A DNA stretch of 64,000 nt from Bacteroidota bacterium. GTDB taxonomy: Bacteria > Bacteroidota > Ignavibacteria > Ignavibacteriales > Melioribacteraceae. Below the pieces are notes generated by a model. The model was not told the DNA's origin and did not search any database. It was given only the letters and a program-made list of their open reading frames with translations. Shown piece after piece: positions 1 through 64,000 of this stretch (positions within the stretch are counted from its first letter, which is position 1; each line of letters opens with the position of its first letter). Where the stretch lies: contig JAHJUE010000022.1 of the NCBI GenBank assembly GCA_018829205.1, positions 1 to 64,000 of the forward strand. The letters are read 5' to 3'. The position numbers were made by a program, and so were the translations under genes.

Positions 1-3000
1 AAGCATGTTATATATTTTTAATGTTACATAACCTGCTTCCGGCATACTGAATTTGATCAATGTGCTCGGGTTAAACGGATTCGGATAGTTTTGGCTGAGT
101 TCATAATTTTGCGGCACGCCTTCTTCGTTTTCTACAGCTGTAACGCCGGTTACTTTAAATTCGGCTGTTTCCGAATAACCTGAATATTTTCCGTTAGAAT
201 TTTTGCCTCTTGCTCTCCAGTAATATATTCCTTCATTAAGTCCGCTGACGCTTAAGCTAGGTGTGCTTAATTCACTAACAACTTTTGAATTACTCATAGC
301 AGGGTTATCAGCATATTCTACTTCATATTTAACCGAGTGTTCTAAAAATGTTGGACTGAACCAAGATAATGTAGCACGGCTGCTAGAAAGTTCAACACCT
401 TTTGAAGGACTGGCGGCTAGCGGCACTGCCGGGTTTAATCCCGCGAATACTGTAAACACCTCAACATTTGACCAAGGTTCTGCGGGCTCTACTCTAACCC
501 TCCAGTAATAGGTATTTCCTGCAGTCAATCCGGTAATGTTTAACGGACTAGCTGCGACACCGGTATGCGCGGTTCCTAACAATGTAGTTAATGTAGGTTC
601 TGTATAAACTTCCACTGTATACGTCGGGATTCCGCCGCCAATTAATGTCCATGATAAATCTTGAGAAGTTGACCAAACAGTCGCTCCTCCTATCGGCCAG
701 TTTAATACAGGAACGTTTGCGCCTCCGGCACCAATAACTTCAAATGTTTCAACATTCGACCAGGCTTCACCTGTTACTTTAACACGCCATTCATAAGACT
801 TTCCGGCGCTAAGACTAATTGTTAATAAATTTGAAGTCAAACCGGTTAATTCAGAATTTCCGTCAACATCATCTCCAATTCCGGGATTAACATCTTCGGC
901 ATAATCAATTTCGTAAGTTTTGCCGAGAGAAGGACCTTCAACATGCCATGCAAAATTTACATCTGTCGAATAAACTAAATTACCTCCAATTGGCCAGGAT
1001 AAAATAGGGATCAAATCCGCACTGAAATTATAAATTGAGAATGTTGCTTCTGCAGAAACATCGGAATAAGAAGTACCATTCCATGATTTGATTCTCCAAG
1101 AATAAGTATGACCTCCTACAATCCCTTCATATAAAGTTACATATAACTGAGAAATGCCAGTTATTCTTTTTGTAGTAACATCATTTGTATCGGCCGGATT
1201 ACTTAAATCACCATCTGCGTGATCACGGTAATAAACTTCATAAGTTAAACCCTGACTTGGACCGTTTAATGTCCAATACAGTCTAGGGAATAAACTATAT
1301 ACTTCAACTCCGCCTGTTGGATAAGCCGGAACCGGGACTGAAGCAGCTACAGCATCAAATGTTGTAAAACTTGCGATTTCCGACCATGGAGAAATATCAA
1401 TACCTGCATTATATGATCTTACTCTCCAATAATAAGTTTGACCGCCTGATAAACCAGTCAAATATGTAAACACCGAATGGATATTTGAAATTGTGGTTGG
1501 TGAAGAAAATCCGGGATTGTCATCCCATTGCACTTCATAATCATTAAAAATATGGAAATTTAACGAATACCAATAAAGAATTGGCGAAGTTAAATATACA
1601 GTAGCGCCGTTATTAGGATAAGCAATTTGAGGTGTTGTTGCAGCTCCTTTTGTTGTAAATGAACTTATAGGAGAATAAGCAACCATCTGATCATTCTTTA
1701 ATGAAATAATTCTCCAGTAATATTGCGTTCCGGGTTTCATACGCATATGATAAAGTCCGGAATTACCGAGAGAAAATATATTTTTAACAGTATCGGCGCC
1801 TGCTAAGTTCGAATCTTCGCCATATACCAAATAAAATTTTACAGTAAAATCATAATTTCCGTTAAAGAACCATGTAAAAGGTACATTAATCGGATCAACA
1901 TTTGTATTCAAATTAACCGGGCTTGCTAAATAAGCTTCATAATCATCGATTGTTTTAAAACTGTAAACAGTCCAAGCACCGTTAGTTACATCTCTAATTC
2001 TCCAATAATATGTAGTATTAAATTCTAAGGGACTTGGAAATAAAATACTGGTAGTAGGATTATCAACAACATTTAGTAATAATGTTCCAAAATTAACATC
2101 CTTTGATAATTGAATATCATAAGGCGCTGTTCCTAATGAAGGCAAAAATGTTGCATTACCGACAACTACAGGAATATTAGTTCCGCCGTTTGCTGGATAC
2201 AAAGATGGAGGCGCTTGTGTAGTAAATGAGAATGAACTCCAAGGCCCGTTATCTGCTCCGCCATCATCAACGCTACTGCCTTCGGAATCTGTATCTCTAA
2301 CTCTCCAGTAATATGTTGTACCGGTTGAAAGAACAGTAGTAAATGTTGCAGGACTAGTTGTGTTAGTTACTAGTTCAGAAGAACCAAAACCAGGATCGTC
2401 GTCAATTTCGAAATCATAATTTCCGCTTGTTGCATCGCCATAAGCACCAATAAAAGCATTCCAACTGGCTTGAGTTGTTGCTGTTGCAACTCCAGTTGCA
2501 GCGTCAGCAGGAGAAATTGCTGTTGCGGGAACAATTGTAAAACTATATATATGCCATGTTCCGTCTGCGCCTCCCCCGTCGGTATCTGTATCTCTAACTC
2601 TCCAATAATATGTGACATTAGCAGTATTAACTAACGAAACGCCTAAACTAGCAGAATTTGTTCCTAAATTAGTTTGACCATCGATTATATTTGAAAAACC
2701 AATATCAGTTGCTAGATCAAAATCATAATTACCTGGTCCGAATCCATTATCGAAATCTGCCCAGCTTATTGAAGCAATAGCATCAGATACTCCGGTTGAT
2801 GCATCAGTAGGAGTAGTACTTGCCGGGGCTGCGGAAGAAGTTGCAACTGTAAAACTGAATTCACTCCAGTTTGTTCCGGATCCGTCAACGTCCAGTACTC
2901 TCCAATAATAAGTTTGTCCTGCATTTAAAACCTTGCTAAAAGTTGCCGAAGCAGATGCCAATGGAGTTAATGTTTCAGTATTGATTGTAAAACCAGCATC

Positions 3001-4101
3001 ATCAGCTATAACAAATGTATAATTACCTTGCGAACCATCTGTTGCACTTCCAATAAATGCATCCCAAGTTATTGTATTTGTAGCAGCTGAAACACCGGTT
3101 GCGCCATCAGCAATTGAAATACCTGTTACAGGACCGGTTGTGAAACTGTAATCGTGCCAAACAGCAGGAGCGTCAACGTCCTGAACTCTCCAGTAATAAG
3201 TTGTCATAGGAGCTAAATCAGCACCAACAATATACTGAGGAGATGCAGAAGTAATACCGCTGCTGCTTAAAATAAGAGATCCACCTCCGGCAGCTGCTGA
3301 ACGCAATTCAAAATTATAATTTCCGTCTGTACCAGGTGAGGGGTTTTGAAAATTTGCCCATGAAATTGTAGGCTGCAGTGATACACCGGTCGCTGCATCT
3401 AAAGGCGAAACCGAAGCAGGAGCTGGGTTAGAAGAAGTAGTTGTAAAACTGTATTCCTGCCAAGGGCCATCACCACCAATTCCATCATTATTGGTATCCC
3501 TAACTCTCCAATAATATGTTGTAGTTGGAGATAAAACTGTTGTTAAGACAAAAGAAAGTCCTGCTTGATCATAAGAAGACTCAAGTAAATTTGTATACGT
3601 TCCATTACTATGAAGTTCAAAGTCATAGTTACCAGTTGCAACATCATCATGTTTTCCTTTAAATGCTATCCATGAAATATTAAGTCCGGATCCGATAGCA
3701 ATTCCAGATGCTAAGTCAGAAGGTGTAGTAGTCTGAACTTTTTCTGTTGTCCATGAATAAATAACAGGTGTCCCAGCCTGTAATCCAAAAGCTGGATTAA
3801 CATCAGCATCCTGAACAAGCAAATAATATGTCCAATTGTTTGCAAGTGTGCCTGGAACAGCATGACTAATACTGCTAGTATTTAAAGCAGATACAATTAC
3901 ATCGCTTATTCCGGCATCAGCAGCAAGCGCAAAATCATATTGCCCGGGAGTATTTGCATCTCCGAAAGCTGTCCATGATACAGTTGAAACAGGTAATACA
4001 ACACTAGTCGCAGCATCTGCTGGATCAACTGGTGCTTGCGCCATTAAAGGCATAACTACAAAAAATAATAGCAATAGAAAAGACGTAATTTTGCTATTCA
4101 T
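1..4101 (-). CDS. Giant secreted Fn3-repeat protein with type IX secretion tail (3' end cut off)
   Basis: The frame is open from an ATG at 4101 to the left edge (1367 codons, no stop), so the C-terminus is missing. Residues 1-20 form a signal peptide ending in PLMAQA. The rest is about 13 units of roughly 100 residues, each carrying a TYYWRVRD-like strand (near 3810, 3505, 3186, 2897, 2599, 2299, 1991, 1711, 1421, 1091, 783, 491 and 210), which fits fibronectin type III-like modules. The last visible residues are [18 protein letters not shown] followed by VTLKIYN, the start of a type A sorting domain of the type IX secretion system; perhaps 40-60 residues lie outside. Inferred role: large cell-surface or released adhesin-like protein. 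No catalytic domain is seen. The intergenic side upstream carries no obvious strong ribosome site. Confidence 0.88.
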
Positions 4102-4450
4102 AAAGATAACCTCACAATTATATAAAAATTTTTAACTTTTGGCCGGGTTAAAAATTACAAACAAAATTCAATTTTATAAAAAGACACCTAAATGCTAAAT
4201 AGATAGTTCTCTTCAAGTAGAAAGAACTAATTGGCTGGGTTAGAAATATAATACCGTTAATCTTATTTGTCAAGTGTAAAGTAATATTTTAAAGACTTTA
4301 TCATAATTATTTATCGTTTATCTTATTTATTTATCGTTAATAGATTTTTCAATTTTATTTAAATTTATGTTGATATTAGTTGAATAATGTTTAATATTTG
4401 TGCCAATTTTGACATTTCTTTATCTTCAACTCATCAAATAAGGGGAAATA
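4102..4450. other. Divergent intergenic region between surface protein and transporter
   Basis: This 349-base AT-rich gap separates two divergent genes and must hold both promoters. I see two imperfect copies of TTGGCYGGGTTA (4139-4150 and 4231-4242) and two copies of ATTTATCGTT (near 4309 and 4330). No clear TAnnTTTG promoter box, riboswitch or small gene could be supported. The transporter has a good ribosome site, AAGGGGA, just before 4451. Confidence 0.4.
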
Positions 4451-5998
4451 ATGTCTTCAAACTCTGAAAGAGAACAATGGGGCAGCAGAATCGGTTTAAT
4501 TCTAGCGGTTGCGGGAAATGCGGTTGGTTTAGGCAATTTTCTTCGATTTCCGGTTCAAGCCGCTCAAAACGGCGGCGGCGCTTTCATGATCCCCTATTTT
4601 ATATTTTTTATTCTGCTAGGTATTCCATTAATGTGGATTGAATGGGGTATTGGACGGCACGGCGGAAAACATAGACACGGCAGCGCGCCGGGAATGTTTG
4701 ACGTTATATGGAAAAACAGTATGGCAAAATATTTCGGAGCTATTGGTCTGCTAATATCTATGATTATTATGATTTATTATACCTATATCACCTCTTGGAC
4801 ATTAGGTTTCAGTTTCTTTTCAATTTCAAAAACTTATTTCGGATTGACTGATTTTGAACAGATGAAATCTTTTTTATATAGTTATCAAGGCCGCGAAGTC
4901 AGTCAATATTTTAACGGTATTACTTTTGCTTATATTATGCTGCTGATTACTTTTATTATGACTTTTTGGGTTCTATTTAAAGGCATTTCAAGAGGAATTG
5001 AAAAACTGGCAAAAATTGCAATGCCTATGCTTTTTATATTTGCCGTAATAATAGCAATAAGAGTTTTAACATTAGGTACACCGGACCCTTCAATTCCCGA
5101 GAATTCTATTTCGCAGGGATTAGGATTTATATGGAATCCGGATTTATCGCAATTAAGCAATCCCCAAATATGGCTTGCGGCAGCTGGGCAGATATTTTTT
5201 ACACTTTCTGTAGGAATGGGTACAATTCAGGCATATGCAAGCTATTTGAAACCAAAGGATGATATAGCGCTTTCTGGATTAACAACTGCGGCTACTAATG
5301 AATTTGCCGAAGTCGTACTCGGCGGTTCAATAGCTATACCAATTGCCGTTGCTTTTTTCGGAGTTTCAATGACAACACAAATGGCACTTGGCGGATCATT
5401 TGATCTTGGTTTTGCTTCCCTTCCACTGGTGTTTCAACAATTGCCTTTCGGCCAGTTTTTCGGATTTATGTGGTTCCTGCTTTTATTTTTTGCCGGTATA
5501 ACTTCATCAGTTGCAATGGGACAGCCGGTTATTTCTTTTCTTGAAGATGAATTCGGTATGGACAGAAAAAAAGCAGTAGGAATAATTTCAGCTGTTGTTT
5601 TTATATCCGTTCATTTTGTTGTGTTTTTTCTAAAGTACGGTTTTCTTGATGAGCTTGATTTTTGGGCCGGAACTTTTGGCTTAGTAGTTTTTGCATTAAT
5701 TGAAACTATTCTTTTTATCTGGGTATTCGGCGCCGATAAAGCATGGGCTGAAATTAATGAAGGAGCAGATATTAAGATACCGCGTATATTCTTTTTTATA
5801 ATGAAATATATTACTCCGTCAATACTTATTACCATTACCGCCTGGTGGTTAATAAATTCTGCCATACCGCAGCTTCTGTTAACTAATGCGGCTGAAGAAA
5901 ATGTTCCTTATATTTGGGGTGCCAGAATTTTTATGATAGTTATTGCGGCCGGATTATTTTTAATGGTTAAAACAGCATGGAAAAAGAACGAGGCTTAG
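4451..5998 (+). CDS. Sodium-dependent transporter, NSS/SNF family
   Basis: This 515-residue integral membrane protein belongs to the neurotransmitter:sodium symporter family (LeuT fold). The N-terminal signature is plain: WGSRIGLILAVAGNAVGLGNFLRFP near residues 10-34, with the unwound TM1 glycine stretch that binds sodium and substrate. About 11-12 membrane segments follow, and the length is normal for bacterial members. Substrate cannot be read from sequence; amino acids such as alanine, methionine or aromatic residues are typical. A 37-residue membrane peptide begins 6 bases after its stop, an arrangement known for MetP/MetS-type transporters. Ribosome site AAGGGGA precedes the ATG. Confidence 0.9.
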   Translation: MSSNSEREQWGSRIGLILAVAGNAVGLGNFLRFPVQAAQNGGGAFMIPYFIFFILLGIPLMWIEWGIGRHGGKHRHGSAPGMFDVIWKNSMAKYFGAIGLLISMIIMIYYTYITSWTLGFSFFSISKTYFGLTDFEQMKSFLYSYQGREVSQYFNGITFAYIMLLITFIMTFWVLFKGISRGIEKLAKIAMPMLFIFAVIIAIRVLTLGTPDPSIPENSISQGLGFIWNPDLSQLSNPQIWLAAAGQIFFTLSVGMGTIQAYASYLKPKDDIALSGLTTAATNEFAEVVLGGSIAIPIAVAFFGVSMTTQMALGGSFDLGFASLPLVFQQLPFGQFFGFMWFLLLFFAGITSSVAMGQPVISFLEDEFGMDRKKAVGIISAVVFISVHFVVFFLKYGFLDELDFWAGTFGLVVFALIETILFIWVFGADKAWAEINEGADIKIPRIFFFIMKYITPSILITITAWWLINSAIPQLLLTNAAEENVPYIWGARIFMIVIAAGLFLMVKTAWKKNEA

Positions 5999-6004
5999 TT
6001 TAAT

Positions 6005-6118
6005 ATGGAATTGAAAACCGAAGGTATAATTTTTTTGTCGCTGGCCTGGAGCATTATTTTTGTGCTTATTGGTTATTGTTATTTTAAAGTCCTGAGTATA
6101 AAGAAAGATAAAAGCTAG
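6005..6118 (+). CDS. Small membrane protein, MetS-like subunit of the NSS transporter
   Basis: A 37-codon open frame starts at ATG 6005, 6 bases after the transporter stop, and ends with TAG at 6118. The product has one predicted membrane helix (residues 7-28, IIFLSLAWSIIFVLIGYCYF) followed by a positively charged tail (KKDKS). Small single-helix partners of NSS transporters are known as MetS in Corynebacterium and occur right after the transporter gene, usually 30-60 residues long. Position, size and topology match; the sequence is too short for a firm family call. It is likely translationally coupled to the transporter. Confidence 0.65.
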   Translation: MELKTEGIIFLSLAWSIIFVLIGYCYFKVLSIKKDKS

Positions 6119-6237
6119 CACTTAATTTCCCCTATTGAAATAAGTTACTGCTTTCCCAGTCAGGTCTATAGTACTTCTAGTATTCTATTTACGAATAAAT
6201 TTTCTTTATTAATTATAAACATTCTATAGGTGTATCT

Positions 6238-7440
6238 ATGGCAAACATCAACAAAATTAAGGGCAGAATCGGTATCTTAACCGGAGGCGGCGATGTACCC
6301 GGATTAAATCCAGCAATAAGAGGCGTAACTATCAGAGCAATAAACGAAGGTTACGAAGTAATAGGCATTAAACGCGGCTGGGGCGGTATGATTGAGATTG
6401 TACGCGATAAAGATTTCGATAACAGCAGAAACTTTATTAAACTTACCGAAGATGTTGTAAATAAGGCAGGAAGAACCGGCGGTACTTTTCTTCATTCATC
6501 TAGAACACGTCCAACAACAGTTCCGTTGGTAAATGTTCCGGAACATTTAAAAGATAGTTATAAAAACGATGTTAATGATCTTACTGCCGATGTATTAAAA
6601 AATCTGGACTTTATGGGTCTTGATTACTTAATTCCAATAGGCGGCGACGATACATTAAGTTATGGAGAGCATCTTCATCAGCAGGGATTTAAAGTAATTG
6701 CCATTCCTAAAACAATGGATAATGACGTACCGGGAACGGATTACTGCATTGGTTTCAGCACATGCGTTACAAGAACTTTGGAATTAACAAATAATTTAAG
6801 AACTTCTGCCGGCTCGCACGAAAGATTTTTAGTAATAGAAGTATTCGGCCGTTATGCCGGTTTCTCTGCCCTGCTTCCAACAATGGCAGGCGGAGCTGAT
6901 AGATGTTTAATTCCCGAACATAAATTTAATATCGATCAGCTTACAGAATTAATGGTCGGTGACAGAAAAAGAAACCCAAGCAATTATTCGGTTGTACTTG
7001 TTTCAGAAGGCGCTATGTTTGAAGGTCAGGATGAAATGGTATTTTCCGATCAAGAAACTGATATGTTCGGCCATAAAAAATTGGGCGGCATAGGTGATTT
7101 AGTTTCAACAAAATTGAAAGATCTTTCACCCAAATATAATAACGGCAACAGGGTAAATGTTATTGCGCAGAGATTAGGATACCTGGTAAGAAGCGGTAAT
7201 CCTGACGCTATTGATTCTATTGCCCCTATGGCTTTTGGCAATCTTGCGTTGGATTTAATTTTACAGGGAGATTCAGGTAAACTTGTCATTCTTAAAAACG
7301 GCAGATACAGCAGTAAAGAAATTGAAATTACAACAAAGAAGAAATTAGTGAACGTTGAAAAAGATTATAACACCGAACGATTGCGTCCGGCATATAAAAG
7401 CTTTGATTCGAGACCATTATTTATTATGGCAAGCGAATAA
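6238..7440 (+). CDS. pfp: 6-phosphofructokinase, PPi-dependent type predicted
   Basis: This 400-residue phosphofructokinase phosphorylates fructose 6-phosphate in glycolysis. The N-terminus GRIGILTGGGDVPGLNPAI binds the phosphoryl donor. Residues 135-139 read GGDDT and 157-163 PKTMDND. In the family, an Asp as second D of GGDD and a Lys before TxDND mark enzymes using pyrophosphate rather than ATP, whereas ATP enzymes have GGDGS/T with PGTIDND. D161 is the expected catalytic base. The donor is therefore predicted, not shown; a PPi enzyme would also be reversible. Start ATG 6238 has AGGTG upstream. A strong terminator follows. Confidence 0.88.
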   Translation: MANINKIKGRIGILTGGGDVPGLNPAIRGVTIRAINEGYEVIGIKRGWGGMIEIVRDKDFDNSRNFIKLTEDVVNKAGRTGGTFLHSSRTRPTTVPLVNVPEHLKDSYKNDVNDLTADVLKNLDFMGLDYLIPIGGDDTLSYGEHLHQQGFKVIAIPKTMDNDVPGTDYCIGFSTCVTRTLELTNNLRTSAGSHERFLVIEVFGRYAGFSALLPTMAGGADRCLIPEHKFNIDQLTELMVGDRKRNPSNYSVVLVSEGAMFEGQDEMVFSDQETDMFGHKKLGGIGDLVSTKLKDLSPKYNNGNRVNVIAQRLGYLVRSGNPDAIDSIAPMAFGNLALDLILQGDSGKLVILKNGRYSSKEIEITTKKKLVNVEKDYNTERLRPAYKSFDSRPLFIMASE

Positions 7441-7453
7441 TATCATCTTAAAC

Positions 7454-7481
7454 AAAAAGCCCCGGATATCCGGGGCTTTTT
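7454..7481. terminator. Bidirectional intrinsic terminator between pfp and pcrA
   Basis: Perfect inverted repeat: arms AAAAAGCCCCGGAT and ATCCGGGGCTTTTT meet without a spacer, giving a GC-rich hairpin with a U-run on either strand. It lies between two convergent genes (stops at 7440 and 7484), so it can end both transcripts. Confidence 0.92.
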
Positions 7482-7483
7482 AA

Positions 7484-9661
7484 TTATACTAACTTTAGAT
7501 TTGCAAATTTTACGAGAAGATGTTTTGTACCGAAATCCTCGAAAGCTATAGAAACTTTCTGCATATCACCTTGACCGCTGATCTGAAGAATTTTTCCGTT
7601 TCCGAATATTTCATGTGTTACCCTGCTGCCGACTCTAAGTGATCTTCTTTCCTGATCAAAATCATCGTAGCTGTCCTGATACATATCATCATAAAAGTTT
7701 TTCTTTCTTCTTGAAGTTTTCTTTCCTACTCCGCCGTTGGTTTCGGCATAAGTTTTCGGGTCCAATTCTTCCAAAAATCTCGAACGGCTTTGATAAGCAA
7801 CTTCGCCGAAGCGGTATCTTGAACGCGCATATGTAATAAATACTTTTTGTTCCGCTCTTGTAATCGCCACATAAAAAAGTCTTCTTTCTTCATCGGTTCT
7901 GGAATCAGAATCAAATTTAGGATTAAGCGGGAATATATCTTCTTCGCAGCCTGTAATAAACACAATCGGAAATTCCAATCCTTTTGCGCTATGCACGGTC
8001 ATTAGTGTAATAGAATTTTGTTCGTCATCAAGCTGATCAACGCCGGCAATCAAAGATACTTCGGCAAGGAAATCTTCAAGCGTTGTTTCAGGGTTTTCCT
8101 TTACGTATTCCTGAATAGCGCCCAATAATTCCTGAATATTTTCATATCTGGCTTTTGAATCCTGCGTGTTTTCTTCTTTGTACATTCTTAAAATTCCGAG
8201 TTCATCAACCAAAGCGGAAGTTAATTCGCTTAATGACAACTCGTTTTTAAGATCAATATATTTATCCAATAGAAGTTTAAATTGTTTTACGTTTTTCTGA
8301 ATTCTTTCTTTTACTTCAATTACCTCAAACACTCTCGACATAGTGGTAAAAAGACTAAGATCAAGTTTTCTAGCGAAACCTGTCATTTTGCTTATTGAAG
8401 TATTTCCAATTCCTCTTTGAGGGAAGTTCATAATTCTAAGCAGACTTTCCTCATCATTCTGGTTCGAAAGAATTCTTAAATACGCGAGTATATCTTTAAT
8501 TTCTTTTCTTCTGTAGAATTCTACTCCGCCTATAATTTTATAAGGAATTTTTTCACGGCGTAATGCTTCTTCCAAAGCCCTTGACTGTGAATTTATTCTG
8601 TAAAGAATAGCGATATCATTTAAAGAAAGTTTTTTAGCGGTTACTTCTTTTTTAATTCTTTTAGCTATTTGAAAAGCTTCGTCTTTTTCATCTGCGCATT
8701 TTATAACAGTAAGCTGCTCACCGTCGTTATTTTCCGTCCATAATGTTTTAACAATTTGATCGCGGTTGTTTTTTATAATTGAATCGGCTGCCGCAAGTAT
8801 CATTTTGGTTGAACGGTAATTCTGTTCCAGTCTGAATGTTTTAGCTTTAGGAAAATCTTTCTGAAAATCGAGCATATTTCTTAAATCTGCGCCGCGCCAC
8901 CCGTAAATACTTTGCGCGTCATCGCCAACAACACATAATTTAGTTCTGCCCGAAGTAAGAATTTTGATAATTTCGTATTGAGCTTTGTTTGTATCCTGGT
9001 ATTCATCCACCAAAATATAATCAAACTGTTTTCTGTATTTCTGCACTACACGCGGATTTGTATTAAACAATTCAATTGGTTTAAGCAATAAATCGTCAAA
9101 ATCCATCGCATTGTTTTCTCTTAATCTTTTATTGTATTCAATATAAATATCCGCGACTTTCTTTTCTATTAGGTTAGAAGCGATATGTTTTGCGTATTCG
9201 TCCGGCAAAATCATCTGATTTTTAAGATTGCTGATTTTATGCTGAATACTGTTAGCATTTAAAGAATCGATTGAAATATTAAATTCCTGCAGGATATTGC
9301 CCACAAGTGAAACGGAATCTTCCCTGTCATAAATGGAAAAATTAGGACGGTAGTTAAGTTTTCCTGCCTCAACCCTTAGAATTCTGGCAAAAATAGAATG
9401 AAAGGTTCCCATCCAAATTTTTGCGGATTTTTTACCGACAAGTTCAATGATTCTTTCTTTCATTTCGCCTGCGGCTTTGTTTGTGAAAGTTAAAGCGAGA
9501 ATTGATTCCGGCTCATATCCCTCTTTATCAACTAAATATGCTATTTTATAAGTTAAAACTCTTGTTTTACCCGATCCCGCACCCGCGACAATCATATGGG
9601 GTCCGGCGTTATATTCTACTGCTTCAATCTGCGCTTCATTTAAATCGTTTAGTAATTTCAT
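7484..9661 (-). CDS. pcrA: UvrD/PcrA-type superfamily 1 DNA helicase
   Basis: This 725-residue 3'-5' helicase acts in nucleotide-excision repair and in removing stalled complexes. Motifs appear in order: Q motif (NEAQIEAV), Walker A VAGAGSGKT (residues 25-33), motif II VDEYQDTN, motif III GDDAQSIYGWRGAD, motif IV-V LEQNYRS, TVHSAKGLEFP, and motif VI VAITRAEQKVFITYA. The C-terminal 50 residues (RVGSRVTHEIFGNGKI onward) match the Tudor-like tail of PcrA/UvrD that contacts RNA polymerase. Length is normal. CAGGGA precedes the ATG. A Bacteroidetes-type promoter and a 21-base palindrome sit immediately upstream. Confidence 0.93.
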   Translation of the reverse strand: MKLLNDLNEAQIEAVEYNAGPHMIVAGAGSGKTRVLTYKIAYLVDKEGYEPESILALTFTNKAAGEMKERIIELVGKKSAKIWMGTFHSIFARILRVEAGKLNYRPNFSIYDREDSVSLVGNILQEFNISIDSLNANSIQHKISNLKNQMILPDEYAKHIASNLIEKKVADIYIEYNKRLRENNAMDFDDLLLKPIELFNTNPRVVQKYRKQFDYILVDEYQDTNKAQYEIIKILTSGRTKLCVVGDDAQSIYGWRGADLRNMLDFQKDFPKAKTFRLEQNYRSTKMILAAADSIIKNNRDQIVKTLWTENNDGEQLTVIKCADEKDEAFQIAKRIKKEVTAKKLSLNDIAILYRINSQSRALEEALRREKIPYKIIGGVEFYRRKEIKDILAYLRILSNQNDEESLLRIMNFPQRGIGNTSISKMTGFARKLDLSLFTTMSRVFEVIEVKERIQKNVKQFKLLLDKYIDLKNELSLSELTSALVDELGILRMYKEENTQDSKARYENIQELLGAIQEYVKENPETTLEDFLAEVSLIAGVDQLDDEQNSITLMTVHSAKGLEFPIVFITGCEEDIFPLNPKFDSDSRTDEERRLFYVAITRAEQKVFITYARSRYRFGEVAYQSRSRFLEELDPKTYAETNGGVGKKTSRRKKNFYDDMYQDSYDDFDQERRSLRVGSRVTHEIFGNGKILQISGQGDMQKVSIAFEDFGTKHLLVKFANLKLV

Positions 9662-9685
9662 ATTCCCTGGTTTTGTTTTTTGGTT

Positions 9686-9706
9686 AGACTCAAAATTTTT
9701 GAGTCT
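9686..9706. promoter_or_regulatory. Perfect palindrome at the pcrA transcription start
   Basis: Arms AGACTCAAAA and TTTTGAGTCT are separated by one base. With a central spacer of one base it looks more like a protein-binding DNA site than an RNA hairpin. It begins 2 bases downstream of the predicted -7 box, so a bound protein would cover the start site. A LexA-like operator is a possibility because uvrD is an SOS gene in other bacteria, but the sequence does not match a known LexA box I can name. Confidence 0.55.
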
Positions 9707-9707
9707 G

Positions 9708-9739
9708 CAAATTTACGAAAATTACTTGCGATTCTCAAA
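9708..9739 (-). promoter_or_regulatory. Bacteroidetes-type promoter of pcrA
   Basis: Reading the minus strand, TTTG (9739-9736) is followed after 20 bases by TAAATTTG (9715-9708), a full match to the -33 TTTG / -7 TAnnTTTG promoter of Bacteroidetes. Predicted transcript start is near 9702, about 40 bases before the ATG. Confidence 0.6.
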
Positions 9740-9766
9740 TTTCACGCATGTTTTTTATTTAAAATA

Positions 9767-9795
9767 AAAATGCCGGTCAAAATAACCGGCATTTT
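9767..9795 (-). terminator. Intrinsic terminator of the peptide-use operon
   Basis: Stem TGCCGGT/ACCGGCA with a 7-base loop (9778-9784), extended by A/T pairs to AAAATGCCGGT/ACCGGCATTTT. On the minus strand a U-rich tail follows. It lies 19 bases after the stop of the aminopeptidase gene, the last gene of its operon. Confidence 0.85.
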
Positions 9796-9813
9796 AGAAA
9801 AAGAATTTTTTAT

Positions 9814-10776
9814 TTAAACCAGTAATTTTCCATTTTTCATCACAATTTTGCCGTCAAAATAGACAGAAGGTTTTTTTATTACTCCGTCCAAATGAATTGG
9901 GACATTTACATTTCCTCCCATTGTTTTATTATCTCCGAGAGCGATATGAACGGTTCCTTTAACTTTTTCATCTTCAAGTATCAAACCGCTTAGTTTGGCT
10001 TTATCATTAGTACCAATTCCAAGCTCAGCAATATTTCTTCCTTTTTTACCATAAGGTAATATCATACCTGTTAATTTATTTGCGAGCGCGCCGCCGGATA
10101 TTTTCACCACAAGTCCTTTTTTGACTTCAATTTTTATTGGTGTTTTATCCGTCATACCAATTCCCGCCATTGATCCGTCGACCACAAAAACTCCGTTTGT
10201 AGTTCCTTCTACAGGCGCGGCGAACGCTTCACCAGTAGGCAGATTTCCGCTTTCACCTTTTTTATGAAAAAGTCCCTTGCTTGGAATTGCTTTTCTTCCT
10301 TTAATGCTCATTGAAATATCGGTACCGTTTGGTGCAGTAATTCTTACGTCGTTTGTTTTATCCATCATATTAGCAAGTTTTATAGTAAGCGCCGCAATTT
10401 TTTTATAATCTGCATTTAATCCGCGGATCATTATTTCTTTTGTAATTCCCGGAAGACTTGCTATTCTTACTCCTTTTTTAGATGCTTCTCTTCTTGAGTT
10501 TGTATGTGTCAAAGACTTTGTAGTAGGACACATCACGACATCAAATTTCTGCATTAATTCAGCTACAAACTTTGGGGGTTCTTCGCCATTAATTTTTCTT
10601 GCTTTCATTTCAACAAACAGGGCTTCGTGCCCTAATCTTTTAGCGGTTTCATACAATGAGTACCCGATTTCTCTTTTATATTCGTCGGTTACAATTAATA
10701 TTTTTTCATTTTTTTTCGCGCCCATACAGTCGCGAATCGCAATTTCAGAAGCTTTGTCTAATTTTGTAATAGCCAT
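9814..10776 (-). CDS. M29-like aminopeptidase (AmpS/aminopeptidase T type)
   Basis: This 320-residue cytoplasmic protein resembles the M29 metallo-aminopeptidases. Family-type blocks are visible in the C-terminal half: NLPTGEAFAAPVEGTTNG, AELGIGTN, GTVHIALGDN and IHLDGV, which supply the Glu, His and Asp residues expected to bind two metal ions. It is about 90 residues shorter than AmpS, so it belongs to a shorter branch; the related NicX-like dioxygenases share the fold and cannot be excluded. It is the last gene after OPT and MFS transporters, which supports a role in cutting imported peptides. Its ATG overlaps the preceding stop by one base (TAATG), suggesting translational coupling. Confidence 0.78.
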   Translation of the reverse strand: MAITKLDKASEIAIRDCMGAKKNEKILIVTDEYKREIGYSLYETAKRLGHEALFVEMKARKINGEEPPKFVAELMQKFDVVMCPTTKSLTHTNSRREASKKGVRIASLPGITKEIMIRGLNADYKKIAALTIKLANMMDKTNDVRITAPNGTDISMSIKGRKAIPSKGLFHKKGESGNLPTGEAFAAPVEGTTNGVFVVDGSMAGIGMTDKTPIKIEVKKGLVVKISGGALANKLTGMILPYGKKGRNIAELGIGTNDKAKLSGLILEDEKVKGTVHIALGDNKTMGGNVNVPIHLDGVIKKPSVYFDGKIVMKNGKLLV

Positions 10777-11522
10777 TATAAGGGGAATCCTAAATTTAGT
10801 TGAACAGTTGCAGATATACCTTTATTTTCAACAAAGTTATCACCTTGTTGAATTTGAACGGCATCGCCGTTATCATCCATAAACTCGTTTATTTTATAAA
10901 AATTATAAGACGCGGTTCCTTCAATACTTATATAATCGGGTACAATATGAATTAGTATTCCGCTGCCTACGTAATATCCAATATCTAATTTTGTGTTTTC
11001 AATTTTATTTTCTGTGGTTTGAATATTATTAACAAAGCGGTTGGATTTTAATTCAACATTATAAAAATTTACTCCGCCTTCAATAATTTTTAAGTCAATT
11101 ATACTAAAAAGCGGAACGCCAAAATCTAAAGCGACTCCCCAGTAATTATGTTTTAATTTATAAGATTCACTTAAGGTGCTTGTTAAATCAGACGAGGTAG
11201 TATATTCCTCATTAATAAACTGAAAAAATCCTTTAGCTGTAATAAAATAGCCGTCAAAACGAGCGCGGAATAAATTTGTCCCGATTCTAAACCCTTCGCC
11301 TTTATTAAATTCAAAATTAGCTCCGGTTGTTGAGTAAGATTTAATCCAGTCATTTATTCCGTCAGCTTTAAAATCCTGAATTGTGAATCCGCCATAAACG
11401 CCACTTAATCCCAGACATCCAAAACCGCATGATTGAGAATACGAATTTTTAGAAGTGATGAATAAAAAGAGCATCAGCAAAAAGAATAATAGCACAGAAT
11501 TTGTATTTCGAGTTTTCATCAT
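10776..11522 (-). CDS. Outer-membrane beta-barrel-like protein, unknown function
   Basis: This 248-residue protein starts with a signal peptide (hydrophobic stretch residues 10-24, cleavage likely after SYSQ). The mature part is rich in alternating polar and aromatic residues and in glycine and ends in QLNLGFPL, as in outer-membrane barrels of Bacteroidetes. I do not recognise a family. It sits between a PqqD-like gene and the aminopeptidase gene and overlaps the latter by one base, so it probably serves the same peptide-related operon, for example as an entry pore. Two in-frame ATGs (11522 and 11519) are both possible starts. Confidence 0.65.
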   Translation of the reverse strand: MMKTRNTNSVLLFFLLMLFLFITSKNSYSQSCGFGCLGLSGVYGGFTIQDFKADGINDWIKSYSTTGANFEFNKGEGFRIGTNLFRARFDGYFITAKGFFQFINEEYTTSSDLTSTLSESYKLKHNYWGVALDFGVPLFSIIDLKIIEGGVNFYNVELKSNRFVNNIQTTENKIENTKLDIGYYVGSGILIHIVPDYISIEGTASYNFYKINEFMDDNGDAVQIQQGDNFVENKGISATVQLNLGFPL

Positions 11523-11576
11523 TATTTATCAGATATTAAGATGACATTAAGTTAAGAAAATATCATTAAAGTTATA

Positions 11577-11915
11577 TCATCTTTTTTCATAAAGAGTTAT
11601 AAGTTTGTTTTTGTTTAACATCTCAATAAATTTTATAACTCTTTGTTCAACAGGTTCAACCTTCTCTCCAAAATGTTCTTTACTTTTCTGAACAATTTCA
11701 TTTGTATTAAATTTGCCGTCGCATATTTCGTATATATATGAACCTATTTCATCAAGGTCAATTTTGTAAGGTTTATTAATTAATTTTTTGAAAAATATTT
11801 TTTCTATGAATGACGGTTTAGTATTTTTATAAAACACAACGACTAAACCGTTTTCATTTTTTTCGAACTCGCAATTTCTAATCGGGTAAAGTTCTTTAAG
11901 AATATTATCTTCCAC
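11577..11915 (-). CDS. PqqD-like (RRE-fold) protein
   Basis: This 112-residue protein has the pattern of the PqqD family in residues 50-110: IDLDEIGSYIYEICDGKFN, then a helix with HFGEKVEPVEQRVIKFIEML and a closing LITLYEK. PqqD-type proteins bind precursor peptides and hand them to modifying enzymes. No radical SAM enzyme, cyclase or precursor gene is seen nearby; instead the gene overlaps the MFS transporter gene by 11 bases and starts with GTG at 11915. Its job here is unknown; binding a peptide substrate of the operon is one idea. Confidence 0.75.
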   Translation of the reverse strand: MEDNILKELYPIRNCEFEKNENGLVVVFYKNTKPSFIEKIFFKKLINKPYKIDLDEIGSYIYEICDGKFNTNEIVQKSKEHFGEKVEPVEQRVIKFIEMLNKNKLITLYEKR

Positions 11916-13197
11916 CGGCAGCCATACCTTTTTCTAATCCATGTCCGAAAGGACCCATTTCTCTTTTTCTTAAAAAGTACGCAAAAACAAACGCTAAAAT
12001 ACCGAGAGTTGAAAAGAGCCATAAGCCTAAATTATAACCTTCAGGATTTGCCGCGCTTGCGCCTGAGTAGTCGTTTGAAAGACCAATAATCCAGTTAAAC
12101 GCGAATACACCAATCTGCTGAATTAATGTCATAACCGAATAAGCCGTACCTAGTCTTTTTTCTTCAACAATATATGCAACTGAAGGCCACATAACAGCCG
12201 GTATTAATGAGAAAGAGACTCCCATCATAATAATAGGAATAACAAGACTAACTCCAAGGTATGCCATCATTAAATAAACAGGCAGCAGCAGAATTGCACC
12301 GAACATCATAAGCAGCGCCCGTTTACCGATAAAGTCAACCAATAAACCAATAAAAGGAGTTGCAATCATAGAAGCCATTGGCAGAATACTGTTATAGAAA
12401 CCTGCAGATTCTCTTGAAAGTCCGTGTGCTTCCATATAAAATTTAATTGCAAAACTTCTGAATGGAAAAACAGCCGAATAAAAAGTCACGCATAATAAAA
12501 CAATCAGCCAGAAAGAGCCGTTAAATTTATAGATGTCAGTTAAAATAAATTTGTCGGTTTCGCCAGCTTTTCCCAAATCAAATTTTCGTTCGGCATTAGC
12601 TTCAAGTATATAATAAATTATTCCGCTTACAATACAAAGAAGTCCAAGTCCGGCGGCAAGGAATAAAGGATCCTGCCAGTTTACATAAAGTCCAGATGCA
12701 AATGAAGGAGAATTATCTGCCGCGACAGAACCCATTCTAGCAATGAACAAGTTTATGCCTAAAGCGAAACTAAGTTCTTTACCTTTAAACCATTTTGCTA
12801 TTGCGGTTGTGATAGCAACAATTAAAGGTTCGGAACCGACACCAAGTAAAAAACGTCCAGCCAGCATTACAGTAAAATCGGACGATACAGCCGTAATAAT
12901 TCCGGCAATGCTGCAAATAACTCCGAATAATATTACGGATTTTTTAGTCCCCCATTTATCAACAATAATTCCGCCGAAAATTAAAACGATTACAGCGGCA
13001 ATACTGTAAACCGAATATAACTGCCCAATATTCTCATCGCTGAATTGCAATCCTGATTTCAGTATATCGGCAATTGGAGCGATACTGTCGTAAACATAAT
13101 AATTGCCGAACATTGCCAAACTCATAAATACAAGAACAAGGTATCTATAAAAAGGAGAAGGTTTAGGTCTAAAAACATCAGTCGTATTTTCGTTCAT
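11905..13197 (-). CDS. MFS transporter, possibly MFSD1-like peptide carrier
   Basis: This 430-residue, 12-helix major facilitator protein has the loop 2-3 signature GGIIVDKWGTKKSVI near residues 70-85, a clear MFS mark. The segment INLFIARMGSVAADNSPS in helix 5 resembles the MFSD1 branch, whose vertebrate member carries dipeptides. With an OPT oligopeptide transporter 35 bases upstream and an aminopeptidase downstream, a di- or tripeptide carrier is a reasonable inference. Substrate is not proven by sequence. Confidence 0.8.
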   Translation of the reverse strand: MNENTTDVFRPKPSPFYRYLVLVFMSLAMFGNYYVYDSIAPIADILKSGLQFSDENIGQLYSVYSIAAVIVLIFGGIIVDKWGTKKSVILFGVICSIAGIITAVSSDFTVMLAGRFLLGVGSEPLIVAITTAIAKWFKGKELSFALGINLFIARMGSVAADNSPSFASGLYVNWQDPLFLAAGLGLLCIVSGIIYYILEANAERKFDLGKAGETDKFILTDIYKFNGSFWLIVLLCVTFYSAVFPFRSFAIKFYMEAHGLSRESAGFYNSILPMASMIATPFIGLLVDFIGKRALLMMFGAILLLPVYLMMAYLGVSLVIPIIMMGVSFSLIPAVMWPSVAYIVEEKRLGTAYSVMTLIQQIGVFAFNWIIGLSNDYSGASAANPEGYNLGLWLFSTLGILAFVFAYFLRKREMGPFGHGLEKGMAAGGR

Positions 13198-13232
13198 AAA
13201 TAATCCAGTAATTATTCAGTAACATTAATTAA

Positions 13233-15179
13233 TTATAGTTTTTCCTGTTTGCTCATAGAAACTTTATATAGAGAATAAGCTAAACCGGCAAACATTAATA
13301 CACCAAGCAAATCACCGAATACTCCAAGATGTTCGCCGAGTCCGGTATTCAGATACGAAGCTAAAGGCTTTCCGTCATAGTTGGAACCGACAAGTACAGC
13401 TATTAATATTCCGGTTAAAGAACCGCCGGCAATTAAACCTGAGCTGTATAACGCGCCCGGACCAATTTCAGAATCCTCAGCATCTCCTTTTCTCATTTTG
13501 TCGACCATAAGTTTTACTAAACCGCCTATAAATATTGGAGAAGTTGTAGATAGAGGCAGATAAGCTCCTACTGCAAAAGGCAGTGATCGAACTCCGCTTA
13601 ATTCCATTACAGCGGCAATTCCCATTCCTACAATTACTAATCCCCAGGGAAGATTTTGACTTAATAACCCTTTAATTACAGTGGCCATTAAAGTTGCCTG
13701 AGGAGCAGGCAAAGGGTTTGCATGTTCTGCGGTTACAGGTCCTATACCTAAAGCGTCATTTAAGAGTAATAAAGTTCCGCCAATTACAAAAGCAGACGCG
13801 ACGACACCAATAATTAAACCTATCTGCTGTTTAATAGGTGTAGCGCCAACAATGTAACCTGTTTTTAAGTCCTGCGAGGTTGCGCCCGCGTTCGCAGATG
13901 CAATACATACAATTGATCCTACAACTAAAGCGATTGGCTGGTATATTTCACCAGTCCAGCCTACACCAACAAATATTAACGAAGTAGCCATCAAGGTAGC
14001 GATAGTCATTCCCGAAATTGGGTTTGAAGATGAACCGATTAATCCGACAATTCTGGATGATACGGTAACAAAGAAAAACCCAAATACCACAATCATAATA
14101 GCAGATAATAAATTGGTAGGAATATTTGGGATAGCCGCCATAAAAATTACAAGTACAACACTTCCGACCAATACATAAATAAGCGGAATATCTTTTTCCA
14201 CTCTTGTTTTTACCGCGGCGGTTCCTTTTTTGCTGTCCTGCAAATCTTTAAAAGAATCCTTAAACGCACTGATTATCGTAGGGAAAGTTCTTACCAGCGT
14301 AATAATACCGCCGAATGTAACAGCGCCTGCGCCAATATATCTAATATAACTGCTCCAAATTTCTCTCGGATTCATTTCGGAAATCAGCTTTGTTCCGGGC
14401 GCAAAAACAATAGTTAAATTATCACCAAGCAAAGTTATAAGAGGTATTAATACAAGCCATGACAGAACGCCGCCTGCAACCATTATGCCCGCGATTTTTG
14501 GTCCTATAATATAACCAACGCCTAAAAGTTCCGGTGTAATTTCGCCGTTAATTGTACCGTTAGGCAGTGCGGATTTTCTTCCGAAAATATATGTGGGAAC
14601 ATCTTTCCATAAACCTAGAATTGACATTAATAATTTATAAGCGAATGCAATTCCCAAACCGTAAAAAACTTTTTGAGCGAGTTTGCCCCCTTTTTCACCG
14701 GCAATAAGAACATCCGCGCATGCGGTTCCTTCGGGAAAAGGAAGATTGCCATGTTCTTTTACAATTAATGAACGGCGTAAAGGAATCATAAATAAAACTC
14801 CTAAAATACCGCCGGCTAAAGCTAGAACAAATATTTGAAAATACTGGAAATAATTTTCTCCTCCGGGGAGAAACAATAATGCGGGAATCGTAAAAACTAC
14901 ACCCGCGGCAACCGATTCGCCTGCAGAACCGATTGTTTGAACGATATTATTTTCGAGTATTGTTGACGAGCCTATTTTTTTAAATACCGAAATTGCCAAT
15001 ACGGCAATAGGTATTGAAGCGCTGACCGTTAACCCTACTTTTAAACCCAAATATACAGTTGCCGCTCCGAAAATTATTCCGAAGATGGCTCCTAATATAA
15101 TTGCTTTTGGTGTAAATTCTGGGATAAAATCAGATGCTAAAATGTAAGGTTTGAAGGAGGAATTGTTTTTGTCTGTCAT
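13233..15179 (-). CDS. OPT family oligopeptide transporter
   Basis: This 648-residue membrane protein matches the OPT family: the N-terminal block FTPKAIILGAIFGIIFGAATVYLGLKVGLTVSASIPIAVLAI (residues about 22-65), then INGEITPELLGVGYIIGPKIAG and repeated GATSQDLKTGYIVGATP. About 14-16 helices are predicted. Family members import small peptides or metal chelates by proton symport. It is the first gene of a five-gene operon ending at the terminator at 9767-9795. GGGAGA lies 7 bases before the ATG. Confidence 0.92.
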   Translation of the reverse strand: MTDKNNSSFKPYILASDFIPEFTPKAIILGAIFGIIFGAATVYLGLKVGLTVSASIPIAVLAISVFKKIGSSTILENNIVQTIGSAGESVAAGVVFTIPALLFLPGGENYFQYFQIFVLALAGGILGVLFMIPLRRSLIVKEHGNLPFPEGTACADVLIAGEKGGKLAQKVFYGLGIAFAYKLLMSILGLWKDVPTYIFGRKSALPNGTINGEITPELLGVGYIIGPKIAGIMVAGGVLSWLVLIPLITLLGDNLTIVFAPGTKLISEMNPREIWSSYIRYIGAGAVTFGGIITLVRTFPTIISAFKDSFKDLQDSKKGTAAVKTRVEKDIPLIYVLVGSVVLVIFMAAIPNIPTNLLSAIMIVVFGFFFVTVSSRIVGLIGSSSNPISGMTIATLMATSLIFVGVGWTGEIYQPIALVVGSIVCIASANAGATSQDLKTGYIVGATPIKQQIGLIIGVVASAFVIGGTLLLLNDALGIGPVTAEHANPLPAPQATLMATVIKGLLSQNLPWGLVIVGMGIAAVMELSGVRSLPFAVGAYLPLSTTSPIFIGGLVKLMVDKMRKGDAEDSEIGPGALYSSGLIAGGSLTGILIAVLVGSNYDGKPLASYLNTGLGEHLGVFGDLLGVLMFAGLAYSLYKVSMSKQEKL

Positions 15180-15321
15180 TCAGTATCTCCCAACGAATAA
15201 TTGGATAATTAAGTATAGAATATTTCACTTATTGATTAGAAATGCAAGGAATTCTTTTTCGAACGATTTATGTTATGCATTGAATTTTGCAATAATCAAA
15301 TCAATTAAATATCAGCAAATA

Positions 15322-16101
15322 TTAAAAATTAATTTTTCGAATTCCCAAGTGACAAATTGCGAAATCATATTTAACAGGATCATCGGCGTCGAATTTCTTT
15401 AGGTTATCCGTTATCTCTTCGGCCATTTTCCATGAAATATTTTTTTGTCTTGTAAGCTTCAATTGTCTGCATATTTTCCCGATATGCGTATCTACAGGAA
15501 TTACAAGCTGACTTGGTTTAATTTCATGCCATAAACCGAAATCAAGTTCATCCTTACGTATCATCCACCTTAGGAATAAGTTCATTCTTTTGCATGCGCT
15601 CCCTTTCATCGGGTCCGGGAACATAAAAACCAAACCTCTGCTAGGTTTATTGTTTCCGGCCGCAAGCGATATCAAATTTTGCGAAAAAAAATGAATCGAT
15701 TCTTTTAACGATTTTTCTTTTTCGAAATGATAAAGAAGAAACAAATATTTAAGAGAACCGTAATTCAAATAAATTTTATTAAGCGCGTTAAAAAATAATG
15801 CAATATCAGCAGATGTATAAAAACGGTGTTTAATACCATCGAATAATTTAGAGTGTTTTTCAAAATTAAATTTTATTACAAAATTATATGGATCGGCCTT
15901 CATTATTCTGTGAATTTTTTCAAGAGTTGAAATTATTTGTTTCATATTCCCGTAAGCGAAAACCGAAGAAATTATTCCGGCAATTTCAATATCACGCGCA
16001 TCTTTATAACGGTGTAAAAATTCTAACGGGTCGGGTGAGATTTGAGAAAAATCAAAGTAGTGATAATGGTAATCGAGTTTGCGTTTAAGGTTTTTATTCA
16101 T
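15322..16101 (-). CDS. TIGR02757 family protein (DUF2400), unknown function
   Basis: This 259-residue protein matches the TIGR02757 family by the N-terminal DYHYHYFDFSQISPDPLEFLHRYKDARDIEIAGIISSVFAYGNMKQI, the mid block GLVFMFPDPMKGSACKRMNLFLRWMIRKDE, and LVIPVDTHIGKICRQLKL. Helix-hairpin-helix-like features in the C-terminal half recall DNA glycosylases, but no activity is established. I chose ATG 16101 (MNKNLKRK): the frame runs open further upstream to 16203, but that part translates an intergenic repeat. It follows pdxJ in the same direction and may share its transcript. Confidence 0.85.
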   Translation of the reverse strand: MNKNLKRKLDYHYHYFDFSQISPDPLEFLHRYKDARDIEIAGIISSVFAYGNMKQIISTLEKIHRIMKADPYNFVIKFNFEKHSKLFDGIKHRFYTSADIALFFNALNKIYLNYGSLKYLFLLYHFEKEKSLKESIHFFSQNLISLAAGNNKPSRGLVFMFPDPMKGSACKRMNLFLRWMIRKDELDFGLWHEIKPSQLVIPVDTHIGKICRQLKLTRQKNISWKMAEEITDNLKKFDADDPVKYDFAICHLGIRKINF

Positions 16102-16202
16102 GTATCCAGTTTTGTCATCCCCGCACACGCGGGGATCTTTTATAAATTCAAATTGTAGATTCGCCCACCTGCCTGCTGTTAGGCAAGTTCGCGGGAATAA
16201 CA
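16102..16202. repeat. REP-like palindromic element between pdxJ and the TIGR02757 gene
   Basis: The gap holds a GC-rich perfect hairpin (arms ATCCCCGC and GCGGGGAT around ACAC, 16117-16136), and on the other side TTCGCGGGAATAA plus a GCCTGC/TTAGGC hairpin. Sequences of the form GTCATYCCCGC...GCGGGRATC are commonly scattered between genes in many genomes. Its GC content is well above that of the surroundings. Two such half-elements face each other here, so it may be a paired (BIME-like) copy. Confidence 0.6.
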
Positions 16203-16913
16203 TTATTTTACAAGCTCTAACATTTCTTTTACAGCTTTTTCAATTCCGACAAATACAGCGCGCGCTATTACAGCCTGTCCAATGCTTACTTCGTCTATGT
16301 CTTCAATTACTTTAAAATCTTTGATGTTAAGGTAATTCAGTCCGTGACCGGCATTAACACCCAGACCTAATTTTTTCGCGTGTTTCGCGGCTTGTCTAAT
16401 TCTTTCAAGCTCATCGTACATGTCGTCTTCATCAAGGGCGTTTGCGTATTTACCGGTATGAATTTCTACAATGTCGGCATTTATTTCAACCGCTGCGTCT
16501 ATTTGGTTTATATCGGGTTCAACAAAAAGAGAAACGGGAATTTCATATTCATGTAAAGTTAAAATAGTTTTTTTAATATAGTCCAAATTATCAATTACGT
16601 TTAGACCGCCTTCGGTAGTAAGTTCCTGCCTTTTCTCGGGAACAAGGGTTGCGAGTTCAGGCTGAATTTCGCATGCAATTTTAATGATCTCATCATTAGC
16701 CGCCATTTCAAGATCAAGTTTGGTAGTAATCAGTTCGCGCAGAAGCCGTACATCCCTGTCGTTAATATGACGCCGGTCTTCACGTAGATGAACAACTATC
16801 CCGTCAACGCCGAATTGTTCAGCCATTAACGCAAATGTAACCGGATCTGGCTGTACTTCTCCCCTCGCGTTTCTTAATGTTGCGACGTGATCAACATTTA
16901 TACTAAATTTCAT
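16203..16913 (-). CDS. pdxJ: Pyridoxine 5'-phosphate synthase
   Basis: PdxJ condenses 3-amino-2-oxopropyl phosphate with 1-deoxyxylulose 5-phosphate in the DXP-dependent vitamin B6 pathway. This 236-residue TIM barrel begins with FSINVDHVATLRNARG, contains VHLREDRRHINDRDV and LDLEMAANDEI, and later HTGKYANA and GLGVNAGHGLNYLNI, all hallmark blocks with the catalytic His and Glu residues in place. Length is normal. A REP-like element follows its stop directly. Confidence 0.96.
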   Translation of the reverse strand: MKFSINVDHVATLRNARGEVQPDPVTFALMAEQFGVDGIVVHLREDRRHINDRDVRLLRELITTKLDLEMAANDEIIKIACEIQPELATLVPEKRQELTTEGGLNVIDNLDYIKKTILTLHEYEIPVSLFVEPDINQIDAAVEINADIVEIHTGKYANALDEDDMYDELERIRQAAKHAKKLGLGVNAGHGLNYLNIKDFKVIEDIDEVSIGQAVIARAVFVGIEKAVKEMLELVK

Positions 16914-17045
16914 TTTTGCCTCTGTAATAATATTGTTGAGCTTTTAACGAATAAAAATAATCAATGTTTGCATTTAGTGAAACTATTAAATTAATATTTG
17001 CGTGATCATAAAATTTAACATTGGCAATTATTTAATAGAGTATTT

Positions 17046-17780
17046 TTAATAATTTTTCAGAACAACAAATAAATCCATACTGAAGAACATAATAAAATGA
17101 ATTGCCGCGCCATAATAAAATGAACGTGTTCTAAAAGCGATATAACCTAAAATCATTGCCCCTAATATAGCACTTATTGTTTCGATAAACGGCTTACCGT
17201 TATGGAGAATAACAAAAGGCAGCATTTGAATTAGAATTGCGTTGATTCCGAATTTTTCTTCAAGACCGAAAAGCATAAAGCCGCGCCATATAAACTCCCA
17301 CGCAAACATATAAACTAGAGCTGATATTTCGAATAATATAAATGTCTTTAAATCATATTTAGCCGCTTTTAAGAATGGGTATGCTTGCCCAAATTCCGGC
17401 AATCCCGATAAAATAAACGTTATTACAACAACCGGAACCGAAAAAATAATTAAGAATTTTATTCCGGTTTTAAAATCTCCGGTTTTCAATCCGTAACTGC
17501 TAATTTTTTCATTCAAAACAAATTTAATAATTAGTAACGGTATGATGAGAAGTGTGAAAGTATCACTTAAAAACCAATAAAGAAATTCATACAAATCGGC
17601 AGAGGTATTTCCGTTAAAATAATTGTAATAGAAATTTTCCCTGAAAAAATTGCGGGATGTCAGATACCATGAAATTGTCTGCAGAATTGCTACGCTTACA
17701 AAAATTACAAATACTTTTTTGTTTGTACCTACTAATAATTTTATGAAGCTTTTGTATTCATTTTTTAGAAAATTATCCAC
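17046..17780 (-). CDS. CPBP family intramembrane metalloprotease
   Basis: This 244-residue membrane protein has about six to seven helices and the three CPBP/Abi motifs: WEFIWRGFM (motif 1, where the first Glu of EExxxR is Trp, as in many bacterial members), FVILHNGKP with the motif 2 His, and HFIMFFSMD as motif 3. These residues would bind the zinc of a Rce1-like glutamate protease. Targets are unknown. The start is GTG 17780; no earlier or nearby ATG is available. It stands alone, with gaps of more than 130 bases on each side. Confidence 0.8.
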   Translation of the reverse strand: MDNFLKNEYKSFIKLLVGTNKKVFVIFVSVAILQTISWYLTSRNFFRENFYYNYFNGNTSADLYEFLYWFLSDTFTLLIIPLLIIKFVLNEKISSYGLKTGDFKTGIKFLIIFSVPVVVITFILSGLPEFGQAYPFLKAAKYDLKTFILFEISALVYMFAWEFIWRGFMLFGLEEKFGINAILIQMLPFVILHNGKPFIETISAILGAMILGYIAFRTRSFYYGAAIHFIMFFSMDLFVVLKNY

Positions 17781-17866
17781 AAGAATTTATGTTTGTGATA
17801 TGATGAAGTAAACATAAGAAATAAAGAAATGAATATTTGTGTTTTTTTAATATTTTATGTCGGCGG

Positions 17867-17959
17867 ATCAAGATCAAGGTAAAGATAAAGATTAAGAGTA
17901 AGATGTATATAAAGAAACTAATATAAATTAATCTAAATCTTCATGATCTTACTCTTAAT
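17867..17959. repeat. Degenerate hexamer repeat with long inverted repeat
   Basis: Six tandem units of an RTNAAG-like hexamer run from 17867 to 17902 (ATCAAG, ATCAAG, GTAAAG, ATAAAG, ATTAAG, AGTAAG). The end of this array, ATTAAGAGTAAGAT (17891-17904), is exactly complementary to ATCTTACTCTTAAT (17946-17959), a 14-base inverted repeat with a 41-base loop just past the stop of the LKR-like gene. There is no U-run, so it is not a standard terminator. Confidence 0.6.
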
Positions 17960-17965
17960 AACAAT

Positions 17966-19261
17966 TTATGAAGGAAGATACTCTTCTAAATACTTAAACT
18001 CGGGGGTAAGTTCTCCTTTGTAAACAATAACCGCTCTTTTAATCTCATCCGGGAAATCGTTTTCATCAAAAGATTTATTAAGATCAGCATTTATTATTCC
18101 CGGAATAAATGGCGAAAGCGCATCACTAAATGCTTTCGAGGAATCAACTGGAAGTTCAGTCGGTAGATTATCTATCGCAATATTAACAATTCCTTCTCCC
18201 GCAAATCCGTTCGTATAAGAATCATCTTTAGGATTATATACAAACGCGGGCATATCCGGAACCGTTACTTTGTGCGTAATTTCAATTGAGCCGTCAATAT
18301 CACAGCTTATATCACAAATAAGTTTTACTTTTTTATCCGGTGCTGAAGATAAATATTTCTTTGTTACAAGTCTCGGATATCTGTCATCCCAATAAATACA
18401 ATTAACTAATACATCAATTTTATCAAGATACTTTTCGAATTTTGAAGTGTATTTTTCAGGATGTTTATAATAGTCGCTTAATTCAAATTGATCACTATTA
18501 TTTATCGGTTTGGCCAAATCTTCTTCTTTAAATATTACTTTGTAGAAAATTTTATTTTCTTTTCCATTTAACATCAATAATTCTTCAGGAGATATTTCTT
18601 TAAAAGGAAGAATATTAAAAATTTGCTGAGCCCCTTTTGACACATTTCCGTAACCCGCGAATCCGAAAACAAAAGGCGCAATTATTTCGGGCATGCCGAT
18701 ATTTTTTATTTCTTCTGCAATTTCTTTTAAATGATTTTCGGCATCTTCCACATGTTCGTATTCATATGCTTGTTTTACTTTTAATAAAGGTGTGTCATAT
18801 CCCATGTTTTTTAATCTTTGTCCTAAACCGTAAAATGTCTCAATCATTCCTGCAAGTCCGGCAAAGCGTCCGAAGAAAACCAATCTTCTCCCTTTTTCAT
18901 CTGTTATGCATTCATAATCAATCAAGGTGCATCTAAGGTCAATTATTTTTTTTAGAAGGGGCATATTATATTCTTGCGCTTTAATTGTATGCGAGAAAAA
19001 CAGATATGTTTTATCGGGTTGAAGCAATTTAATCGGTATCTCTTTAACAGCTATAATTACCTGGCAGTCCGACATATCTTCATTAATAACAGCTCCGGCA
19101 TTAATAAACTCTTCATCGGAAAATGCTCTTCTCGGAAAAGGCTGAACTATTGATTCGACTCCTGATTTTTCTTTTAAAATTTTTACATGTTCAGGAATTA
19201 AAGGAACTCTTCTTTCCCATATATTTTTATCTTCTCTTCTTATGCCTATTATTTTTCTCAT
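17966..19261 (-). CDS. Lysine-ketoglutarate reductase-like protein (saccharopine-forming)
   Basis: This 431-residue protein has the alanine dehydrogenase/LKR fold: IGIRREDKNIWERRVPLIPEHV at the N-terminus (the LKR block), LIDYECITDEKGRRLVFFGRFAGLAGMIE, and PFVFGFAGYGNVSKGAQQIFNILP as nucleotide-binding loop. In animals and plants this is the N-terminal half of the bifunctional enzyme AASS, which joins lysine to 2-oxoglutarate as saccharopine. The saccharopine dehydrogenase half is absent here and not found in the window. The next gene upstream is ALDH7, the last enzyme of the same route, which strongly supports lysine breakdown. ATG 19261 has GGAGA upstream. Confidence 0.8.
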   Translation of the reverse strand: MRKIIGIRREDKNIWERRVPLIPEHVKILKEKSGVESIVQPFPRRAFSDEEFINAGAVINEDMSDCQVIIAVKEIPIKLLQPDKTYLFFSHTIKAQEYNMPLLKKIIDLRCTLIDYECITDEKGRRLVFFGRFAGLAGMIETFYGLGQRLKNMGYDTPLLKVKQAYEYEHVEDAENHLKEIAEEIKNIGMPEIIAPFVFGFAGYGNVSKGAQQIFNILPFKEISPEELLMLNGKENKIFYKVIFKEEDLAKPINNSDQFELSDYYKHPEKYTSKFEKYLDKIDVLVNCIYWDDRYPRLVTKKYLSSAPDKKVKLICDISCDIDGSIEITHKVTVPDMPAFVYNPKDDSYTNGFAGEGIVNIAIDNLPTELPVDSSKAFSDALSPFIPGIINADLNKSFDENDFPDEIKRAVIVYKGELTPEFKYLEEYLPS

Positions 19262-19345
19262 AAAGTATCTCCGTGAAGTATTAAGATTGCGGGATATCCA
19301 CGTGTCATTATGACTTTATGGCATCTAAAAATTTTAATAAGATTT

Positions 19346-19370
19346 TTTGCCACAAAGTCACTAAGACACG
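19346..19370. repeat. Copy of a widespread CACAAAGNCACTAAGACAC intergenic repeat
   Basis: The stretch around TGCCACAAAGTCACTAAGAC in the gap between LKR and ALDH7 matches a short sequence that is scattered between genes in many environmental bacterial genomes. It stands alone, once in this window. No open frame or promoter overlaps it. Confidence 0.45.
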
Positions 19371-19416
19371 TAGTAAAAGTTTGTAAGACTTTTAGAAATT
19401 CAATTTAAGCACATAG

Positions 19417-20949
19417 CTAAATATCGAATTTAATTCCCTGAGCCAGAGGCAATGTTTTGCCAAAATTTATTGTATTGGTTTGTCTTCTCATATAAGCTTT
19501 CCATGAATCGGAACCGGATTCACGTCCGCCGCCTGTTTCTTTTTCACCTCCGAATGCGCCTCCAATTTCTGCGCCCGAGGTTCCGATATTTACGTTCGCA
19601 ATTCCGCAATCCGATCCCCAATGAGAAAGAAATTCTTCCGCTTCTCTCATATCATTCGAGAATATTGCAGAGGATAAACCTTGCACAACATTATTGTGAA
19701 GATTAATTGCGCTGTTAACTTCGCCTGAGTATTTAATTAAATATAAAATCGGAGCGAATGTTTCTTCCTGAACAATATCATAATGATTTTCAGCTTCGCA
19801 GATAGCGGGCATTACATAGCAGCCGCTTCCGTAACCGCTGCCCGAAAGTGTTTGTCCGCCGAATAATATTTTACCGCCTTCTTTTTTAAGTTTTTCAAGA
19901 GCAGCGGTAAAATCTGCAACAGCGCTTTTATCGATAAGCGGACCGACATGGTTTTTAGAATTCATCGGGTCGCCTACTTTAAGTGATTTGTAAGCTTTCA
20001 AAACAGACTGTTTTACTTTGTCATAAATACTTTCATGAATTATTAATCTTCTTGTTGATGTGCATCTTTGTCCCGCAGTTCCTACAGCTCCGAATACAAT
20101 TGCAGGGATTGCCATTTTAAGATCTGCGTTTGGAGTAAGAATAATCGCATTGTTACCGCCTAATTCAAGAATTGATTTTCCGAATCTTGAAGCAATTTTT
20201 GCAGCTGCTTTTCTTCCGACATTAGTTGAACCGGTAATTGAAACAAGAGGAATTCTGTTATCATTAATAAGTTTTTCGCCTATTGAAGAGCCTTTGCCAA
20301 TTACTAATGAGAACAAACCTTCGGGCAGTTTATATTCTTTAATAACATCAGCCAAAATATTTTGAACTGCAATTGCGCAAAGCGGAACTTTTGAGGATGG
20401 TTTCCACAAATTTGAATCACCGCAAACCGCGGCAATCATTGCGTTCCACGACCATACAGCAACAGGGAAATTAAAGGCTGAGATAGTTCCCACAACACCA
20501 AGAGGATGATACTGATCGTACATTCTGTGAAGCGGTCTTTCGGAATGCATTGTATATCCGTAAAGCTGTCTTGACTGTCCAACGGCAAAATCGCAAATGT
20601 CAATCATTTCCTGAACTTCGCCCAATCCTTCCTGCAAAGATTTCCCCATTTCGTAAGTTACTAATCTAGCCAAAGGTTCTTTGTATTCACGAAGTTTATT
20701 ACCTATTGCTCTTACAACTTCTCCTCTTTTAGGAGCCGGAACAGTTCTCCAGATTAAAAAAGCTTCATAAGATTTCTGAACAACTTTTTCATAATCTTTT
20801 TCATTTGCCTGATAAACAGACGCAATATATTTTCCGTTGATTGGCGAATAAACTTTTAGTTCGTCCCCTTTTATGGAACCATACCATTTTAATCCCGTTG
20901 AAGCGCCGAGATTTTTTTGTTTGATGCCTAATTTTTTCAAGAAATCCAT
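19417..20949 (-). CDS. Alpha-aminoadipic semialdehyde dehydrogenase (ALDH7 family)
   Basis: This 510-residue NAD-dependent aldehyde dehydrogenase is close to ALDH7A1/antiquitin, which oxidises 2-aminoadipate 6-semialdehyde. Typical blocks are [35 protein letters not shown] (catalytic Glu), [12 protein letters not shown] (catalytic Cys), and the ALDH7-specific tail [20 protein letters not shown] then [14 protein letters not shown]. Length equals that of the eukaryotic form. I chose ATG 20949, with GAGGT 5 bases upstream; a GTG at 20964 would overlap that site. The gene lies 29 bases after the Rrf2 regulator gene and is probably co-transcribed with it. Confidence 0.93.
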
Positions 20950-20978
20950 TTTAACCTCTTTCACTTTTAATTATATGT

Positions 20979-21416
20979 TCAACTTTTATATGAAGAATTC
21001 ATTCCAACATTTTTTAGAATATTGCCAAGCGTAATTCCGCTCATCTTATCTTCAATTTCAACCTGTACTTCCGAAAATAAATCAAGGAAATAATTGTTAA
21101 ACTTTGCTGTTTCTCCCTGTTCAATTCCTTTTGTATAATTTACATCAAGATGAAACGCCTTGCGGTCTTCAACTGCGCAATAAATTTCTTGTAAATGAAG
21201 TATTTCAGGATCTTTCTTTAATATAAATCCGCCTGAGATCCCCTGCGTGCTTTCCACAATATTATTTTTTGTCAACATTGAAAGCAGTTTTCTAAGTTTT
21301 GAAGCGTTTACTCCAATTCGGTTTGATATCGATGCGCTGCTTTTCGGTTCCGGATGTGACTCGGCTAAATAACAAAGAGCTTTTACCGCAGTTGATAACT
21401 TTGTTGAAGCTGACAT
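20979..21416 (-). CDS. Rrf2 family transcriptional regulator
   Basis: This 145-residue regulator has the winged-helix pattern of Rrf2 proteins: LSTAVKALCYLAESHPEPKSSASISNRIGVNASKLRKLLSMLTKNNIVES, then GGFILKKDPEILHLQEIYCAVED. Only two scattered Cys are present, so the three-Cys iron-sulfur site of IscR or NsrR is missing; it should sense something else. A perfect 11-base inverted repeat starts 10 bases before its ATG, which suggests self-control. Being first in line before ALDH7 and the LKR-like gene, it probably controls lysine breakdown, perhaps by sensing an intermediate. Confidence 0.88.
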   Translation of the reverse strand: MSASTKLSTAVKALCYLAESHPEPKSSASISNRIGVNASKLRKLLSMLTKNNIVESTQGISGGFILKKDPEILHLQEIYCAVEDRKAFHLDVNYTKGIEQGETAKFNNYFLDLFSEVQVEIEDKMSGITLGNILKNVGMNSSYKS

Positions 21417-21425
21417 AAATTCCTA

Positions 21426-21450
21426 AAATGTTACACATAGTGTAACATTT
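21426..21450. promoter_or_regulatory. Probable Rrf2 operator
   Basis: Arms AAATGTTACAC (21426-21436) and GTGTAACATTT (21440-21450) form a perfect 11-base inverted repeat around ATA. It lies 10 bases from the Rrf2 start codon and about 100 bases from rsmI on the other strand. Size and symmetry fit a dimeric winged-helix protein; the regulator next to it is the natural candidate. Confidence 0.7.
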
Positions 21451-21552
21451 ATAAAAATAAATTTCAATCTAAAAATGGATGCTGAAGTAATTTTTATAAA
21501 TTTATTTATTTTAATCAAACTCTTTCTATATTGCAGAAAAAATTAAAACTTT

Positions 21553-22233
21553 ATGGCATTCGGGAAATTATTTGTTGTTGCGACTCCAATTGGAAATTTA
21601 AAAGATCTTTCATATCGAGCCGAGGAAACCTTAAAAAATATCGATTTTATCGCATGTGAAGACACCAGGGTAACCTCTATTCTGCTTAAGAATTTTGATA
21701 TTCACAGGGAGTTAATTTCTTTTAACGCTCAAAGTGAATCCAGAAAAATTGAATATGTGCTTGAAAGAATAAAAAACGGTGAAAATTGTGCCCTTGTTTC
21801 TGATGCCGGTACTCCGTGTATCTCGGATCCCGGAGTAAGACTTGTAAATGAAGCGATAAAAAACGGAATTGAAATTGCAGGTATTCCCGGTCCAAACGCC
21901 GCTATTTTGGCATTAAGTATTTCAGGTTTGCCTACGGATTCTTTTGTATTTGAGGGATTTATCCCGCAGAAAAAAGGAAGGCAGAAAAAATTAAAAGAGT
22001 TATGTGACGAAAAAAGAACAATTGTTTTATACGAATCGACATATAGAATAGAAAAATTATTAATTGAATTAAATGAATATATGCCGAATCGATTTGTAGT
22101 CGTATGCCGAGAATTAACTAAAATGTTTGAAGAATCCTGGCGCGGCTACCCAAAAGAACTACTTGAAGAATTTCCGAACAAAACTAATAAAGGAGAATAT
22201 GTAGTTATAATTTCCCCGATAAAATGGGAATAA
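21553..22233 (+). CDS. rsmI: 16S rRNA (cytidine-1402 2'-O)-methyltransferase
   Basis: RsmI methylates the ribose of C1402 in 16S rRNA at the ribosomal P site, using S-adenosylmethionine. This 226-residue protein shows the family blocks KLFVVATPIGNLKDLSYRAEETL, FIACEDTRVTSILL, ALVSDAGTPCISDPG, and GIPGPNAAILALSISGLPTDSFVFEGFIPQK. It lacks the extra C-terminal domain seen in some longer homologues. It is divergent from the Rrf2 gene and stands alone. Confidence 0.96.
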   Translation: MAFGKLFVVATPIGNLKDLSYRAEETLKNIDFIACEDTRVTSILLKNFDIHRELISFNAQSESRKIEYVLERIKNGENCALVSDAGTPCISDPGVRLVNEAIKNGIEIAGIPGPNAAILALSISGLPTDSFVFEGFIPQKKGRQKKLKELCDEKRTIVLYESTYRIEKLLIELNEYMPNRFVVVCRELTKMFEESWRGYPKELLEEFPNKTNKGEYVVIISPIKWE

Positions 22234-22371
22234 ATATTAATTTTAATAGTATAGAAGATCAATAAATATATTTGTAAATCACAAATTTTTAAGTCCGGAT
22301 TTTTGACCTATTTTATTTCAGCAATTTCCTATACAATTTTGAAATATTCACAGCCTGCTCCCAAAAACTAA

Positions 22372-22893
22372 TTATTCAGAATCATAATTTATAAGGGAAT
22401 GAACTTCATAATTTTTTAATTTTTCTCTCCCGTTAATAAATGATAGTTCAATCAAAAATGATATTTGAATTATCTCTGCTCCCAACTTTTCAACTAATTT
22501 ACACGCGGCTTCCATTGTTCCCCCAGTTGCAAGCAAATCATCATGAAGCAAAATTTTATCACCGGGAGCAATTGCGTCTTTATGAATTTCAATTGAGTCC
22601 GTTCCATATTCCAGTATATATGATTCGCTTACAGTAGCGGCCGGCAATTTGCCCGGTTTCCTGACCGGAACAAACCCTGCTCCTAATTTTTCTGCCAGTG
22701 CTCCGCCGAAAATAAATCCCCTTGATTCAATCCCTATAACCTTTGTTATCCCTTTGTTTTTAGATAAGTTAACAAGATCATCTAAAGTCTGTTTATACCC
22801 TTCCGGACTTTTTAACAATGTAGTAATATCTCTGAACATAATTCCCTCTTTGGGAAAATTAGGAACGGTTCTAATTAGATCTTTCAGGTTCAT
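22372..22893 (-). CDS. apt: Adenine phosphoribosyltransferase
   Basis: Apt salvages adenine to AMP using PRPP. This 173-residue protein has the usual N-terminus ([17 protein letters not shown]), the substrate block [31 protein letters not shown], and the PRPP loop [26 protein letters not shown]. Length is normal. It lies 50 bases after a PAP2-like gene in the same direction and may be the last gene of the MFS-dusB-PAP2-apt run. Confidence 0.96.
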
Positions 22894-22942
22894 TTTTACT
22901 CCGATTTTTTAAGCAAAATTTAATTAAAGAGAATCTAGTTTT

Positions 22943-23548
22943 TTAAATAATATATTTATAAAAAATAATCAGACTTGCAAAAGTTATAGAAAATCCCAAT
23001 AGTGCTCCGGCAATTACCTGTGCAAAGTCATGAATTTTTAATTTAATTCTCGCCCACGCTATCATAAAAATTAACCCCAACAGGAAATAGTTTGGGTTCC
23101 CCTCTAAGAACATTATTGCTCCCAATGAAATGGCGGCTCCTAATAAATGTGCGCTAATTTTCCATCTTTTATTTATTAAATATAATATTAATGTATTTAT
23201 AAAAAATATTATCCAGAGTAATGAAAAAAAGTAATTTACCCCTAAAATTAAAAACGACGGAATAGGCGCAATACAGAAAATACTGTTCAGTAAATAGGGA
23301 GCATTCCTTTCTTCCTTTATTGATGTATCAATATCGGATATTCTTTTTTCTTTTCTCATACTAAAAAAAACTATAACGGGAAGAATAAGCCCAAAAATTA
23401 AAGAGTTTCCTACAATGAATACCTGGTTTACGACATTAATTTCTATTATAAATGCGCAATAAGTAAAAACAAATACCGTAAAAGTCGGGGGGACAAATAA
23501 AGTTGAAATCACACGTGCGATACTATTAGATAACTTATTGTTTTTCAA
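22943..23548 (-). CDS. PAP2-like membrane protein
   Basis: This 201-residue protein has about six membrane helices. The pieces KISAHLLGAA and ARIKLKIHDFAQVIAGALLG resemble the PSGH and SRxxxxxHxxxD motifs of membrane phosphatases of the PAP2 superfamily. The conserved PSG is ISA and the KX6RP motif is not clear, so a catalytic role is uncertain. Similar proteins often sit near isoprenoid or lipid genes; no such neighbour is present here. The start used is TTG 23548 because no ATG lies near; this is uncertain. Confidence 0.6.
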   Translation of the reverse strand: MKNNKLSNSIARVISTLFVPPTFTVFVFTYCAFIIEINVVNQVFIVGNSLIFGLILPVIVFFSMRKEKRISDIDTSIKEERNAPYLLNSIFCIAPIPSFLILGVNYFFSLLWIIFFINTLILYLINKRWKISAHLLGAAISLGAIMFLEGNPNYFLLGLIFMIAWARIKLKIHDFAQVIAGALLGFSITFASLIIFYKYII

Positions 23549-23572
23549 GTAATTATATATTATTAATTTAGA

Positions 23573-24565
23573 TTAATTATCGGTTATCTCTACGTTATTT
23601 TTAAGGAATTCCAAATATTCCATAAGAATTATTTCAATTGGTTCATATTCTTCATGTTTCATTAATTCCTGTCGAATTTTTGATGAATTGTACAATCCTT
23701 TTAGATAGCCGGTATAATACTTCCTAAACGGGATCACGGCTCTTCTCATTTCTTTATATTCAACTTCGTACCGCAAATGTTTTAGAGCGGTTAAAATTCT
23801 TTCTTCAACATCCACTTCTTTCTTAATATAGCCATTTGCCAAAAGTTCTTTCGTCTCTCTGAAAATCCACGGATGATCAATTGCTCCGCGCGCAATCATT
23901 ACTCCATCTGCTCCGGTTTCGTCGAATGCTCTTTTGGCATCATAAGCCGTAAATATTCCTCCGTTAACAATTACAGGAATATTAACAACCTCTTTTATTT
24001 TAGGAATCCAGCTCCAATCGGCATCGCCGTGATGCCCCTGGCAGCGCGTTCTGCAATGTACTGTTAGAGCTTTAATGCCGACATCTTCCAACCTTTTCGC
24101 GACTTCGAGGATAAGAATTGAATTATCGTCCCATCCGATTCTGGTTTTAACTGTTACCGGAAGATTTGTAACTTTTACAATTTCGCCTACCATTTTCTGT
24201 AAATAAGGAGGATCTTTTAATAATCCCGCTCCCGCTCCCCTAGTCGCAACTTTTTTTACCCAGCATCCCGCATTAATATCAATTAAATCGGGATTTTCTT
24301 TTTCCGCAATTTGAGCCGCCTCAACCATAGGTTCAAAATTACCGCCGTAGATTTGGATTCCAACCGGTCTTTCAGTTTCAGTTATTTCAAGTTTCTTTCT
24401 TGTCTTTTGATTAGCTCTAATCAAACCGTCTGAATTAACAAATTCTGTATAAACAATATCGGCTCCCAATTCCTTGCATAATTTTCTAAAAGGAACTGCC
24501 GTTACATCTTCCATCGGCGCCAGCAGTACAGCTTTGTCTAATTTTATATTTCCAATATCAAACAT
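23573..24565 (-). CDS. dusB: tRNA-dihydrouridine synthase
   Basis: This 330-residue flavoprotein reduces uridines in tRNA to dihydrouridine. Blocks seen are LLAPMEDVTAVPFRKLCKELGADIVYTEF, DINAGCWVKKV with the catalytic Cys, LPVTVKTRIGWDD, LTVHCRTRCQGHHG, IPVIVNGGI and DGVMIARGAIDHPWIF. The DusB-type NAGCWV replaces the more usual NAGCPV. ATG 24565 is preferred over an upstream TTG; it overlaps the end of the MFS gene by 8 bases, so the two are translationally linked. Confidence 0.95.
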   Translation of the reverse strand: MFDIGNIKLDKAVLLAPMEDVTAVPFRKLCKELGADIVYTEFVNSDGLIRANQKTRKKLEITETERPVGIQIYGGNFEPMVEAAQIAEKENPDLIDINAGCWVKKVATRGAGAGLLKDPPYLQKMVGEIVKVTNLPVTVKTRIGWDDNSILILEVAKRLEDVGIKALTVHCRTRCQGHHGDADWSWIPKIKEVVNIPVIVNGGIFTAYDAKRAFDETGADGVMIARGAIDHPWIFRETKELLANGYIKKEVDVEERILTALKHLRYEVEYKEMRRAVIPFRKYYTGYLKGLYNSSKIRQELMKHEEYEPIEIILMEYLEFLKNNVEITDN

Positions 24566-25748
24566 TTTTTGTGCTTTCAATTTTTTCTGTGTTAAGATAA
24601 ATAAGTGTAATTAAAAATGTAATAAATGTAAATGCCGCCCCGGTTAAAAAGGGAAATTGATATCCTATATACTCGAATGAGAATCCTCCCCAAAGAGGCC
24701 CTAATACTCTTGCTAAAGACGCAAAGGATTGATTTAACCCAAGTATTGCGCCTTGCCCTTTTTCCGGTGAAAATTTAGATACCATGCTCATTAATGTCGG
24801 TTGTAAGATCCCTGTTCCAATTGATAAAATTATTATAATAATTGAAACGCCTAAAAAATTCACGCCATATGGAAGCATTCCTAAACCTATTACCATAAAA
24901 ATTGTACCGGCTAAAATTAATGGTTTATCTGAAAATTTCTTAGAAAGAATTCTGATTAATCCGCCCTGAACAATTGCACCGGTAAGACCGATAATACCGA
25001 ATAACAATCCGTTTTCCTGGTCCGTAAAACCGTAAATTTTATAACCTAAAATCGAGAATGTTCCGTAAATATTCGCCATTGAAAATACAATTATAAAAAA
25101 GAGTGTAATTAACAATCCGACGGACGGAATTTTAAAAGTATCTTTAGTGAATTTCAAATCGAATATTCTGATTTTAAACAACCCTGTTTCTTTCTGTTTA
25201 ATAGATTCCGGAAGTGAGAAAAACGCGAATAAAAAAGCCATAAATGAAAATGCCGCGCTGCCGAATCCTGCTGTCGCGTAGCTGAAATGAGAAAGATATC
25301 CGCCGATAAGCGGTCCGAATAAAAATCCAAGACCGAAAGCCGCGCCAATAATTCCCATTCCTTTTGAACGTTCCGACTTTTCAGTAATATCAGCAATATA
25401 AGCCTGAGCGACTCCGATATTACTTCCGCCAAGTCCGGCTAAAATTCTTGAAACAATTAAAAGAAAAAACGAATCTGTAAAGCTAAATATCAAATAAGAA
25501 ACAGCGGTTGAAAGAAGTGATATCAATATCACCGGTCTTCTCCCGAATCTGTCTGATAATTTTCCGAGTACGGGATTAAACAGAAACTGCATAAGAGAAT
25601 AAACCGCAACTGCCATTCCTATTTCAAAATCGGATATATGTAATATCTTACTGCCGAATGTAGGGAGAATAGGGATTAATATGCCGAAACCCATTAGATC
25701 AATAAATACTGTAAGAAAAATTACATTCAACGAGGCTTTTTTATTCAT
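24558..25748 (-). CDS. MFS transporter, TetA-like
   Basis: This 396-residue, 12-helix protein has the drug-antiporter pattern FIDLMGFGILIPILP in helix 1, GKLSDRFGRRPVILISLL in loop 2-3, and GIIGAAFGLGFLFGPLIGG in helix 5 (motif C of antiporters). It is likely an efflux pump; the substrate is unknown. The gene overlaps dusB, an unusual partner, so co-expression may only reflect compact gene order. Confidence 0.85.
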   Translation of the reverse strand: MNKKASLNVIFLTVFIDLMGFGILIPILPTFGSKILHISDFEIGMAVAVYSLMQFLFNPVLGKLSDRFGRRPVILISLLSTAVSYLIFSFTDSFFLLIVSRILAGLGGSNIGVAQAYIADITEKSERSKGMGIIGAAFGLGFLFGPLIGGYLSHFSYATAGFGSAAFSFMAFLFAFFSLPESIKQKETGLFKIRIFDLKFTKDTFKIPSVGLLITLFFIIVFSMANIYGTFSILGYKIYGFTDQENGLLFGIIGLTGAIVQGGLIRILSKKFSDKPLILAGTIFMVIGLGMLPYGVNFLGVSIIIIILSIGTGILQPTLMSMVSKFSPEKGQGAILGLNQSFASLARVLGPLWGGFSFEYIGYQFPFLTGAAFTFITFLITLIYLNTEKIESTKNV

Positions 25749-25822
25749 AATAATATTTGCCGAAAATTAAAGGCTTAAAATAAGAAAATAATCTGATATA
25801 ATAAGATGAATAATCGTTTTGA

Positions 25823-26959
25823 TTATTCTTTAAGAATTGATTTGAGTTTTAATCTGCCGGTTTTTTGTGTGATTATTTTTTTAGTATCATTAAAACTCTG
25901 TTTCATTAATTCCAAATCTTTTGTTTTAATATAGGGCGGATTCAATTCATTTTTATAATATTCAGCCGGTAAAATTAAAAATTCTTTGCCATTGTCTGTA
26001 TTTCCTTTATAAACCCATGTTGGAATAAAGGAAAAATCATTTATATACAAAGAATCATTAATAATATTTTTTTCAATCGTATAATTTAAGATTACGCCCG
26101 CATCGGAATAACGCCACCTTTGATTTGAAATAAAATTACCCAACGAGTAAGCTACAAACCCGCTGTCCAATTTACTATTTACCGGTTTATACATTTCAAC
26201 AGGCTGAATTGAATGGGTATGGCTGGCGAGAATAATATCGGCGCCGTAACTTTTAATGCTTTTTACGGTTTCAATTTGATAATTTGATGGTTCATTTTCG
26301 TATTCATTTCCAAAATGGAGGTATACAATTACAAGATCTAAATTCATTGATTTTGCTTTTAATATGTTTCTTCTTATTTGACCAAGTTTTATTGTATTAA
26401 GCATATATTCATAACCTTTATCAATATTTTTATTTGCCAGGTATGAATATGAAAGTATTGTAAATGTTATTCCATTTACTTCAATTATTTTAATAGAATC
26501 TTTTTCTTCCTTATGCAGAAATGTCCCGCTAAATCCAACCTTACTGCTGTTTAGTAGATTTATCGTCCTTTCAAGTCCGCTTCTGTTAAAATCGAGCGCG
26601 TGATTATTTGCAGTAAATAAAAAATCAATTCCTGCATATTTTAAAGCGTCAAGAAATGAATCAGGTGTATTAAATGAAGGATAACCTGAATACCCTTTTT
26701 CTATACCTGCAAAAACTGTTTCTAAATTTGCCATCGTAAAATCGGCAGATTGCAAATACTGCTTTATTTCTCTGAATACGGGTTTAAATTCGTAGGTTAA
26801 AGAGTCTATTTTTGCATATTTTAATTGCTGTCCATGGACAATTAAATCTCCCACAGCCGAAAAGGAAGCTGTTGTTAAAGAATCATATTCTCTAATTTCC
26901 TGAGAGAAATTTGTAGCCGGATAAAATAACAGGAAGAAAAATATTAATAGAGTTTTCAT
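25823..26959 (-). CDS. CapA family protein (metallophosphatase-like, exported)
   Basis: This 378-residue protein has an N-terminal signal peptide (residues 1-19) and the CapA/poly-gamma-glutamate synthesis pattern: FSAVGDLIVHGQ, ADFTMANLETVFAG, FLFTANNHALDFNRSGL, VIVYLHFGNEY, GADIILASHTHSIQPVE and VAYSLGNFIS. Asp, Asn and His residues in these blocks are the metal ligands of the metallophosphatase fold. The true substrate of most CapA homologues is unknown; no capsule genes are near. Its ATG lies 40 bases after the terminator of the Hc1 operon. Confidence 0.88.
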   Translation of the reverse strand: MKTLLIFFFLLFYPATNFSQEIREYDSLTTASFSAVGDLIVHGQQLKYAKIDSLTYEFKPVFREIKQYLQSADFTMANLETVFAGIEKGYSGYPSFNTPDSFLDALKYAGIDFLFTANNHALDFNRSGLERTINLLNSSKVGFSGTFLHKEEKDSIKIIEVNGITFTILSYSYLANKNIDKGYEYMLNTIKLGQIRRNILKAKSMNLDLVIVYLHFGNEYENEPSNYQIETVKSIKSYGADIILASHTHSIQPVEMYKPVNSKLDSGFVAYSLGNFISNQRWRYSDAGVILNYTIEKNIINDSLYINDFSFIPTWVYKGNTDNGKEFLILPAEYYKNELNPPYIKTKDLELMKQSFNDTKKIITQKTGRLKLKSILKE

Positions 26960-27000
26960 TTTTATTAAAATAGATGATTTTACTGCATATTAAAAAAATA

Positions 27001-27027
27001 GGCTGAATCATTAATAATGATTCAGCC
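27001..27027 (-). terminator. Intrinsic terminator after the Hc1-like gene
   Basis: Stem GGCTGAATCATT and AATGATTCAGCC with a 3-base loop, a perfect 12-pair hairpin. On the minus strand it is followed by TATTTTTTT. It lies 27 bases after the stop at 27054. Confidence 0.92.
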
Positions 27028-27053
27028 TTGATAAATGAATCTATAAATTCCGA

Positions 27054-27248
27054 TTAGCTCTTTTCACCTTTTCTTTGAGCTTTTAAATCCTGAATTTCAT
27101 TTCTCATATCCTGAGCTAATTTCTTTAAATCGCTTAAGCCCTTACGAACTCTTGTTCCGGCAGCTGACTGCCCTTTTTCGTAGAATTTTTCAATATCTAC
27201 TGCAAGACTATCTAAATGCTCTTTTAAACCTTGATACTTATCGCTCAT
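27054..27248 (-). CDS. Histone H1-like protein (Hc1 type)
   Basis: This 64-residue basic protein matches the small Hc1/histone H1-like family common in Bacteroidetes and Chlamydiae: KEHLDSLAVDIEKFYEKGQSAAGTRVRKGLSDLKKLAQDMRNEIQDLK. It probably coats or bends DNA in the nucleoid; the Lys-rich tail of chlamydial Hc1 is missing. A strong AGGAGG ribosome site 7 bases before ATG suggests high expression. It follows the EMO-like gene by 33 bases and ends at a perfect terminator. Confidence 0.85.
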   Translation of the reverse strand: MSDKYQGLKEHLDSLAVDIEKFYEKGQSAAGTRVRKGLSDLKKLAQDMRNEIQDLKAQRKGEKS

Positions 27249-27281
27249 AAAGCGCCTCCTTTAGGTTGATTGATATGTTAG

Positions 27282-29282
27282 TTATTTGGAATTCTCCAGA
27301 ACTATTTCAGCAATATCCTTTACAAATACTTCTTCGGATTTCTCAAATTCTTTTACCCCGTCCGACATCATAGTCATACAGAACGGACAAGCCGAAGCAA
27401 TTGTGTCCGGATTGGTTTCCAACGCTTCCTTTGTTCTGTTAATATTAATTCTTGTTCCTTCGGTCTCTTCCAAAAACATTCTGCCGCCCCCGGCACCGCA
27501 GCAGAAACCTTTATCTTTATTCCGCTGCATTTCAATAAGTTCGAGACCTTTAATTTCCTTTAAGGAATTTCGGGGTTCATCATATATCCCGTTGTACCTT
27601 CCAAGATAACAAGAATCATGGAAAGTTACCTTATTTTTTATTTCTTCAGCTTTTAGCTCAATTTTGTTTTCACTTATTAATCTGTTTATCATTTCTGTAT
27701 GATGTTCAACTTCATAGTTACCGCCGAATTGAGGGAATTCATTTTTTAATGAATTATAACAATGAGGACATCCTGTCACAATTTTTTTAACTCCGTAACC
27801 GTTAAGAATTTCTATATTTTCCTGCATCATCATTTGAGCTAAATATTCGTTTCCTAATCTTCTTGCTGTATCGCCGTTACATTTTTCCTCTGTGCCTAAA
27901 ATTCTAAAATTTATCCCGGCTTTCTGCATAATCTGGGCAAAAGCTTTTGTAACTTTCTGATATCTTGCATCAAACGATCCAGCGCATCCGACCCAAAAAA
28001 GCACTTCACAATCTTTATCCTCAGCCATTGTTTTAATATTCATGCCTTCAGCCCAATTAGCTCTATCCTGCCAATTAAAAGCCCACGGCGTAAAATTAGT
28101 TTCTATATTTTTAAATACATTATTTAATTCAGGAGGAAATTTGGATTCCATTAATGTTAAATTTCTTCTCATGTCAATAATTGAATCCAAATGTTCAATT
28201 GTAACAGGGCATTCTTGAACACAAGCCATGCATGTAGTACAAGCCCATAACTCATCTGCGGTTATATAATTATTAACTAATGTTTTATCGAGCACAGCTT
28301 CTTTTTCATTAACGCCTGCCAAAACTAAGGGCGCTTTCTCTTCCATTCTGTGTCTTATATCCACAATAATTTTTCTTGGGGATAATTTTTTTCCTGTATT
28401 TGAAGCCGGGCACGCATCGGTACAGCGCCCGCATTCGGTACATGCATAACCGTCCAACATTTGTTTCCATGTTAAATGATCAACATCGGCAGCCCCGAAT
28501 TGTTCAGTATTTTCATCTTCTAAATTTATAGGTTTAAGCGCATGCTGTTTATCACCTAATTTTTTGAAGAAAACATTCGGTATTGAAGAAAACACGTGAA
28601 GGTGTTTTGAATAAGGGAGAAAATTCATAAATCCAAATATTACAATAATATGAATCCACCAGAATATCTCATACCATAATTCTGAAGTATAACTGTGTCC
28701 AAGATAAATAAGAGGACTGATTAAAGCTGAAACTGGTCTAAATTCATATTCTCTTAATATAAATCCCTGATTCGCAATTTCAGAAACATTCTGACCGAAC
28801 ATTGATACAACAACTATTAAAATCATGCTTAAAATAAAAATTGCATCAAGCTGTCCTCCGGGACCAACATCCAGTCTTTTTATTTTTTGAATCAATCTTC
28901 TATAGAGCGCAAAAAATACGGCGCCAATAATAAGAACTCCGAAAACATCCTGTACAAATGTTATAACTGAATAAACAGGTCCGAGGAATTCCAATGAAAA
29001 ATCTGAATAAAATCCTTGAATTACCGCTTCAGCAACCGCAAATAGAAAAAGCATAAATCCCCAAAAAATTAAAAAGTGGATTGTGCCTGCAATTGGATCA
29101 CGAAGCAGTTTAGATTGGCCGAAAGCAATAATTAGTACATTTTTTATTCTTTGAGGAATGTTATCAAATCTGTTCTCATCCAGACCTATAGTTAAATAAC
29201 TGATTAATCTTTTTATGTTATAAAACAAAAAACCAAATGCAGAAATAAATACAAGTATAAAAACAATATTTTTTAGTCCCAT
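27282..29282 (-). CDS. Membrane Fe-S oxidoreductase, EMO-like (ETF:quinone oxidoreductase type)
   Basis: This 666-residue protein has about six N-terminal helices like NarI (residues 5-225), two 4Fe-4S sites (C281, C284, C287, C291; C348, C351, C354, C358) and an HdrD/GlpC-like C-terminal half with CCG domains (GCAGS, GCPHCYNSLK, HDSCYLGRYN, FCCGAGGGRMF). Proteins of this layout have been linked to electron flow from ETF to menaquinone (EMO) during beta-oxidation. A divergent acyl-CoA dehydrogenase gene lies 1 kb away, which fits. An lldE- or GlpC-type role is less likely because of the membrane half. Confidence 0.82.
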   Translation of the reverse strand: MGLKNIVFILVFISAFGFLFYNIKRLISYLTIGLDENRFDNIPQRIKNVLIIAFGQSKLLRDPIAGTIHFLIFWGFMLFLFAVAEAVIQGFYSDFSLEFLGPVYSVITFVQDVFGVLIIGAVFFALYRRLIQKIKRLDVGPGGQLDAIFILSMILIVVVSMFGQNVSEIANQGFILREYEFRPVSALISPLIYLGHSYTSELWYEIFWWIHIIVIFGFMNFLPYSKHLHVFSSIPNVFFKKLGDKQHALKPINLEDENTEQFGAADVDHLTWKQMLDGYACTECGRCTDACPASNTGKKLSPRKIIVDIRHRMEEKAPLVLAGVNEKEAVLDKTLVNNYITADELWACTTCMACVQECPVTIEHLDSIIDMRRNLTLMESKFPPELNNVFKNIETNFTPWAFNWQDRANWAEGMNIKTMAEDKDCEVLFWVGCAGSFDARYQKVTKAFAQIMQKAGINFRILGTEEKCNGDTARRLGNEYLAQMMMQENIEILNGYGVKKIVTGCPHCYNSLKNEFPQFGGNYEVEHHTEMINRLISENKIELKAEEIKNKVTFHDSCYLGRYNGIYDEPRNSLKEIKGLELIEMQRNKDKGFCCGAGGGRMFLEETEGTRININRTKEALETNPDTIASACPFCMTMMSDGVKEFEKSEEVFVKDIAEIVLENSK

Positions 29283-29292
29283 AAAATCCGTT

Positions 29293-30147
29293 TTATTTTA
29301 ATGTTGATTGGAAAAATAAATTGGTAACGTCAAGTACTCTTTCAAATTTATTATTGCTTGATTCAAATGGATGTACAATATCAAAAGTATGACCAGTTTT
29401 CATTATTTTCAAGAATTCTGTTTTGGATTTATCCGACCATTCATAAATTTTTTCAGCTTCGTCTATTTTAACCGCAAGGTCCTGCATTCCGTGAATTATT
29501 AACAAAGGTTTATTTAGTTCTTTCACCGCTTTTTCCAGATTCAATTTCCCCTCTGAATTATTTTCAATATCTTCAAGCAATGAAATATTTAATCTCATAA
29601 GCTGATTTGTACGAGTATTTAAAACTTCCCAGTAACCTTTTTTCCGCCAATCCTCTTTTTGTCTTTCAGAATATCTATCCAATTTTGAAATTGCCGACCA
29701 GGTGACAACTGAATTTACTACAGGCTTTTGGAAAGCGGTTAATAAAGCTATTGCCCCGCCCCTGCTATGCCCAATTAAACCAATCTTAGGATTTTCAATA
29801 GGGCTGCCGTGTCTGTCTCCGTCCCCGAAATATCCTTTAACATAAATGTCAATTATTTGTGACAGCTCGTTTAATTCCCTGGAAAAAGTATTTTCTGCGA
29901 ATTTATGCAATTCATCAAAATCCGTTAAACTTTCACCAACTCCGTTATGAGAGAAGTTAAATGTAATAACAAAAAATCCTTTGTCGGCCAAATAATTCCC
30001 AAGATAGGGACCAAATCCCCAATTCTTAAAGCCTTTAAAACCATGAACAAAGATCAGGCATTTATTAGTTGATAAGTTTTTTTCGCCGAATGTTGTAATT
30101 CGAATATTATGTTTTTCAGCAGTAAGAAAGTTGAAATCTTTGCTCAT
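29293..30147 (-). CDS. Alpha/beta hydrolase
   Basis: This 284-residue hydrolase has the fold of dienelactone or lipase-like enzymes: LIFVHGFKGFKNWG (oxyanion region), FNFSHNGVGES, nucleophile elbow GLIGHSRGGAIAL (Ser), LLIIHGMQDLAV (Asp) and KTGHTFD (His). Substrate unknown. I used ATG 30147 (MSKDFNF); an earlier TTG or ATG at 30198 would add 17 residues with no similarity I know. The gene lies 10 bases before the EMO-like gene and likely shares its operon. Confidence 0.85.
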   Translation of the reverse strand: MSKDFNFLTAEKHNIRITTFGEKNLSTNKCLIFVHGFKGFKNWGFGPYLGNYLADKGFFVITFNFSHNGVGESLTDFDELHKFAENTFSRELNELSQIIDIYVKGYFGDGDRHGSPIENPKIGLIGHSRGGAIALLTAFQKPVVNSVVTWSAISKLDRYSERQKEDWRKKGYWEVLNTRTNQLMRLNISLLEDIENNSEGKLNLEKAVKELNKPLLIIHGMQDLAVKIDEAEKIYEWSDKSKTEFLKIMKTGHTFDIVHPFESSNNKFERVLDVTNLFFQSTLK

Positions 30148-30321
30148 GGTGTAAATATGCCGATTAAGCCTTAAAAAGTCAAGATTTTGATTCAACAATA
30201 TAATTATTCAACTTTTTAATTTTGCAGCCGCATTTTCGTAAATATAAAATCGATATAAATTTTTTTTTACAAGTTTATTCCTTATTTTTTAATCCAACAA
30301 TCAATAAATAAATATGGGACT

Positions 30322-31467
30322 ATGCCGATAAATTATACCGAAGAACACGAAATGCTCCGTAATATGGTGCGTGAATTTACCGATTCAGAAATTAGACCGT
30401 TAGCAAGTAAAATAGATGAACAAGAATATATTCCTAAAGAATTAATTACTAAGATTGCCGGCATCGGTCTTCTAGGAACTCCCTTTCCCGAAAAATACGG
30501 AGGCGGAGGTTTCGGAGAACTTGGTTTTTGCATTGCCCAGGAAGAAGTTACAAAAGCATGCGCCTCAACCGCGGCTTTTATTGGAGCTCATATTTCAATT
30601 GGCACAAACGCTATTTATATAGGCGGCTCGGAAGAATTAAAAATGAAGTATCTCCCTTCTCTTACTTCGGGAGAAAAAATAGCTGCGTTTTCATTAACAG
30701 AAGCCGGAGCGGGTTCTGATTCTTTTAATCTAAAAACTGAAGCAAAATTTACAGGAAGTAAATGGATTTTAAACGGAGAAAAACTTTGGGTTACCAACGG
30801 AGCAATTGCCGATGTCTTTTCCGTTTTTGCCAGAACTGAAAAAGGAATTACCGGATTTGTAGTTGAAAAAGAATTTAAAGGAGTTTCAGTAGGACCCAAT
30901 GAAAAAAAATTAGGCATAAGAGGAAGCGTAACAAATTCCCTTAATTTTGATAACGTGGAAATTCCCGAAGAAAATATCATCGGAGCCGAAGGCAGAGGGT
31001 TTTTAATTGCTATGAAGACTCTTGATGCGGGACGATTAGGTATCGGCGCCGGAAGCGTTGGAGCCGCTAAAGAAATGATTCGTCTTTCGGTAGAATATGC
31101 TACACAAAGAAAGCAATTTGATCAGCAGATCGCTAAATTTCAGGGTATACAATTTATGATTTCGGACATGACTACAAGAACTTATGCAATGGAAAGTATG
31201 CTGCAGCGGGTTGCTGAAAAATATGATTTGGGTTTGGATATTTCCGAAGAAGCTGCTATTGTAAAACTTTTCTGTTCTGAAAATGTTTCTGTAGTAGCCG
31301 ATACTGCATTGCAGATTCACGGCGGAATGGGATTTTCAAGAGATCTTCCTATTGAAAGATACTACCGCGATGCGAGGATTTTAAGAATTTTTGAAGGCAC
31401 TAGCGAAATTCAAAAACTGATTATTAGCAGAAAAACGTTAAAGAAGAAAGGTAAATGGGATTTTTAA
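30322..31467 (+). CDS. Acyl-CoA dehydrogenase
   Basis: This 381-residue FAD enzyme makes the first oxidation of acyl-CoA, passing electrons to ETF. Blocks are FSLTEAGAGSDSFNLKTEA (FAD), KLWVTNGAIADVFSVFARTE, LDAGRLGIGAGSVGAAKEM, RKQFDQQIAKFQGIQFMI and QIHGGMGFSRDLPIERYYRDARILRI. E358 in FEGTSEIQ is in the position of the catalytic base of short- and medium-chain enzymes. It heads an operon whose next gene is a HisA-like protein; with the EMO-like protein divergent, fatty-acid use is the likely theme. No ETF genes are in the window. Confidence 0.94.
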   Translation: MPINYTEEHEMLRNMVREFTDSEIRPLASKIDEQEYIPKELITKIAGIGLLGTPFPEKYGGGGFGELGFCIAQEEVTKACASTAAFIGAHISIGTNAIYIGGSEELKMKYLPSLTSGEKIAAFSLTEAGAGSDSFNLKTEAKFTGSKWILNGEKLWVTNGAIADVFSVFARTEKGITGFVVEKEFKGVSVGPNEKKLGIRGSVTNSLNFDNVEIPEENIIGAEGRGFLIAMKTLDAGRLGIGAGSVGAAKEMIRLSVEYATQRKQFDQQIAKFQGIQFMISDMTTRTYAMESMLQRVAEKYDLGLDISEEAAIVKLFCSENVSVVADTALQIHGGMGFSRDLPIERYYRDARILRIFEGTSEIQKLIISRKTLKKKGKWDF

Positions 31468-31468
31468 T

Positions 31469-32221
31469 ATGCCGAATAAAGTATTAGTAATTCCGTCAAT
31501 TGATATAAAAGATAGAAAAACCGTTAGAGTGGTGAAAGGTATCCCTGAACTTAACTGCAGCGATTACGGAAACGACCCTGTAGAAATGGCGCTTATATGG
31601 AGAGCGGAAAACGCAAAATGTCTACATGTGGTTGATTTTAACGCTGCTCATGATCATTCTCATACAAATTTTGATATAGTAAAAAAAATATGCGAGTCAG
31701 TAATAATACCTGTTGAACTCGGTGGCGGAATCAAAACATTTGAAGACGCGAAAGAACTTTTTGATTTGGGAGTGTTTAGACTGGTTGTAGGATCAATGGC
31801 TTTTCAATCACCCGACAAATTTGAAAAATTGCTGAACCATTACGGACCTAAATTAATTTCAGCCGCAATTGATGTTATTGATGATGAAGTAGTGGTTAGC
31901 GGAAGATCAGTAAAAACAGGAATACCAGTTTCCAAATACGCCAAACAACTTGTTGAAATGGGAACCGAACGATTAATTGTTACAGATGTCAATTTAAACG
32001 GTATGCTGAAGGGACCCAACATAGATCTATGCAAAAGAGTAGCCGATGAAACAGGCATAAGTGTTACCCTTTCGGGAGGTATCAGCGGCTATCCAGACTT
32101 AAAAAAAGTTCAGGATGCAGCCGATAAAATAGATTCTGTTATTATTGGAAGAGCACTTTATGAGAATAAATTTCCATGTCAGAAAATCTGGCGTGTAGCC
32201 GAAAGCGGAATATTTAATTGA
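31469..32221 (+). CDS. HisA-like (ProFAR isomerase) paralogue outside the his operon
   Basis: This 250-residue TIM barrel is clearly of the HisA/HisF family: IPSIDIKDRKTVRVVKG, VVDFNAA, PVELGGGIKTFEDA, AAIDVIDDEV, TDVNLNGMLKGPN and SGGISGYPDL. D12 is kept. The conserved acid of the (K/R)DG motif, the general acid in HisA and PriA, is Asn177 here, and the Gly-Trp near 145 is SGR. A second, complete HisA (51577-52296) is encoded in the his operon. So this copy is probably not the pathway enzyme. It starts 1 base after the acyl-CoA dehydrogenase stop and is followed by a cNMP-binding gene. Confidence 0.82.
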   Translation: MPNKVLVIPSIDIKDRKTVRVVKGIPELNCSDYGNDPVEMALIWRAENAKCLHVVDFNAAHDHSHTNFDIVKKICESVIIPVELGGGIKTFEDAKELFDLGVFRLVVGSMAFQSPDKFEKLLNHYGPKLISAAIDVIDDEVVVSGRSVKTGIPVSKYAKQLVEMGTERLIVTDVNLNGMLKGPNIDLCKRVADETGISVTLSGGISGYPDLKKVQDAADKIDSVIIGRALYENKFPCQKIWRVAESGIFN

Positions 32222-32229
32222 GGTGATAA

Positions 32230-32790
32230 ATGGAACCGAACAGCAAATATGTAAAAAGCAGTTTTTGGACAAACCTTTTTAAATCTCCTACAGCAAAAAG
32301 CGAAATAGAGACATTACTTTTATCTCTTCCTCCTTTTAGAAAACTTGACAATAAACATATCAATCTTCTGCTTAAAATTGTGCATCACAGAACCTATGTT
32401 CCTAATGAATATATTTTTCATCAAGGGGATCCCGGAATAGGATTATATATTATTCAAGACGGAGAAGTTCTAATTTCTCACAAAAGCGAAAACGGCTATG
32501 AACATAAATTTGTAAAACTCGGGGTTGGAGATTTCTTCGGTGAATTGGCTTTACTTGACGGAGAACTCCGCTCAGCTTCCGCTCTTTCATTAAAAGAATC
32601 TAAACTGATTGTAATTTTCCGCCCGGATTTGGATGAATTTATTGAAAAATTTCCGAAGAAAGGGATTGACATTCTGAGAGGAATTTCGCAAATAATAACT
32701 ACTCGGCTTAGAAGAGTAAACGAAGATTACGTTTCTCTTTATAATAAATCGATTGAACAAATTCAGGATACTCAAAATGGAAGCAATTAA
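32230..32790 (+). CDS. Cyclic nucleotide-binding domain protein
   Basis: This 186-residue protein has one cNMP-binding beta-roll (residues about 32-150): EYIFHQGDPGIGLYIIQDGEVLISH and the phosphate-binding cassette GDFFGELALLDGELRSASA. The following helices (IDILRGISQIITTRLRRVNE) are the usual C-helix, but there is no helix-turn-helix, so it is not a Crp-type regulator by itself. It ends inside the start of uspA (14-base overlap). Inferred role: nucleotide-sensing partner, ligand unknown. Confidence 0.85.
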   Translation: MEPNSKYVKSSFWTNLFKSPTAKSEIETLLLSLPPFRKLDNKHINLLLKIVHHRTYVPNEYIFHQGDPGIGLYIIQDGEVLISHKSENGYEHKFVKLGVGDFFGELALLDGELRSASALSLKESKLIVIFRPDLDEFIEKFPKKGIDILRGISQIITTRLRRVNEDYVSLYNKSIEQIQDTQNGSN

Positions 32791-33244
32791 AAAAATATTA
32801 GTTCCTGTTGATTTCTCCGATTATTCTAAAAACGCACTACGATATGCCGTAAGTTTTGCAAAACTGTTTAACGCTAAAATGTATATTCAATACGTTGTGG
32901 AACCTGCGGTTTACCCGGCTGATTTCAGTCTTGGCCAAGTAGCAATTCCTACAACTGATGTTGATATGGCGCAAAGAGCGGAAAACGAATTAAACAGATT
33001 AGCAGAAGAAGAAATAGGCACGTCGGTTGAATATGAAAAAATAATTAAAACCGGTAAACCATTTATGGAAATTATTGAAGCCGCTTCTGAAATTGACGCC
33101 GATTTAATTATTATTGCTACTCACGGTCATACCGGCGTTGAGCATTTGTTATTCGGAAGCACTGCTGAAAAAGTTGTAAGAAAATCACCGTGCCCGGTTC
33201 TTACTCTTCGCGATCCTATTAAAGGTTTTAAATTCACTAAATAA
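32777..33244 (+). CDS. Universal stress protein, ATP-binding type
   Basis: This 155-residue UspA-domain protein begins IKKILVPVDFSDYSKNALRYAVSFAKLFNAKMYIQYVV and ends with ATHGHTGVEHLLFGSTAEKVVRKSPCPVLTL. The loop GHTGVEHLLFGST is the G-2x-G-9x-GS/T motif of ATP-binding members. ATG 32777 overlaps the cNMP gene by 14 bases, which suggests coupled synthesis. A TTG at 32753 would lengthen it without family support. Confidence 0.9.
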   Translation: MEAIKKILVPVDFSDYSKNALRYAVSFAKLFNAKMYIQYVVEPAVYPADFSLGQVAIPTTDVDMAQRAENELNRLAEEEIGTSVEYEKIIKTGKPFMEIIEAASEIDADLIIIATHGHTGVEHLLFGSTAEKVVRKSPCPVLTLRDPIKGFKFTK

Positions 33245-33247
33245 AAA

Positions 33248-34036
33248 ATGAATTTTAAACCCGGGCAGGAACTTAATAATATAATTTCCGATAATATTTC
33301 CGGAAGCGGATTACTGTTGGAAAAACTGAATAATTATCTTTTAAATAATTTTAACGAAATTGATACAGAATATCTTATCCCCTATCTGAAAAAAAATCTT
33401 TCCGAATTTTCAAACATTAAAAATTACTTAAACGATTTAGAAAATTTTCTCCGAAATAACCCTCGCCGTTTGGAATATTTTTTAAAAGATGTTAAAAATA
33501 AAAGTTCAAACTTGGCATTTAAAATTTATAAAAACAGCTTTCATGAATTGAACAAGTACAATAAATTTATAACCATTTCAAACAGTAATACTGTAATAAA
33601 ATTTTTCGAACAATTTCCTATGGATAAAAAAAATATATCAGTTGCTGTTTGTGAATCGAGACCAATATTGGAAGGCAGATTAGCCGCAATAGAGTTATTA
33701 AACTCAGGCGCCAATGTTAAAATAATTACTGAAGCAATGATTGCAAAAGAGATTAATAAAATTGACGCTGCTGTAATTGGCGCCGATTCAATTTTAAGAA
33801 ACGGCAATGTTGTAAATAAAATTGGGAGCAGATTAATAGCGGTTCTATGCAAATATTATAATAAACCGTTTTACGTGCTGGCAGATAAATCCAAAATATC
33901 TAATACAAATAAATTTATACCTAAGAAAAAACCAATGCAGGAAATTTGGGATGGGAAACCGGGAAAGATAAAAATTGAGAATTATTATTTTGAAGTTATA
34001 GAGAAAGAGTTAATTACAAACATTTTTACAGATTAA
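33248..34036 (+). CDS. eIF-2B-like / sugar phosphate isomerase family protein
   Basis: This 262-residue protein has the IF-2B domain: ISVAVCESRPILEGRLAAIELLNSGANVKIITEAMIAKEINKIDAAVIGADSILRNGNVVNKIGS and KPFYVLADKSKI. The active-site Cys of CESRP and Asp of GADSI are those of MtnA and of ribose-1,5-bisphosphate isomerase. The N-terminal helical part is shorter than in MtnA. The reaction is not identifiable from sequence; a small sugar-phosphate isomerase is likely. It follows uspA by 3 bases and ends the operon that begins with acyl-CoA dehydrogenase. Confidence 0.8.
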   Translation: MNFKPGQELNNIISDNISGSGLLLEKLNNYLLNNFNEIDTEYLIPYLKKNLSEFSNIKNYLNDLENFLRNNPRRLEYFLKDVKNKSSNLAFKIYKNSFHELNKYNKFITISNSNTVIKFFEQFPMDKKNISVAVCESRPILEGRLAAIELLNSGANVKIITEAMIAKEINKIDAAVIGADSILRNGNVVNKIGSRLIAVLCKYYNKPFYVLADKSKISNTNKFIPKKKPMQEIWDGKPGKIKIENYYFEVIEKELITNIFTD

Positions 34037-34038
34037 TC

Positions 34039-34635
34039 CTATTGTCCTAATTCTTCCAAAGATTTTTCGGCAATCTGCGCAACCGATGAATTTGGAAATC
34101 TTAAAACAACATTTTCCCAAATTTCTTTTGCTTTAGCCGTATTACCTCTTCCGGCAGCAATAGCTCCCAAATTATAATTTGCTTCATGATTATTTTTATC
34201 TATTTCTAGAATCCTTTTAGTGTATTCTTCTGCTTTTTCAAGATTACGCATATTATAATAAGCAATTGTAATACCCAAAAGTATATCTATTCTTTTCGGA
34301 TTTTTATTTAGAATGGTTTTGTAAAGTTCAACAGCTTTTTCTGGATTGTGCGCTGAGGCGAGAAGATCTGCATATTTTTTTACTTGAGATGTGTCATCCG
34401 GATTTTCTTCAACTGCTTTTTGAAGCATTTCCATCTGATGTATTATATTATTAGATACGTTTCCCTTTCCCGGAGATTCTCCGTTATTTAACCCTTTATG
34501 TATATCGTCATTTGGCATTATCTCAGTTGTCTCTTTGGTACCGGATTGATTGATTGAATTCTGAGTAGTTAATATTATTATAAATATAACTAATGCAAAA
34601 ATTCCCAAATAGATATATACAGTTTTAATTTTCAT
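34039..34635 (-). CDS. Membrane-anchored TPR protein
   Basis: This 198-residue protein has one N-terminal membrane helix (residues 5-24) and, after a Gly/Asn-rich linker, about three tetratricopeptide repeats (for example PEKAVELYKTILNKNPKRIDILLGITIAYYNMRNLEKAEEYTKRILEIDKNNHEANYNLGAIAAG). It likely faces the periplasm and binds other proteins. It is convergent with the eIF-2B-like gene, 2 bases apart, with no visible terminator. Confidence 0.85.
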   Translation of the reverse strand: MKIKTVYIYLGIFALVIFIIILTTQNSINQSGTKETTEIMPNDDIHKGLNNGESPGKGNVSNNIIHQMEMLQKAVEENPDDTSQVKKYADLLASAHNPEKAVELYKTILNKNPKRIDILLGITIAYYNMRNLEKAEEYTKRILEIDKNNHEANYNLGAIAAGRGNTAKAKEIWENVVLRFPNSSVAQIAEKSLEELGQ

Positions 34636-34729
34636 TTAATACTTTTTGTCTGAAATTCTTTTGCTAAAGTTCATAAAAAAAAATATATAAAACAACTTTG
34701 TAATACCCGGTGTGATTTTAATATGAATT

Positions 34730-35086
34730 CTAAACAGCTTCTAATTGAGCGCTTAAACTTTTTGCGCTAATCATAAAATGACTTCCGTGCCATTTTATGT
34801 TTCCGTTCTTTTCGAACCATATTATTTGTGGAGATTCATGTCTAACGGATGTTTCATTTTCAATTTTATTGCTTAACGCGCGGCTTTTAATAACATTAAC
34901 TTGTACAATTTTTAAACCGTTGTCGCTGTCTAATTTTGAACACCAGGTTTCCAATATTTTTCCTGCGGTAAAACTTACTGTGCAAACCGGCGAAAATTTA
35001 AAAACTATCAATTCATTTTTATTTAATGATCCCGTTTTGGTATTTTCCCACTCATCTTCATTTTTAATTTCTGCAATATCAATCAT
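34730..35086 (-). CDS. ytxJ: Bacilliredoxin BrxC/YtxJ family protein
   Basis: This 118-residue thioredoxin-like protein matches the YtxJ/BrxC family: LIVFKFSPVCTVSFTAGKIL with a single active Cys, and SVRHESPQIIWFEKNGNIKWHGSHFMISAKSL, a very characteristic tail. YtxJ proteins remove bacillithiol from proteins. This suggests the organism makes bacillithiol. A possible Bacteroidetes-type promoter lies 28 bases upstream. Confidence 0.87.
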   Translation of the reverse strand: MIDIAEIKNEDEWENTKTGSLNKNELIVFKFSPVCTVSFTAGKILETWCSKLDSDNGLKIVQVNVIKSRALSNKIENETSVRHESPQIIWFEKNGNIKWHGSHFMISAKSLSAQLEAV

Positions 35087-35113
35087 TTAAATCCTTTGTT
35101 TTTTAATTGGCAG

Positions 35114-35144
35114 CAAAAATAGAACAATAATTTTTAAAGAGCAA
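35114..35144 (-). promoter_or_regulatory. Possible promoter of ytxJ
   Basis: On the minus strand TTG (35144-35142) is followed after 20 bases by TATTTTTG (35121-35114), which fits the TTG/TAnnTTTG pattern. Only three of four bases of the -33 box match, so this is a modest prediction. Confidence 0.4.
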
Positions 35145-35256
35145 TTTTAGAAATTTTAAAAAATGTGATATAGATCTGTAAAGAATTTATTTTTATTGCC
35201 GATAATAAAAATAACTTATGCTATAATAATATTTTTGTTTAATTTAGGGTCAGAAA

Positions 35257-36144
35257 ATGAGCTTTACTACTGTGAGTAATATTCTGGAAGATAATAAACG
35301 AAAAACAAAACTGGCGCTTGAGGAAGTTTATAGTCTTCCGGCAATGTCCCGAATGGTAATAGAAGTATCTAAACTTCTAGATGACCCGCGTACTAATAAT
35401 ATTGTACTTGAAAAATTAATATCAAAAGATCAGGGTATTGCAGCAAAAGTATTAGCTATTGCAAATTCGCCTTTATACGGATTAAGAAGAAAGGTCTCAA
35501 CTATAGATTTTGCTATACTTGTTATCGGATTTGCCGAAATGAAAAGTATAGTGCTTGCTCTTTCGGTTATGGACGCACTTCAAATAAAATCAGGGAAACA
35601 TTTTGACCATTTGGAATTCTGGCGCCATTCTACAATTATTGCCGCTGCGTCAAGAAGAATTATGGAAGACCTTGGTTTTAATAAAGGCGGCGAAGTTCTT
35701 TTAGCCGGACTTCTTCATGATATGGGGATTGGCGTAATATTCAGATTTTTCAAAAAAGAATTTGAGCTAATAAATGAAGAAGTAATTGTAAACAAGATGT
35801 CTCTTAAGGATGCTCAAATAAAACACCTCGGTTTAACTCATCAGGAAATTGGATCTATAATCTGCGAAAATTGGAATCTGCCTGAAAATTTATGCGATGC
35901 AATTTTATATCACGAAAACCCTTCGTTAAGTAAAAAAGATAAAATAGTTCCTTCAATTGTACATCTGTCAGATTATTTAACCCAGAAATTTAATATCGGA
36001 TCATTCGGCTGGGATAAAGATATTAAATTTGATGAAGATGTTCTTGAATTGCTTCACTTCAGTTCAATGTCCGAATTAGACGAGTTTACAATTAATTATA
36101 AAAGTCTTTTTCAGCAGGAACTCGAAAATATTAAAATTATTTAA
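35257..36144 (+). CDS. HDOD domain protein
   Basis: This 295-residue protein carries an HDOD domain through residues 20-230: YSLPAMSRMVIEVSKLLDDPRTNNIVLEKLISKDQGIAAKVLAIANSPLYGLRRKVSTIDFAILVIGFAEMKSIVL, then GGEVLLAGLLHDMGIGVIFRFF (H-D pair), GLTHQEIGSIICENWNLPENLCDAILYHENP. Family members are signalling proteins, often without enzyme activity, and here no output domain is attached. Its partner is not evident; neighbours are unrelated. Confidence 0.9.
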   Translation: MSFTTVSNILEDNKRKTKLALEEVYSLPAMSRMVIEVSKLLDDPRTNNIVLEKLISKDQGIAAKVLAIANSPLYGLRRKVSTIDFAILVIGFAEMKSIVLALSVMDALQIKSGKHFDHLEFWRHSTIIAAASRRIMEDLGFNKGGEVLLAGLLHDMGIGVIFRFFKKEFELINEEVIVNKMSLKDAQIKHLGLTHQEIGSIICENWNLPENLCDAILYHENPSLSKKDKIVPSIVHLSDYLTQKFNIGSFGWDKDIKFDEDVLELLHFSSMSELDEFTINYKSLFQQELENIKII

Positions 36145-36224
36145 TCAGCATTAATATTTAGTTTTTTATTTTTTTCCCTAAACCCATATCATTATATTGC
36201 ACCCGGGAAAATTAGGAGAGAAAA

Positions 36225-37340
36225 TTGAAAACTTTTACAAATCTAAAATCTGCTCTATTATTATGTTTATTTTTTAACATTCCTTCTTATGCACAGGATG
36301 AAACCGACATTAAAAACTCTGTATTCGAATTTTTCAGTACAATGAAATTTTCGGGTCAATGGTTTCTGGGTTATCAAAACGGTAAATCTAAAAATAAAAA
36401 CTATAATGAATTTGAACTGAAAAGAGGTTATGTAACATTCGAAAAAACTTTTAACAAAAGTTTATCAGCCAGGTTTACTCAGGATGTTACAATTGACGAG
36501 GAAGGCGACGGGAAAGGTGATGTTGAATTACGTTTAAAATATATTTATCTGCGTTATAAATTCGACAGTTTCGCTTTCTTCCATAAACCTTTTATTGAGT
36601 TCGGTCTTATTCATAGACCCTGGCTTGAGTTTGAACAAAAAATAAATATTTACAGGCTGCAGGGTAAAATGTATCTTGAAAGAAATAATGTAGCCAGTTC
36701 GGCCGATTACGGTGTCGGATTCTTTGCCAATCTTGGCGGCGAAATGGATGATGATTATAAAAAAGAAATTAATTCTAATTACGCCGGTAAATACGGAAGC
36801 ATAGCTATCGGGGTATATAACGGCGGCGGTTATCACGCTCTTGAGGAAAATGAAAATAAAATTATTGAAAGCAGATTAACAATTCGTCCTTTACACGAAG
36901 TAGTGCCTGGACTTCAGCTTTCATATTTTGGTTTGATAGGCAAAGGCAATAATATTAACGAACCTGATTATAATTCCAACGCCGGGTTTATTAGCTTCGA
37001 ATCAAAAAATTTAATTCTTACAGGCACATATTATTCAGGCTCCGGTAATATTACGGGAACAGCAGTTGACGCGCTTGGTAACTCCAACAATATGACCGGG
37101 TATTCAATATTTTCAGAAATTAAATTAGGAGCTTCCAATATTAATTTATTCGGAAGATATGATTATTTCAAAGAAAGCAGAAATCCGGTGGATGTCGCTA
37201 ACAAAGCTTATATAATAGGTGTAAGTTATGATTTCTATAAAAAATGCAGATTATTATTTGATTTTGATAAATCAGAATCCGATTTGCCTGGATCTACCGA
37301 TAATCACTATTTTGAATTTGCAGTTGAAATTGCATACTGA
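36225..37340 (+). CDS. Outer-membrane porin (OprO/P-like)
   Basis: This 371-residue protein has a signal peptide (residues 1-24, ending PSYAQ) and a beta-barrel pattern of alternating aromatic and polar residues, with blocks such as ELKRGYVTFEKTFNKSLSARFTQDV and LRLKYIYLRYKFDSFAFFHKPFIEFGLIHRPWLEFEQ. It resembles phosphate-selective porin relatives; a C-terminal aromatic (IAY) fits barrel export. The start is TTG 36225 with AGGAGAG 5 bases upstream; no ATG is better placed. Selectivity is unknown. Confidence 0.8.
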   Translation: MKTFTNLKSALLLCLFFNIPSYAQDETDIKNSVFEFFSTMKFSGQWFLGYQNGKSKNKNYNEFELKRGYVTFEKTFNKSLSARFTQDVTIDEEGDGKGDVELRLKYIYLRYKFDSFAFFHKPFIEFGLIHRPWLEFEQKINIYRLQGKMYLERNNVASSADYGVGFFANLGGEMDDDYKKEINSNYAGKYGSIAIGVYNGGGYHALEENENKIIESRLTIRPLHEVVPGLQLSYFGLIGKGNNINEPDYNSNAGFISFESKNLILTGTYYSGSGNITGTAVDALGNSNNMTGYSIFSEIKLGASNINLFGRYDYFKESRNPVDVANKAYIIGVSYDFYKKCRLLFDFDKSESDLPGSTDNHYFEFAVEIAY

Positions 37341-37384
37341 AATATTAATAAAAATTTAAAGATTACCTGATAATTATTTCAAAC

Positions 37385-39109
37385 ATGAAAAGATATATTT
37401 TATTTATTTGTTTTTTTCTAAACGCTTTAATTCTAAATGGACAGAATACTAAATTTATTGTTTGGGGAGATACCCAGTTTCAAAATCCGGATATCTTTGA
37501 AAGCTTTGTTCATAAAACATCTCTTATTAATCCTGAATTAGTTCTGCATGTCGGTGATATGATTCACGGTTATACGTACAATATTAATAACGCAGCTAAA
37601 CAATGGGAAAGATTTAAAAAACAGATTGCGCCCATTCATGTTCCTTTTTACCCAACACCTGGGAATCACGACATAACAACAAAAGAAATAGTTGATGCTT
37701 ACGCTGAGGCATGGGAATTTAATGATAAATTATATTATTCATTCAGCATAAACAATTGCGCCTTTATTGTATTAAACGCGTTTGAAGATCAGGATTTTTA
37801 TAAAATATCAGACAGTCAATTTAACTGGCTTAAAAAAGAACTTGAAACATATAAAAACAGAAATATTTTTATATCTATCCATCCCCCGCTTCATTTGGAA
37901 AATAACAACTTTGAATGGAAACGAATACATAATCTTTTAACTCAATATAATGTGCGGGCAGTTTTTACAGGTCATTATCATTTTTATGATTTCAGACAAA
38001 TTGACGGTATAGATTATTTCTGCTTAAATACTTCTGGAAATATGTCTCTAAATACAGGTTTTCTTGGAGGCTATTCTCATCATATGCTTGCTGTGGAGGT
38101 TAACGGGGATTCACTTAATTATTTAGTTCATACGTTAGACAGCATTTATTCTTATGATGATGTTAATGTCAATGAAAGAGAAAATTCCAAAAAATATTTT
38201 GAACCCTCGAAAACATTTAGACTGAAAATGAACATGGGTAATATTGACACAACAATTTCCATTACTATAAATAATAACAGCAATGAAATGCGGGTTTATA
38301 AATTAAATTGGATTATGCCTGATACAACGTGGAAAATTTACCCGAATCATTCGGTGGTAAATATACCGGCCCAAAGTAACATAACACCGGAATATAAAGT
38401 TGTTGTTTCCGATCCTAACCTTTCCAGAAATGAAATGCCTTATTTAAATGTAGAATCGGATTATAAAACTTTAAAGAATAAAATTAATATATCGGTTCAA
38501 AAAATTAGTTTGTTTGTGCCTCTGGTTGCATACGCTTCTTTGGTAAATAATGAAGTTATTATTGACGGTATTTTATCCGAGTTTGATTGGCAAAATAAAA
38601 ACAAAATATATAATCTCTTCACGGACGCAAATTTTACTAAAGAAACCGAAAACACAGAGGTAACTGTATTATATAACAACACTTATTTATTTATCGGCAT
38701 ACAAGGCGCAGAACCTAATCCATCTGGTCTATCTGCGGCGGCATACGGTGAAATACCGCTGGTTTTTGCGGATGACGATTTCGAATTGTATTTTGACACT
38801 AATCTTGACTTAAAAACATTTTACAGACTTATGGTAAACCCTGCGGGCACAATACTTTCAAGCGGACCTGAAGGACGATATACCTTTACTTTTGATGTAG
38901 CTGTAAAAACCGGTTCCGACAAATGGAGCGCTGAGTTTAAAATCCCTTTTGAACAAATTAAAACATTAAAACCGATGCCCGGTGATGTTTGGGGATTTAA
39001 TATAAGAAGACACAGGCAGCAGGCCGAAACCGTGCAAAGCGACTGGTCAAAAATGAATGAACGTCCCCCCTACCAGCCTGAATATTTCGGGCTTCTCGAG
39101 TTCAGATAA
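37385..39109 (+). CDS. Exported metallophosphoesterase with C-terminal CBM9-like domain
   Basis: This 574-residue protein has a signal peptide (residues 1-20), a calcineurin-like phosphoesterase domain (FIVWGDTQFQN, LHVGDMIHG, PTPGNHD, ISIHPPLH, FTGHYHFYDF; about residues 24-230), a linker, and a C-terminal domain like carbohydrate-binding family 9 (DGILSEFDWQN, YNNTYLFIGIQG, DDDFELYFDTN, GDVWGFNIRRHRQ; about 385-574). All usual metal ligands of the esterase are visible. The substrate may be a phosphorylated surface glycan or nucleotide. The fusion is unusual. It lies 44 bases after the porin gene. Confidence 0.88.
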   Translation: MKRYILFICFFLNALILNGQNTKFIVWGDTQFQNPDIFESFVHKTSLINPELVLHVGDMIHGYTYNINNAAKQWERFKKQIAPIHVPFYPTPGNHDITTKEIVDAYAEAWEFNDKLYYSFSINNCAFIVLNAFEDQDFYKISDSQFNWLKKELETYKNRNIFISIHPPLHLENNNFEWKRIHNLLTQYNVRAVFTGHYHFYDFRQIDGIDYFCLNTSGNMSLNTGFLGGYSHHMLAVEVNGDSLNYLVHTLDSIYSYDDVNVNERENSKKYFEPSKTFRLKMNMGNIDTTISITINNNSNEMRVYKLNWIMPDTTWKIYPNHSVVNIPAQSNITPEYKVVVSDPNLSRNEMPYLNVESDYKTLKNKINISVQKISLFVPLVAYASLVNNEVIIDGILSEFDWQNKNKIYNLFTDANFTKETENTEVTVLYNNTYLFIGIQGAEPNPSGLSAAAYGEIPLVFADDDFELYFDTNLDLKTFYRLMVNPAGTILSSGPEGRYTFTFDVAVKTGSDKWSAEFKIPFEQIKTLKPMPGDVWGFNIRRHRQQAETVQSDWSKMNERPPYQPEYFGLLEFR

Positions 39110-39122
39110 TTATAAATAATAA

Positions 39123-39464
39123 TTATTGATTCTTTTTTGCAAGCTCTAATTTTTCAGCAAAATTATAAGCAAACTGTCTAATCATTTCGCCGGCTTCTTC
39201 ATTATTTGAAGCAGCTTGATAAGTATCTGCCATCTTTAAAAAAGTTTGATAAAAATGGAATGACATATCATCTACCAACATTTTATTGGTCCACAAATCA
39301 ATACTTAATGTATTCTTCTGTTCTCCATCCCATAATGAAAGTAAAATTGCTTCGGTTTTTTTTTCACCTTCAAATCCGGAATCAGTTGCCCCCCAATTTA
39401 TTTCCGCCGGAAAATTATTTTCATCGAGAGTAATTCGTAATTTAATTTCTGCTTCTCTTGCCAT
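39123..39464 (-). CDS. gldC: Gliding motility protein GldC
   Basis: This 113-residue protein matches GldC: REAEIKLRITLDENNFPAEINWGATDSG, EAILLSLWDGEQKNTLSIDLWTNKMLVDDMSFHFYQTFLKMADTYQAAS. GldC is a soluble protein found with the gliding and type IX secretion machinery in Bacteroidetes. No other gld gene is in the window. It converges on the metallophosphoesterase gene, 13 bases apart. Confidence 0.9.
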   Translation of the reverse strand: MAREAEIKLRITLDENNFPAEINWGATDSGFEGEKKTEAILLSLWDGEQKNTLSIDLWTNKMLVDDMSFHFYQTFLKMADTYQAASNNEEAGEMIRQFAYNFAEKLELAKKNQ

Positions 39465-39561
39465 TTGAATTCACCATTATATTCTTTATTATTAATTTCT
39501 TTCAATCCATGTATCAATAAAATAAAAAATATTAGAACTAACAATTAAAGAGAAAATTTTA

Positions 39562-40878
39562 ATGTTATTTTTTGAATATATAAAAACTGCGGCTGATTTT
39601 ATATGGGGACCGCAAATGTTAATCTTTATTCTCGGCAGCGGAATATATTTTTCGCTGAGACTTAAAGGAATACAATTTTCAAAATTTTTATTAGCTGCAA
39701 AAAAAATAAAAGAATCCCGATTATCAAGCGGCGAAGGAAATATAACTCCCTATCAGGCTTTAATGTCGGCTCTTTCTGGTATTGTTGGGAACGGAAATAT
39801 AGCTGGAGTAGCAACCGCAATTGTAATAGGCGGACCTGGAGCAGTTTTCTGGATGTGGGCTTCGGCATTAATTCTTATGGCCACAATGTATAGCGAATCC
39901 CTGCTTGGTTTCAAATTCCGCGAAAAAGAAGAAGACGGTACATTTATCGGCGGACCAATGGTATACATCAAAAAAGCATTAGGCTGGAAATGGCTTGCTT
40001 ATGCTTTTGCCGCAGCTATGTCTGTAAAAACATTAATTGCTACAACTTCAATACAATCGAATTCCATGTCAATTGTTATGCTGAATGAGTTCGGAATGCC
40101 GCAGTTGGTATCTTGTTTAATAATTGCAATTCTAACATGGCTGGTAATAATAGGCGGCTTAAAAAAAATTGCTAAAACCGCTGAATACCTCTCACCGATT
40201 ATGACTATTATCTATTTAACAGGAGGACTTCTTGTAATAATTATAAACGCGGAGAATCTGATTCCGGTGCTAAAAGATATCTTCACTTATGCCTTTACAT
40301 CAAAAAGCGCAACGGGCGGATTTGCAGGTGCTTCTGTTTTAATGGCTCTTCGATACGGCGCAGCAAGAGGAGCTTACAGCAATGAGGCGGGAACCGGATC
40401 AGTCGCTATAATGCACGCGACCGCTCAATCCGATAGTCCTGTTAAACAGTCGTTAATTTCTATGATGGGTGTATTTATTGATACAATAATAATTTGTACA
40501 ATTACTGCCCTTGCAATATTAACAGCCGGTATATGGACCGACGGACTTAACAGCACGGCGTTGACTTCAGAAAGTTTTGCTTCAACTTTTGTGTTCGGAA
40601 ACTGGATTGTTCTTGCTTCATCTCTGTTATTCGGTTATTCGACATTAATTACATGGAGTTTTTACGGTGAACAATGCGCCGCGTTTATGTTCGGCGATAA
40701 AATTAAAAAATATTATAGATGGCTTTTTTCTTCCGCAATTTTAATAGGAGCCGTTGGAAATCCCGAAAATATTTGGAGTCTGGGAGATTTGTTAAACGGC
40801 ATTACAGTCGTGATAAATTTAATCGGAATAATCGCTTTAAGTCCGATAGTAATAAAAACAACATTTGAGAATAAATAA
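39562..40878 (+). CDS. Alanine/glycine:cation symporter (AGCS family)
   Basis: This 438-residue membrane protein matches AGCS/AlsT carriers: MLIFILGSGIYFSLRLKGIQFSKF, YQALMSALSGIVGNGNIAGVATAIVIGGPGAVFWMWASALILMATMYSESLLGF, and RYGAARGAYSNEAGTGSVAIMHATAQSDSPVKQSLISMMGVFIDTIIICT. Known members import alanine or glycine with sodium. About 11 helices. It is the second amino-acid symporter of the window and precedes a PLP enzyme of class V by 66 bases. Confidence 0.93.
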   Translation: MLFFEYIKTAADFIWGPQMLIFILGSGIYFSLRLKGIQFSKFLLAAKKIKESRLSSGEGNITPYQALMSALSGIVGNGNIAGVATAIVIGGPGAVFWMWASALILMATMYSESLLGFKFREKEEDGTFIGGPMVYIKKALGWKWLAYAFAAAMSVKTLIATTSIQSNSMSIVMLNEFGMPQLVSCLIIAILTWLVIIGGLKKIAKTAEYLSPIMTIIYLTGGLLVIIINAENLIPVLKDIFTYAFTSKSATGGFAGASVLMALRYGAARGAYSNEAGTGSVAIMHATAQSDSPVKQSLISMMGVFIDTIIICTITALAILTAGIWTDGLNSTALTSESFASTFVFGNWIVLASSLLFGYSTLITWSFYGEQCAAFMFGDKIKKYYRWLFSSAILIGAVGNPENIWSLGDLLNGITVVINLIGIIALSPIVIKTTFENK

Positions 40879-40893
40879 TAAAAGTATTTTTGA

Positions 40894-40901
40894 TATCTTT
40901 G
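40894..40901 (+). promoter_or_regulatory. Possible -7 promoter box before the class V PLP gene
   Basis: TATCTTTG matches TAnnTTTG exactly. A TTTG lies 26 bases upstream (40864-40867), longer than usual. Predicted start near 40906 would rule out the GTG at 40906 as start codon of the next gene. Confidence 0.4.
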
Positions 40902-40944
40902 TCTTGTGATTTTTTATATTTTTACACTAAATAAATTTAGATTG

Positions 40945-42429
40945 ATGAGCGTTAATATGTCCCAACTTGAAAAACATTTCCAAAAATATAGAAACAATAT
41001 AATTGGTATTGATCAGGAATTCAGTTCCCCTTACGGTACAAAAAAAATAATATATGCTGATTGGGTAGCAAGCGGAAGATTATATAAACCGATTGAAAAA
41101 AGAATGTGCGATATCTTCGGACCTTTTGTCGGCAACACTCATTCCGAATCAAGTGTTACCGGAACCTCAATGACGCATGCTTATCATAAAGCTCAGAAAA
41201 TTATAAAAGAACATGTAAACGCCGGTAAAGATGATGTTATTATAACAGCTGGATCAGGAATGACTGCCGTTGTAAATAAATTTCAAAGAATATTAGGATT
41301 AAAGGTTCCCGAGCAATTAAAAGATTTTATTCATATCCCGAAAGAAGAAAAACCTGTTGTTTTTATTACACATATGGAACACCATTCCAATCAAACTTCT
41401 TGGATTGAAACTATTGCCGACGTAGTAATTATTGAGCCGAATGATGAAGGATTAATAAACTTTGGTCATTTAAGTGATTTACTCAGCTTATACCAAAACC
41501 GGAAAGTGAAAATCGGTTCTTTTACGGCATGCTCAAACGTAACAGGAATTCAAACCGACTATTATAAATTTGCCAGAATGATGCATGAAAACGGAGGCTA
41601 TTGTTTTATCGACTTCGCAGCTTCGGCGCCATATGTAGATATAAATATGCATCCCGACGACCCGATGGAAAAACTGGACGCAATTTTCTTTTCACCTCAT
41701 AAATTTTTAGGCGGACCCGGAACTTCAGGCGTATTAATATTTGATTCAAAACTTTATCAAAGAAATGTACCCGATCATCCGGGCGGCGGTACAGTTGATT
41801 GGACAAATCCCTGGGGGCAGCATAAATTTATTTCAAATATCGAAGCCCGCGAAGACGGCGGCACTCCCGGTTTTCTTCAAACAATTAAAACTGCTTTATG
41901 TATTAAATTAAAAGATGAAATGGGTGTCGATAATATTATTAAACGTGAAGAGGAGCTTTTAGAAATTCTGTTCGAAGAACTAGAAAAAATTCCGGAAATT
42001 CATCTGCTTGCAAATAATGTTAAAGAAAGACTTGGAGTAATATCATTTTACGCCGAAGAAATACATTATAATTTATTTGTAAAATTATTAAACGACAGAT
42101 ACGGAATACAAGTACGCGGCGGGTGCTCATGCGCGGGAACTTACGGGCATTATCTTCTGCATGTAGATCCAACCCGCTCTCAGAGAATTACAAGTAAAAT
42201 TAATGACGGAGATCTTTCTGAAAAACCCGGGTGGGTAAGATTATCTCTGCACCCGACAATGACAAACGAAGAACTGCTTTTTATTCTAAACGCTATAAAA
42301 GAAGTGGCGGTAAATTATAAAGAGTGGATGAAGGATTACGAATACTCGAATAAGACAAACGAATATTATCATAAAAATTCATCCGAAATTAATTCGGTTT
42401 CAGCAGAACAATGGTTCGGCTTTTTATAA
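40945..42429 (+). CDS. Class V aminotransferase-fold PLP enzyme (cysteine desulfurase-like)
   Basis: This 494-residue PLP enzyme has YADWVASGRLYKPIEKRM and GSGMTAVVNKFQRILGL, FITHMEHHSNQTSW, ACSNVTGIQTDYYKFARMMHENGGYCFIDFAASAPYVDI, FFSPHKFLGGPGTSGVLIFD (PLP lysine in SPHK) and IQVRGGCSCAGTYGHYLL. The Cys-rich loop is in the place of the SufS/CsdA active Cys, so a desulfurase or selenocysteine-lyase activity is possible. No SufE or SufBCD genes are near. ATG 40945 is chosen because a promoter box ends only 5 bases before an earlier GTG (40906). Confidence 0.82.
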   Translation: MSVNMSQLEKHFQKYRNNIIGIDQEFSSPYGTKKIIYADWVASGRLYKPIEKRMCDIFGPFVGNTHSESSVTGTSMTHAYHKAQKIIKEHVNAGKDDVIITAGSGMTAVVNKFQRILGLKVPEQLKDFIHIPKEEKPVVFITHMEHHSNQTSWIETIADVVIIEPNDEGLINFGHLSDLLSLYQNRKVKIGSFTACSNVTGIQTDYYKFARMMHENGGYCFIDFAASAPYVDINMHPDDPMEKLDAIFFSPHKFLGGPGTSGVLIFDSKLYQRNVPDHPGGGTVDWTNPWGQHKFISNIEAREDGGTPGFLQTIKTALCIKLKDEMGVDNIIKREEELLEILFEELEKIPEIHLLANNVKERLGVISFYAEEIHYNLFVKLLNDRYGIQVRGGCSCAGTYGHYLLHVDPTRSQRITSKINDGDLSEKPGWVRLSLHPTMTNEELLFILNAIKEVAVNYKEWMKDYEYSNKTNEYYHKNSSEINSVSAEQWFGFL

Positions 42430-42492
42430 CTTTTATAATAATGCATAATTATGCGTTTGATTACAAATTAACACAGTTCTAAAAATTTTAAC

Positions 42493-42524
42493 TTGACAAG
42501 TTTATATATAATTTTCTATCTTTG
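42493..42524 (+). promoter_or_regulatory. Bacteroidetes-type promoter of the trp operon
   Basis: TTG (42493-42495) then, 21 bases later, TATCTTTG (42517-42524), a full TAnnTTTG match. Transcription would begin near 42529-42532, that is at or just before the leader-peptide ATG at 42531. The leader message may therefore be leaderless, which fits the lack of a ribosome site there. Confidence 0.65.
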
Positions 42525-42530
42525 CCCTCA

Positions 42531-42608
42531 ATGAAAAACAACATAAAAACATATAGCTTTAATTTTATCTGGCTGTGGTGGAGTGCATCCTTACATTTAT
42601 CCAAGTGA
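42531..42608 (+). CDS. trpL: trp leader peptide (attenuator)
   Basis: A 25-codon frame starts at ATG 42531 and stops with TGA 42606-42608. Codons 14, 16 and 17 are TGG (42570-42572, 42576-42581), giving I-W-L-W-W-S; three Trp in 25 residues is far above chance. It lies directly upstream of an intrinsic terminator and trpE, the hallmark of ribosome-mediated attenuation. Its last three codons (42600-42608) double as the antiterminator arm. Too short for automatic gene finding. Stalled ribosomes at the Trp codons would leave this arm free. Confidence 0.85.
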   Translation: MKNNIKTYSFNFIWLWWSASLHLSK

Positions 42609-42658
42609 ATTGAAGCAATAGGTTTAAAAACTCTTACCCTTCTAAGGAATCACTTGGA
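42600..42658 (+). promoter_or_regulatory. trp antiterminator pairing
   Basis: TCCAAGTGA (42600-42608), the last two sense codons plus stop of trpL, is exactly complementary over 9 bases to TCACTTGGA (42650-42658), which is the loop and 3' arm of the terminator. Forming this pair breaks the terminator stem. A ribosome ending at the TGA would cover 42600-42608 and let the terminator form; one stalled on Trp codons 18-30 bases upstream would not. Confidence 0.75.
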
Positions 42659-42671
42659 AGGGTTTTTTTTT
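42636..42671 (+). terminator. trp attenuator terminator
   Basis: Arm 42636-42646 (ACCCTTCTAAG) pairs with 42653-42663 (CTTGGAAGGGT): 11 pairs including one G-U, loop of 6, followed by nine U residues (42663-42671). It lies 27 bases after the leader stop and 16 bases before trpE. Confidence 0.88.
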
Positions 42672-42687
42672 ATACGGAGATTAATAA

Positions 42688-44166
42688 ATGACTTTTGATG
42701 AGTTCAAATCCCTGTCGGAAAATTATAATGTAATTCCTGTTTACGAGAAGATTACAGCCGATCTTTTGACTCCTGTTTCGGCATATCTCAAAATCCGTAA
42801 ACCCGGTAATAGAAGCTTTTTGCTTGAATCAGTTGAAGGAATTGGCAGATTAGCGCGTTACTCTTTTATCGGGAAAGAACCGTCAAAAATTATTTCAAAC
42901 AACGGTATTAAGCTTACAATAAAAAACGAATCTGAAACATCAACATTTGAGTACAATATTTTTGATTATCTGCAATCCGAAATAAAATATTACAAACATC
43001 CTGTAATTGATGAACTTCCCGATTTCACCGGAGGTATTGTAGGGTTTCTTGGTTATGAAAATATATGCTTAATAGAAGATGTGCTGGAATTTGAGAATAA
43101 TAATTCTTTTGACACGCCCGATTCAATTTTCGGGATATACAATACTATAATTGCATTCGATCATTTTAAACACCAGATTGTATTAATCTCAAATGTTCAT
43201 ATTAACCAAACTTCTGATTTAAAAGCCTCCTATCAAAAAGCAAAACAAAATATAAAAATAATAAAGGATAAGCTGAGCAAACCTTTGGAGTATAAAAGTG
43301 ATTTTAGCTCAGTCAATGAAAATGGTAATGAAATTAACACGGAAGAATTCGGTAAGGCAATAGATAAAATTAAAAATAATATTTATGAAGGAGATGTATT
43401 CCAGCTTGTAATCTCAAAAAGATTCAGCGCTAAATTTAATGGTGACCTGTTAAATGTTTACAGAGCGCTTCGAATTATTAATCCCTCCCCTTATATGTAT
43501 TATATGGAACTAGAAAATGACTTCACTATTATTGGAACTTCACCCGAAGATTTATTAAAAGTAAAGCAGAATAAAGCAACCATCCTGCCAATCGCAGGCA
43601 CAAGAAGAAGAGGTAAAACCGCCGCTGAGGATAAAATTCTTGAAGAGGATTTATTAAACGACCCGAAAGAAATCGCTGAACATATGATGCTTGTTGATTT
43701 AGCCAGAAACGATTTAGGCAGAGTATGCGAGTACAATACGGTTAAACTATCCGAAGAAAAACAAATACACAAATTTTCTCACGTTATGCATATTGTTTCC
43801 AGAGTTGAGGGTAAATTGGTTGATGATAAAGACTGCATCGACGCACTAAAAGCAAGTTACCCTGCCGGTACTGTTACGGGTGCACCTAAAATTAAAGCAA
43901 TGGAGCTGATAAATAATTACGAAAACCAAAGACGTAATGTATATGCGGGAGCTATCGGTTATATTGATTTCAGCGGGAACTTGGATATGTGTATTGCTAT
44001 CCGAACTTTCTTCAGCAAAGGAAATAAAATATACTGGCAGGCAGGCGCCGGAATTGTTGCAGACAGTAAAGCGGAACTTGAGATAAAAGAAATTTATAAT
44101 AAATCCGCAGTATTAAATAGCGCATTAAAATACGCAGAGGTAATTGATGAAAATTTTGGTGATTGA
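42688..44166 (+). CDS. trpE: Anthranilate synthase component I
   Basis: TrpE makes anthranilate from chorismate with ammonia supplied by TrpG, the first step of tryptophan synthesis. This 492-residue protein shows the feedback-site block SFLLESVEG (LLES motif for Trp binding), FTGGIVGFLGYE, and in the chorismate-binding half NPSPYMYYMELE, IGTSPEDLLKV, PIAGTRRRGKT, GTVTGAPKIKAMELI and YAGAIGYIDFSGN. Length is normal. CGGAGA lies 7 bases before ATG. Control is by the attenuator just upstream and, by motif, also by Trp feedback. Confidence 0.97.
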   Translation: MTFDEFKSLSENYNVIPVYEKITADLLTPVSAYLKIRKPGNRSFLLESVEGIGRLARYSFIGKEPSKIISNNGIKLTIKNESETSTFEYNIFDYLQSEIKYYKHPVIDELPDFTGGIVGFLGYENICLIEDVLEFENNNSFDTPDSIFGIYNTIIAFDHFKHQIVLISNVHINQTSDLKASYQKAKQNIKIIKDKLSKPLEYKSDFSSVNENGNEINTEEFGKAIDKIKNNIYEGDVFQLVISKRFSAKFNGDLLNVYRALRIINPSPYMYYMELENDFTIIGTSPEDLLKVKQNKATILPIAGTRRRGKTAAEDKILEEDLLNDPKEIAEHMMLVDLARNDLGRVCEYNTVKLSEEKQIHKFSHVMHIVSRVEGKLVDDKDCIDALKASYPAGTVTGAPKIKAMELINNYENQRRNVYAGAIGYIDFSGNLDMCIAIRTFFSKGNKIYWQAGAGIVADSKAELEIKEIYNKSAVLNSALKYAEVIDENFGD

Positions 44167-44713
44167 TAATTACGACTCTTTTACTTTTAACCTTGTTCAA
44201 CTGATCGGAAATTTTACAAATAACATTTCTGTTTTTAGAAATGATAAAATTACTATTGATGAAATAATAAAGTTAGCTCCTGATAAAATTGTAATTTCTC
44301 CTGGTCCCGGTAAACCTGAGGATTCAAAAATTTCTTTAGAGGTAATTAAAGTTCTCGGCAGCAGCTTTCCTGTTCTTGGTGTTTGTCTCGGACATCAGGG
44401 AATCGGTATATCTTTCGGCGCTGTAATTTCAAACGCGCCTTCACTTATGCACGGAAAAACATCGGAAATTGTTCATAACGGAAGCGGAATATATAATGGA
44501 CTTCCGCAAAATTTTGAAGCGGGACGGTATCATTCATTGATAATAAAAAAAGAGACCTTGCCTGATGTTCTTGAAATTACTTCCGAAACCAAGGACGGCG
44601 TAATTATGGGTATCAGACATAAAACATTTCCAATTGAGGGAATTCAATTTCATCCCGAATCGGTTCTTACTCCTTTAGGTAAAGATTTAATTAAAAACTG
44701 GATTGAACAATGA
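44147..44713 (+). CDS. trpG: Anthranilate synthase component II (glutamine amidotransferase)
   Basis: This 188-residue class I amidotransferase gives ammonia to TrpE. Seen are MKILVIDNYDSFTFNLVQ, ISPGPGKPEDS, the catalytic Cys in LGVCLGHQGIG, and the His-Glu pair in IQFHPESVL. I used ATG 44147, the second codon after a TTG; it overlaps trpE by 20 bases. In some bacteria this subunit also serves para-aminobenzoate synthesis; no pabB is near. Confidence 0.96.
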   Translation: MKILVIDNYDSFTFNLVQLIGNFTNNISVFRNDKITIDEIIKLAPDKIVISPGPGKPEDSKISLEVIKVLGSSFPVLGVCLGHQGIGISFGAVISNAPSLMHGKTSEIVHNGSGIYNGLPQNFEAGRYHSLIIKKETLPDVLEITSETKDGVIMGIRHKTFPIEGIQFHPESVLTPLGKDLIKNWIEQ

Positions 44714-45732
44714 TAAAGTTTTATATAGATAAAATAATAGAAAAGAATGATTTGTCGATTGAAGAAGCATACTCGGCAATGCATAAAATAATGGACGGAG
44801 AAATTTCTAATTCGCAGCTTGCGGCATTCCTTGTTGCAATGAAATTAAAAGGAGAATCTCCCGAAGAAATTGCAGGATTTGCCAAAGCTATGCGCGATAA
44901 AAGCATAAAAATTATTTCTCAAAATAATAACGCAATTGATGTTTGCGGTACGGGCGGTGATGATTCAGGAACATTTAATATTTCCACTGCTGTTTCATTT
45001 GTTGTTGCGGGTGCCGGAATTACTGTAGCAAAACACGGCAACCGTTCAATATCAAGTAATTGCGGAAGCGCTGATGTTCTTTCGGAACTGGGAGTTAATG
45101 TTAATTTATCGCCTCAGCAGTCCGAAGAAGCGTTAAACAATATCGGCATTGCATTTTTATTCGCTCCAATTTATCACCCTGCTATGAAACATGCAGCTCA
45201 GGTAAGAAAAGAACTGGCGATGAAAACTATTTTTAATTTGCTTGGCCCAATTACAAACCCGGCTGGGACTAAAAAACAAATAATAGGAACCTTCCACAGA
45301 AAAGCCGCCGAATTGTTGGCACAAGCATCTCAATATTTGGATTTCGAGAATATTAATTTTATAAGCACGTCAAATAAATATGATGAAATTCTTTTACGCG
45401 GAATAACCGATGTATTTCAATATAAGGCTAATGAAAGTATATTTTCATACAAATTAACAAACCATGATTTTGATATGCCTCAGGCCGATTTAAGTTCATT
45501 AATTGGCGGCGATTCAAAAATAAACGCAGGAATTATTTTGGACATTATCCGGAATAAAAAAAGAAATTCAGCCTTTAATGTAGTTGTAGCAAACGCCGCA
45601 TTAGCTATAAAAACTGCAGGTATCTCCGACAATCTGCTTAAATGTAAAAAATTAGCCGAAGAATCAATATTGTCCGGAAAAGCATTTTCAAAATTAAATG
45701 AATTAAGAAAATTCGGAGAGAAATATTCTTGA
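44710..45732 (+). CDS. trpD: Anthranilate phosphoribosyltransferase
   Basis: TrpD attaches the phosphoribosyl group of PRPP to anthranilate. This 340-residue enzyme has the PRPP/substrate blocks DVCGTGGDDSGTFNISTAVSFVVAGAGITVAKHGNRSISSNCGSADVLSELGV, and LLGPITNPAG. Length is normal. The ATG overlaps the trpG stop by four bases (ATGA). Confidence 0.97.
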   Translation: MIKFYIDKIIEKNDLSIEEAYSAMHKIMDGEISNSQLAAFLVAMKLKGESPEEIAGFAKAMRDKSIKIISQNNNAIDVCGTGGDDSGTFNISTAVSFVVAGAGITVAKHGNRSISSNCGSADVLSELGVNVNLSPQQSEEALNNIGIAFLFAPIYHPAMKHAAQVRKELAMKTIFNLLGPITNPAGTKKQIIGTFHRKAAELLAQASQYLDFENINFISTSNKYDEILLRGITDVFQYKANESIFSYKLTNHDFDMPQADLSSLIGGDSKINAGIILDIIRNKKRNSAFNVVVANAALAIKTAGISDNLLKCKKLAEESILSGKAFSKLNELRKFGEKYS

Positions 45733-46523
45733 GTATTTTAAATGAAATACTGGAAGTGAAAAAAGATGAAGTGAAAAAACTTAAGGCGGAATTTTCATTA
45801 AGCAGATTTAAAGATTCCTTATTTTTTGATAAAAAGAAACTGGATTTTTTTAATGCTCTTTCTAATAAAAATAATATTTCTATAATCGCTGAGATTAAAA
45901 AAGCTTCTCCTTCAAAAGGAATTATTAAAAATGATTTTAATCATCTTAAAATTGCTGAAACATACTTAAATAATGATGTAGATGCCGTTTCAATTTTAAC
46001 TGACGTAAATTTTTTCAAGGGGTCTATACAGTATTTGAATGATATAGCATTATTTAAAACAATTCCCCTTTTAAGAAAAGATTTTATAATTGATGAATAT
46101 CAGGTATTTGAGGCTAAGTCAAACGGTGCCGACGCCGTATTATTAATTGCCGAAGCTCTGTCTCAATCTCAAATTAATGATTTAACCAGCGCGGCAATAG
46201 AGATTGATTTGGACGTTTTACTTGAACTTCACAATAAAGAGGAAATTAATAAAATAGATTTTAGTTTGAATAAAATTATTGGCATTAATAATAGAGATCT
46301 TAAAACATTTTCGGTCTCTCTTGATACCACTTTAAATATTTCAGATGAATTACCTGGTAATGTTATTATTGTAAGTGAAAGTGGGATTAGCACAAAAAAT
46401 GACATTGAAATATTAAAAGAGTCTAAAACTAATGCTGTATTGGTAGGCGAACATTTTATGGCATCAGAATCGCCGGATGATGAAATAAAAAGATTTAAAG
46501 AATGGTGTATTCGTGAAAGTTAA
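45729..46523 (+). CDS. trpC: Indole-3-glycerol phosphate synthase
   Basis: This 264-residue TIM-barrel enzyme closes the indole ring. Blocks are SIIAEIKKASPSKGIIK, DVDAVSILTDVNFFKGS, LLRKDFIIDEYQVFEAKSNGADAVLLI and IGINNRDLKTFSV with VSESGI. The start is TTG 45729, overlapping the trpD stop (CTTGA); no in-frame ATG lies near, and GGAGAG sits 9 bases upstream. TTG starts may lower output of this gene relative to its neighbours. Confidence 0.96.
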   Translation: MSILNEILEVKKDEVKKLKAEFSLSRFKDSLFFDKKKLDFFNALSNKNNISIIAEIKKASPSKGIIKNDFNHLKIAETYLNNDVDAVSILTDVNFFKGSIQYLNDIALFKTIPLLRKDFIIDEYQVFEAKSNGADAVLLIAEALSQSQINDLTSAAIEIDLDVLLELHNKEEINKIDFSLNKIIGINNRDLKTFSVSLDTTLNISDELPGNVIIVSESGISTKNDIEILKESKTNAVLVGEHFMASESPDDEIKRFKEWCIRES

Positions 46524-47127
46524 AATTTGCGGTATAACAAATATCGAAGACGCTTTAATTTCTGCTGACCTCGGAGCCGATGCGCTTGGTTTTATTTTTT
46601 ATAATAAAAGTAAACGATTCATAGAATATAATAATGCCGTAGAGATAATTTCCTTACTCCCCGAAGGTATCAAAAAAATCGGAGTTTTTGTTAATGCCGG
46701 ACACGAACTAATAAACAAAGTATCAGCCGAAACCGGTCTTACGGAAGTTCAGCTGCACGGCGATGAAACACAGGAAGAAATAGATAAAATTTTACTGCCG
46801 GTCTGGAAAGCTTTCCGTGTAAATGAAGAGTTTGATTTTAATATTTTGAAGGAATATACGAATTGCAGTTACATGCTTGATACATATTCAGAAAATGAAG
46901 TCGGAGGAACCGGCAAATCTTTTAATTGGAATATTATTCCGCATGAAATTAGAAATAATATTATCCTGGCAGGCGGAATAACTGCCGCTAAAATTGAAGA
47001 AATTTATAAAAATATATCCCCTGCTTGGATTGATGTTTCATCATCCCTTGAAAGTTATCCGGGGAAAAAGGATAAAACTAAACTAACCGAATTTTTTAAC
47101 AGCATAAATAAATTGAGGAATGGGTAA
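46513..47127 (+). CDS. trpF: Phosphoribosylanthranilate isomerase
   Basis: TrpF is an Amadori isomerase, here 204 residues. Blocks are VKICGITNIEDALISADLGADALGFIFYNKSKRFI, VQLHGDE, YMLDTYSENEVGGTGKSFNW and LAGGITAAKI, with the catalytic Cys in KICG and Asp in LDTY. It starts with GTG 46513, overlapping trpC by 11 bases. Confidence 0.96.
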   Translation: MKVKICGITNIEDALISADLGADALGFIFYNKSKRFIEYNNAVEIISLLPEGIKKIGVFVNAGHELINKVSAETGLTEVQLHGDETQEEIDKILLPVWKAFRVNEEFDFNILKEYTNCSYMLDTYSENEVGGTGKSFNWNIIPHEIRNNIILAGGITAAKIEEIYKNISPAWIDVSSSLESYPGKKDKTKLTEFFNSINKLRNG

Positions 47128-48143
47128 TGCTTATACTTATGGCTTTAAATACACCTAAAGAACATATTGATAAAGTAAAAGAAAAAATAATATCAATGCA
47201 ATGTACGCCTCACGTAATACCGGGCGATTCAAAATTAGCTATTGGAATTACAGGACCGACTGAATCATTAAAAAGAGTTGATTTTCAGGTTATGCCTTCC
47301 GTTGAAGAAGTCGTGCGTGTTACTAAAAAGTTTAAACTTGTAAGCCGCATGATGAAATCCGACGATACTATTATTAATATCGGGAATCATAAAATCGGCG
47401 GCAAAGAATTATTGATTATCGCCGGTCCATGCGCGGTAGAAAACCGCAATCAGATTTTCGAAATTGCGGGACAATTAAAAGAAATGGGAATAAATTTTTT
47501 AAGAGCCGGCGCGTACAAACCGAGATCCAGTCCTTATTCGTTCCAGGGATTAAAAGAAAAAGGATTACAGATTTTATCGGATGTAAAAAAAGAGTTTGAT
47601 ATGCATATTGTCACCGAGGCTTTAAATCAATCTACTGTAGCTGCTGTTGCCGAAGTAGCTGATATAATTCAACTTGGAGCGAGAAACATGCAAAACTTTG
47701 CTCTACTTGAAGAGGTAGGAAAAACACAAAAACCTGTTTTATTAAAAAGAGGTCTTTCCGCTACCGTTGAAGATTTATTATTAAGCGCTGAATATATTGT
47801 CGCCCAGAATAATTACAACGTAATTTTATGCGAACGCGGTATAAGAACATTTGAAACTTCAACACGAAATACGCTGGACTTAAACGCGGTTCCTGTTATA
47901 AAAAAGAATTCCCATCTTCCGATTATTGTTGATCCTTCACACGGTATCGGAATTGGAGAAAAGGTGCCTGCAATGGCAATGGCCTCAATTGCCGCGGGCG
48001 CCGACGGATTAATTATTGAAGTGCATAGTCACCCTGATAAAGCGTTATCAGACGGATATCAGTCTTTGGATCCGCAAACATTCGAAAAAACATTAAATAA
48101 AATAAGACAACTGGCTGAAATTGTTGACAGGACATTAGCATGA
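47127..48143 (+). CDS. aroF: DAHP synthase, type I-beta with N-terminal ferredoxin-like domain
   Basis: This 338-residue enzyme makes 3-deoxy-D-arabino-heptulosonate 7-phosphate, the first step of the shikimate route. Residues 1-70 form an ACT/ferredoxin-like regulatory domain ([23 protein letters not shown]), then the catalytic barrel follows with [68 protein letters not shown]. The layout is that of the Thermotoga-type enzyme, in which this domain binds Tyr or Phe. It sits inside the trp operon, so it is co-regulated with Trp supply. TAATG overlap with trpF. Confidence 0.94.
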
Positions 48144-49354
48144 ATTTAATAGAAAATAATAATTACAACTACCCGGACGCTAAAGGCAAGTTCGGCGTAT
48201 TCGGAGGTAAGTTTGTACCCGAAACTTTAATGTCAGCTCTTTATGAACTTGAAGATATGTATAATTCATTAAAAGAGAATCCGGATTTTTTAAAAGAATT
48301 ATATTCTCTTCAGAAAGATTATAACGGCAGACCGACTCCGCTTACTTATGCTAACAGATTGACAGATTATTACGAAAAAGCAAAAATATATTTAAAACGG
48401 GAAGACCTTTGCCATACCGGGGCGCATAAAATTAATAATGCGCTTGGACAAATATTATTAGCCATAAAACTTGGCAAGAAGCGAATAATAGCAGAAACCG
48501 GCGCCGGACAGCATGGCGTTGCTACAGCAACCGTATGCGCAAAGTTCGGCCTGCAATGTATCGTATATATGGGCGAGGTGGATGTTGAAAGACAGTCATT
48601 AAACGTATTTAGAATGAAAATGCTCGGCGCTGAAGTTCGTCCTGTTTCTTCGGGAAGTAAAACGTTAAAGGACGCAACTAATGAGGCCATACGCGACTGG
48701 GTAGCAAATGTTAAAGATACTCATTATATAATCGGTTCTGTTGTAGGTCCGCACCCTTACCCAATGATTGTAAGAGACTTTCAATCTATTATCGGCGAGG
48801 AAGTAAAAACTCAAATATTAGAGAAAGAAAATAAATTGCCTGATTATATTGTTGCATGTGTCGGCGGCGGTTCAAACGCTATGGGAATTTTTTATCCTTT
48901 TGTAGGAAATGAAAATGTAAAACTAATCGGAATTGAAGCCGCGGGATACGGAATTGAAACTGACAAACACTGCGCAACTCTTACATTAGGTACTCCCGGA
49001 ATTTTCCAGGGAATGAATACTTATCTGCTTCAAGATAAATTCGGGCAAATTTCAGAAGTTCATTCTATATCAGCAGGACTCGATTATCCAGGCGTAGGGC
49101 CCGAACACTCAATGCTTAATGATATCAAAAGAGCTCAATATTTTTCAGCTACGGACGAGGAAGCTCTTGAAGCTACACTGCAAATATCAAAACTGGAAGG
49201 TATACTCCCCGCTTTGGAAACCGCTCATGCATTCTCTTACTTAAATAAGTTAATGCCAAATACAAATAAAGAGGAAATAGTAATTGTAAATGTAAGCGGC
49301 AGAGGCGACAAAGATCTTAATATAATAATTAAAAACCTTGGTGATAAAATATAA
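48140..49354 (+). CDS. trpB: Tryptophan synthase beta chain
   Basis: TrpB condenses indole with serine using PLP. This 404-residue protein contains [49 protein letters not shown] (PLP lysine in HKINNA), [34 protein letters not shown] and [11 protein letters not shown]. Length is normal and the sequence belongs to the TrpB1 type that partners TrpA. ATG overlaps the aroF stop by four bases. Confidence 0.97.
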
Positions 49355-50142
49355 TGTCAAAAATTAAAGAACATATTGAGAGTTTAAATAATAGCGGAAG
49401 AAAAGCTTTATCAGTTTTTTTAACCGCGGGATTTCCTGATAATAATAAATTTTTTGATACGGCAAGAATAATTTTAGATAACGGCGCCGATATTCTTGAA
49501 ATCGGTATTCCTTTCAGCGACCCGCTTGCGGACGGTCCAGTGATTCAGCAGTCATCTCAAATTGCATTGCAAAACGGAATAACATTGGAAAAGTCAATTA
49601 TAGCGGCAGGTAAATTGACAAAAGAATTTGATAAGCCGATAATTCTGATGGGCTACGCAAATCCAATAATATCTTTCGGAAAAGAGAATTTCGTTAAAGC
49701 GGCTGTAGAAAATAAAATATGCGGCGTAATTATTCCGGATATTCCAATTGAAGAATATGATGATTTTTTTGAAAACAAATTTGCAGGCCTCGATACAATT
49801 TTACTGACAACTCCAACTTCTTCAGAAGAAAGAATCAAAAGCATTGATTTGAAAAGCAGCGGATTTGTTTATTGTGTAAGTGTAACGGGAACAACAGGTA
49901 TCCGTTACGATTTTTCAGATGATACTTTAATAAATCTGGAAACTACTTATAGAAATATTATCAAAAATAAAATGATGATTGGGTTCGGTATTTCAAAACC
50001 GGAAGACATAAAAACATTTTCACCTTATTGTGACGGAGTAATTGTAGGAAGCGCTGTTATAAAAAGTATTATGAATGACAATAATAAATTTGAAAAGACA
50101 AAGGAATTAATTAATTCTCTTAGCAAAGCATGTAATAATTAA
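49354..50142 (+). CDS. trpA: Tryptophan synthase alpha chain
   Basis: TrpA cleaves indole-3-glycerol phosphate. This 262-residue TIM barrel has FLTAGFPDNN, GADILEIGIPFSDPLADGPVIQQSS (catalytic Glu and Asp), IILMGYANPIISFG, GVIIPDIPIEE, LLTTPTSSEERI and YCVSVTGTTG. The start overlaps the trpB stop by one base (TAATG). It is the last gene of the operon; its stop lies 4 bases from the hisIE stop on the other strand and no terminator is visible between them. Confidence 0.96.
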   Translation: MSKIKEHIESLNNSGRKALSVFLTAGFPDNNKFFDTARIILDNGADILEIGIPFSDPLADGPVIQQSSQIALQNGITLEKSIIAAGKLTKEFDKPIILMGYANPIISFGKENFVKAAVENKICGVIIPDIPIEEYDDFFENKFAGLDTILLTTPTSSEERIKSIDLKSSGFVYCVSVTGTTGIRYDFSDDTLINLETTYRNIIKNKMMIGFGISKPEDIKTFSPYCDGVIVGSAVIKSIMNDNNKFEKTKELINSLSKACNN

Positions 50143-50146
50143 TTTT

Positions 50147-50752
50147 TTATTTATGCCTTAATTTCAATTTATTTACAATTTCATCAAACTCAATATCCTG
50201 TTCGGCAAGCATAACAAATAAATGATATATTAAATCAGAAGTTTCATTGATTATTTCTTCTTTATCTCTGTTTTTAGCGGCGATTACTGTTTCAATGGCC
50301 TCTTCCCCTACTTTCTGGATAATTCTATTTTCACCTTCATTAAATAATCTCGTTGTATAAGAATTCTCAGGAAGTTCTGCCTTTCTTGTTTTTATCAAAT
50401 TAAAAAGCTTATCAAGAAATTCAACTCCAACTTTCTTTTCAATTCCAAAACAGGAATACTGATCTAGATGGCATGTATTGCCTTCGGGTAAAACATAAAT
50501 TAAAAGTGAATCATTATCGCAATCCATTAGAATCTCAGAAAGGATTAAATAATTTTGTGAAGTCTCACCTTTTGTCCAAAGCCTATTTTTTGTCCTGCTG
50601 AAAAACGTGACTTTATTCAGTTCAATTGTTTTTTCAACGGCTTCTTTATTCATAAAACCGAGCATTAAAACCTGATCTGTGTTTTTATCTACAATTATTG
50701 CTGGTACAAGTCCGCTTAATTTATCAAAATTAATTTTTAATATATCAATCAT
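50147..50752 (-). CDS. hisIE: Phosphoribosyl-AMP cyclohydrolase / phosphoribosyl-ATP pyrophosphatase
   Basis: This 201-residue fusion catalyses steps 2 and 3 of histidine synthesis. The N-terminal HisI part has VPAIIVDKNTDQVLMLGFMNKEA, FFSRTKNRLWTKGETSQNYL, MDCDNDSLLIYVLPEGNTCHLDQYSCFG with zinc-binding Cys residues. The C-terminal HisE part has TRLFNEGENRIIQKVGEEAIETVIAAKN and SDLIYHLFVMLAEQDI. Last gene of the his operon; a 79-base gap with a repeat-like sequence separates it from hisF. Confidence 0.97.
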   Translation of the reverse strand: MIDILKINFDKLSGLVPAIIVDKNTDQVLMLGFMNKEAVEKTIELNKVTFFSRTKNRLWTKGETSQNYLILSEILMDCDNDSLLIYVLPEGNTCHLDQYSCFGIEKKVGVEFLDKLFNLIKTRKAELPENSYTTRLFNEGENRIIQKVGEEAIETVIAAKNRDKEEIINETSDLIYHLFVMLAEQDIEFDEIVNKLKLRHK

Positions 50753-50771
50753 TTTTTTCCCTGGTTAAAAA

Positions 50772-50831
50772 GCTAAGTAAGATTAAGAAAAAGATTATGA
50801 AGCATTACAATTTTCTTAATTTTAATCCTAA
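50772..50831. repeat. AT-rich inverted repeat between hisF and hisIE
   Basis: ATTAAGAAAA (50782-50791) pairs exactly with TTTTCTTAAT (50811-50820), and neighbouring GATTAAG / CTTAAT-like hexamers resemble the repeat at 17867-17959. It is the only sizeable gap inside the his operon (79 bases). It may slow or stabilise the message; no U-run follows. Confidence 0.4.
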
Positions 50832-51587
50832 TCATACTCTAACTTCAACATTATTATTTTTTAAATATTCTTTTAGTTCTTTAATTTCTAATTCTTTGTA
50901 ATGGAACAAACTCGCGGCTAAACATGCGTCAACATTCGCGATAGAAAATGCTTTCAAGAAATGCTCTTTATTACCTGCCCCGCCGGACGCAATAACCGGC
51001 ACAGAAACAGAATCGGTCAATTTCTTTAAGAATTCCAGATCAAAACCTTCTTTTGTTCCGTCTTTATCCATTGATGTCAGAAGAATTTCCCCCGCTCCTA
51101 AATCAACGACTTCCTTGCACCAATCTAATCCAATTAATTTAGTCTCTTCTCTTCCCCCTTTTATAAATACCTTATGCACACCGTTAATATCTTTTATATC
51201 TATTGCGGCGACGACAGCCTGACTGCCGAATTGTTTTGAAGCTTCGCTTATTAATTTAGGATTGTTTACAATTGAGGAGTTAAGAGAAATCTTTTCAGCG
51301 CCTGCATTTAGAAGTTTTTCAATATCACCAATTTCCGTAATACCGCCGCCGACAGTAAATGGAATTCTGATTACGTCAGCCACTTCAATTACAAGATTTA
51401 ATAATGTTTTTCTTTTTTCCACTGAAGCAGTAATATCGAGGAATACAAGTTCATCGGCGCCTTCTGCATAATATCTTTCTGCAAGTTCAACGGCGCTCCC
51501 CGCGTCACGCAGATTTATAAAATTTGTACCTTTAACAACCCGTCCGTCCATTACATCCAAACAAGGTATAATTCTTTTAGTCAACAA
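50832..51587 (-). CDS. hisF: Imidazole glycerol phosphate synthase, cyclase subunit
   Basis: HisF and HisH together make imidazole glycerol phosphate. This 251-residue barrel has LTKRIIPCLDVMDGRVVKGTNF, ELVFLDITASVEKR, PFTVGGGITEIGDIE, GAEKISLNSS, VVAAIDIKD and GEILLTSMDKDGTKEGFDLEF, with the paired Asp of PCLDV and SMDKDG. It starts with TTG 51587, which gives the usual MLTKRIIPCLD start, and overlaps hisA by 11 bases. Confidence 0.97.
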   Translation of the reverse strand: MLTKRIIPCLDVMDGRVVKGTNFINLRDAGSAVELAERYYAEGADELVFLDITASVEKRKTLLNLVIEVADVIRIPFTVGGGITEIGDIEKLLNAGAEKISLNSSIVNNPKLISEASKQFGSQAVVAAIDIKDINGVHKVFIKGGREETKLIGLDWCKEVVDLGAGEILLTSMDKDGTKEGFDLEFLKKLTDSVSVPVIASGGAGNKEHFLKAFSIANVDACLAASLFHYKELEIKELKEYLKNNNVEVRV

Positions 51588-52296
51588 ATTCTGCCAGCTC
51601 CTTCAAATTTATTTTGTTTTCATAGATAGCTCTTCCGACAACAACCGCGTGCATTTTCATTTCAGAGAGTTTTTTAATGTCGCTTATATTGCTTACTCCG
51701 CCTGAGGCAATTAAATTATCATTAGGAAATTCATGAAGCAGTTTTTCATATAAATTATAGCTGGGACCTTTTAATAATCCGTCTTTACTTATATCGGTGC
51801 ATAAAAAAGTATTAAGACCAACTGTTTTACAGTATTTTATGTGTTCCGATATATGAATCTCTGATTTCTCAGTCCATCCTTTTATTGCGATAAATTCATC
51901 TTTAACATCTACCGCGGTAATAACTTTTTCACTTCCGTATTTTTCGGCAATTTTTTCGAAATCAGGTTTGCTGTTTATTGAAATAGAACCTAAAATAACT
52001 CTATCAATACCCAGGTTTATTAATTTATCGACATCATTTAAATTTCTTATGCCGCCGCCAAATTCTATTTTAATATTACATTTATTTTTAATCTCCGAAA
52101 TTATTCCCGCGACATTTATTTCACCTGATTTTGATCCGAGTAGATCAACGATATGAACCCAATTAAAACCAAGATCTGAATAAACTTGCGCCTGTTCGAC
52201 GGGAGAATTCTCATAAATTGTAGATTGATTATAATCCCCTTCTGAAAGACGCACTACTTTATTGTCGATTATATCTATTGCCGGAATAATTAACAT
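51577..52296 (-). CDS. hisA: ProFAR isomerase
   Basis: This 239-residue barrel is the genuine HisA of the operon. It has IPAIDIIDNKVVRLSEGDY with D8, IEFGGGIRNLNDVD, ITAVDVKDEF with D130, GW at 140-141, and TDISKDGLLKGPS with D172. All catalytic residues are in place, unlike the HisA-like protein at 31469-32221. The ATG overlaps hisH by 7 bases. Confidence 0.96.
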   Translation of the reverse strand: MLIIPAIDIIDNKVVRLSEGDYNQSTIYENSPVEQAQVYSDLGFNWVHIVDLLGSKSGEINVAGIISEIKNKCNIKIEFGGGIRNLNDVDKLINLGIDRVILGSISINSKPDFEKIAEKYGSEKVITAVDVKDEFIAIKGWTEKSEIHISEHIKYCKTVGLNTFLCTDISKDGLLKGPSYNLYEKLLHEFPNDNLIASGGVSNISDIKKLSEMKMHAVVVGRAIYENKINLKELAEFVD

Positions 52297-52877
52297 AATT
52301 CTATAAAGTTTTTTAATAGTTTGATTCCCGCCGCTCCTGATTTCTCCGGGTGAAACTGCACACCGTAATAATTGTCTTTTTTAATTGAGGCAGAAAAATC
52401 AGATCCGTGATTTGATTTAGCTATGGTGTATTCATTAATCGGCACATAAAAAGAATTGGCGTAATAATAATATTCATTATTATTGATGCCGTCGAACAGT
52501 TTCTGATTTTCAATTATCTCAACTTTATTCCAACCCATATGCGGAACTTTAACTTTGTCCTTTGAGAATATTTCGGTCGATACCGGGAATATTCCAAGTC
52601 CGGCTGAATTTCCTTCGACTAATTTTTCACACATAAGCTGCATACCCAAACAAATTCCAAGCATCGGTTTTTTTACAATTCTTAACAGGTTAAATAAGTT
52701 TAGAATATGGAGCTGTCTAACCGCAAATGAAGCTTCGCCGACACCCGGGAAAATAATTTTATCTGCGTTGCAGATATCAATTTCCCGTTTAGTTAAGATA
52801 TATTCAGCATTTAGGTCTTTTAATACATTAGCAACCGAAGCAACATTTCCGGCGCCAGAATCTATAAGTGCTATCAT
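52290..52877 (-). CDS. hisH: Imidazole glycerol phosphate synthase, glutaminase subunit
   Basis: This 195-residue class I amidotransferase supplies ammonia to HisF. Motifs are IALIDSGAGNVASVANVL, FPGVGEASFAVRQL, the catalytic Cys in MLGICLGMQLMCE, and His-Glu in GVQFHPEKSG. Length is normal. ATG overlaps the hisB stop by four bases. Confidence 0.96.
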   Translation of the reverse strand: MIALIDSGAGNVASVANVLKDLNAEYILTKREIDICNADKIIFPGVGEASFAVRQLHILNLFNLLRIVKKPMLGICLGMQLMCEKLVEGNSAGLGIFPVSTEIFSKDKVKVPHMGWNKVEIIENQKLFDGINNNEYYYYANSFYVPINEYTIAKSNHGSDFSASIKKDNYYGVQFHPEKSGAAGIKLLKNFIELC

Positions 52878-53770
52878 AATAATCCTTTTGTTGAAGGCAA
52901 AGAACCTTGAGACCTTGAATCAATTCTGCATGCTTCGTTTAATGATTTAGCAAAAGCTTTAAATATATTTTCTATTTTATGATGATCATTTTTTCCGTCG
53001 GCTTCAACATATATATTTGCTTGAAGTCCGGAAGCCAAACCTCTGAAAAACTCCTCTACAAGTTCTGTCGGAAATTCCCCAACATAATCTCTTTTAAACA
53101 CGCATTTAAAATTTAGATAAGTTCTTCCGCCTAGGTCAAGCGCGCATCTGGCAATAGAATCATCCATCGGCAGAAAATATCCGTAACGCTTAATTCCCTT
53201 TTTGCCGCCTAATGCTTTTAACAGAGCTTGACCTAAAGCTATTCCTGTATCTTCAACTGTATGGTGCTCATCTATATCAAGATCGCCTTTAACATTTATT
53301 TTTAGATTAACATTACCGTGACGGGCGATCTGTTCAAGCATATGATCAAAAAAGCCAATCCCGGTATTTATACTGTTCTTTCCGTTACCGTCGAGAGAAA
53401 CATCAATTTTTATCTTTGTTTCTTTTGTAACTCTTATAACACTAGCAGAACGTAGGTTTTGCAAAACACAACCAACCGCTTCGGAAAAATATTTTATTTT
53501 CCCTTTTGTATTTATAATTACCTGTTCTCCTTTAAAACCGGCTTGTTTCTTTAACGAAATTCTCATTAGCCTGTCATACGACATTTGTTTAGAGATAGGA
53601 ATATTTTCTAAGACCATAAGATCATATAAATATATAAAGTTACCTTTGCTAAAATCCTCAAAAGTAATTTCAAGCCCGTATTCATGCATTTTTTTCAATC
53701 CAGTTATCAAACCCCTGGACTCTTTACTTTTAATGTTTAACAGCTCTTTATCAATAATCACACTTATCAT
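52874..53770 (-). CDS. hisB: Imidazoleglycerol-phosphate dehydratase with degenerate N-terminal domain
   Basis: The dehydratase domain lies in residues 108-298: GIGFFDHMLEQIARHGNVNL, DIDEHHTVEDTGIALGQAL, HHKIENIFKAFAKSL, with the two manganese-binding HHxxE sites. It is 191 residues, normal for the family. Residues 1-107 are an extra domain. In enterobacterial HisB this place holds a HAD histidinol-phosphate phosphatase with DxDGT; here the start is SVIIDKELL, with D7 but E9 in place of the second Asp, and the Cys-rich zinc loop and TNQ are not recognisable. It looks like a shrunken, probably inactive HAD domain. No other histidinol phosphatase gene is in the operon. Confidence 0.9.
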   Translation of the reverse strand: MISVIIDKELLNIKSKESRGLITGLKKMHEYGLEITFEDFSKGNFIYLYDLMVLENIPISKQMSYDRLMRISLKKQAGFKGEQVIINTKGKIKYFSEAVGCVLQNLRSASVIRVTKETKIKIDVSLDGNGKNSINTGIGFFDHMLEQIARHGNVNLKINVKGDLDIDEHHTVEDTGIALGQALLKALGGKKGIKRYGYFLPMDDSIARCALDLGGRTYLNFKCVFKRDYVGEFPTELVEEFFRGLASGLQANIYVEADGKNDHHKIENIFKAFAKSLNEACRIDSRSQGSLPSTKGLL

Positions 53771-54816
53771 AACAACTCTTTTATAGATTTTAGGAATAAC
53801 ATATTTTCTTCAACAGTTCCGATCGTAACACGAAGACAATTATTTAAATATTTATGTCCCGATCGTTCACGGATTATAATTCCTTTTTCCGCTAAGCTGT
53901 TTAAAATATTTTTTGAATTATCACATCTAAATAAAAGAAAATTTGAATCGGAATGATACACTTCGTCAATTCCTTTTAAGTCAATCAATTCATTAAAAAC
54001 TCTTTCTCTTTCGTGTAAAATCCGTGTTACAAAATCATCCTTAACACTCTTTCTGCTAATGGCTTCATTAATAATATGAAAAATAAATTTATTAATATTA
54101 TACGGCGCTTTAACATTCATTAATAAAGAAATAATAAATTCATCTGCAACGCAATAGCCGCATCTTATACCTGCTAACCCCCAGGCTTTGGAAAAAGTTC
54201 GAATAACGACAATATTATTATGATTTAATACCTCCGAAGTCAAAGTATCATTTTCCGAAAAATCAATATACGCTTCATCTACCGCGATTATTGAATCGCA
54301 TGAATCGGCTAAATTAATTATATCGGATTTACTGATCAAACCTCCTGTTGGATTATTTGGTGAGCATAAAAATATAATTTTTACTTCATCTGAATAAAAT
54401 TCCTTTATTTTTCCAAAATCAATCTGAAACGATTCCGTTAAATCTACGTTTATTGTTTTTACATTATTTATATCACAGGCTACTTTATACATTCCGTAAG
54501 TCGGCTGCAGTATCATCACCTTATCAATTCTAGGTTCACAGAAAATTCTAATTAATAAATCTATTATTTCATCGGAACCTACCCCGAAACATATATTAGC
54601 TTCGGGCACATTAAGATATTCGCTCATTTTTTTACGCAGACTTTTCTGAGCCGGATCCGGATAACGGTTAAGTTCAAGAGAATACTCGTCTTCAACTACG
54701 CTCCCGAATCCGTTTTCATTAGCGTCAAGAAGTATTCCGCTTAAATATGAAGACCTCGCTGAAGTATAAGGTTTAAGATTAAGAATATTCTCACGGACAA
54801 GATTTTTAATTTTCAT
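53767..54816 (-). CDS. hisC: Histidinol-phosphate aminotransferase
   Basis: This 349-residue PLP enzyme shows LDANENGFGS, LNRYPDPAQKSLRKKMSEYL, FGVGSDEIIDLLIRIF, LCSPNNPTGGLI, AVDEAYIDFSE, and RTFSKAWGLAGIRCGYCVA with the PLP Lys in TFSKAWG. It exchanges histidinol phosphate and glutamate. Length is normal. It overlaps hisB by four bases at one end and hisD by 11 bases at the other. Confidence 0.96.
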   Translation of the reverse strand: MKIKNLVRENILNLKPYTSARSSYLSGILLDANENGFGSVVEDEYSLELNRYPDPAQKSLRKKMSEYLNVPEANICFGVGSDEIIDLLIRIFCEPRIDKVMILQPTYGMYKVACDINNVKTINVDLTESFQIDFGKIKEFYSDEVKIIFLCSPNNPTGGLISKSDIINLADSCDSIIAVDEAYIDFSENDTLTSEVLNHNNIVVIRTFSKAWGLAGIRCGYCVADEFIISLLMNVKAPYNINKFIFHIINEAISRKSVKDDFVTRILHERERVFNELIDLKGIDEVYHSDSNFLLFRCDNSKNILNSLAEKGIIIRERSGHKYLNNCLRVTIGTVEENMLFLKSIKELL

Positions 54817-56098
54817 TTTCCATCCTCACTTTTACCGCGTTTGCGTGAGCAGTAAGTTTTTCCGCATCGGCCATTTTGATTACAGTGTTTGAAATAATAT
54901 TTATCCCCGCTTTGGATATTTTCTGAAAAGTAATTGATTTCATAAATGATTCAACACCTAATCCGCTGTGCATTTTTGAATATCCCGAAGTCGGAAGAGT
55001 ATGATTTGTACCGGAGGCATAATCGCCCGCGCTTTCGGGAGAATACGGGCCGATAAAAACCGAACCGGCATTTATTATTTTATTTTTGTACAACTCCGCT
55101 TCTCTTAAGTTTAATATTAGATGTTCCGGAGCATATTTATTGCTGAACTCAATTGCATCCTCTATTGAACCGGCAATTAAGGCAAATGAATTTTTTAATG
55201 AATCAAGCGCAGTATCTTTTCTTGATAGATTTACTAATTGTTTTTCAATTCCCAAATTTACAAGCTTAGACAATTCTTCTGAAGAAGTTATTAAAATACA
55301 TTGAGAATCGGAGCCGTGTTCTGCTTGAGATAAAAGATCGCAAGCAACAAAATCCGGCGAAGCGTATTCGTCGGCAATTACAAGAACTTCACTTGGCCCG
55401 GCAGGCATATCGATTGCGCAGCCGGAAGGATCGATACTAACAAGCAATTTAGCCGCCGTAACAAATTGATTACCCGGTCCGAATATTTTATAGACTTTAG
55501 GAAATTGACTATCGCCGTAAGCCATAAGACCAATTGCCTGCGCGCCTCCGATTTTATAGAATTCATTTATACCGCAGATTTTAGCAGCGTATAACAATGC
55601 TGGATCGACTTTCCCGTTTTTAGTAGGCGAGCAAACTACAACACGCCCGCATCCTGCTATTTTTGCAGGAATGCCAAGCATAAGCATTGTAGAAAACAGC
55701 ACGGCGCTCCCACCGGGTATATATAATCCAACGCTTTCAATAGCGTTAAATTCTCTTGAGCAGACAATTCCGGGCATTGTTTCAATTTCATAATTTGACG
55801 GGAATTGTTTTTCATGAAATATTTTTATGTTACGCGCCGCTGTGTCTATTGCGGCTTTTAAATCATAATCAATATTTAATTCGGCTTCATTAAATTCTTC
55901 TTCGGTTACTTTAATATTATTCCCGAAATTTTCTCCGAACTTTAACGCGTAATTTACGGCCGCATTTAATCCGTTTTTTTTAATTTCAGATAAAACCGGT
56001 TTTACGGTTTCAAAAACAGATTCAAAATCAATTGATTGGCGCGATAAAAGTTTTTCTTTTTCAATCGTATTTAGTTCGCTTAATTTATAAGTTTTCAT
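54806..56098 (-). CDS. hisD: Histidinol dehydrogenase
   Basis: HisD performs the last two oxidations of the pathway. This 430-residue protein has VGLYIPGGSAVLFSTMLMLGIPAKIAGC, IGGAQAIGLMAYG, KIFGPGNQFVTAAK, DMPAGPSEVLVIADEYASPDFVACDLLSQAEHG, YAPEHLILN, and SAGDYASGTNHTLPTSG. Zinc ligands (Gln, His, Asp, His) are in place. Its start overlaps the hisG stop by four bases. Confidence 0.97.
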   Translation of the reverse strand: MKTYKLSELNTIEKEKLLSRQSIDFESVFETVKPVLSEIKKNGLNAAVNYALKFGENFGNNIKVTEEEFNEAELNIDYDLKAAIDTAARNIKIFHEKQFPSNYEIETMPGIVCSREFNAIESVGLYIPGGSAVLFSTMLMLGIPAKIAGCGRVVVCSPTKNGKVDPALLYAAKICGINEFYKIGGAQAIGLMAYGDSQFPKVYKIFGPGNQFVTAAKLLVSIDPSGCAIDMPAGPSEVLVIADEYASPDFVACDLLSQAEHGSDSQCILITSSEELSKLVNLGIEKQLVNLSRKDTALDSLKNSFALIAGSIEDAIEFSNKYAPEHLILNLREAELYKNKIINAGSVFIGPYSPESAGDYASGTNHTLPTSGYSKMHSGLGVESFMKSITFQKISKAGINIISNTVIKMADAEKLTAHANAVKVRMENEN

Positions 56099-56961
56099 AA
56101 TATAATATTCTCAATTGGTAATAATAAAATATCGGAAGCGCCCGCGTTTTTAAGATCACTTTGAATTTCCCAGAATTTATCTGACGGAATAACAGCATGC
56201 AAAGCGAGCATTGATTCATCCGCTAATGCTAATATTGTAGGACTTTTTAATGCGGGCAGTTTTTCCTTAATTATATTTAAAGAACTTTTCGGAATATTCA
56301 TCATAAGATATTTTGATTTGCGCGCGTTAAGCGCCGATTCAATTCTCATTACTAATGAATCAATTAGATTCTGTTTCTCCGGCTCAAATATTTTTTTGCA
56401 TGAGATTAATAATGATTCGGATTTATATACCGAAAATGATTGTTTCAGATGATTCATTTTAAGTGTAGTTCCGGTCGATACAATATCACAAATACAATCG
56501 GCAACTCCCAGCGAAGGAGATATTTCAACAGATCCGCTAAGCTGAATTATTTTCGCATTAATTTTATTCTCGGACAAATAATTTTGAAGAATTGCCGGAT
56601 AAGATGTTGCTATAGTTTTCCCGTTTAATTCATGAATATTATTAAGTTCGTAATGTTCAGGCACGGCGATCATCAAAGTGCATTTGCCAAATCCTAATTC
56701 TTTAAGAATCCGAACGTCCGACTGTTTTTCAGCAACAACGTTACCGCCGACAATTCCAATGTCCGCTACACCGTCCTGTACGTACTCGGGAATATCGTCA
56801 TCCCTTAAGAATAGAATATCAAGATCAAAATTTCTCGCGCTTATTAAAAGTCTTTCGGAATAAAGTTCGATATCAATTCCGCAGTTTTTTAACAGCTGAA
56901 GCGATTTTTCGGTTAATCGTCCTTTTTTTTGTACTGCTAACTTTAAATTACCATTTAACAT
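56095..56961 (-). CDS. hisG: ATP phosphoribosyltransferase, long form (HisG-L)
   Basis: HisG joins ATP and PRPP, the first step of histidine synthesis. This 288-residue protein is the long form: catalytic part LKLAVQKKGRLTEKSLQLLKNCGI, DDIPEYVQDGVADIGIVGGNVV, GVADCICDIVSTGTTLKMNHL, then a C-terminal ACT-like domain (residues about 215-288) that binds histidine for feedback. No HisZ is needed. I used ATG 56961, with GAGGTG just upstream; a GTG at 56967 would overlap that site. The gene follows the leader and terminator region. Confidence 0.96.
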   Translation of the reverse strand: MLNGNLKLAVQKKGRLTEKSLQLLKNCGIDIELYSERLLISARNFDLDILFLRDDDIPEYVQDGVADIGIVGGNVVAEKQSDVRILKELGFGKCTLMIAVPEHYELNNIHELNGKTIATSYPAILQNYLSENKINAKIIQLSGSVEISPSLGVADCICDIVSTGTTLKMNHLKQSFSVYKSESLLISCKKIFEPEKQNLIDSLVMRIESALNARKSKYLMMNIPKSSLNIIKEKLPALKSPTILALADESMLALHAVIPSDKFWEIQSDLKNAGASDILLLPIENIIL

Positions 56962-56981
56962 TTTCACCTCACTTTAAAACG

Positions 56982-57008
56982 AAAAAACCCGGCTAGTACC
57001 GGGTTTTT
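56982..57008 (-). terminator. his attenuator terminator
   Basis: Perfect hairpin on the minus strand: AAAAACCCGG (57008-56999), loop TACTAG (56998-56993), CCGGGTTTTT (56992-56983), giving ten pairs and ending in a U-run (56987-56982). It lies between the his leader peptide (stop at 57033) and hisG (ATG at 56961). Confidence 0.9.
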
Positions 57009-57047
57009 ATAAATTTTATTCTTTATTAAACGTTATTTACCGGCACT
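56995..57047 (-). promoter_or_regulatory. his antiterminator pairing
   Basis: AGTGCCGG (57047-57040), inside the last codons of the leader peptide, pairs with CCGGTACT (57002-56995), which is the 5' arm and loop of the terminator: eight pairs with one G-U. This pair excludes the terminator. A ribosome at the leader stop (57035-57033) covers 57047-57040; one stalled at the His codons leaves it free. Confidence 0.72.
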
Positions 57048-57107
57048 AAATATATAGCTTATTGGATGATGATGATGAACTAAAATATTTACTGCCGACA
57101 ATTTCAT
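57033..57107 (-). CDS. hisL: his leader peptide (attenuator)
   Basis: A 24-codon frame starts at ATG 57107 and stops with TAA 57033-57035. Codons 11-14 are CAT CAT CAT CAT (57077-57066), four His in a row. It precedes an intrinsic terminator and hisG. This is the classical mark of histidine-operon attenuation. The DNA encoding codons 21-23 (Ser, Ala, Gly) also serves as the antiterminator arm. No ribosome site is visible, as usual in Bacteroidetes. Confidence 0.88.
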   Translation of the reverse strand: MKLSAVNILVHHHHPISYIFSAGK

Positions 57108-57132
57108 TTTTTATATACTTAATTTTGTTATG

Positions 57133-57163
57133 CAAATTTATACATATTTTCATTTTAAGCAAA
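57133..57163 (-). promoter_or_regulatory. Bacteroidetes-type promoter of the his operon
   Basis: On the minus strand TTTG (57163-57160) precedes TAAATTTG (57140-57133) by 19 bases, a full match to the -33/-7 pattern. Expected transcript start is near 57127, about 20 bases before the leader ATG. Confidence 0.7.
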
Positions 57164-57228
57164 TTATTTTTTTTGTAATTCAAAAAAATAATAGCTGTAA
57201 TATATTTAACAATCAAAAAAACGCATAA

Positions 57229-60200
57229 TTATACTCTAATTCTTAACGGCCGCGCCGGATCGATAGACGCCCCGATTTTAGCGGCGTATTTGTGTTTCTT
57301 TTTTATATCTTCATCCGTTACAAATTGAACATCAAGCAGTCCGTCTGTTTGATATCCCGTTCGCAAAAAATTAACTTCGCTTAAAGCAAGGCTCCATCCT
57401 TTCAGCCAGCATTCAAGCCTGTCAAGTTTGATATCGTTATCAATATGGATGATTAAATCGATATCGCTACCGGGGCCGGCTACAGCGTTTTTTACGCTTC
57501 CGAAAATATAGATTGCTCTTACGTTATAAAAATCGAGATCCAAATCATTTGCGAGTCTTTGCGCCATATTCAACCGCCATTTCCAGTGATCGCTTATTTG
57601 AGTCTCTTCATAAACATAATAGTGTTTTTCTTCAATGGGCAGTTCCCCTTTCGGAGTATCAATTATGGCAATAGCTTCTTCAATTTCGGCATTAACAAAT
57701 ATTTTTAATATCTTTCCGTCCGAAGCCTGTGTAATATCAATAACTCTTACAACATCGCTTAAATGAGAATATTCAGGAATAAGATTTTTCATAACATTAG
57801 TAGAGCTGCACAAATATTCTTCATTAAACTCAATGCCCTCGTCATCGGGATATAAAGGAAGATACCGAATTGACGCTTCGACAAGATCCTGGAAGAAGTG
57901 AGTTCCGAAAGATAAATCGGGCAAATAGCTGCCTTTCTTTTTAGCAATTTCGATTAGCATGGCTGTATTATTTATATCCGAGTACGTAACGTTAACGCCA
58001 AGTTTTATATCGCCCCTGCTTCCCCATCTTCCTGGTCCCATTAAAATAAATTTTCTTTTAGGAAGGAGCTTGTTTAATTTACCTACGGCTCTTCCGACCT
58101 GAATCATTTCATCTTTAGTTTCAAGTTCACCGTATTTTATCGGATCAACATAAACTATCTGAGTAATTTCGGGCACCTTGCCGTTTGAAATATATTTTTT
58201 AGCCGAAAATATTATTTGTTTCTTCGGCACATTTTGGGGAATTTGATCTCCCACATTTTCTTTTGAAAAGCTCTGAGGCCTGCACTGAAGTAAATACAGA
58301 TCAACCCCGTTTGAAGCAAACTCAAGATCAATTGGAGTCTTTAAACAATTTTGAAGCGTTTTAAGAATCAAATCCATTCGTTTTACAAAATTTGAGTTTT
58401 TACGAAGTCCCTCAAATGTAACTACAAGCTCACCGTTATTTGTATTAAGCGCGATACCCATAGGCTGTCGCATTATATGTCCGTCATAAATAGAAAATAT
58501 ATTATTCATTCCCGGCAGCTGATTTCCATAAGAAGCGACAAAATCTTCAATAGATATAGTTTCAAATTCATTGGTTTCTAAGTTTATAACATCCATTTTC
58601 TTTGGAGCGTATTTAAATATGTCCTCTGTTGTAATATTAACATTAAGATTAGGCTGACCCGGAGCAATAAGCACCGGAAAATCATCACCTATTCTGTCAA
58701 CCGCTCTGGTTCCTAGTCCAGGTACCATCCGAACAAGTCCGTCTTCTCGTTTAATTCTCGGCGACCACCGGAACTCGTTATTGCTGAATGCAACACCCGC
58801 AAATGAAGGCATATAATATTTTCCGATTCTCGTCCCGACAACCTCTTGAATCATTACTCCCATTTCTTCGTGGAAATCAAGCAGACCTCTTTCGGCTCTG
58901 TATTCAATCGGGTCAGGCCCGAAAGTAGATGCATAAACTTCGGCAATCGCATCGGTTAAGGCCGATAATCTTTCCGATTTTTGCCCCTGGTTTGCGAGGA
59001 ATAGACTTTTATATTTTCCCGAAAAAGAAGCGCCCATCTGATCTTCAAGCAGCGAGGAGCTTCTAACAACAATAGGCGACTCGCCGAAATCGTCAAGCGC
59101 CATTGAAATTCCTTTAAGCATATCGGGAGGAAACTGAGAGTTCTTAAATAACTGAACAATATGAGGGTACTCAAGTCTTACTTCATCTATATCTTTATAT
59201 TTTTGTTCAAGCACCTCTTCTAAATTATTATACTGCATAAATGATAAAACCCCGTCGGATGCCACATACCATGTTTTAGGAATTTTAACATTTTTCATCA
59301 ATTCATTATCATCTGATTTTTTATTAATTATACTTGCAGCTAAAAACAAACCCGAACTTTTACCGCCCAATGTTCCCCGGCTTGTAGGCTGGTAAATCAT
59401 TTTATCGATAAGTTTATAAAAATCCGTTAGTTTTACATAATCTTTTGCGACTCTTATATAATCAAGATCCTCGGTAAAAAATCTTCTTAAAAGAGAAACA
59501 CGTAAACCTTTAATTGTAGAAGGAGAAAGCTCAAATTTTTCGGGAGCAAGATGATAATATTTTCTAATTGCGTCGGCAATGTCCGCAAGCGAAGTATCCT
59601 TTGTTTCTAAGGCTTTAACAAGTCCGCTGGATTTATCTTCCTGAATCCATTTTTGAACACGCGCTAAAATTTCCTCGTCATATATATATTTATCGGCAAG
59701 TTTTAGAATCTGATCGATATAATCATCGTAATTATTAATGATCATTTTTTTCTTAGGCTTATTTTCATCTTCATCATATTCGCCGTCGTTGCTTTTCATT
59801 GCAATGCTGGATTGACGCGAAAGTTCTTCGGCTTCTTCAATTCCGTTCCAGCATAACATATGAAGAAGTTTTCTCGCTATACTCAGGAATAAATTGGGAT
59901 CTGTTTTACGAATCATATCCAATACAATACGCCATTCGCCCTTGGTGGGTCTGTTCATATGAGTAGTCGCTTCGCGCAAATCGCTGAAAACATTTTTAAG
60001 ATCTTGATGAAGTATAAAATGCCCGAGCCTGTCGGCAATTGTTTTTAGTAATTTCTCTTCTTCAGGTAAAAACGGTGTTTCCTTTTTATTAGTCTTATCC
60101 TCTGTATACGCGACAAGTAACGCTCCCATTTCAACACCTTGAACCTTAATAGGCTCGGCGAGAATCCAAGGAGTATATGCAAATCCTTTTGTTTTAAAAA

Positions 60201-60408
60201 CTTTTTCTCTATACGTAATTTTAGCCTGAGTGATTTCGGAATACTGCCAGCCTCCGGGAATTGCGTCAACAATCATTTTAAAAGCCGCGTCAATGGTAGT
60301 ATCTCTTTCATTTAAGGCTTCTTCAATATTGTATAAACAATTAAGCTCTTTCGCTCTTTCTTTTAATTCATGTATTAAACTTTCAACAGGTTTTTCAGTT
60401 TTTTTCAT
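57229..60408 (-). CDS. PPDK_N (PEP-synthase type ATP-grasp) protein fused to a nucleotidyltransferase domain
   Basis: This 1059-residue protein has four parts. Residues about 10-135 look GAF-like (KELNCLYNIEEAL, EMGALLVAY, ADRLGHFILHQDL). A helical part follows. Residues 345-713 form a PPDK_N ATP-grasp domain (GTLGGKSSGLFLA, SPIVVRSSSLLEDQMGASFSGKY, DLEFASNGVDLYLLQCRPQS). Residues about 740-900 hold an unrecognised domain with LMGPGRWGSRGD and SFGTHFFQDL. Residues 963-1030 are a nucleotidyltransferase: FGS at 969-971, SDIDL at 981-985, third Asp at 1026. The phosphohistidine swivel and PEP barrel of PEP synthase are absent. Function unknown. Overlaps the upstream paralogue by four bases. Confidence 0.85.
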   Translation of the reverse strand: MKKTEKPVESLIHELKERAKELNCLYNIEEALNERDTTIDAAFKMIVDAIPGGWQYSEITQAKITYREKVFKTKGFAYTPWILAEPIKVQGVEMGALLVAYTEDKTNKKETPFLPEEEKLLKTIADRLGHFILHQDLKNVFSDLREATTHMNRPTKGEWRIVLDMIRKTDPNLFLSIARKLLHMLCWNGIEEAEELSRQSSIAMKSNDGEYDEDENKPKKKMIINNYDDYIDQILKLADKYIYDEEILARVQKWIQEDKSSGLVKALETKDTSLADIADAIRKYYHLAPEKFELSPSTIKGLRVSLLRRFFTEDLDYIRVAKDYVKLTDFYKLIDKMIYQPTSRGTLGGKSSGLFLAASIINKKSDDNELMKNVKIPKTWYVASDGVLSFMQYNNLEEVLEQKYKDIDEVRLEYPHIVQLFKNSQFPPDMLKGISMALDDFGESPIVVRSSSLLEDQMGASFSGKYKSLFLANQGQKSERLSALTDAIAEVYASTFGPDPIEYRAERGLLDFHEEMGVMIQEVVGTRIGKYYMPSFAGVAFSNNEFRWSPRIKREDGLVRMVPGLGTRAVDRIGDDFPVLIAPGQPNLNVNITTEDIFKYAPKKMDVINLETNEFETISIEDFVASYGNQLPGMNNIFSIYDGHIMRQPMGIALNTNNGELVVTFEGLRKNSNFVKRMDLILKTLQNCLKTPIDLEFASNGVDLYLLQCRPQSFSKENVGDQIPQNVPKKQIIFSAKKYISNGKVPEITQIVYVDPIKYGELETKDEMIQVGRAVGKLNKLLPKRKFILMGPGRWGSRGDIKLGVNVTYSDINNTAMLIEIAKKKGSYLPDLSFGTHFFQDLVEASIRYLPLYPDDEGIEFNEEYLCSSTNVMKNLIPEYSHLSDVVRVIDITQASDGKILKIFVNAEIEEAIAIIDTPKGELPIEEKHYYVYEETQISDHWKWRLNMAQRLANDLDLDFYNVRAIYIFGSVKNAVAGPGSDIDLIIHIDNDIKLDRLECWLKGWSLALSEVNFLRTGYQTDGLLDVQFVTDEDIKKKHKYAAKIGASIDPARPLRIRV

Positions 60409-62159
60409 TTTACAATTATCCCGCGACCGGTACGACCGTCAATTTTTATTTTTAATGGCGATACCAATTTAACATGTTTTATAAAACTTTTCTCATTAAT
60501 AGTTTTTTGTTTATTAAGCCAATTATAATCTATTTTATTTTCGCTTTCGTGATGAATTGAAAAATAACTTACTTTGAAGCTGGTAAGGTTATGAAAGAAA
60601 TGAGAACCCTGACTAAGTTCTACATTAATTCCAGGTAATGTAGTCTCAACAATAACTTTAGCTCCCGCAATTTGACCCCATTCAACAGGAATACCTAACC
60701 AAGGATCAGAGCTTCCCCATCTTCCATAACCGATCAATAAATATGGCGATTTTCTATTTAATAATTCTTTATTAATTGAATCAATTTCCAAAGCAATTTG
60801 CGGCGTATATTTTTTATCAAATGATTCATGCTTAACAAATACTATATCTGAAATATTTTCAATTACTCCATTACCCAATACATTGTCGGAAGAAATTAAA
60901 ACATTATCGGAATTTAATTCATCATCGTTTATCTCAATGTTTTCCGAATAAGCTACCATTGGTCTTACCTGCAGAAATCCGAAACGAAGCTTTTTATTAA
61001 TAATATCTATCGTACACGCAAACTCAATTTCAACCGGATTTTCAAAAGTATCGGAGCAGATAGTTAACAATTTTCTTATAAGATTATTAAAACCGAATTC
61101 ATTTAATTGAAGAATGGGCGCAAAATTTAATGCCCGCGGACCTTCCTGACCTATACCCATTACAATTCTGTTTGAAGAAACACTAAAGGTTGAGGCAATG
61201 AATTTTAATGTTCCGTCCTCTTCCGCGTCTGTTAAATCGGGGTTTGATAAAAATTCAATTTCATTAACCGGGTCATATTGGGGTATATGCCCCATATTAA
61301 CCGCCCAAAATTTAGTTTGGGTATTTTTAAGCAGATCATTGCTATTTGCATAAGGAGGAGAAATTTTCGGAGTTGCTGGTGAGTATGTCCATGAAATATC
61401 TCCGTCGACAATCGTTTTCCCCAATCCTAAAGCAAGGTTAACAACACCCTGCTCTGGTTTTAATTTACCGATTGAATAATAATTAAATGAACGCGCTACT
61501 CCTGAAATAACAGGGTAAAACCTATCATTAAATCTTTCACCGACTACCTCCTGAATAATCACCGCCATTTTCTCATCACTGGGGGAATTTTTTGTAGCTG
61601 CCAGATAATCTTTCGCAGCTTTAAAAAATGTAGAGGCGTAAACATATTTTACCGCTTCGGTTAATTTATGGAACCGCTCATCAACTGTTATCTGGTTATT
61701 TGAAATCATTTTTGTGGCGTAGATACCCGCAAAAGGTTCCTCTTTTTTATCTTCAAGCATGCTTGAAGAACGGATGGAAAGCGGAATTTTTATATCATGA
61801 ATTATTGATCTTAAATCCCCCACAATTTCAACGGGCAAATCGGCTTTTTGAAATTCAACCGCTATTCTTTCATCAGAATAATTTGAGTTTATAAACTCTT
61901 TTAAGAATGGATTTCGATTCATAAACGCGTCGAAATAGGAAGTGCAAATAACGGTTAATCTAGGGACAAATATTTCAATTTGAGGGAATTCTTCCGGTGT
62001 AATATTATCGCGTATAATATCCTTTATAAATGCTAGTCCGTTTGCTTTACCGCCTAACGAACCTTTGCCGATGCATGTAAAATTATCGGACGATTGAAAA
62101 AACGCCCTATCGAATTGTTTAAACTTTTTACTTCCGTTTTCGTTTTTATCTAAGTTCAT
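60405..62159 (-). CDS. PPDK_N (PEP-synthase type ATP-grasp) protein, short partner
   Basis: This 584-residue protein has GSLGGKANGLAFI (residues 33-45), a SIRSSSMLEDKKEEPFAGIY nucleotide site, LQVRPM at the end of the ATP-grasp domain, and then the same extra domain as its neighbour: LIGYGRWGSSDPWLGIPVEWGQIAGAKVI and ELSQGSHFFHNLTS. It lacks GAF, helical middle, and nucleotidyltransferase parts. I chose ATG 62159; an earlier ATG at 62219 would add a hydrophobic stretch not expected in this cytoplasmic family. It is translated together with the large protein through an ATGA overlap. Its substrate is unknown. Confidence 0.82.
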   Translation of the reverse strand: MNLDKNENGSKKFKQFDRAFFQSSDNFTCIGKGSLGGKANGLAFIKDIIRDNITPEEFPQIEIFVPRLTVICTSYFDAFMNRNPFLKEFINSNYSDERIAVEFQKADLPVEIVGDLRSIIHDIKIPLSIRSSSMLEDKKEEPFAGIYATKMISNNQITVDERFHKLTEAVKYVYASTFFKAAKDYLAATKNSPSDEKMAVIIQEVVGERFNDRFYPVISGVARSFNYYSIGKLKPEQGVVNLALGLGKTIVDGDISWTYSPATPKISPPYANSNDLLKNTQTKFWAVNMGHIPQYDPVNEIEFLSNPDLTDAEEDGTLKFIASTFSVSSNRIVMGIGQEGPRALNFAPILQLNEFGFNNLIRKLLTICSDTFENPVEIEFACTIDIINKKLRFGFLQVRPMVAYSENIEINDDELNSDNVLISSDNVLGNGVIENISDIVFVKHESFDKKYTPQIALEIDSINKELLNRKSPYLLIGYGRWGSSDPWLGIPVEWGQIAGAKVIVETTLPGINVELSQGSHFFHNLTSFKVSYFSIHHESENKIDYNWLNKQKTINEKSFIKHVKLVSPLKIKIDGRTGRGIIVK

Positions 62160-62360
62160 AAGTTTAATATAAAGTAAATATAATGAACAAAAAATAAACT
62201 GAATCTTCAATAAAAACATTTAAAATCGTTTTTACTAAAAAGAAAAATCAGCTTGAATGGAATATAAGCTATTTATTTTGTCGGAATTTATTGGAATAAA
62301 ACAATTGAATTGATTCTATATAAAGAATAAAAAGTGGAGAAAAAAAGAAAAAATAAAATG

Positions 62361-62387
62361 AGGGAATCTTCTTTAAGAAGATTCCCT
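62361..62387 (-). terminator. Intrinsic terminator of glutamate dehydrogenase gene
   Basis: Arms AGGGAATCTTC and GAAGATTCCCT around TTTAA form a perfect 11-pair hairpin, followed on the minus strand by a U-rich tail (CATTTTATTTTT). It lies 33 bases after the gdh stop, so the PPDK_N pair downstream has its own promoter. Confidence 0.9.
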
Positions 62388-62419
62388 TCAAATTAAATAC
62401 GCTTCGGATTTAATTTATC

Positions 62420-63706
62420 TTAAACCCAGCCTCTATCTTTACAAGCTTGAGCTACGCGGCTGACTGCAATTACGTACGCAGCATCGCGCATATACAAGTT
62501 CTGTTTTTTAGCCAAATCACTAACGGCTAAAAATGCAGCTGTCATTTTAGTATCGAGTTTACTTAAGACTTCGTCTTTTTCCCAATAATAATTCATATTG
62601 CATTGAACTTGTTCAAAATAGCTGCAGGTAACACCGCCGGCATTAGCTAGAAAATCGGGAATAACGAATATTCCTTTTTTCTCAATTACTTTATCCGCAT
62701 CCGGTGTTGTAGGTCCGTTTGCGCCTTCGGCTATTATTTTAACAGTATCTTTAATTTTATCAACGTTATCTTTTCTTATTTGATTTTCAATAGCTGCAGG
62801 AATAAGAATATCTACTTCTTGTTCAATCCAAGCTTCTGCATCCAAAATTTCATAACCCATTTTAACGGCTTTTTCTTTATCGATTCCGCCGAATTTGTCG
62901 GTAATCTTTAAAAGTTCTTCAAGTTTAATTCCGTCATTTTTCTTGTATGAATAAGATGTTTCGTCCTTCTGATCCCAGCATGAAACGCAGACTACTTTAC
63001 CGCCCATTTGAGTATAAAGCTGAATAGCGTATTGCGCAACATTACCAAAACCCTGAACGCTGGCAGTAGTATTTTCAGGTTTAATACCCATTTGTTTTAA
63101 AGCTTCGCGAACTGTAAAAATAACTCCGTATCCGGTAGCTTCTGTTCTGCCTAATGATCCGCCCATTCCAACAGGTTTGCCTGTTATAAATCCAGGGTAT
63201 TTAGCGCCGTTTATAACTTCAAATTCATCAAGCATCCATAACATATGCTGAGCGTTGGTCATAACGTCGGGAGCAGGAACGTCATTAAGCGGTCCTACAT
63301 TTTTTGACATCTGTCTAACCCAGCCGCGGCAAATTTGCTCTTGTTCTTTCATACTTAAATTATGAGGATCGCAGATTACTCCTCCCTTTCCGCCGCCTAA
63401 AGGAATATTTACAACAGCGGTTTTCCAGCTCATCCACATTGAAAGAGCTCTAACTGTATTTACGGTTTCTTGCGGGTGGAAACGGATACCGCCTTTACTC
63501 GGACCCATCGCATCGTTGTGCTGTACTCTGAATCCCTGAAACACTTGTGTTGTACCGTCATCCATTTTAACAGGAATGCTGAAATGGAATTCTCTTAAAG
63601 GATTTCTTAATAAATCTCTTGTGCCTTGATCAAGCGCCAATATATCAGCTACTTTGTCAAATTGGGCTTGCGCCATTGCGAAAGGGTTAAAATCTGTACC
63701 TTTCAT
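62420..63706 (-). CDS. gdhA: Glutamate dehydrogenase (Glu/Leu/Phe/Val family)
   Basis: This 428-residue enzyme interconverts glutamate and 2-oxoglutarate. Blocks are VFQGFRVQHNDAMGPSKGGIRFHP, MSWKTAVVNIPLGGGKGGVICDP (catalytic Lys in GGGKGG), PAPDVMTNAQHMLWMLDEF, GSLGRTEATGYGV, ASVQGFGNVAQYAIQL (NAD-binding), AEGANGPTTPDA and FLANAGGVTCSYFEQVQ. The size is that of the short hexameric forms. Cofactor preference is not assigned. GAGGTG precedes ATG by 5 bases. Relative to the lysine route it could take the amino groups released as glutamate. Confidence 0.95.
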   Translation of the reverse strand: MKGTDFNPFAMAQAQFDKVADILALDQGTRDLLRNPLREFHFSIPVKMDDGTTQVFQGFRVQHNDAMGPSKGGIRFHPQETVNTVRALSMWMSWKTAVVNIPLGGGKGGVICDPHNLSMKEQEQICRGWVRQMSKNVGPLNDVPAPDVMTNAQHMLWMLDEFEVINGAKYPGFITGKPVGMGGSLGRTEATGYGVIFTVREALKQMGIKPENTTASVQGFGNVAQYAIQLYTQMGGKVVCVSCWDQKDETSYSYKKNDGIKLEELLKITDKFGGIDKEKAVKMGYEILDAEAWIEQEVDILIPAAIENQIRKDNVDKIKDTVKIIAEGANGPTTPDADKVIEKKGIFVIPDFLANAGGVTCSYFEQVQCNMNYYWEKDEVLSKLDTKMTAAFLAVSDLAKKQNLYMRDAAYVIAVSRVAQACKDRGWV

Positions 63707-64000
63707 TTTTTCACCTCAACCATACTAGTTTATTTACATAAGTTAATTAACTAAGAGCTTTAATCCGGCATTTAGTTTTCCGTAAGATATTATGTTATTC
63801 ATTTTATCTTAGGTTTTGGTGTTTCATTATTCAATAATTCCGGTAATAGCTCAACAAATCATAAAGTAAAAATTTGCTTATGAAAAAATATATAATGTTA
63901 ATATGAGGCGCAATAAAATAAGATATCTAGAGCGGATTTTTTTATAATATATTTATTTATTTGTGATTTGCTTAATAAGATTAGTAATAGTTTTAATCGA
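63707..64000. other. Intergenic region upstream of glutamate dehydrogenase
   Basis: This AT-rich stretch ends at the window edge. It must contain the gdh promoter, but I found no TAnnTTTG box, hairpin, small gene or known riboswitch in it. Confidence 0.35.

Follow-up and report, generated by a model that had tools for sequence, protein, structure and literature searches.

In the textbook form of transcription attenuation, the antiterminator can form while the second half of the terminator is still to be synthesised, and in the Yanofsky scheme of Escherichia coli trpL, where the trp leader has 14 codons, the antiterminator pairs with the 5' arm of the terminator (segment 3). Leaderless Trp leaders located before trpE and acting through terminator attenuation have been described in Sinorhizobium meliloti (trpL, PMC7298713) and in Streptomyces lividans (trpL1, PMC8079986). 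For the ilvB-II motif of Corynebacterium, a putative antiterminator has been described that involves the 'right shoulder' of the terminator, its 3' side (PMC10272879). Moreover, a 2010 survey states that leader-peptide systems had to its authors' knowledge been found previously only in Proteobacteria and Actinobacteria, and it adds the Firmicutes (PMC2965389). Our literature search for trp or his leader-peptide attenuation in Ignavibacteria, Bacteroidetes and Chlorobi found no description, although another survey of 2010, a comparative one by Lopatovskaya and colleagues, could include this group.

The locus reported here lies in the window, i.e. the whole stretch of 64,000 nucleotides of DNA that was analysed, which belongs to a host assembly of 4.59 Mb in 39 contigs. 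It is similar to E. coli trpL in the Trp codons in a short leader, the presumed stalling, the U-tract terminator, the alternative pairing by the end of the leader and the putative 1:2 protector. The main difference from the E. coli scheme is that the 5' arm is captured there, whereas the loop and the 3' arm (segment 4) are captured here; in addition, the start is predicted to be leaderless or nearly so, and the leaders have 20–32 codons instead of 14. With S. meliloti trpL and S. lividans trpL1 the locus shares a leaderless Trp leader (predicted here) and a terminator, but those systems belong to other phyla. With the ilvB-II motif it shares a leader ORF and a 3'-side antiterminator (putative in ilvB-II), but ilvB-II is from another phylum, senses Ile/Leu/Val and involves the lower stem and the P1 loop region, whereas the loop and the upper stem are involved here. 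The 3'-side topology thus has a described precedent in Corynebacterium ilvB-II.

The trp locus and its leader peptide

The leader precedes an eight-gene operon in the order trpE-trpG-trpD-trpC-trpF-DAHP synthase-trpB-trpA, which ends at 50142. Its features are as follows.

42493..42498 (+), -35-like TTGACA, by motif match
42517..42524 (+), TATCTTTG, TAnnTTTG-type -10/-7 element, 18 nt after TTGACA
42531..42608 (+), leader ORF MKNNIKTYSFNFIWLWWSASLHLSK with its stop, 25 codons, by ORF and alignment
42549..42564 (+), segment 1, the 5' strand of P1, leader codons 7–12, upstream of the Trp codons, by duplex scan
42570-42572, 42576-42578 and 42579-42581 (+), Trp codons TGG 14, 16 and 17, by leader translation
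42600..42608 (+), segment 2, antiterminator 5' arm UCCAAGUGA, the final two codons and the stop, by duplex energies and covariation
42608..42623 (+), 3' strand of P1, partner of 42549-42564 with 2 mismatches, by duplex scan
42636..42646 (+), segment 3, terminator 5' arm, by hairpin search and alignment
42650..42658 (+), antiterminator 3' arm UCACUUGGA, the final 3 nt of the terminator loop and the initial 6 nt of its 3' arm, by duplex energies and covariation
42653..42663 (+), segment 4, terminator 3' arm, by hairpin search and alignment
42663..42671 (+), T9 tract, whose first T is also paired in the stem, by sequence
42676..42679 (+), GGAG, Shine-Dalgarno-like, before trpE, by sequence
42688..44166 (+), trpE, operon gene 1, TIGR00564 above cut-off

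The terminator is a hairpin of 11 bp with a 6-nt loop, and 42600-42608 and 42650-42658 form a perfect pairing of 9 bp. The original prediction had described a 25-codon leader with Trp at codons 14, 16 and 17, a terminator and a competing 9-bp pairing before trpE, and all of these were found as it stated. A Shine-Dalgarno-like motif precedes trpE in 16 of 30 loci compared. A DAHP synthase gene is situated inside the operon, between trpF and trpB (47127-48143, +).

For the comparison, 38 genomes including the window's own were searched; the 30 with a full-length TrpE formed the comparison set and the other 8 were left out. A leader ORF with at least 2 Trp codons is present upstream of trpE in all the 30 genomes, its length being 20–32 codons with starts chosen by the analyst, while the peptides are highly variable outside the Trp cluster. 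Under a strict rule (at least 3 Trp within 8 residues, in an ATG ORF of 10 to 50 residues), 28 of the 30 trp upstream regions pass vs none of 29 his (hisG) and none of 23 met (metY) regions; under the rule of at least 2 Trp, the counts are 30/30, 1/29 and 1/23, respectively.

Promoter-like elements were scored as TTGACA (at least 4 of 6) followed by TAnnTTTG (at least 5 of 6), the latter being the Bacteroidota-type promoter consensus. They were found at 22 of 30 loci vs 55 of 300 shuffled sequences, with no good match at 8 of 30. Among the 22 loci that have a promoter match, the G of the -10 element precedes the ATG by 4–13 nt in 21 and by 22 nt in L017; in the window, the G of TATCTTTG is 6 nt before the leader ATG. 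No Shine-Dalgarno-like motif occurs in the gap between the -10 element and the ATG in any of the 30 loci. The leader is likely to be translated leaderless or nearly so, from a putative transcription start close to its ATG.

Covariation of the terminator and the antiterminator

Both helices were assessed in an alignment (A1) of the 30 leaders, with six slid versions as controls, in which the partner was moved by 1 to 3 columns. The terminator is paired in 96.6% of cells vs 41–67% in the slid versions, and the antiterminator in 80.2% vs 32–45%, with 23 cells changed on both sides. Since related sequences inflate such cell counts, the changes were mapped by parsimony on the TrpE tree. Paired-to-paired double changes were found on 15 branches for the antiterminator (8 pairs) and likewise on 15 branches for the terminator (11 pairs), while the slid controls gave 0, 1, 2, 0, 0 and 1 for the former and 0, 0, 0, 2, 0 and 0 for the latter; double changes losing the pair occurred on 4 antiterminator branches and on no terminator branch. 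Furthermore, positions that serve in both helices vary in concert, with A-U-A in 17 and G-C-G in 4 of 30 leaders at columns 108/181/169, and with C-G-U or C-G-C in 18, U-A-U in 5 and A-U-A in 2 of 30 at columns 107/182/168.

Taken by itself, the 9-bp pairing of the window is moderately beyond chance, being matched by at most 1 of 400 or by 3 of 400 shuffled tails in two tests; the antiterminator pairing is beyond chance because it is conserved across the 30 genomes. RNAalifold recovered the terminator from the 30-leader alignment and the antiterminator was absent from its result, so the latter was tested as a named structure. An ungapped scan for the antiterminator proved too narrow (5 bp in L006, L007, L010, L024 and L029), and duplex energies were used instead. 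Rfam 15 gave no match at the gathering score in the window or in the trp loci L001, L005, L019, L029 and L123.

Since the Trp leader is conserved and specific to trp, and since both helices show compensatory changes, the locus is very probably a ribosome-mediated trp attenuator of an Ignavibacteria bacterium, for which we infer the direction of regulation. This agrees with the original prediction of ribosome-mediated Trp attenuation, which is backed by the Trp codons kept in 30/30 and by the compensating changes in both pairings; the check that it had proposed, a search for TGG runs and compensating changes in relatives, revealed both among the 30 genomes.

Stop codon, spacing and the segment 1:2 pairing

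The original prediction also saw in this locus a shorter two-state switch, in which the leader stop codon is a defining piece of the antiterminator arm. The leader in the window fits such a switch, its stop being the last triplet of the 9-bp arm, and stop and arm overlap in 15 of the 30 leaders; but the stop lies upstream of the arm in 6 and downstream in 9. By contrast, when the A site is at the last Trp codon of the cluster, the distance from the ribosome edge to the arm is 9–14 nt in every one of the 30 leaders. What these leaders conserve is the Trp-to-arm spacing, the stop codon being incidental. A ribosome at the stop covers at least 4 nt of the arm in 27 of 30 leaders; in L006, L029 and L030, the stop is far upstream, a ribosome there covers fewer than 4 nt, and the antiterminator still wins.

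A protector is what the two-state switch would lack, and a candidate pairing of this type is present. In 17 of 30 leaders (p<=0.05; Fisher 4e-16), including that of the window (p 0.015), the codons preceding the Trp run form a duplex with the tail or post-stop region that is stronger than expected by chance, and 60% of the cells of this pairing are paired vs 35–47% in the slid versions. For the switch without protector it counts that this 1:2 pairing is non-significant in 13 of 30, and that its 11 pairs with double changes are equalled by one of the six slid controls (5–11). In 29 of 30 leaders, the best 1:2 duplex and the antiterminator arm share at least 1 nt, thus this pairing could act as a protector like that of E. 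coli; it is less well supported than the terminator and the antiterminator. The P1 scan with a narrower 3' window was superseded by one with a wider window. A conserved pseudoknot of P1 and the antiterminator was considered as well and rejected, as the overlap of the best duplexes in 29 of 30 means that they compete. Altogether, the switch is probably not two-state, and we regard the reading with the stop codon as the defining piece and no protector as rather unlikely.

The arm captured by the antiterminator

The position originally proposed for the antiterminator, on the terminator loop and 3' arm, is correct, but what sets it apart from E. coli was not pointed out, namely that the loop and 3' arm are the target instead of the 5' arm. 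In tests with 400 shuffles, 16 of 30 trp leaders showed pairing of the tail with the loop and 3' arm at p<=0.05 (Fisher 7e-17), and it was individually non-significant in 14 of 30 (16 of 30 in the first pairing test), while pairing of the tail with the 5' arm and loop reached p<=0.05 in 2 of 30 (L030 and L032; Fisher 0.2).

The alternative that this is a canonical attenuator of the E. coli type, whose antiterminator sequesters the terminator 5' arm, has in its favour that the overall parts are identical and that most of the his and met attenuators of these genomes use this design. In an arm test with a similar script, 300 shuffles and slightly different tail limits, the his tails paired with the 5' arm in 19 of 27 (Fisher 2e-18) and with the 3' arm in 7 of 27 (Fisher 6e-5), and the met tails in 9 of 15 and 1 of 15, respectively; the his count was made without L220, where no terminator was found, and L196 is without a His leader. 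The tails of these his and met attenuators pair with the terminator too, but mainly with its 5' arm. The met leader of the window's own genome, L165, showed significant tail pairing with neither arm (p 0.50 and 0.63). Moreover, when ten trp leaders not belonging to the order were examined (six from a single genus, one from outside the class), 7 showed pairing with the 5' arm and 4 with the 3' arm. Against the canonical reading, however, the tail pairs with the 5' arm not significantly better than shuffled in 28 of the 30 trp leaders of the order, and in the window the best duplex with the 5' arm has -4.0 kcal/mol (p 0.845) vs -14.3 kcal/mol with the loop and 3' arm. A 5'-arm mechanism at this locus is hence very unlikely.

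The capture of the loop and 3' arm, not of the 5' arm, is a true departure from the E. coli scheme, and this 3'-arm design seems to be a peculiarity of trp leaders in the window's order. While the textbook antiterminator can form early, the one described here covaries with the second half of the terminator across the 30 genomes. On balance, we lean slightly towards the view that a loop-toehold antiterminator has evolved in this order, in which the tail would be a decoy of the upper terminator 5' arm and would capture the loop and upper 3' arm over the U tract. It would be a purely kinetic switch replacing the 5'-arm design, on which most his and met attenuators in these genomes and several trp attenuators elsewhere in the phylum rely.

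Folding states and proposed mechanism

The states of the leader were computed as equilibrium snapshots with assumed footprints, i.e. a ribosome whose front reaches 12 nt beyond the first base of the A site and a polymerase at the eighth U hiding 10, 12 or 14 nt. With the ribosome stalled at the last Trp codon, the antiterminator is favoured over the terminator in 25, 27 and 28 of 30 leaders (10, 12 and 14 nt hidden, respectively) vs 3, 4 and 5 of 30 with the ribosome at the stop, so in these models the ribosome position would decide which helix forms. The stalled-state exceptions are L025 and L015, the latter forming neither helix, at 10, 12 and 14 nt, L018 at 10 and 12 nt, and L009 and L026 at 10 nt. 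With no ribosome, the antiterminator is favoured in 5, 10 and 13 of 30, the balance being for the terminator at 10 nt hidden, mildly so at 12 nt, and for neither structure at 14 nt. In all three states, the terminator has a low mean probability when 14 nt are hidden (0.17 with no ribosome, 0.05 stalled and 0.22 at the stop). When the tail was shuffled, the terminator became more probable in the stalled state, its mean probability rising from 0.16 to 0.81 at 10 nt and from 0.07 to 0.43 at 12 nt. When the hairpin is fully exposed, the terminator wins at equilibrium in 29 of 30 leaders, even behind a stalled ribosome, and therefore the switch would have to be kinetic. By arithmetic with 10–14 nt hidden, 42650-42658 exits the polymerase at about the time of the T-tract crossing, before the CCC/GGG base of the hairpin.

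We assume the following course of events. The polymerase would start at the leader AUG or a few bases before it. With ample Trp-tRNA, the ribosome would reach the stop codon and cover segment 2 (42600-42608), the terminator would form, and transcription would end in the U tract. With scarce Trp-tRNA, the ribosome would presumably stall at codons 14–17, with its front edge about 10 nt short of segment 2; the free segment 2 could then pair with 42650-42658 when the latter exits the polymerase and the GC-rich base of the hairpin is still hidden, if the kinetics are as supposed. The antiterminator would prevent closure of the hairpin during the U-tract crossing, and trpE would be transcribed. In a leader without a ribosome, segment 1 (codons 7–12) may pair with the tail and post-stop region, and termination would be favoured.

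Other attenuators in these genomes and in the phylum

A covariance model (R1) gave 44 matches, of which 20 were read, with genes named by eye and three checked by family. These 20 comprise nine leaders located before trpE, one before a trpB-like gene, five Met leaders, three Phe/Tyr leaders before DAHP synthase and two matches that look false. A further 15 matches are in genomes of the 30. Outside the class there were two matches, one before trpE and one that looks false, and the same-family genomes G173, G206 and G210 had no R1 match. The R1 tallies of 39/197 and 26/296 genomes are of mixed leader types and are not counts of trp attenuators.

The window carries a His attenuator on the minus strand, consisting of the leader MKLSAVNILVHHHHPISYIFSAGK with its stop (57107-57033), a terminator (57008-56983) and hisG from 56967 or 56961; here the leader tail has the terminator 5' arm as its partner (p 0.003). 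A leader with a His run is present at 28 of 29 hisG loci, including that of the window's own genome. Elsewhere in this genome, at L165 (G000:C39, upstream of 66924), there is a Met-rich leader, MKIQIKNTSGKLNMAMCMCCMCNIGPR with its stop, with its own terminator, followed by a SAM-I riboswitch and then by an O-acetylhomoserine sulfhydrylase gene (TIGR01326). In 23 such loci, classified partly by eye, 7 have a Met leader plus SAM-I, 3 have two serial Met leaders, 2 have a Met leader alone, 10 have SAM-I alone and 1 has SAM-I/IV. Our literature search for a tandem of Met leader and SAM-I found none; in Streptomyces lividans, metNIQ is reported to be preceded by a Met leader (PMC8079986).

In addition, a leader with a WWW run precedes a TrpB-like gene (NF009057) in another genome of the class (L155), and Phe/Tyr-rich leaders precede DAHP synthase genes at L156, L161 and L162, of which L161 was family-checked and the leader of L156 was read by eye. 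Outside the class in the same phylum, L222 (G298) has a WWW leader before a gene that by eye is trpE-like, with 5'-arm pairing.

Discussion

It could also be assumed that the leader RNA or peptide acts in trans, as do rnTrpL and peTrpL of Sinorhizobium meliloti (PMC7298713), and that part of the pairing is preserved for this reason. Termination would release an RNA of roughly 140 nt beginning at or near the AUG; however, the cis pairings account for the conservation seen, and the leader peptides vary much outside the Trp cluster, hence we consider an additional trans action highly improbable. The chance that the hairpin is just the terminator of the upstream gene, a 507-codon ORF on the same strand ending at 42429, followed by an accidental Trp-rich ORF, is practically nil, since a promoter-like element lies between the end of this ORF and the leader, the Trp leader is found in 30/30 genomes with a dense Trp run in 0/52 control regions, and both helices covary, a conservation that already refutes the chance reading.

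The reading of the locus as a ribosome-mediated trp attenuator documents leader-peptide attenuation for the Ignavibacteria, for which the literature searched gave no prior description. As a DAHP synthase gene is part of the trp operon, the attenuator would also control the entry into the shikimate pathway. Furthermore, the trp attenuator with 3'-arm capture beside his and met attenuators with 5'-arm capture makes up a natural design pair in one cell for the question of how late antiterminators can form.
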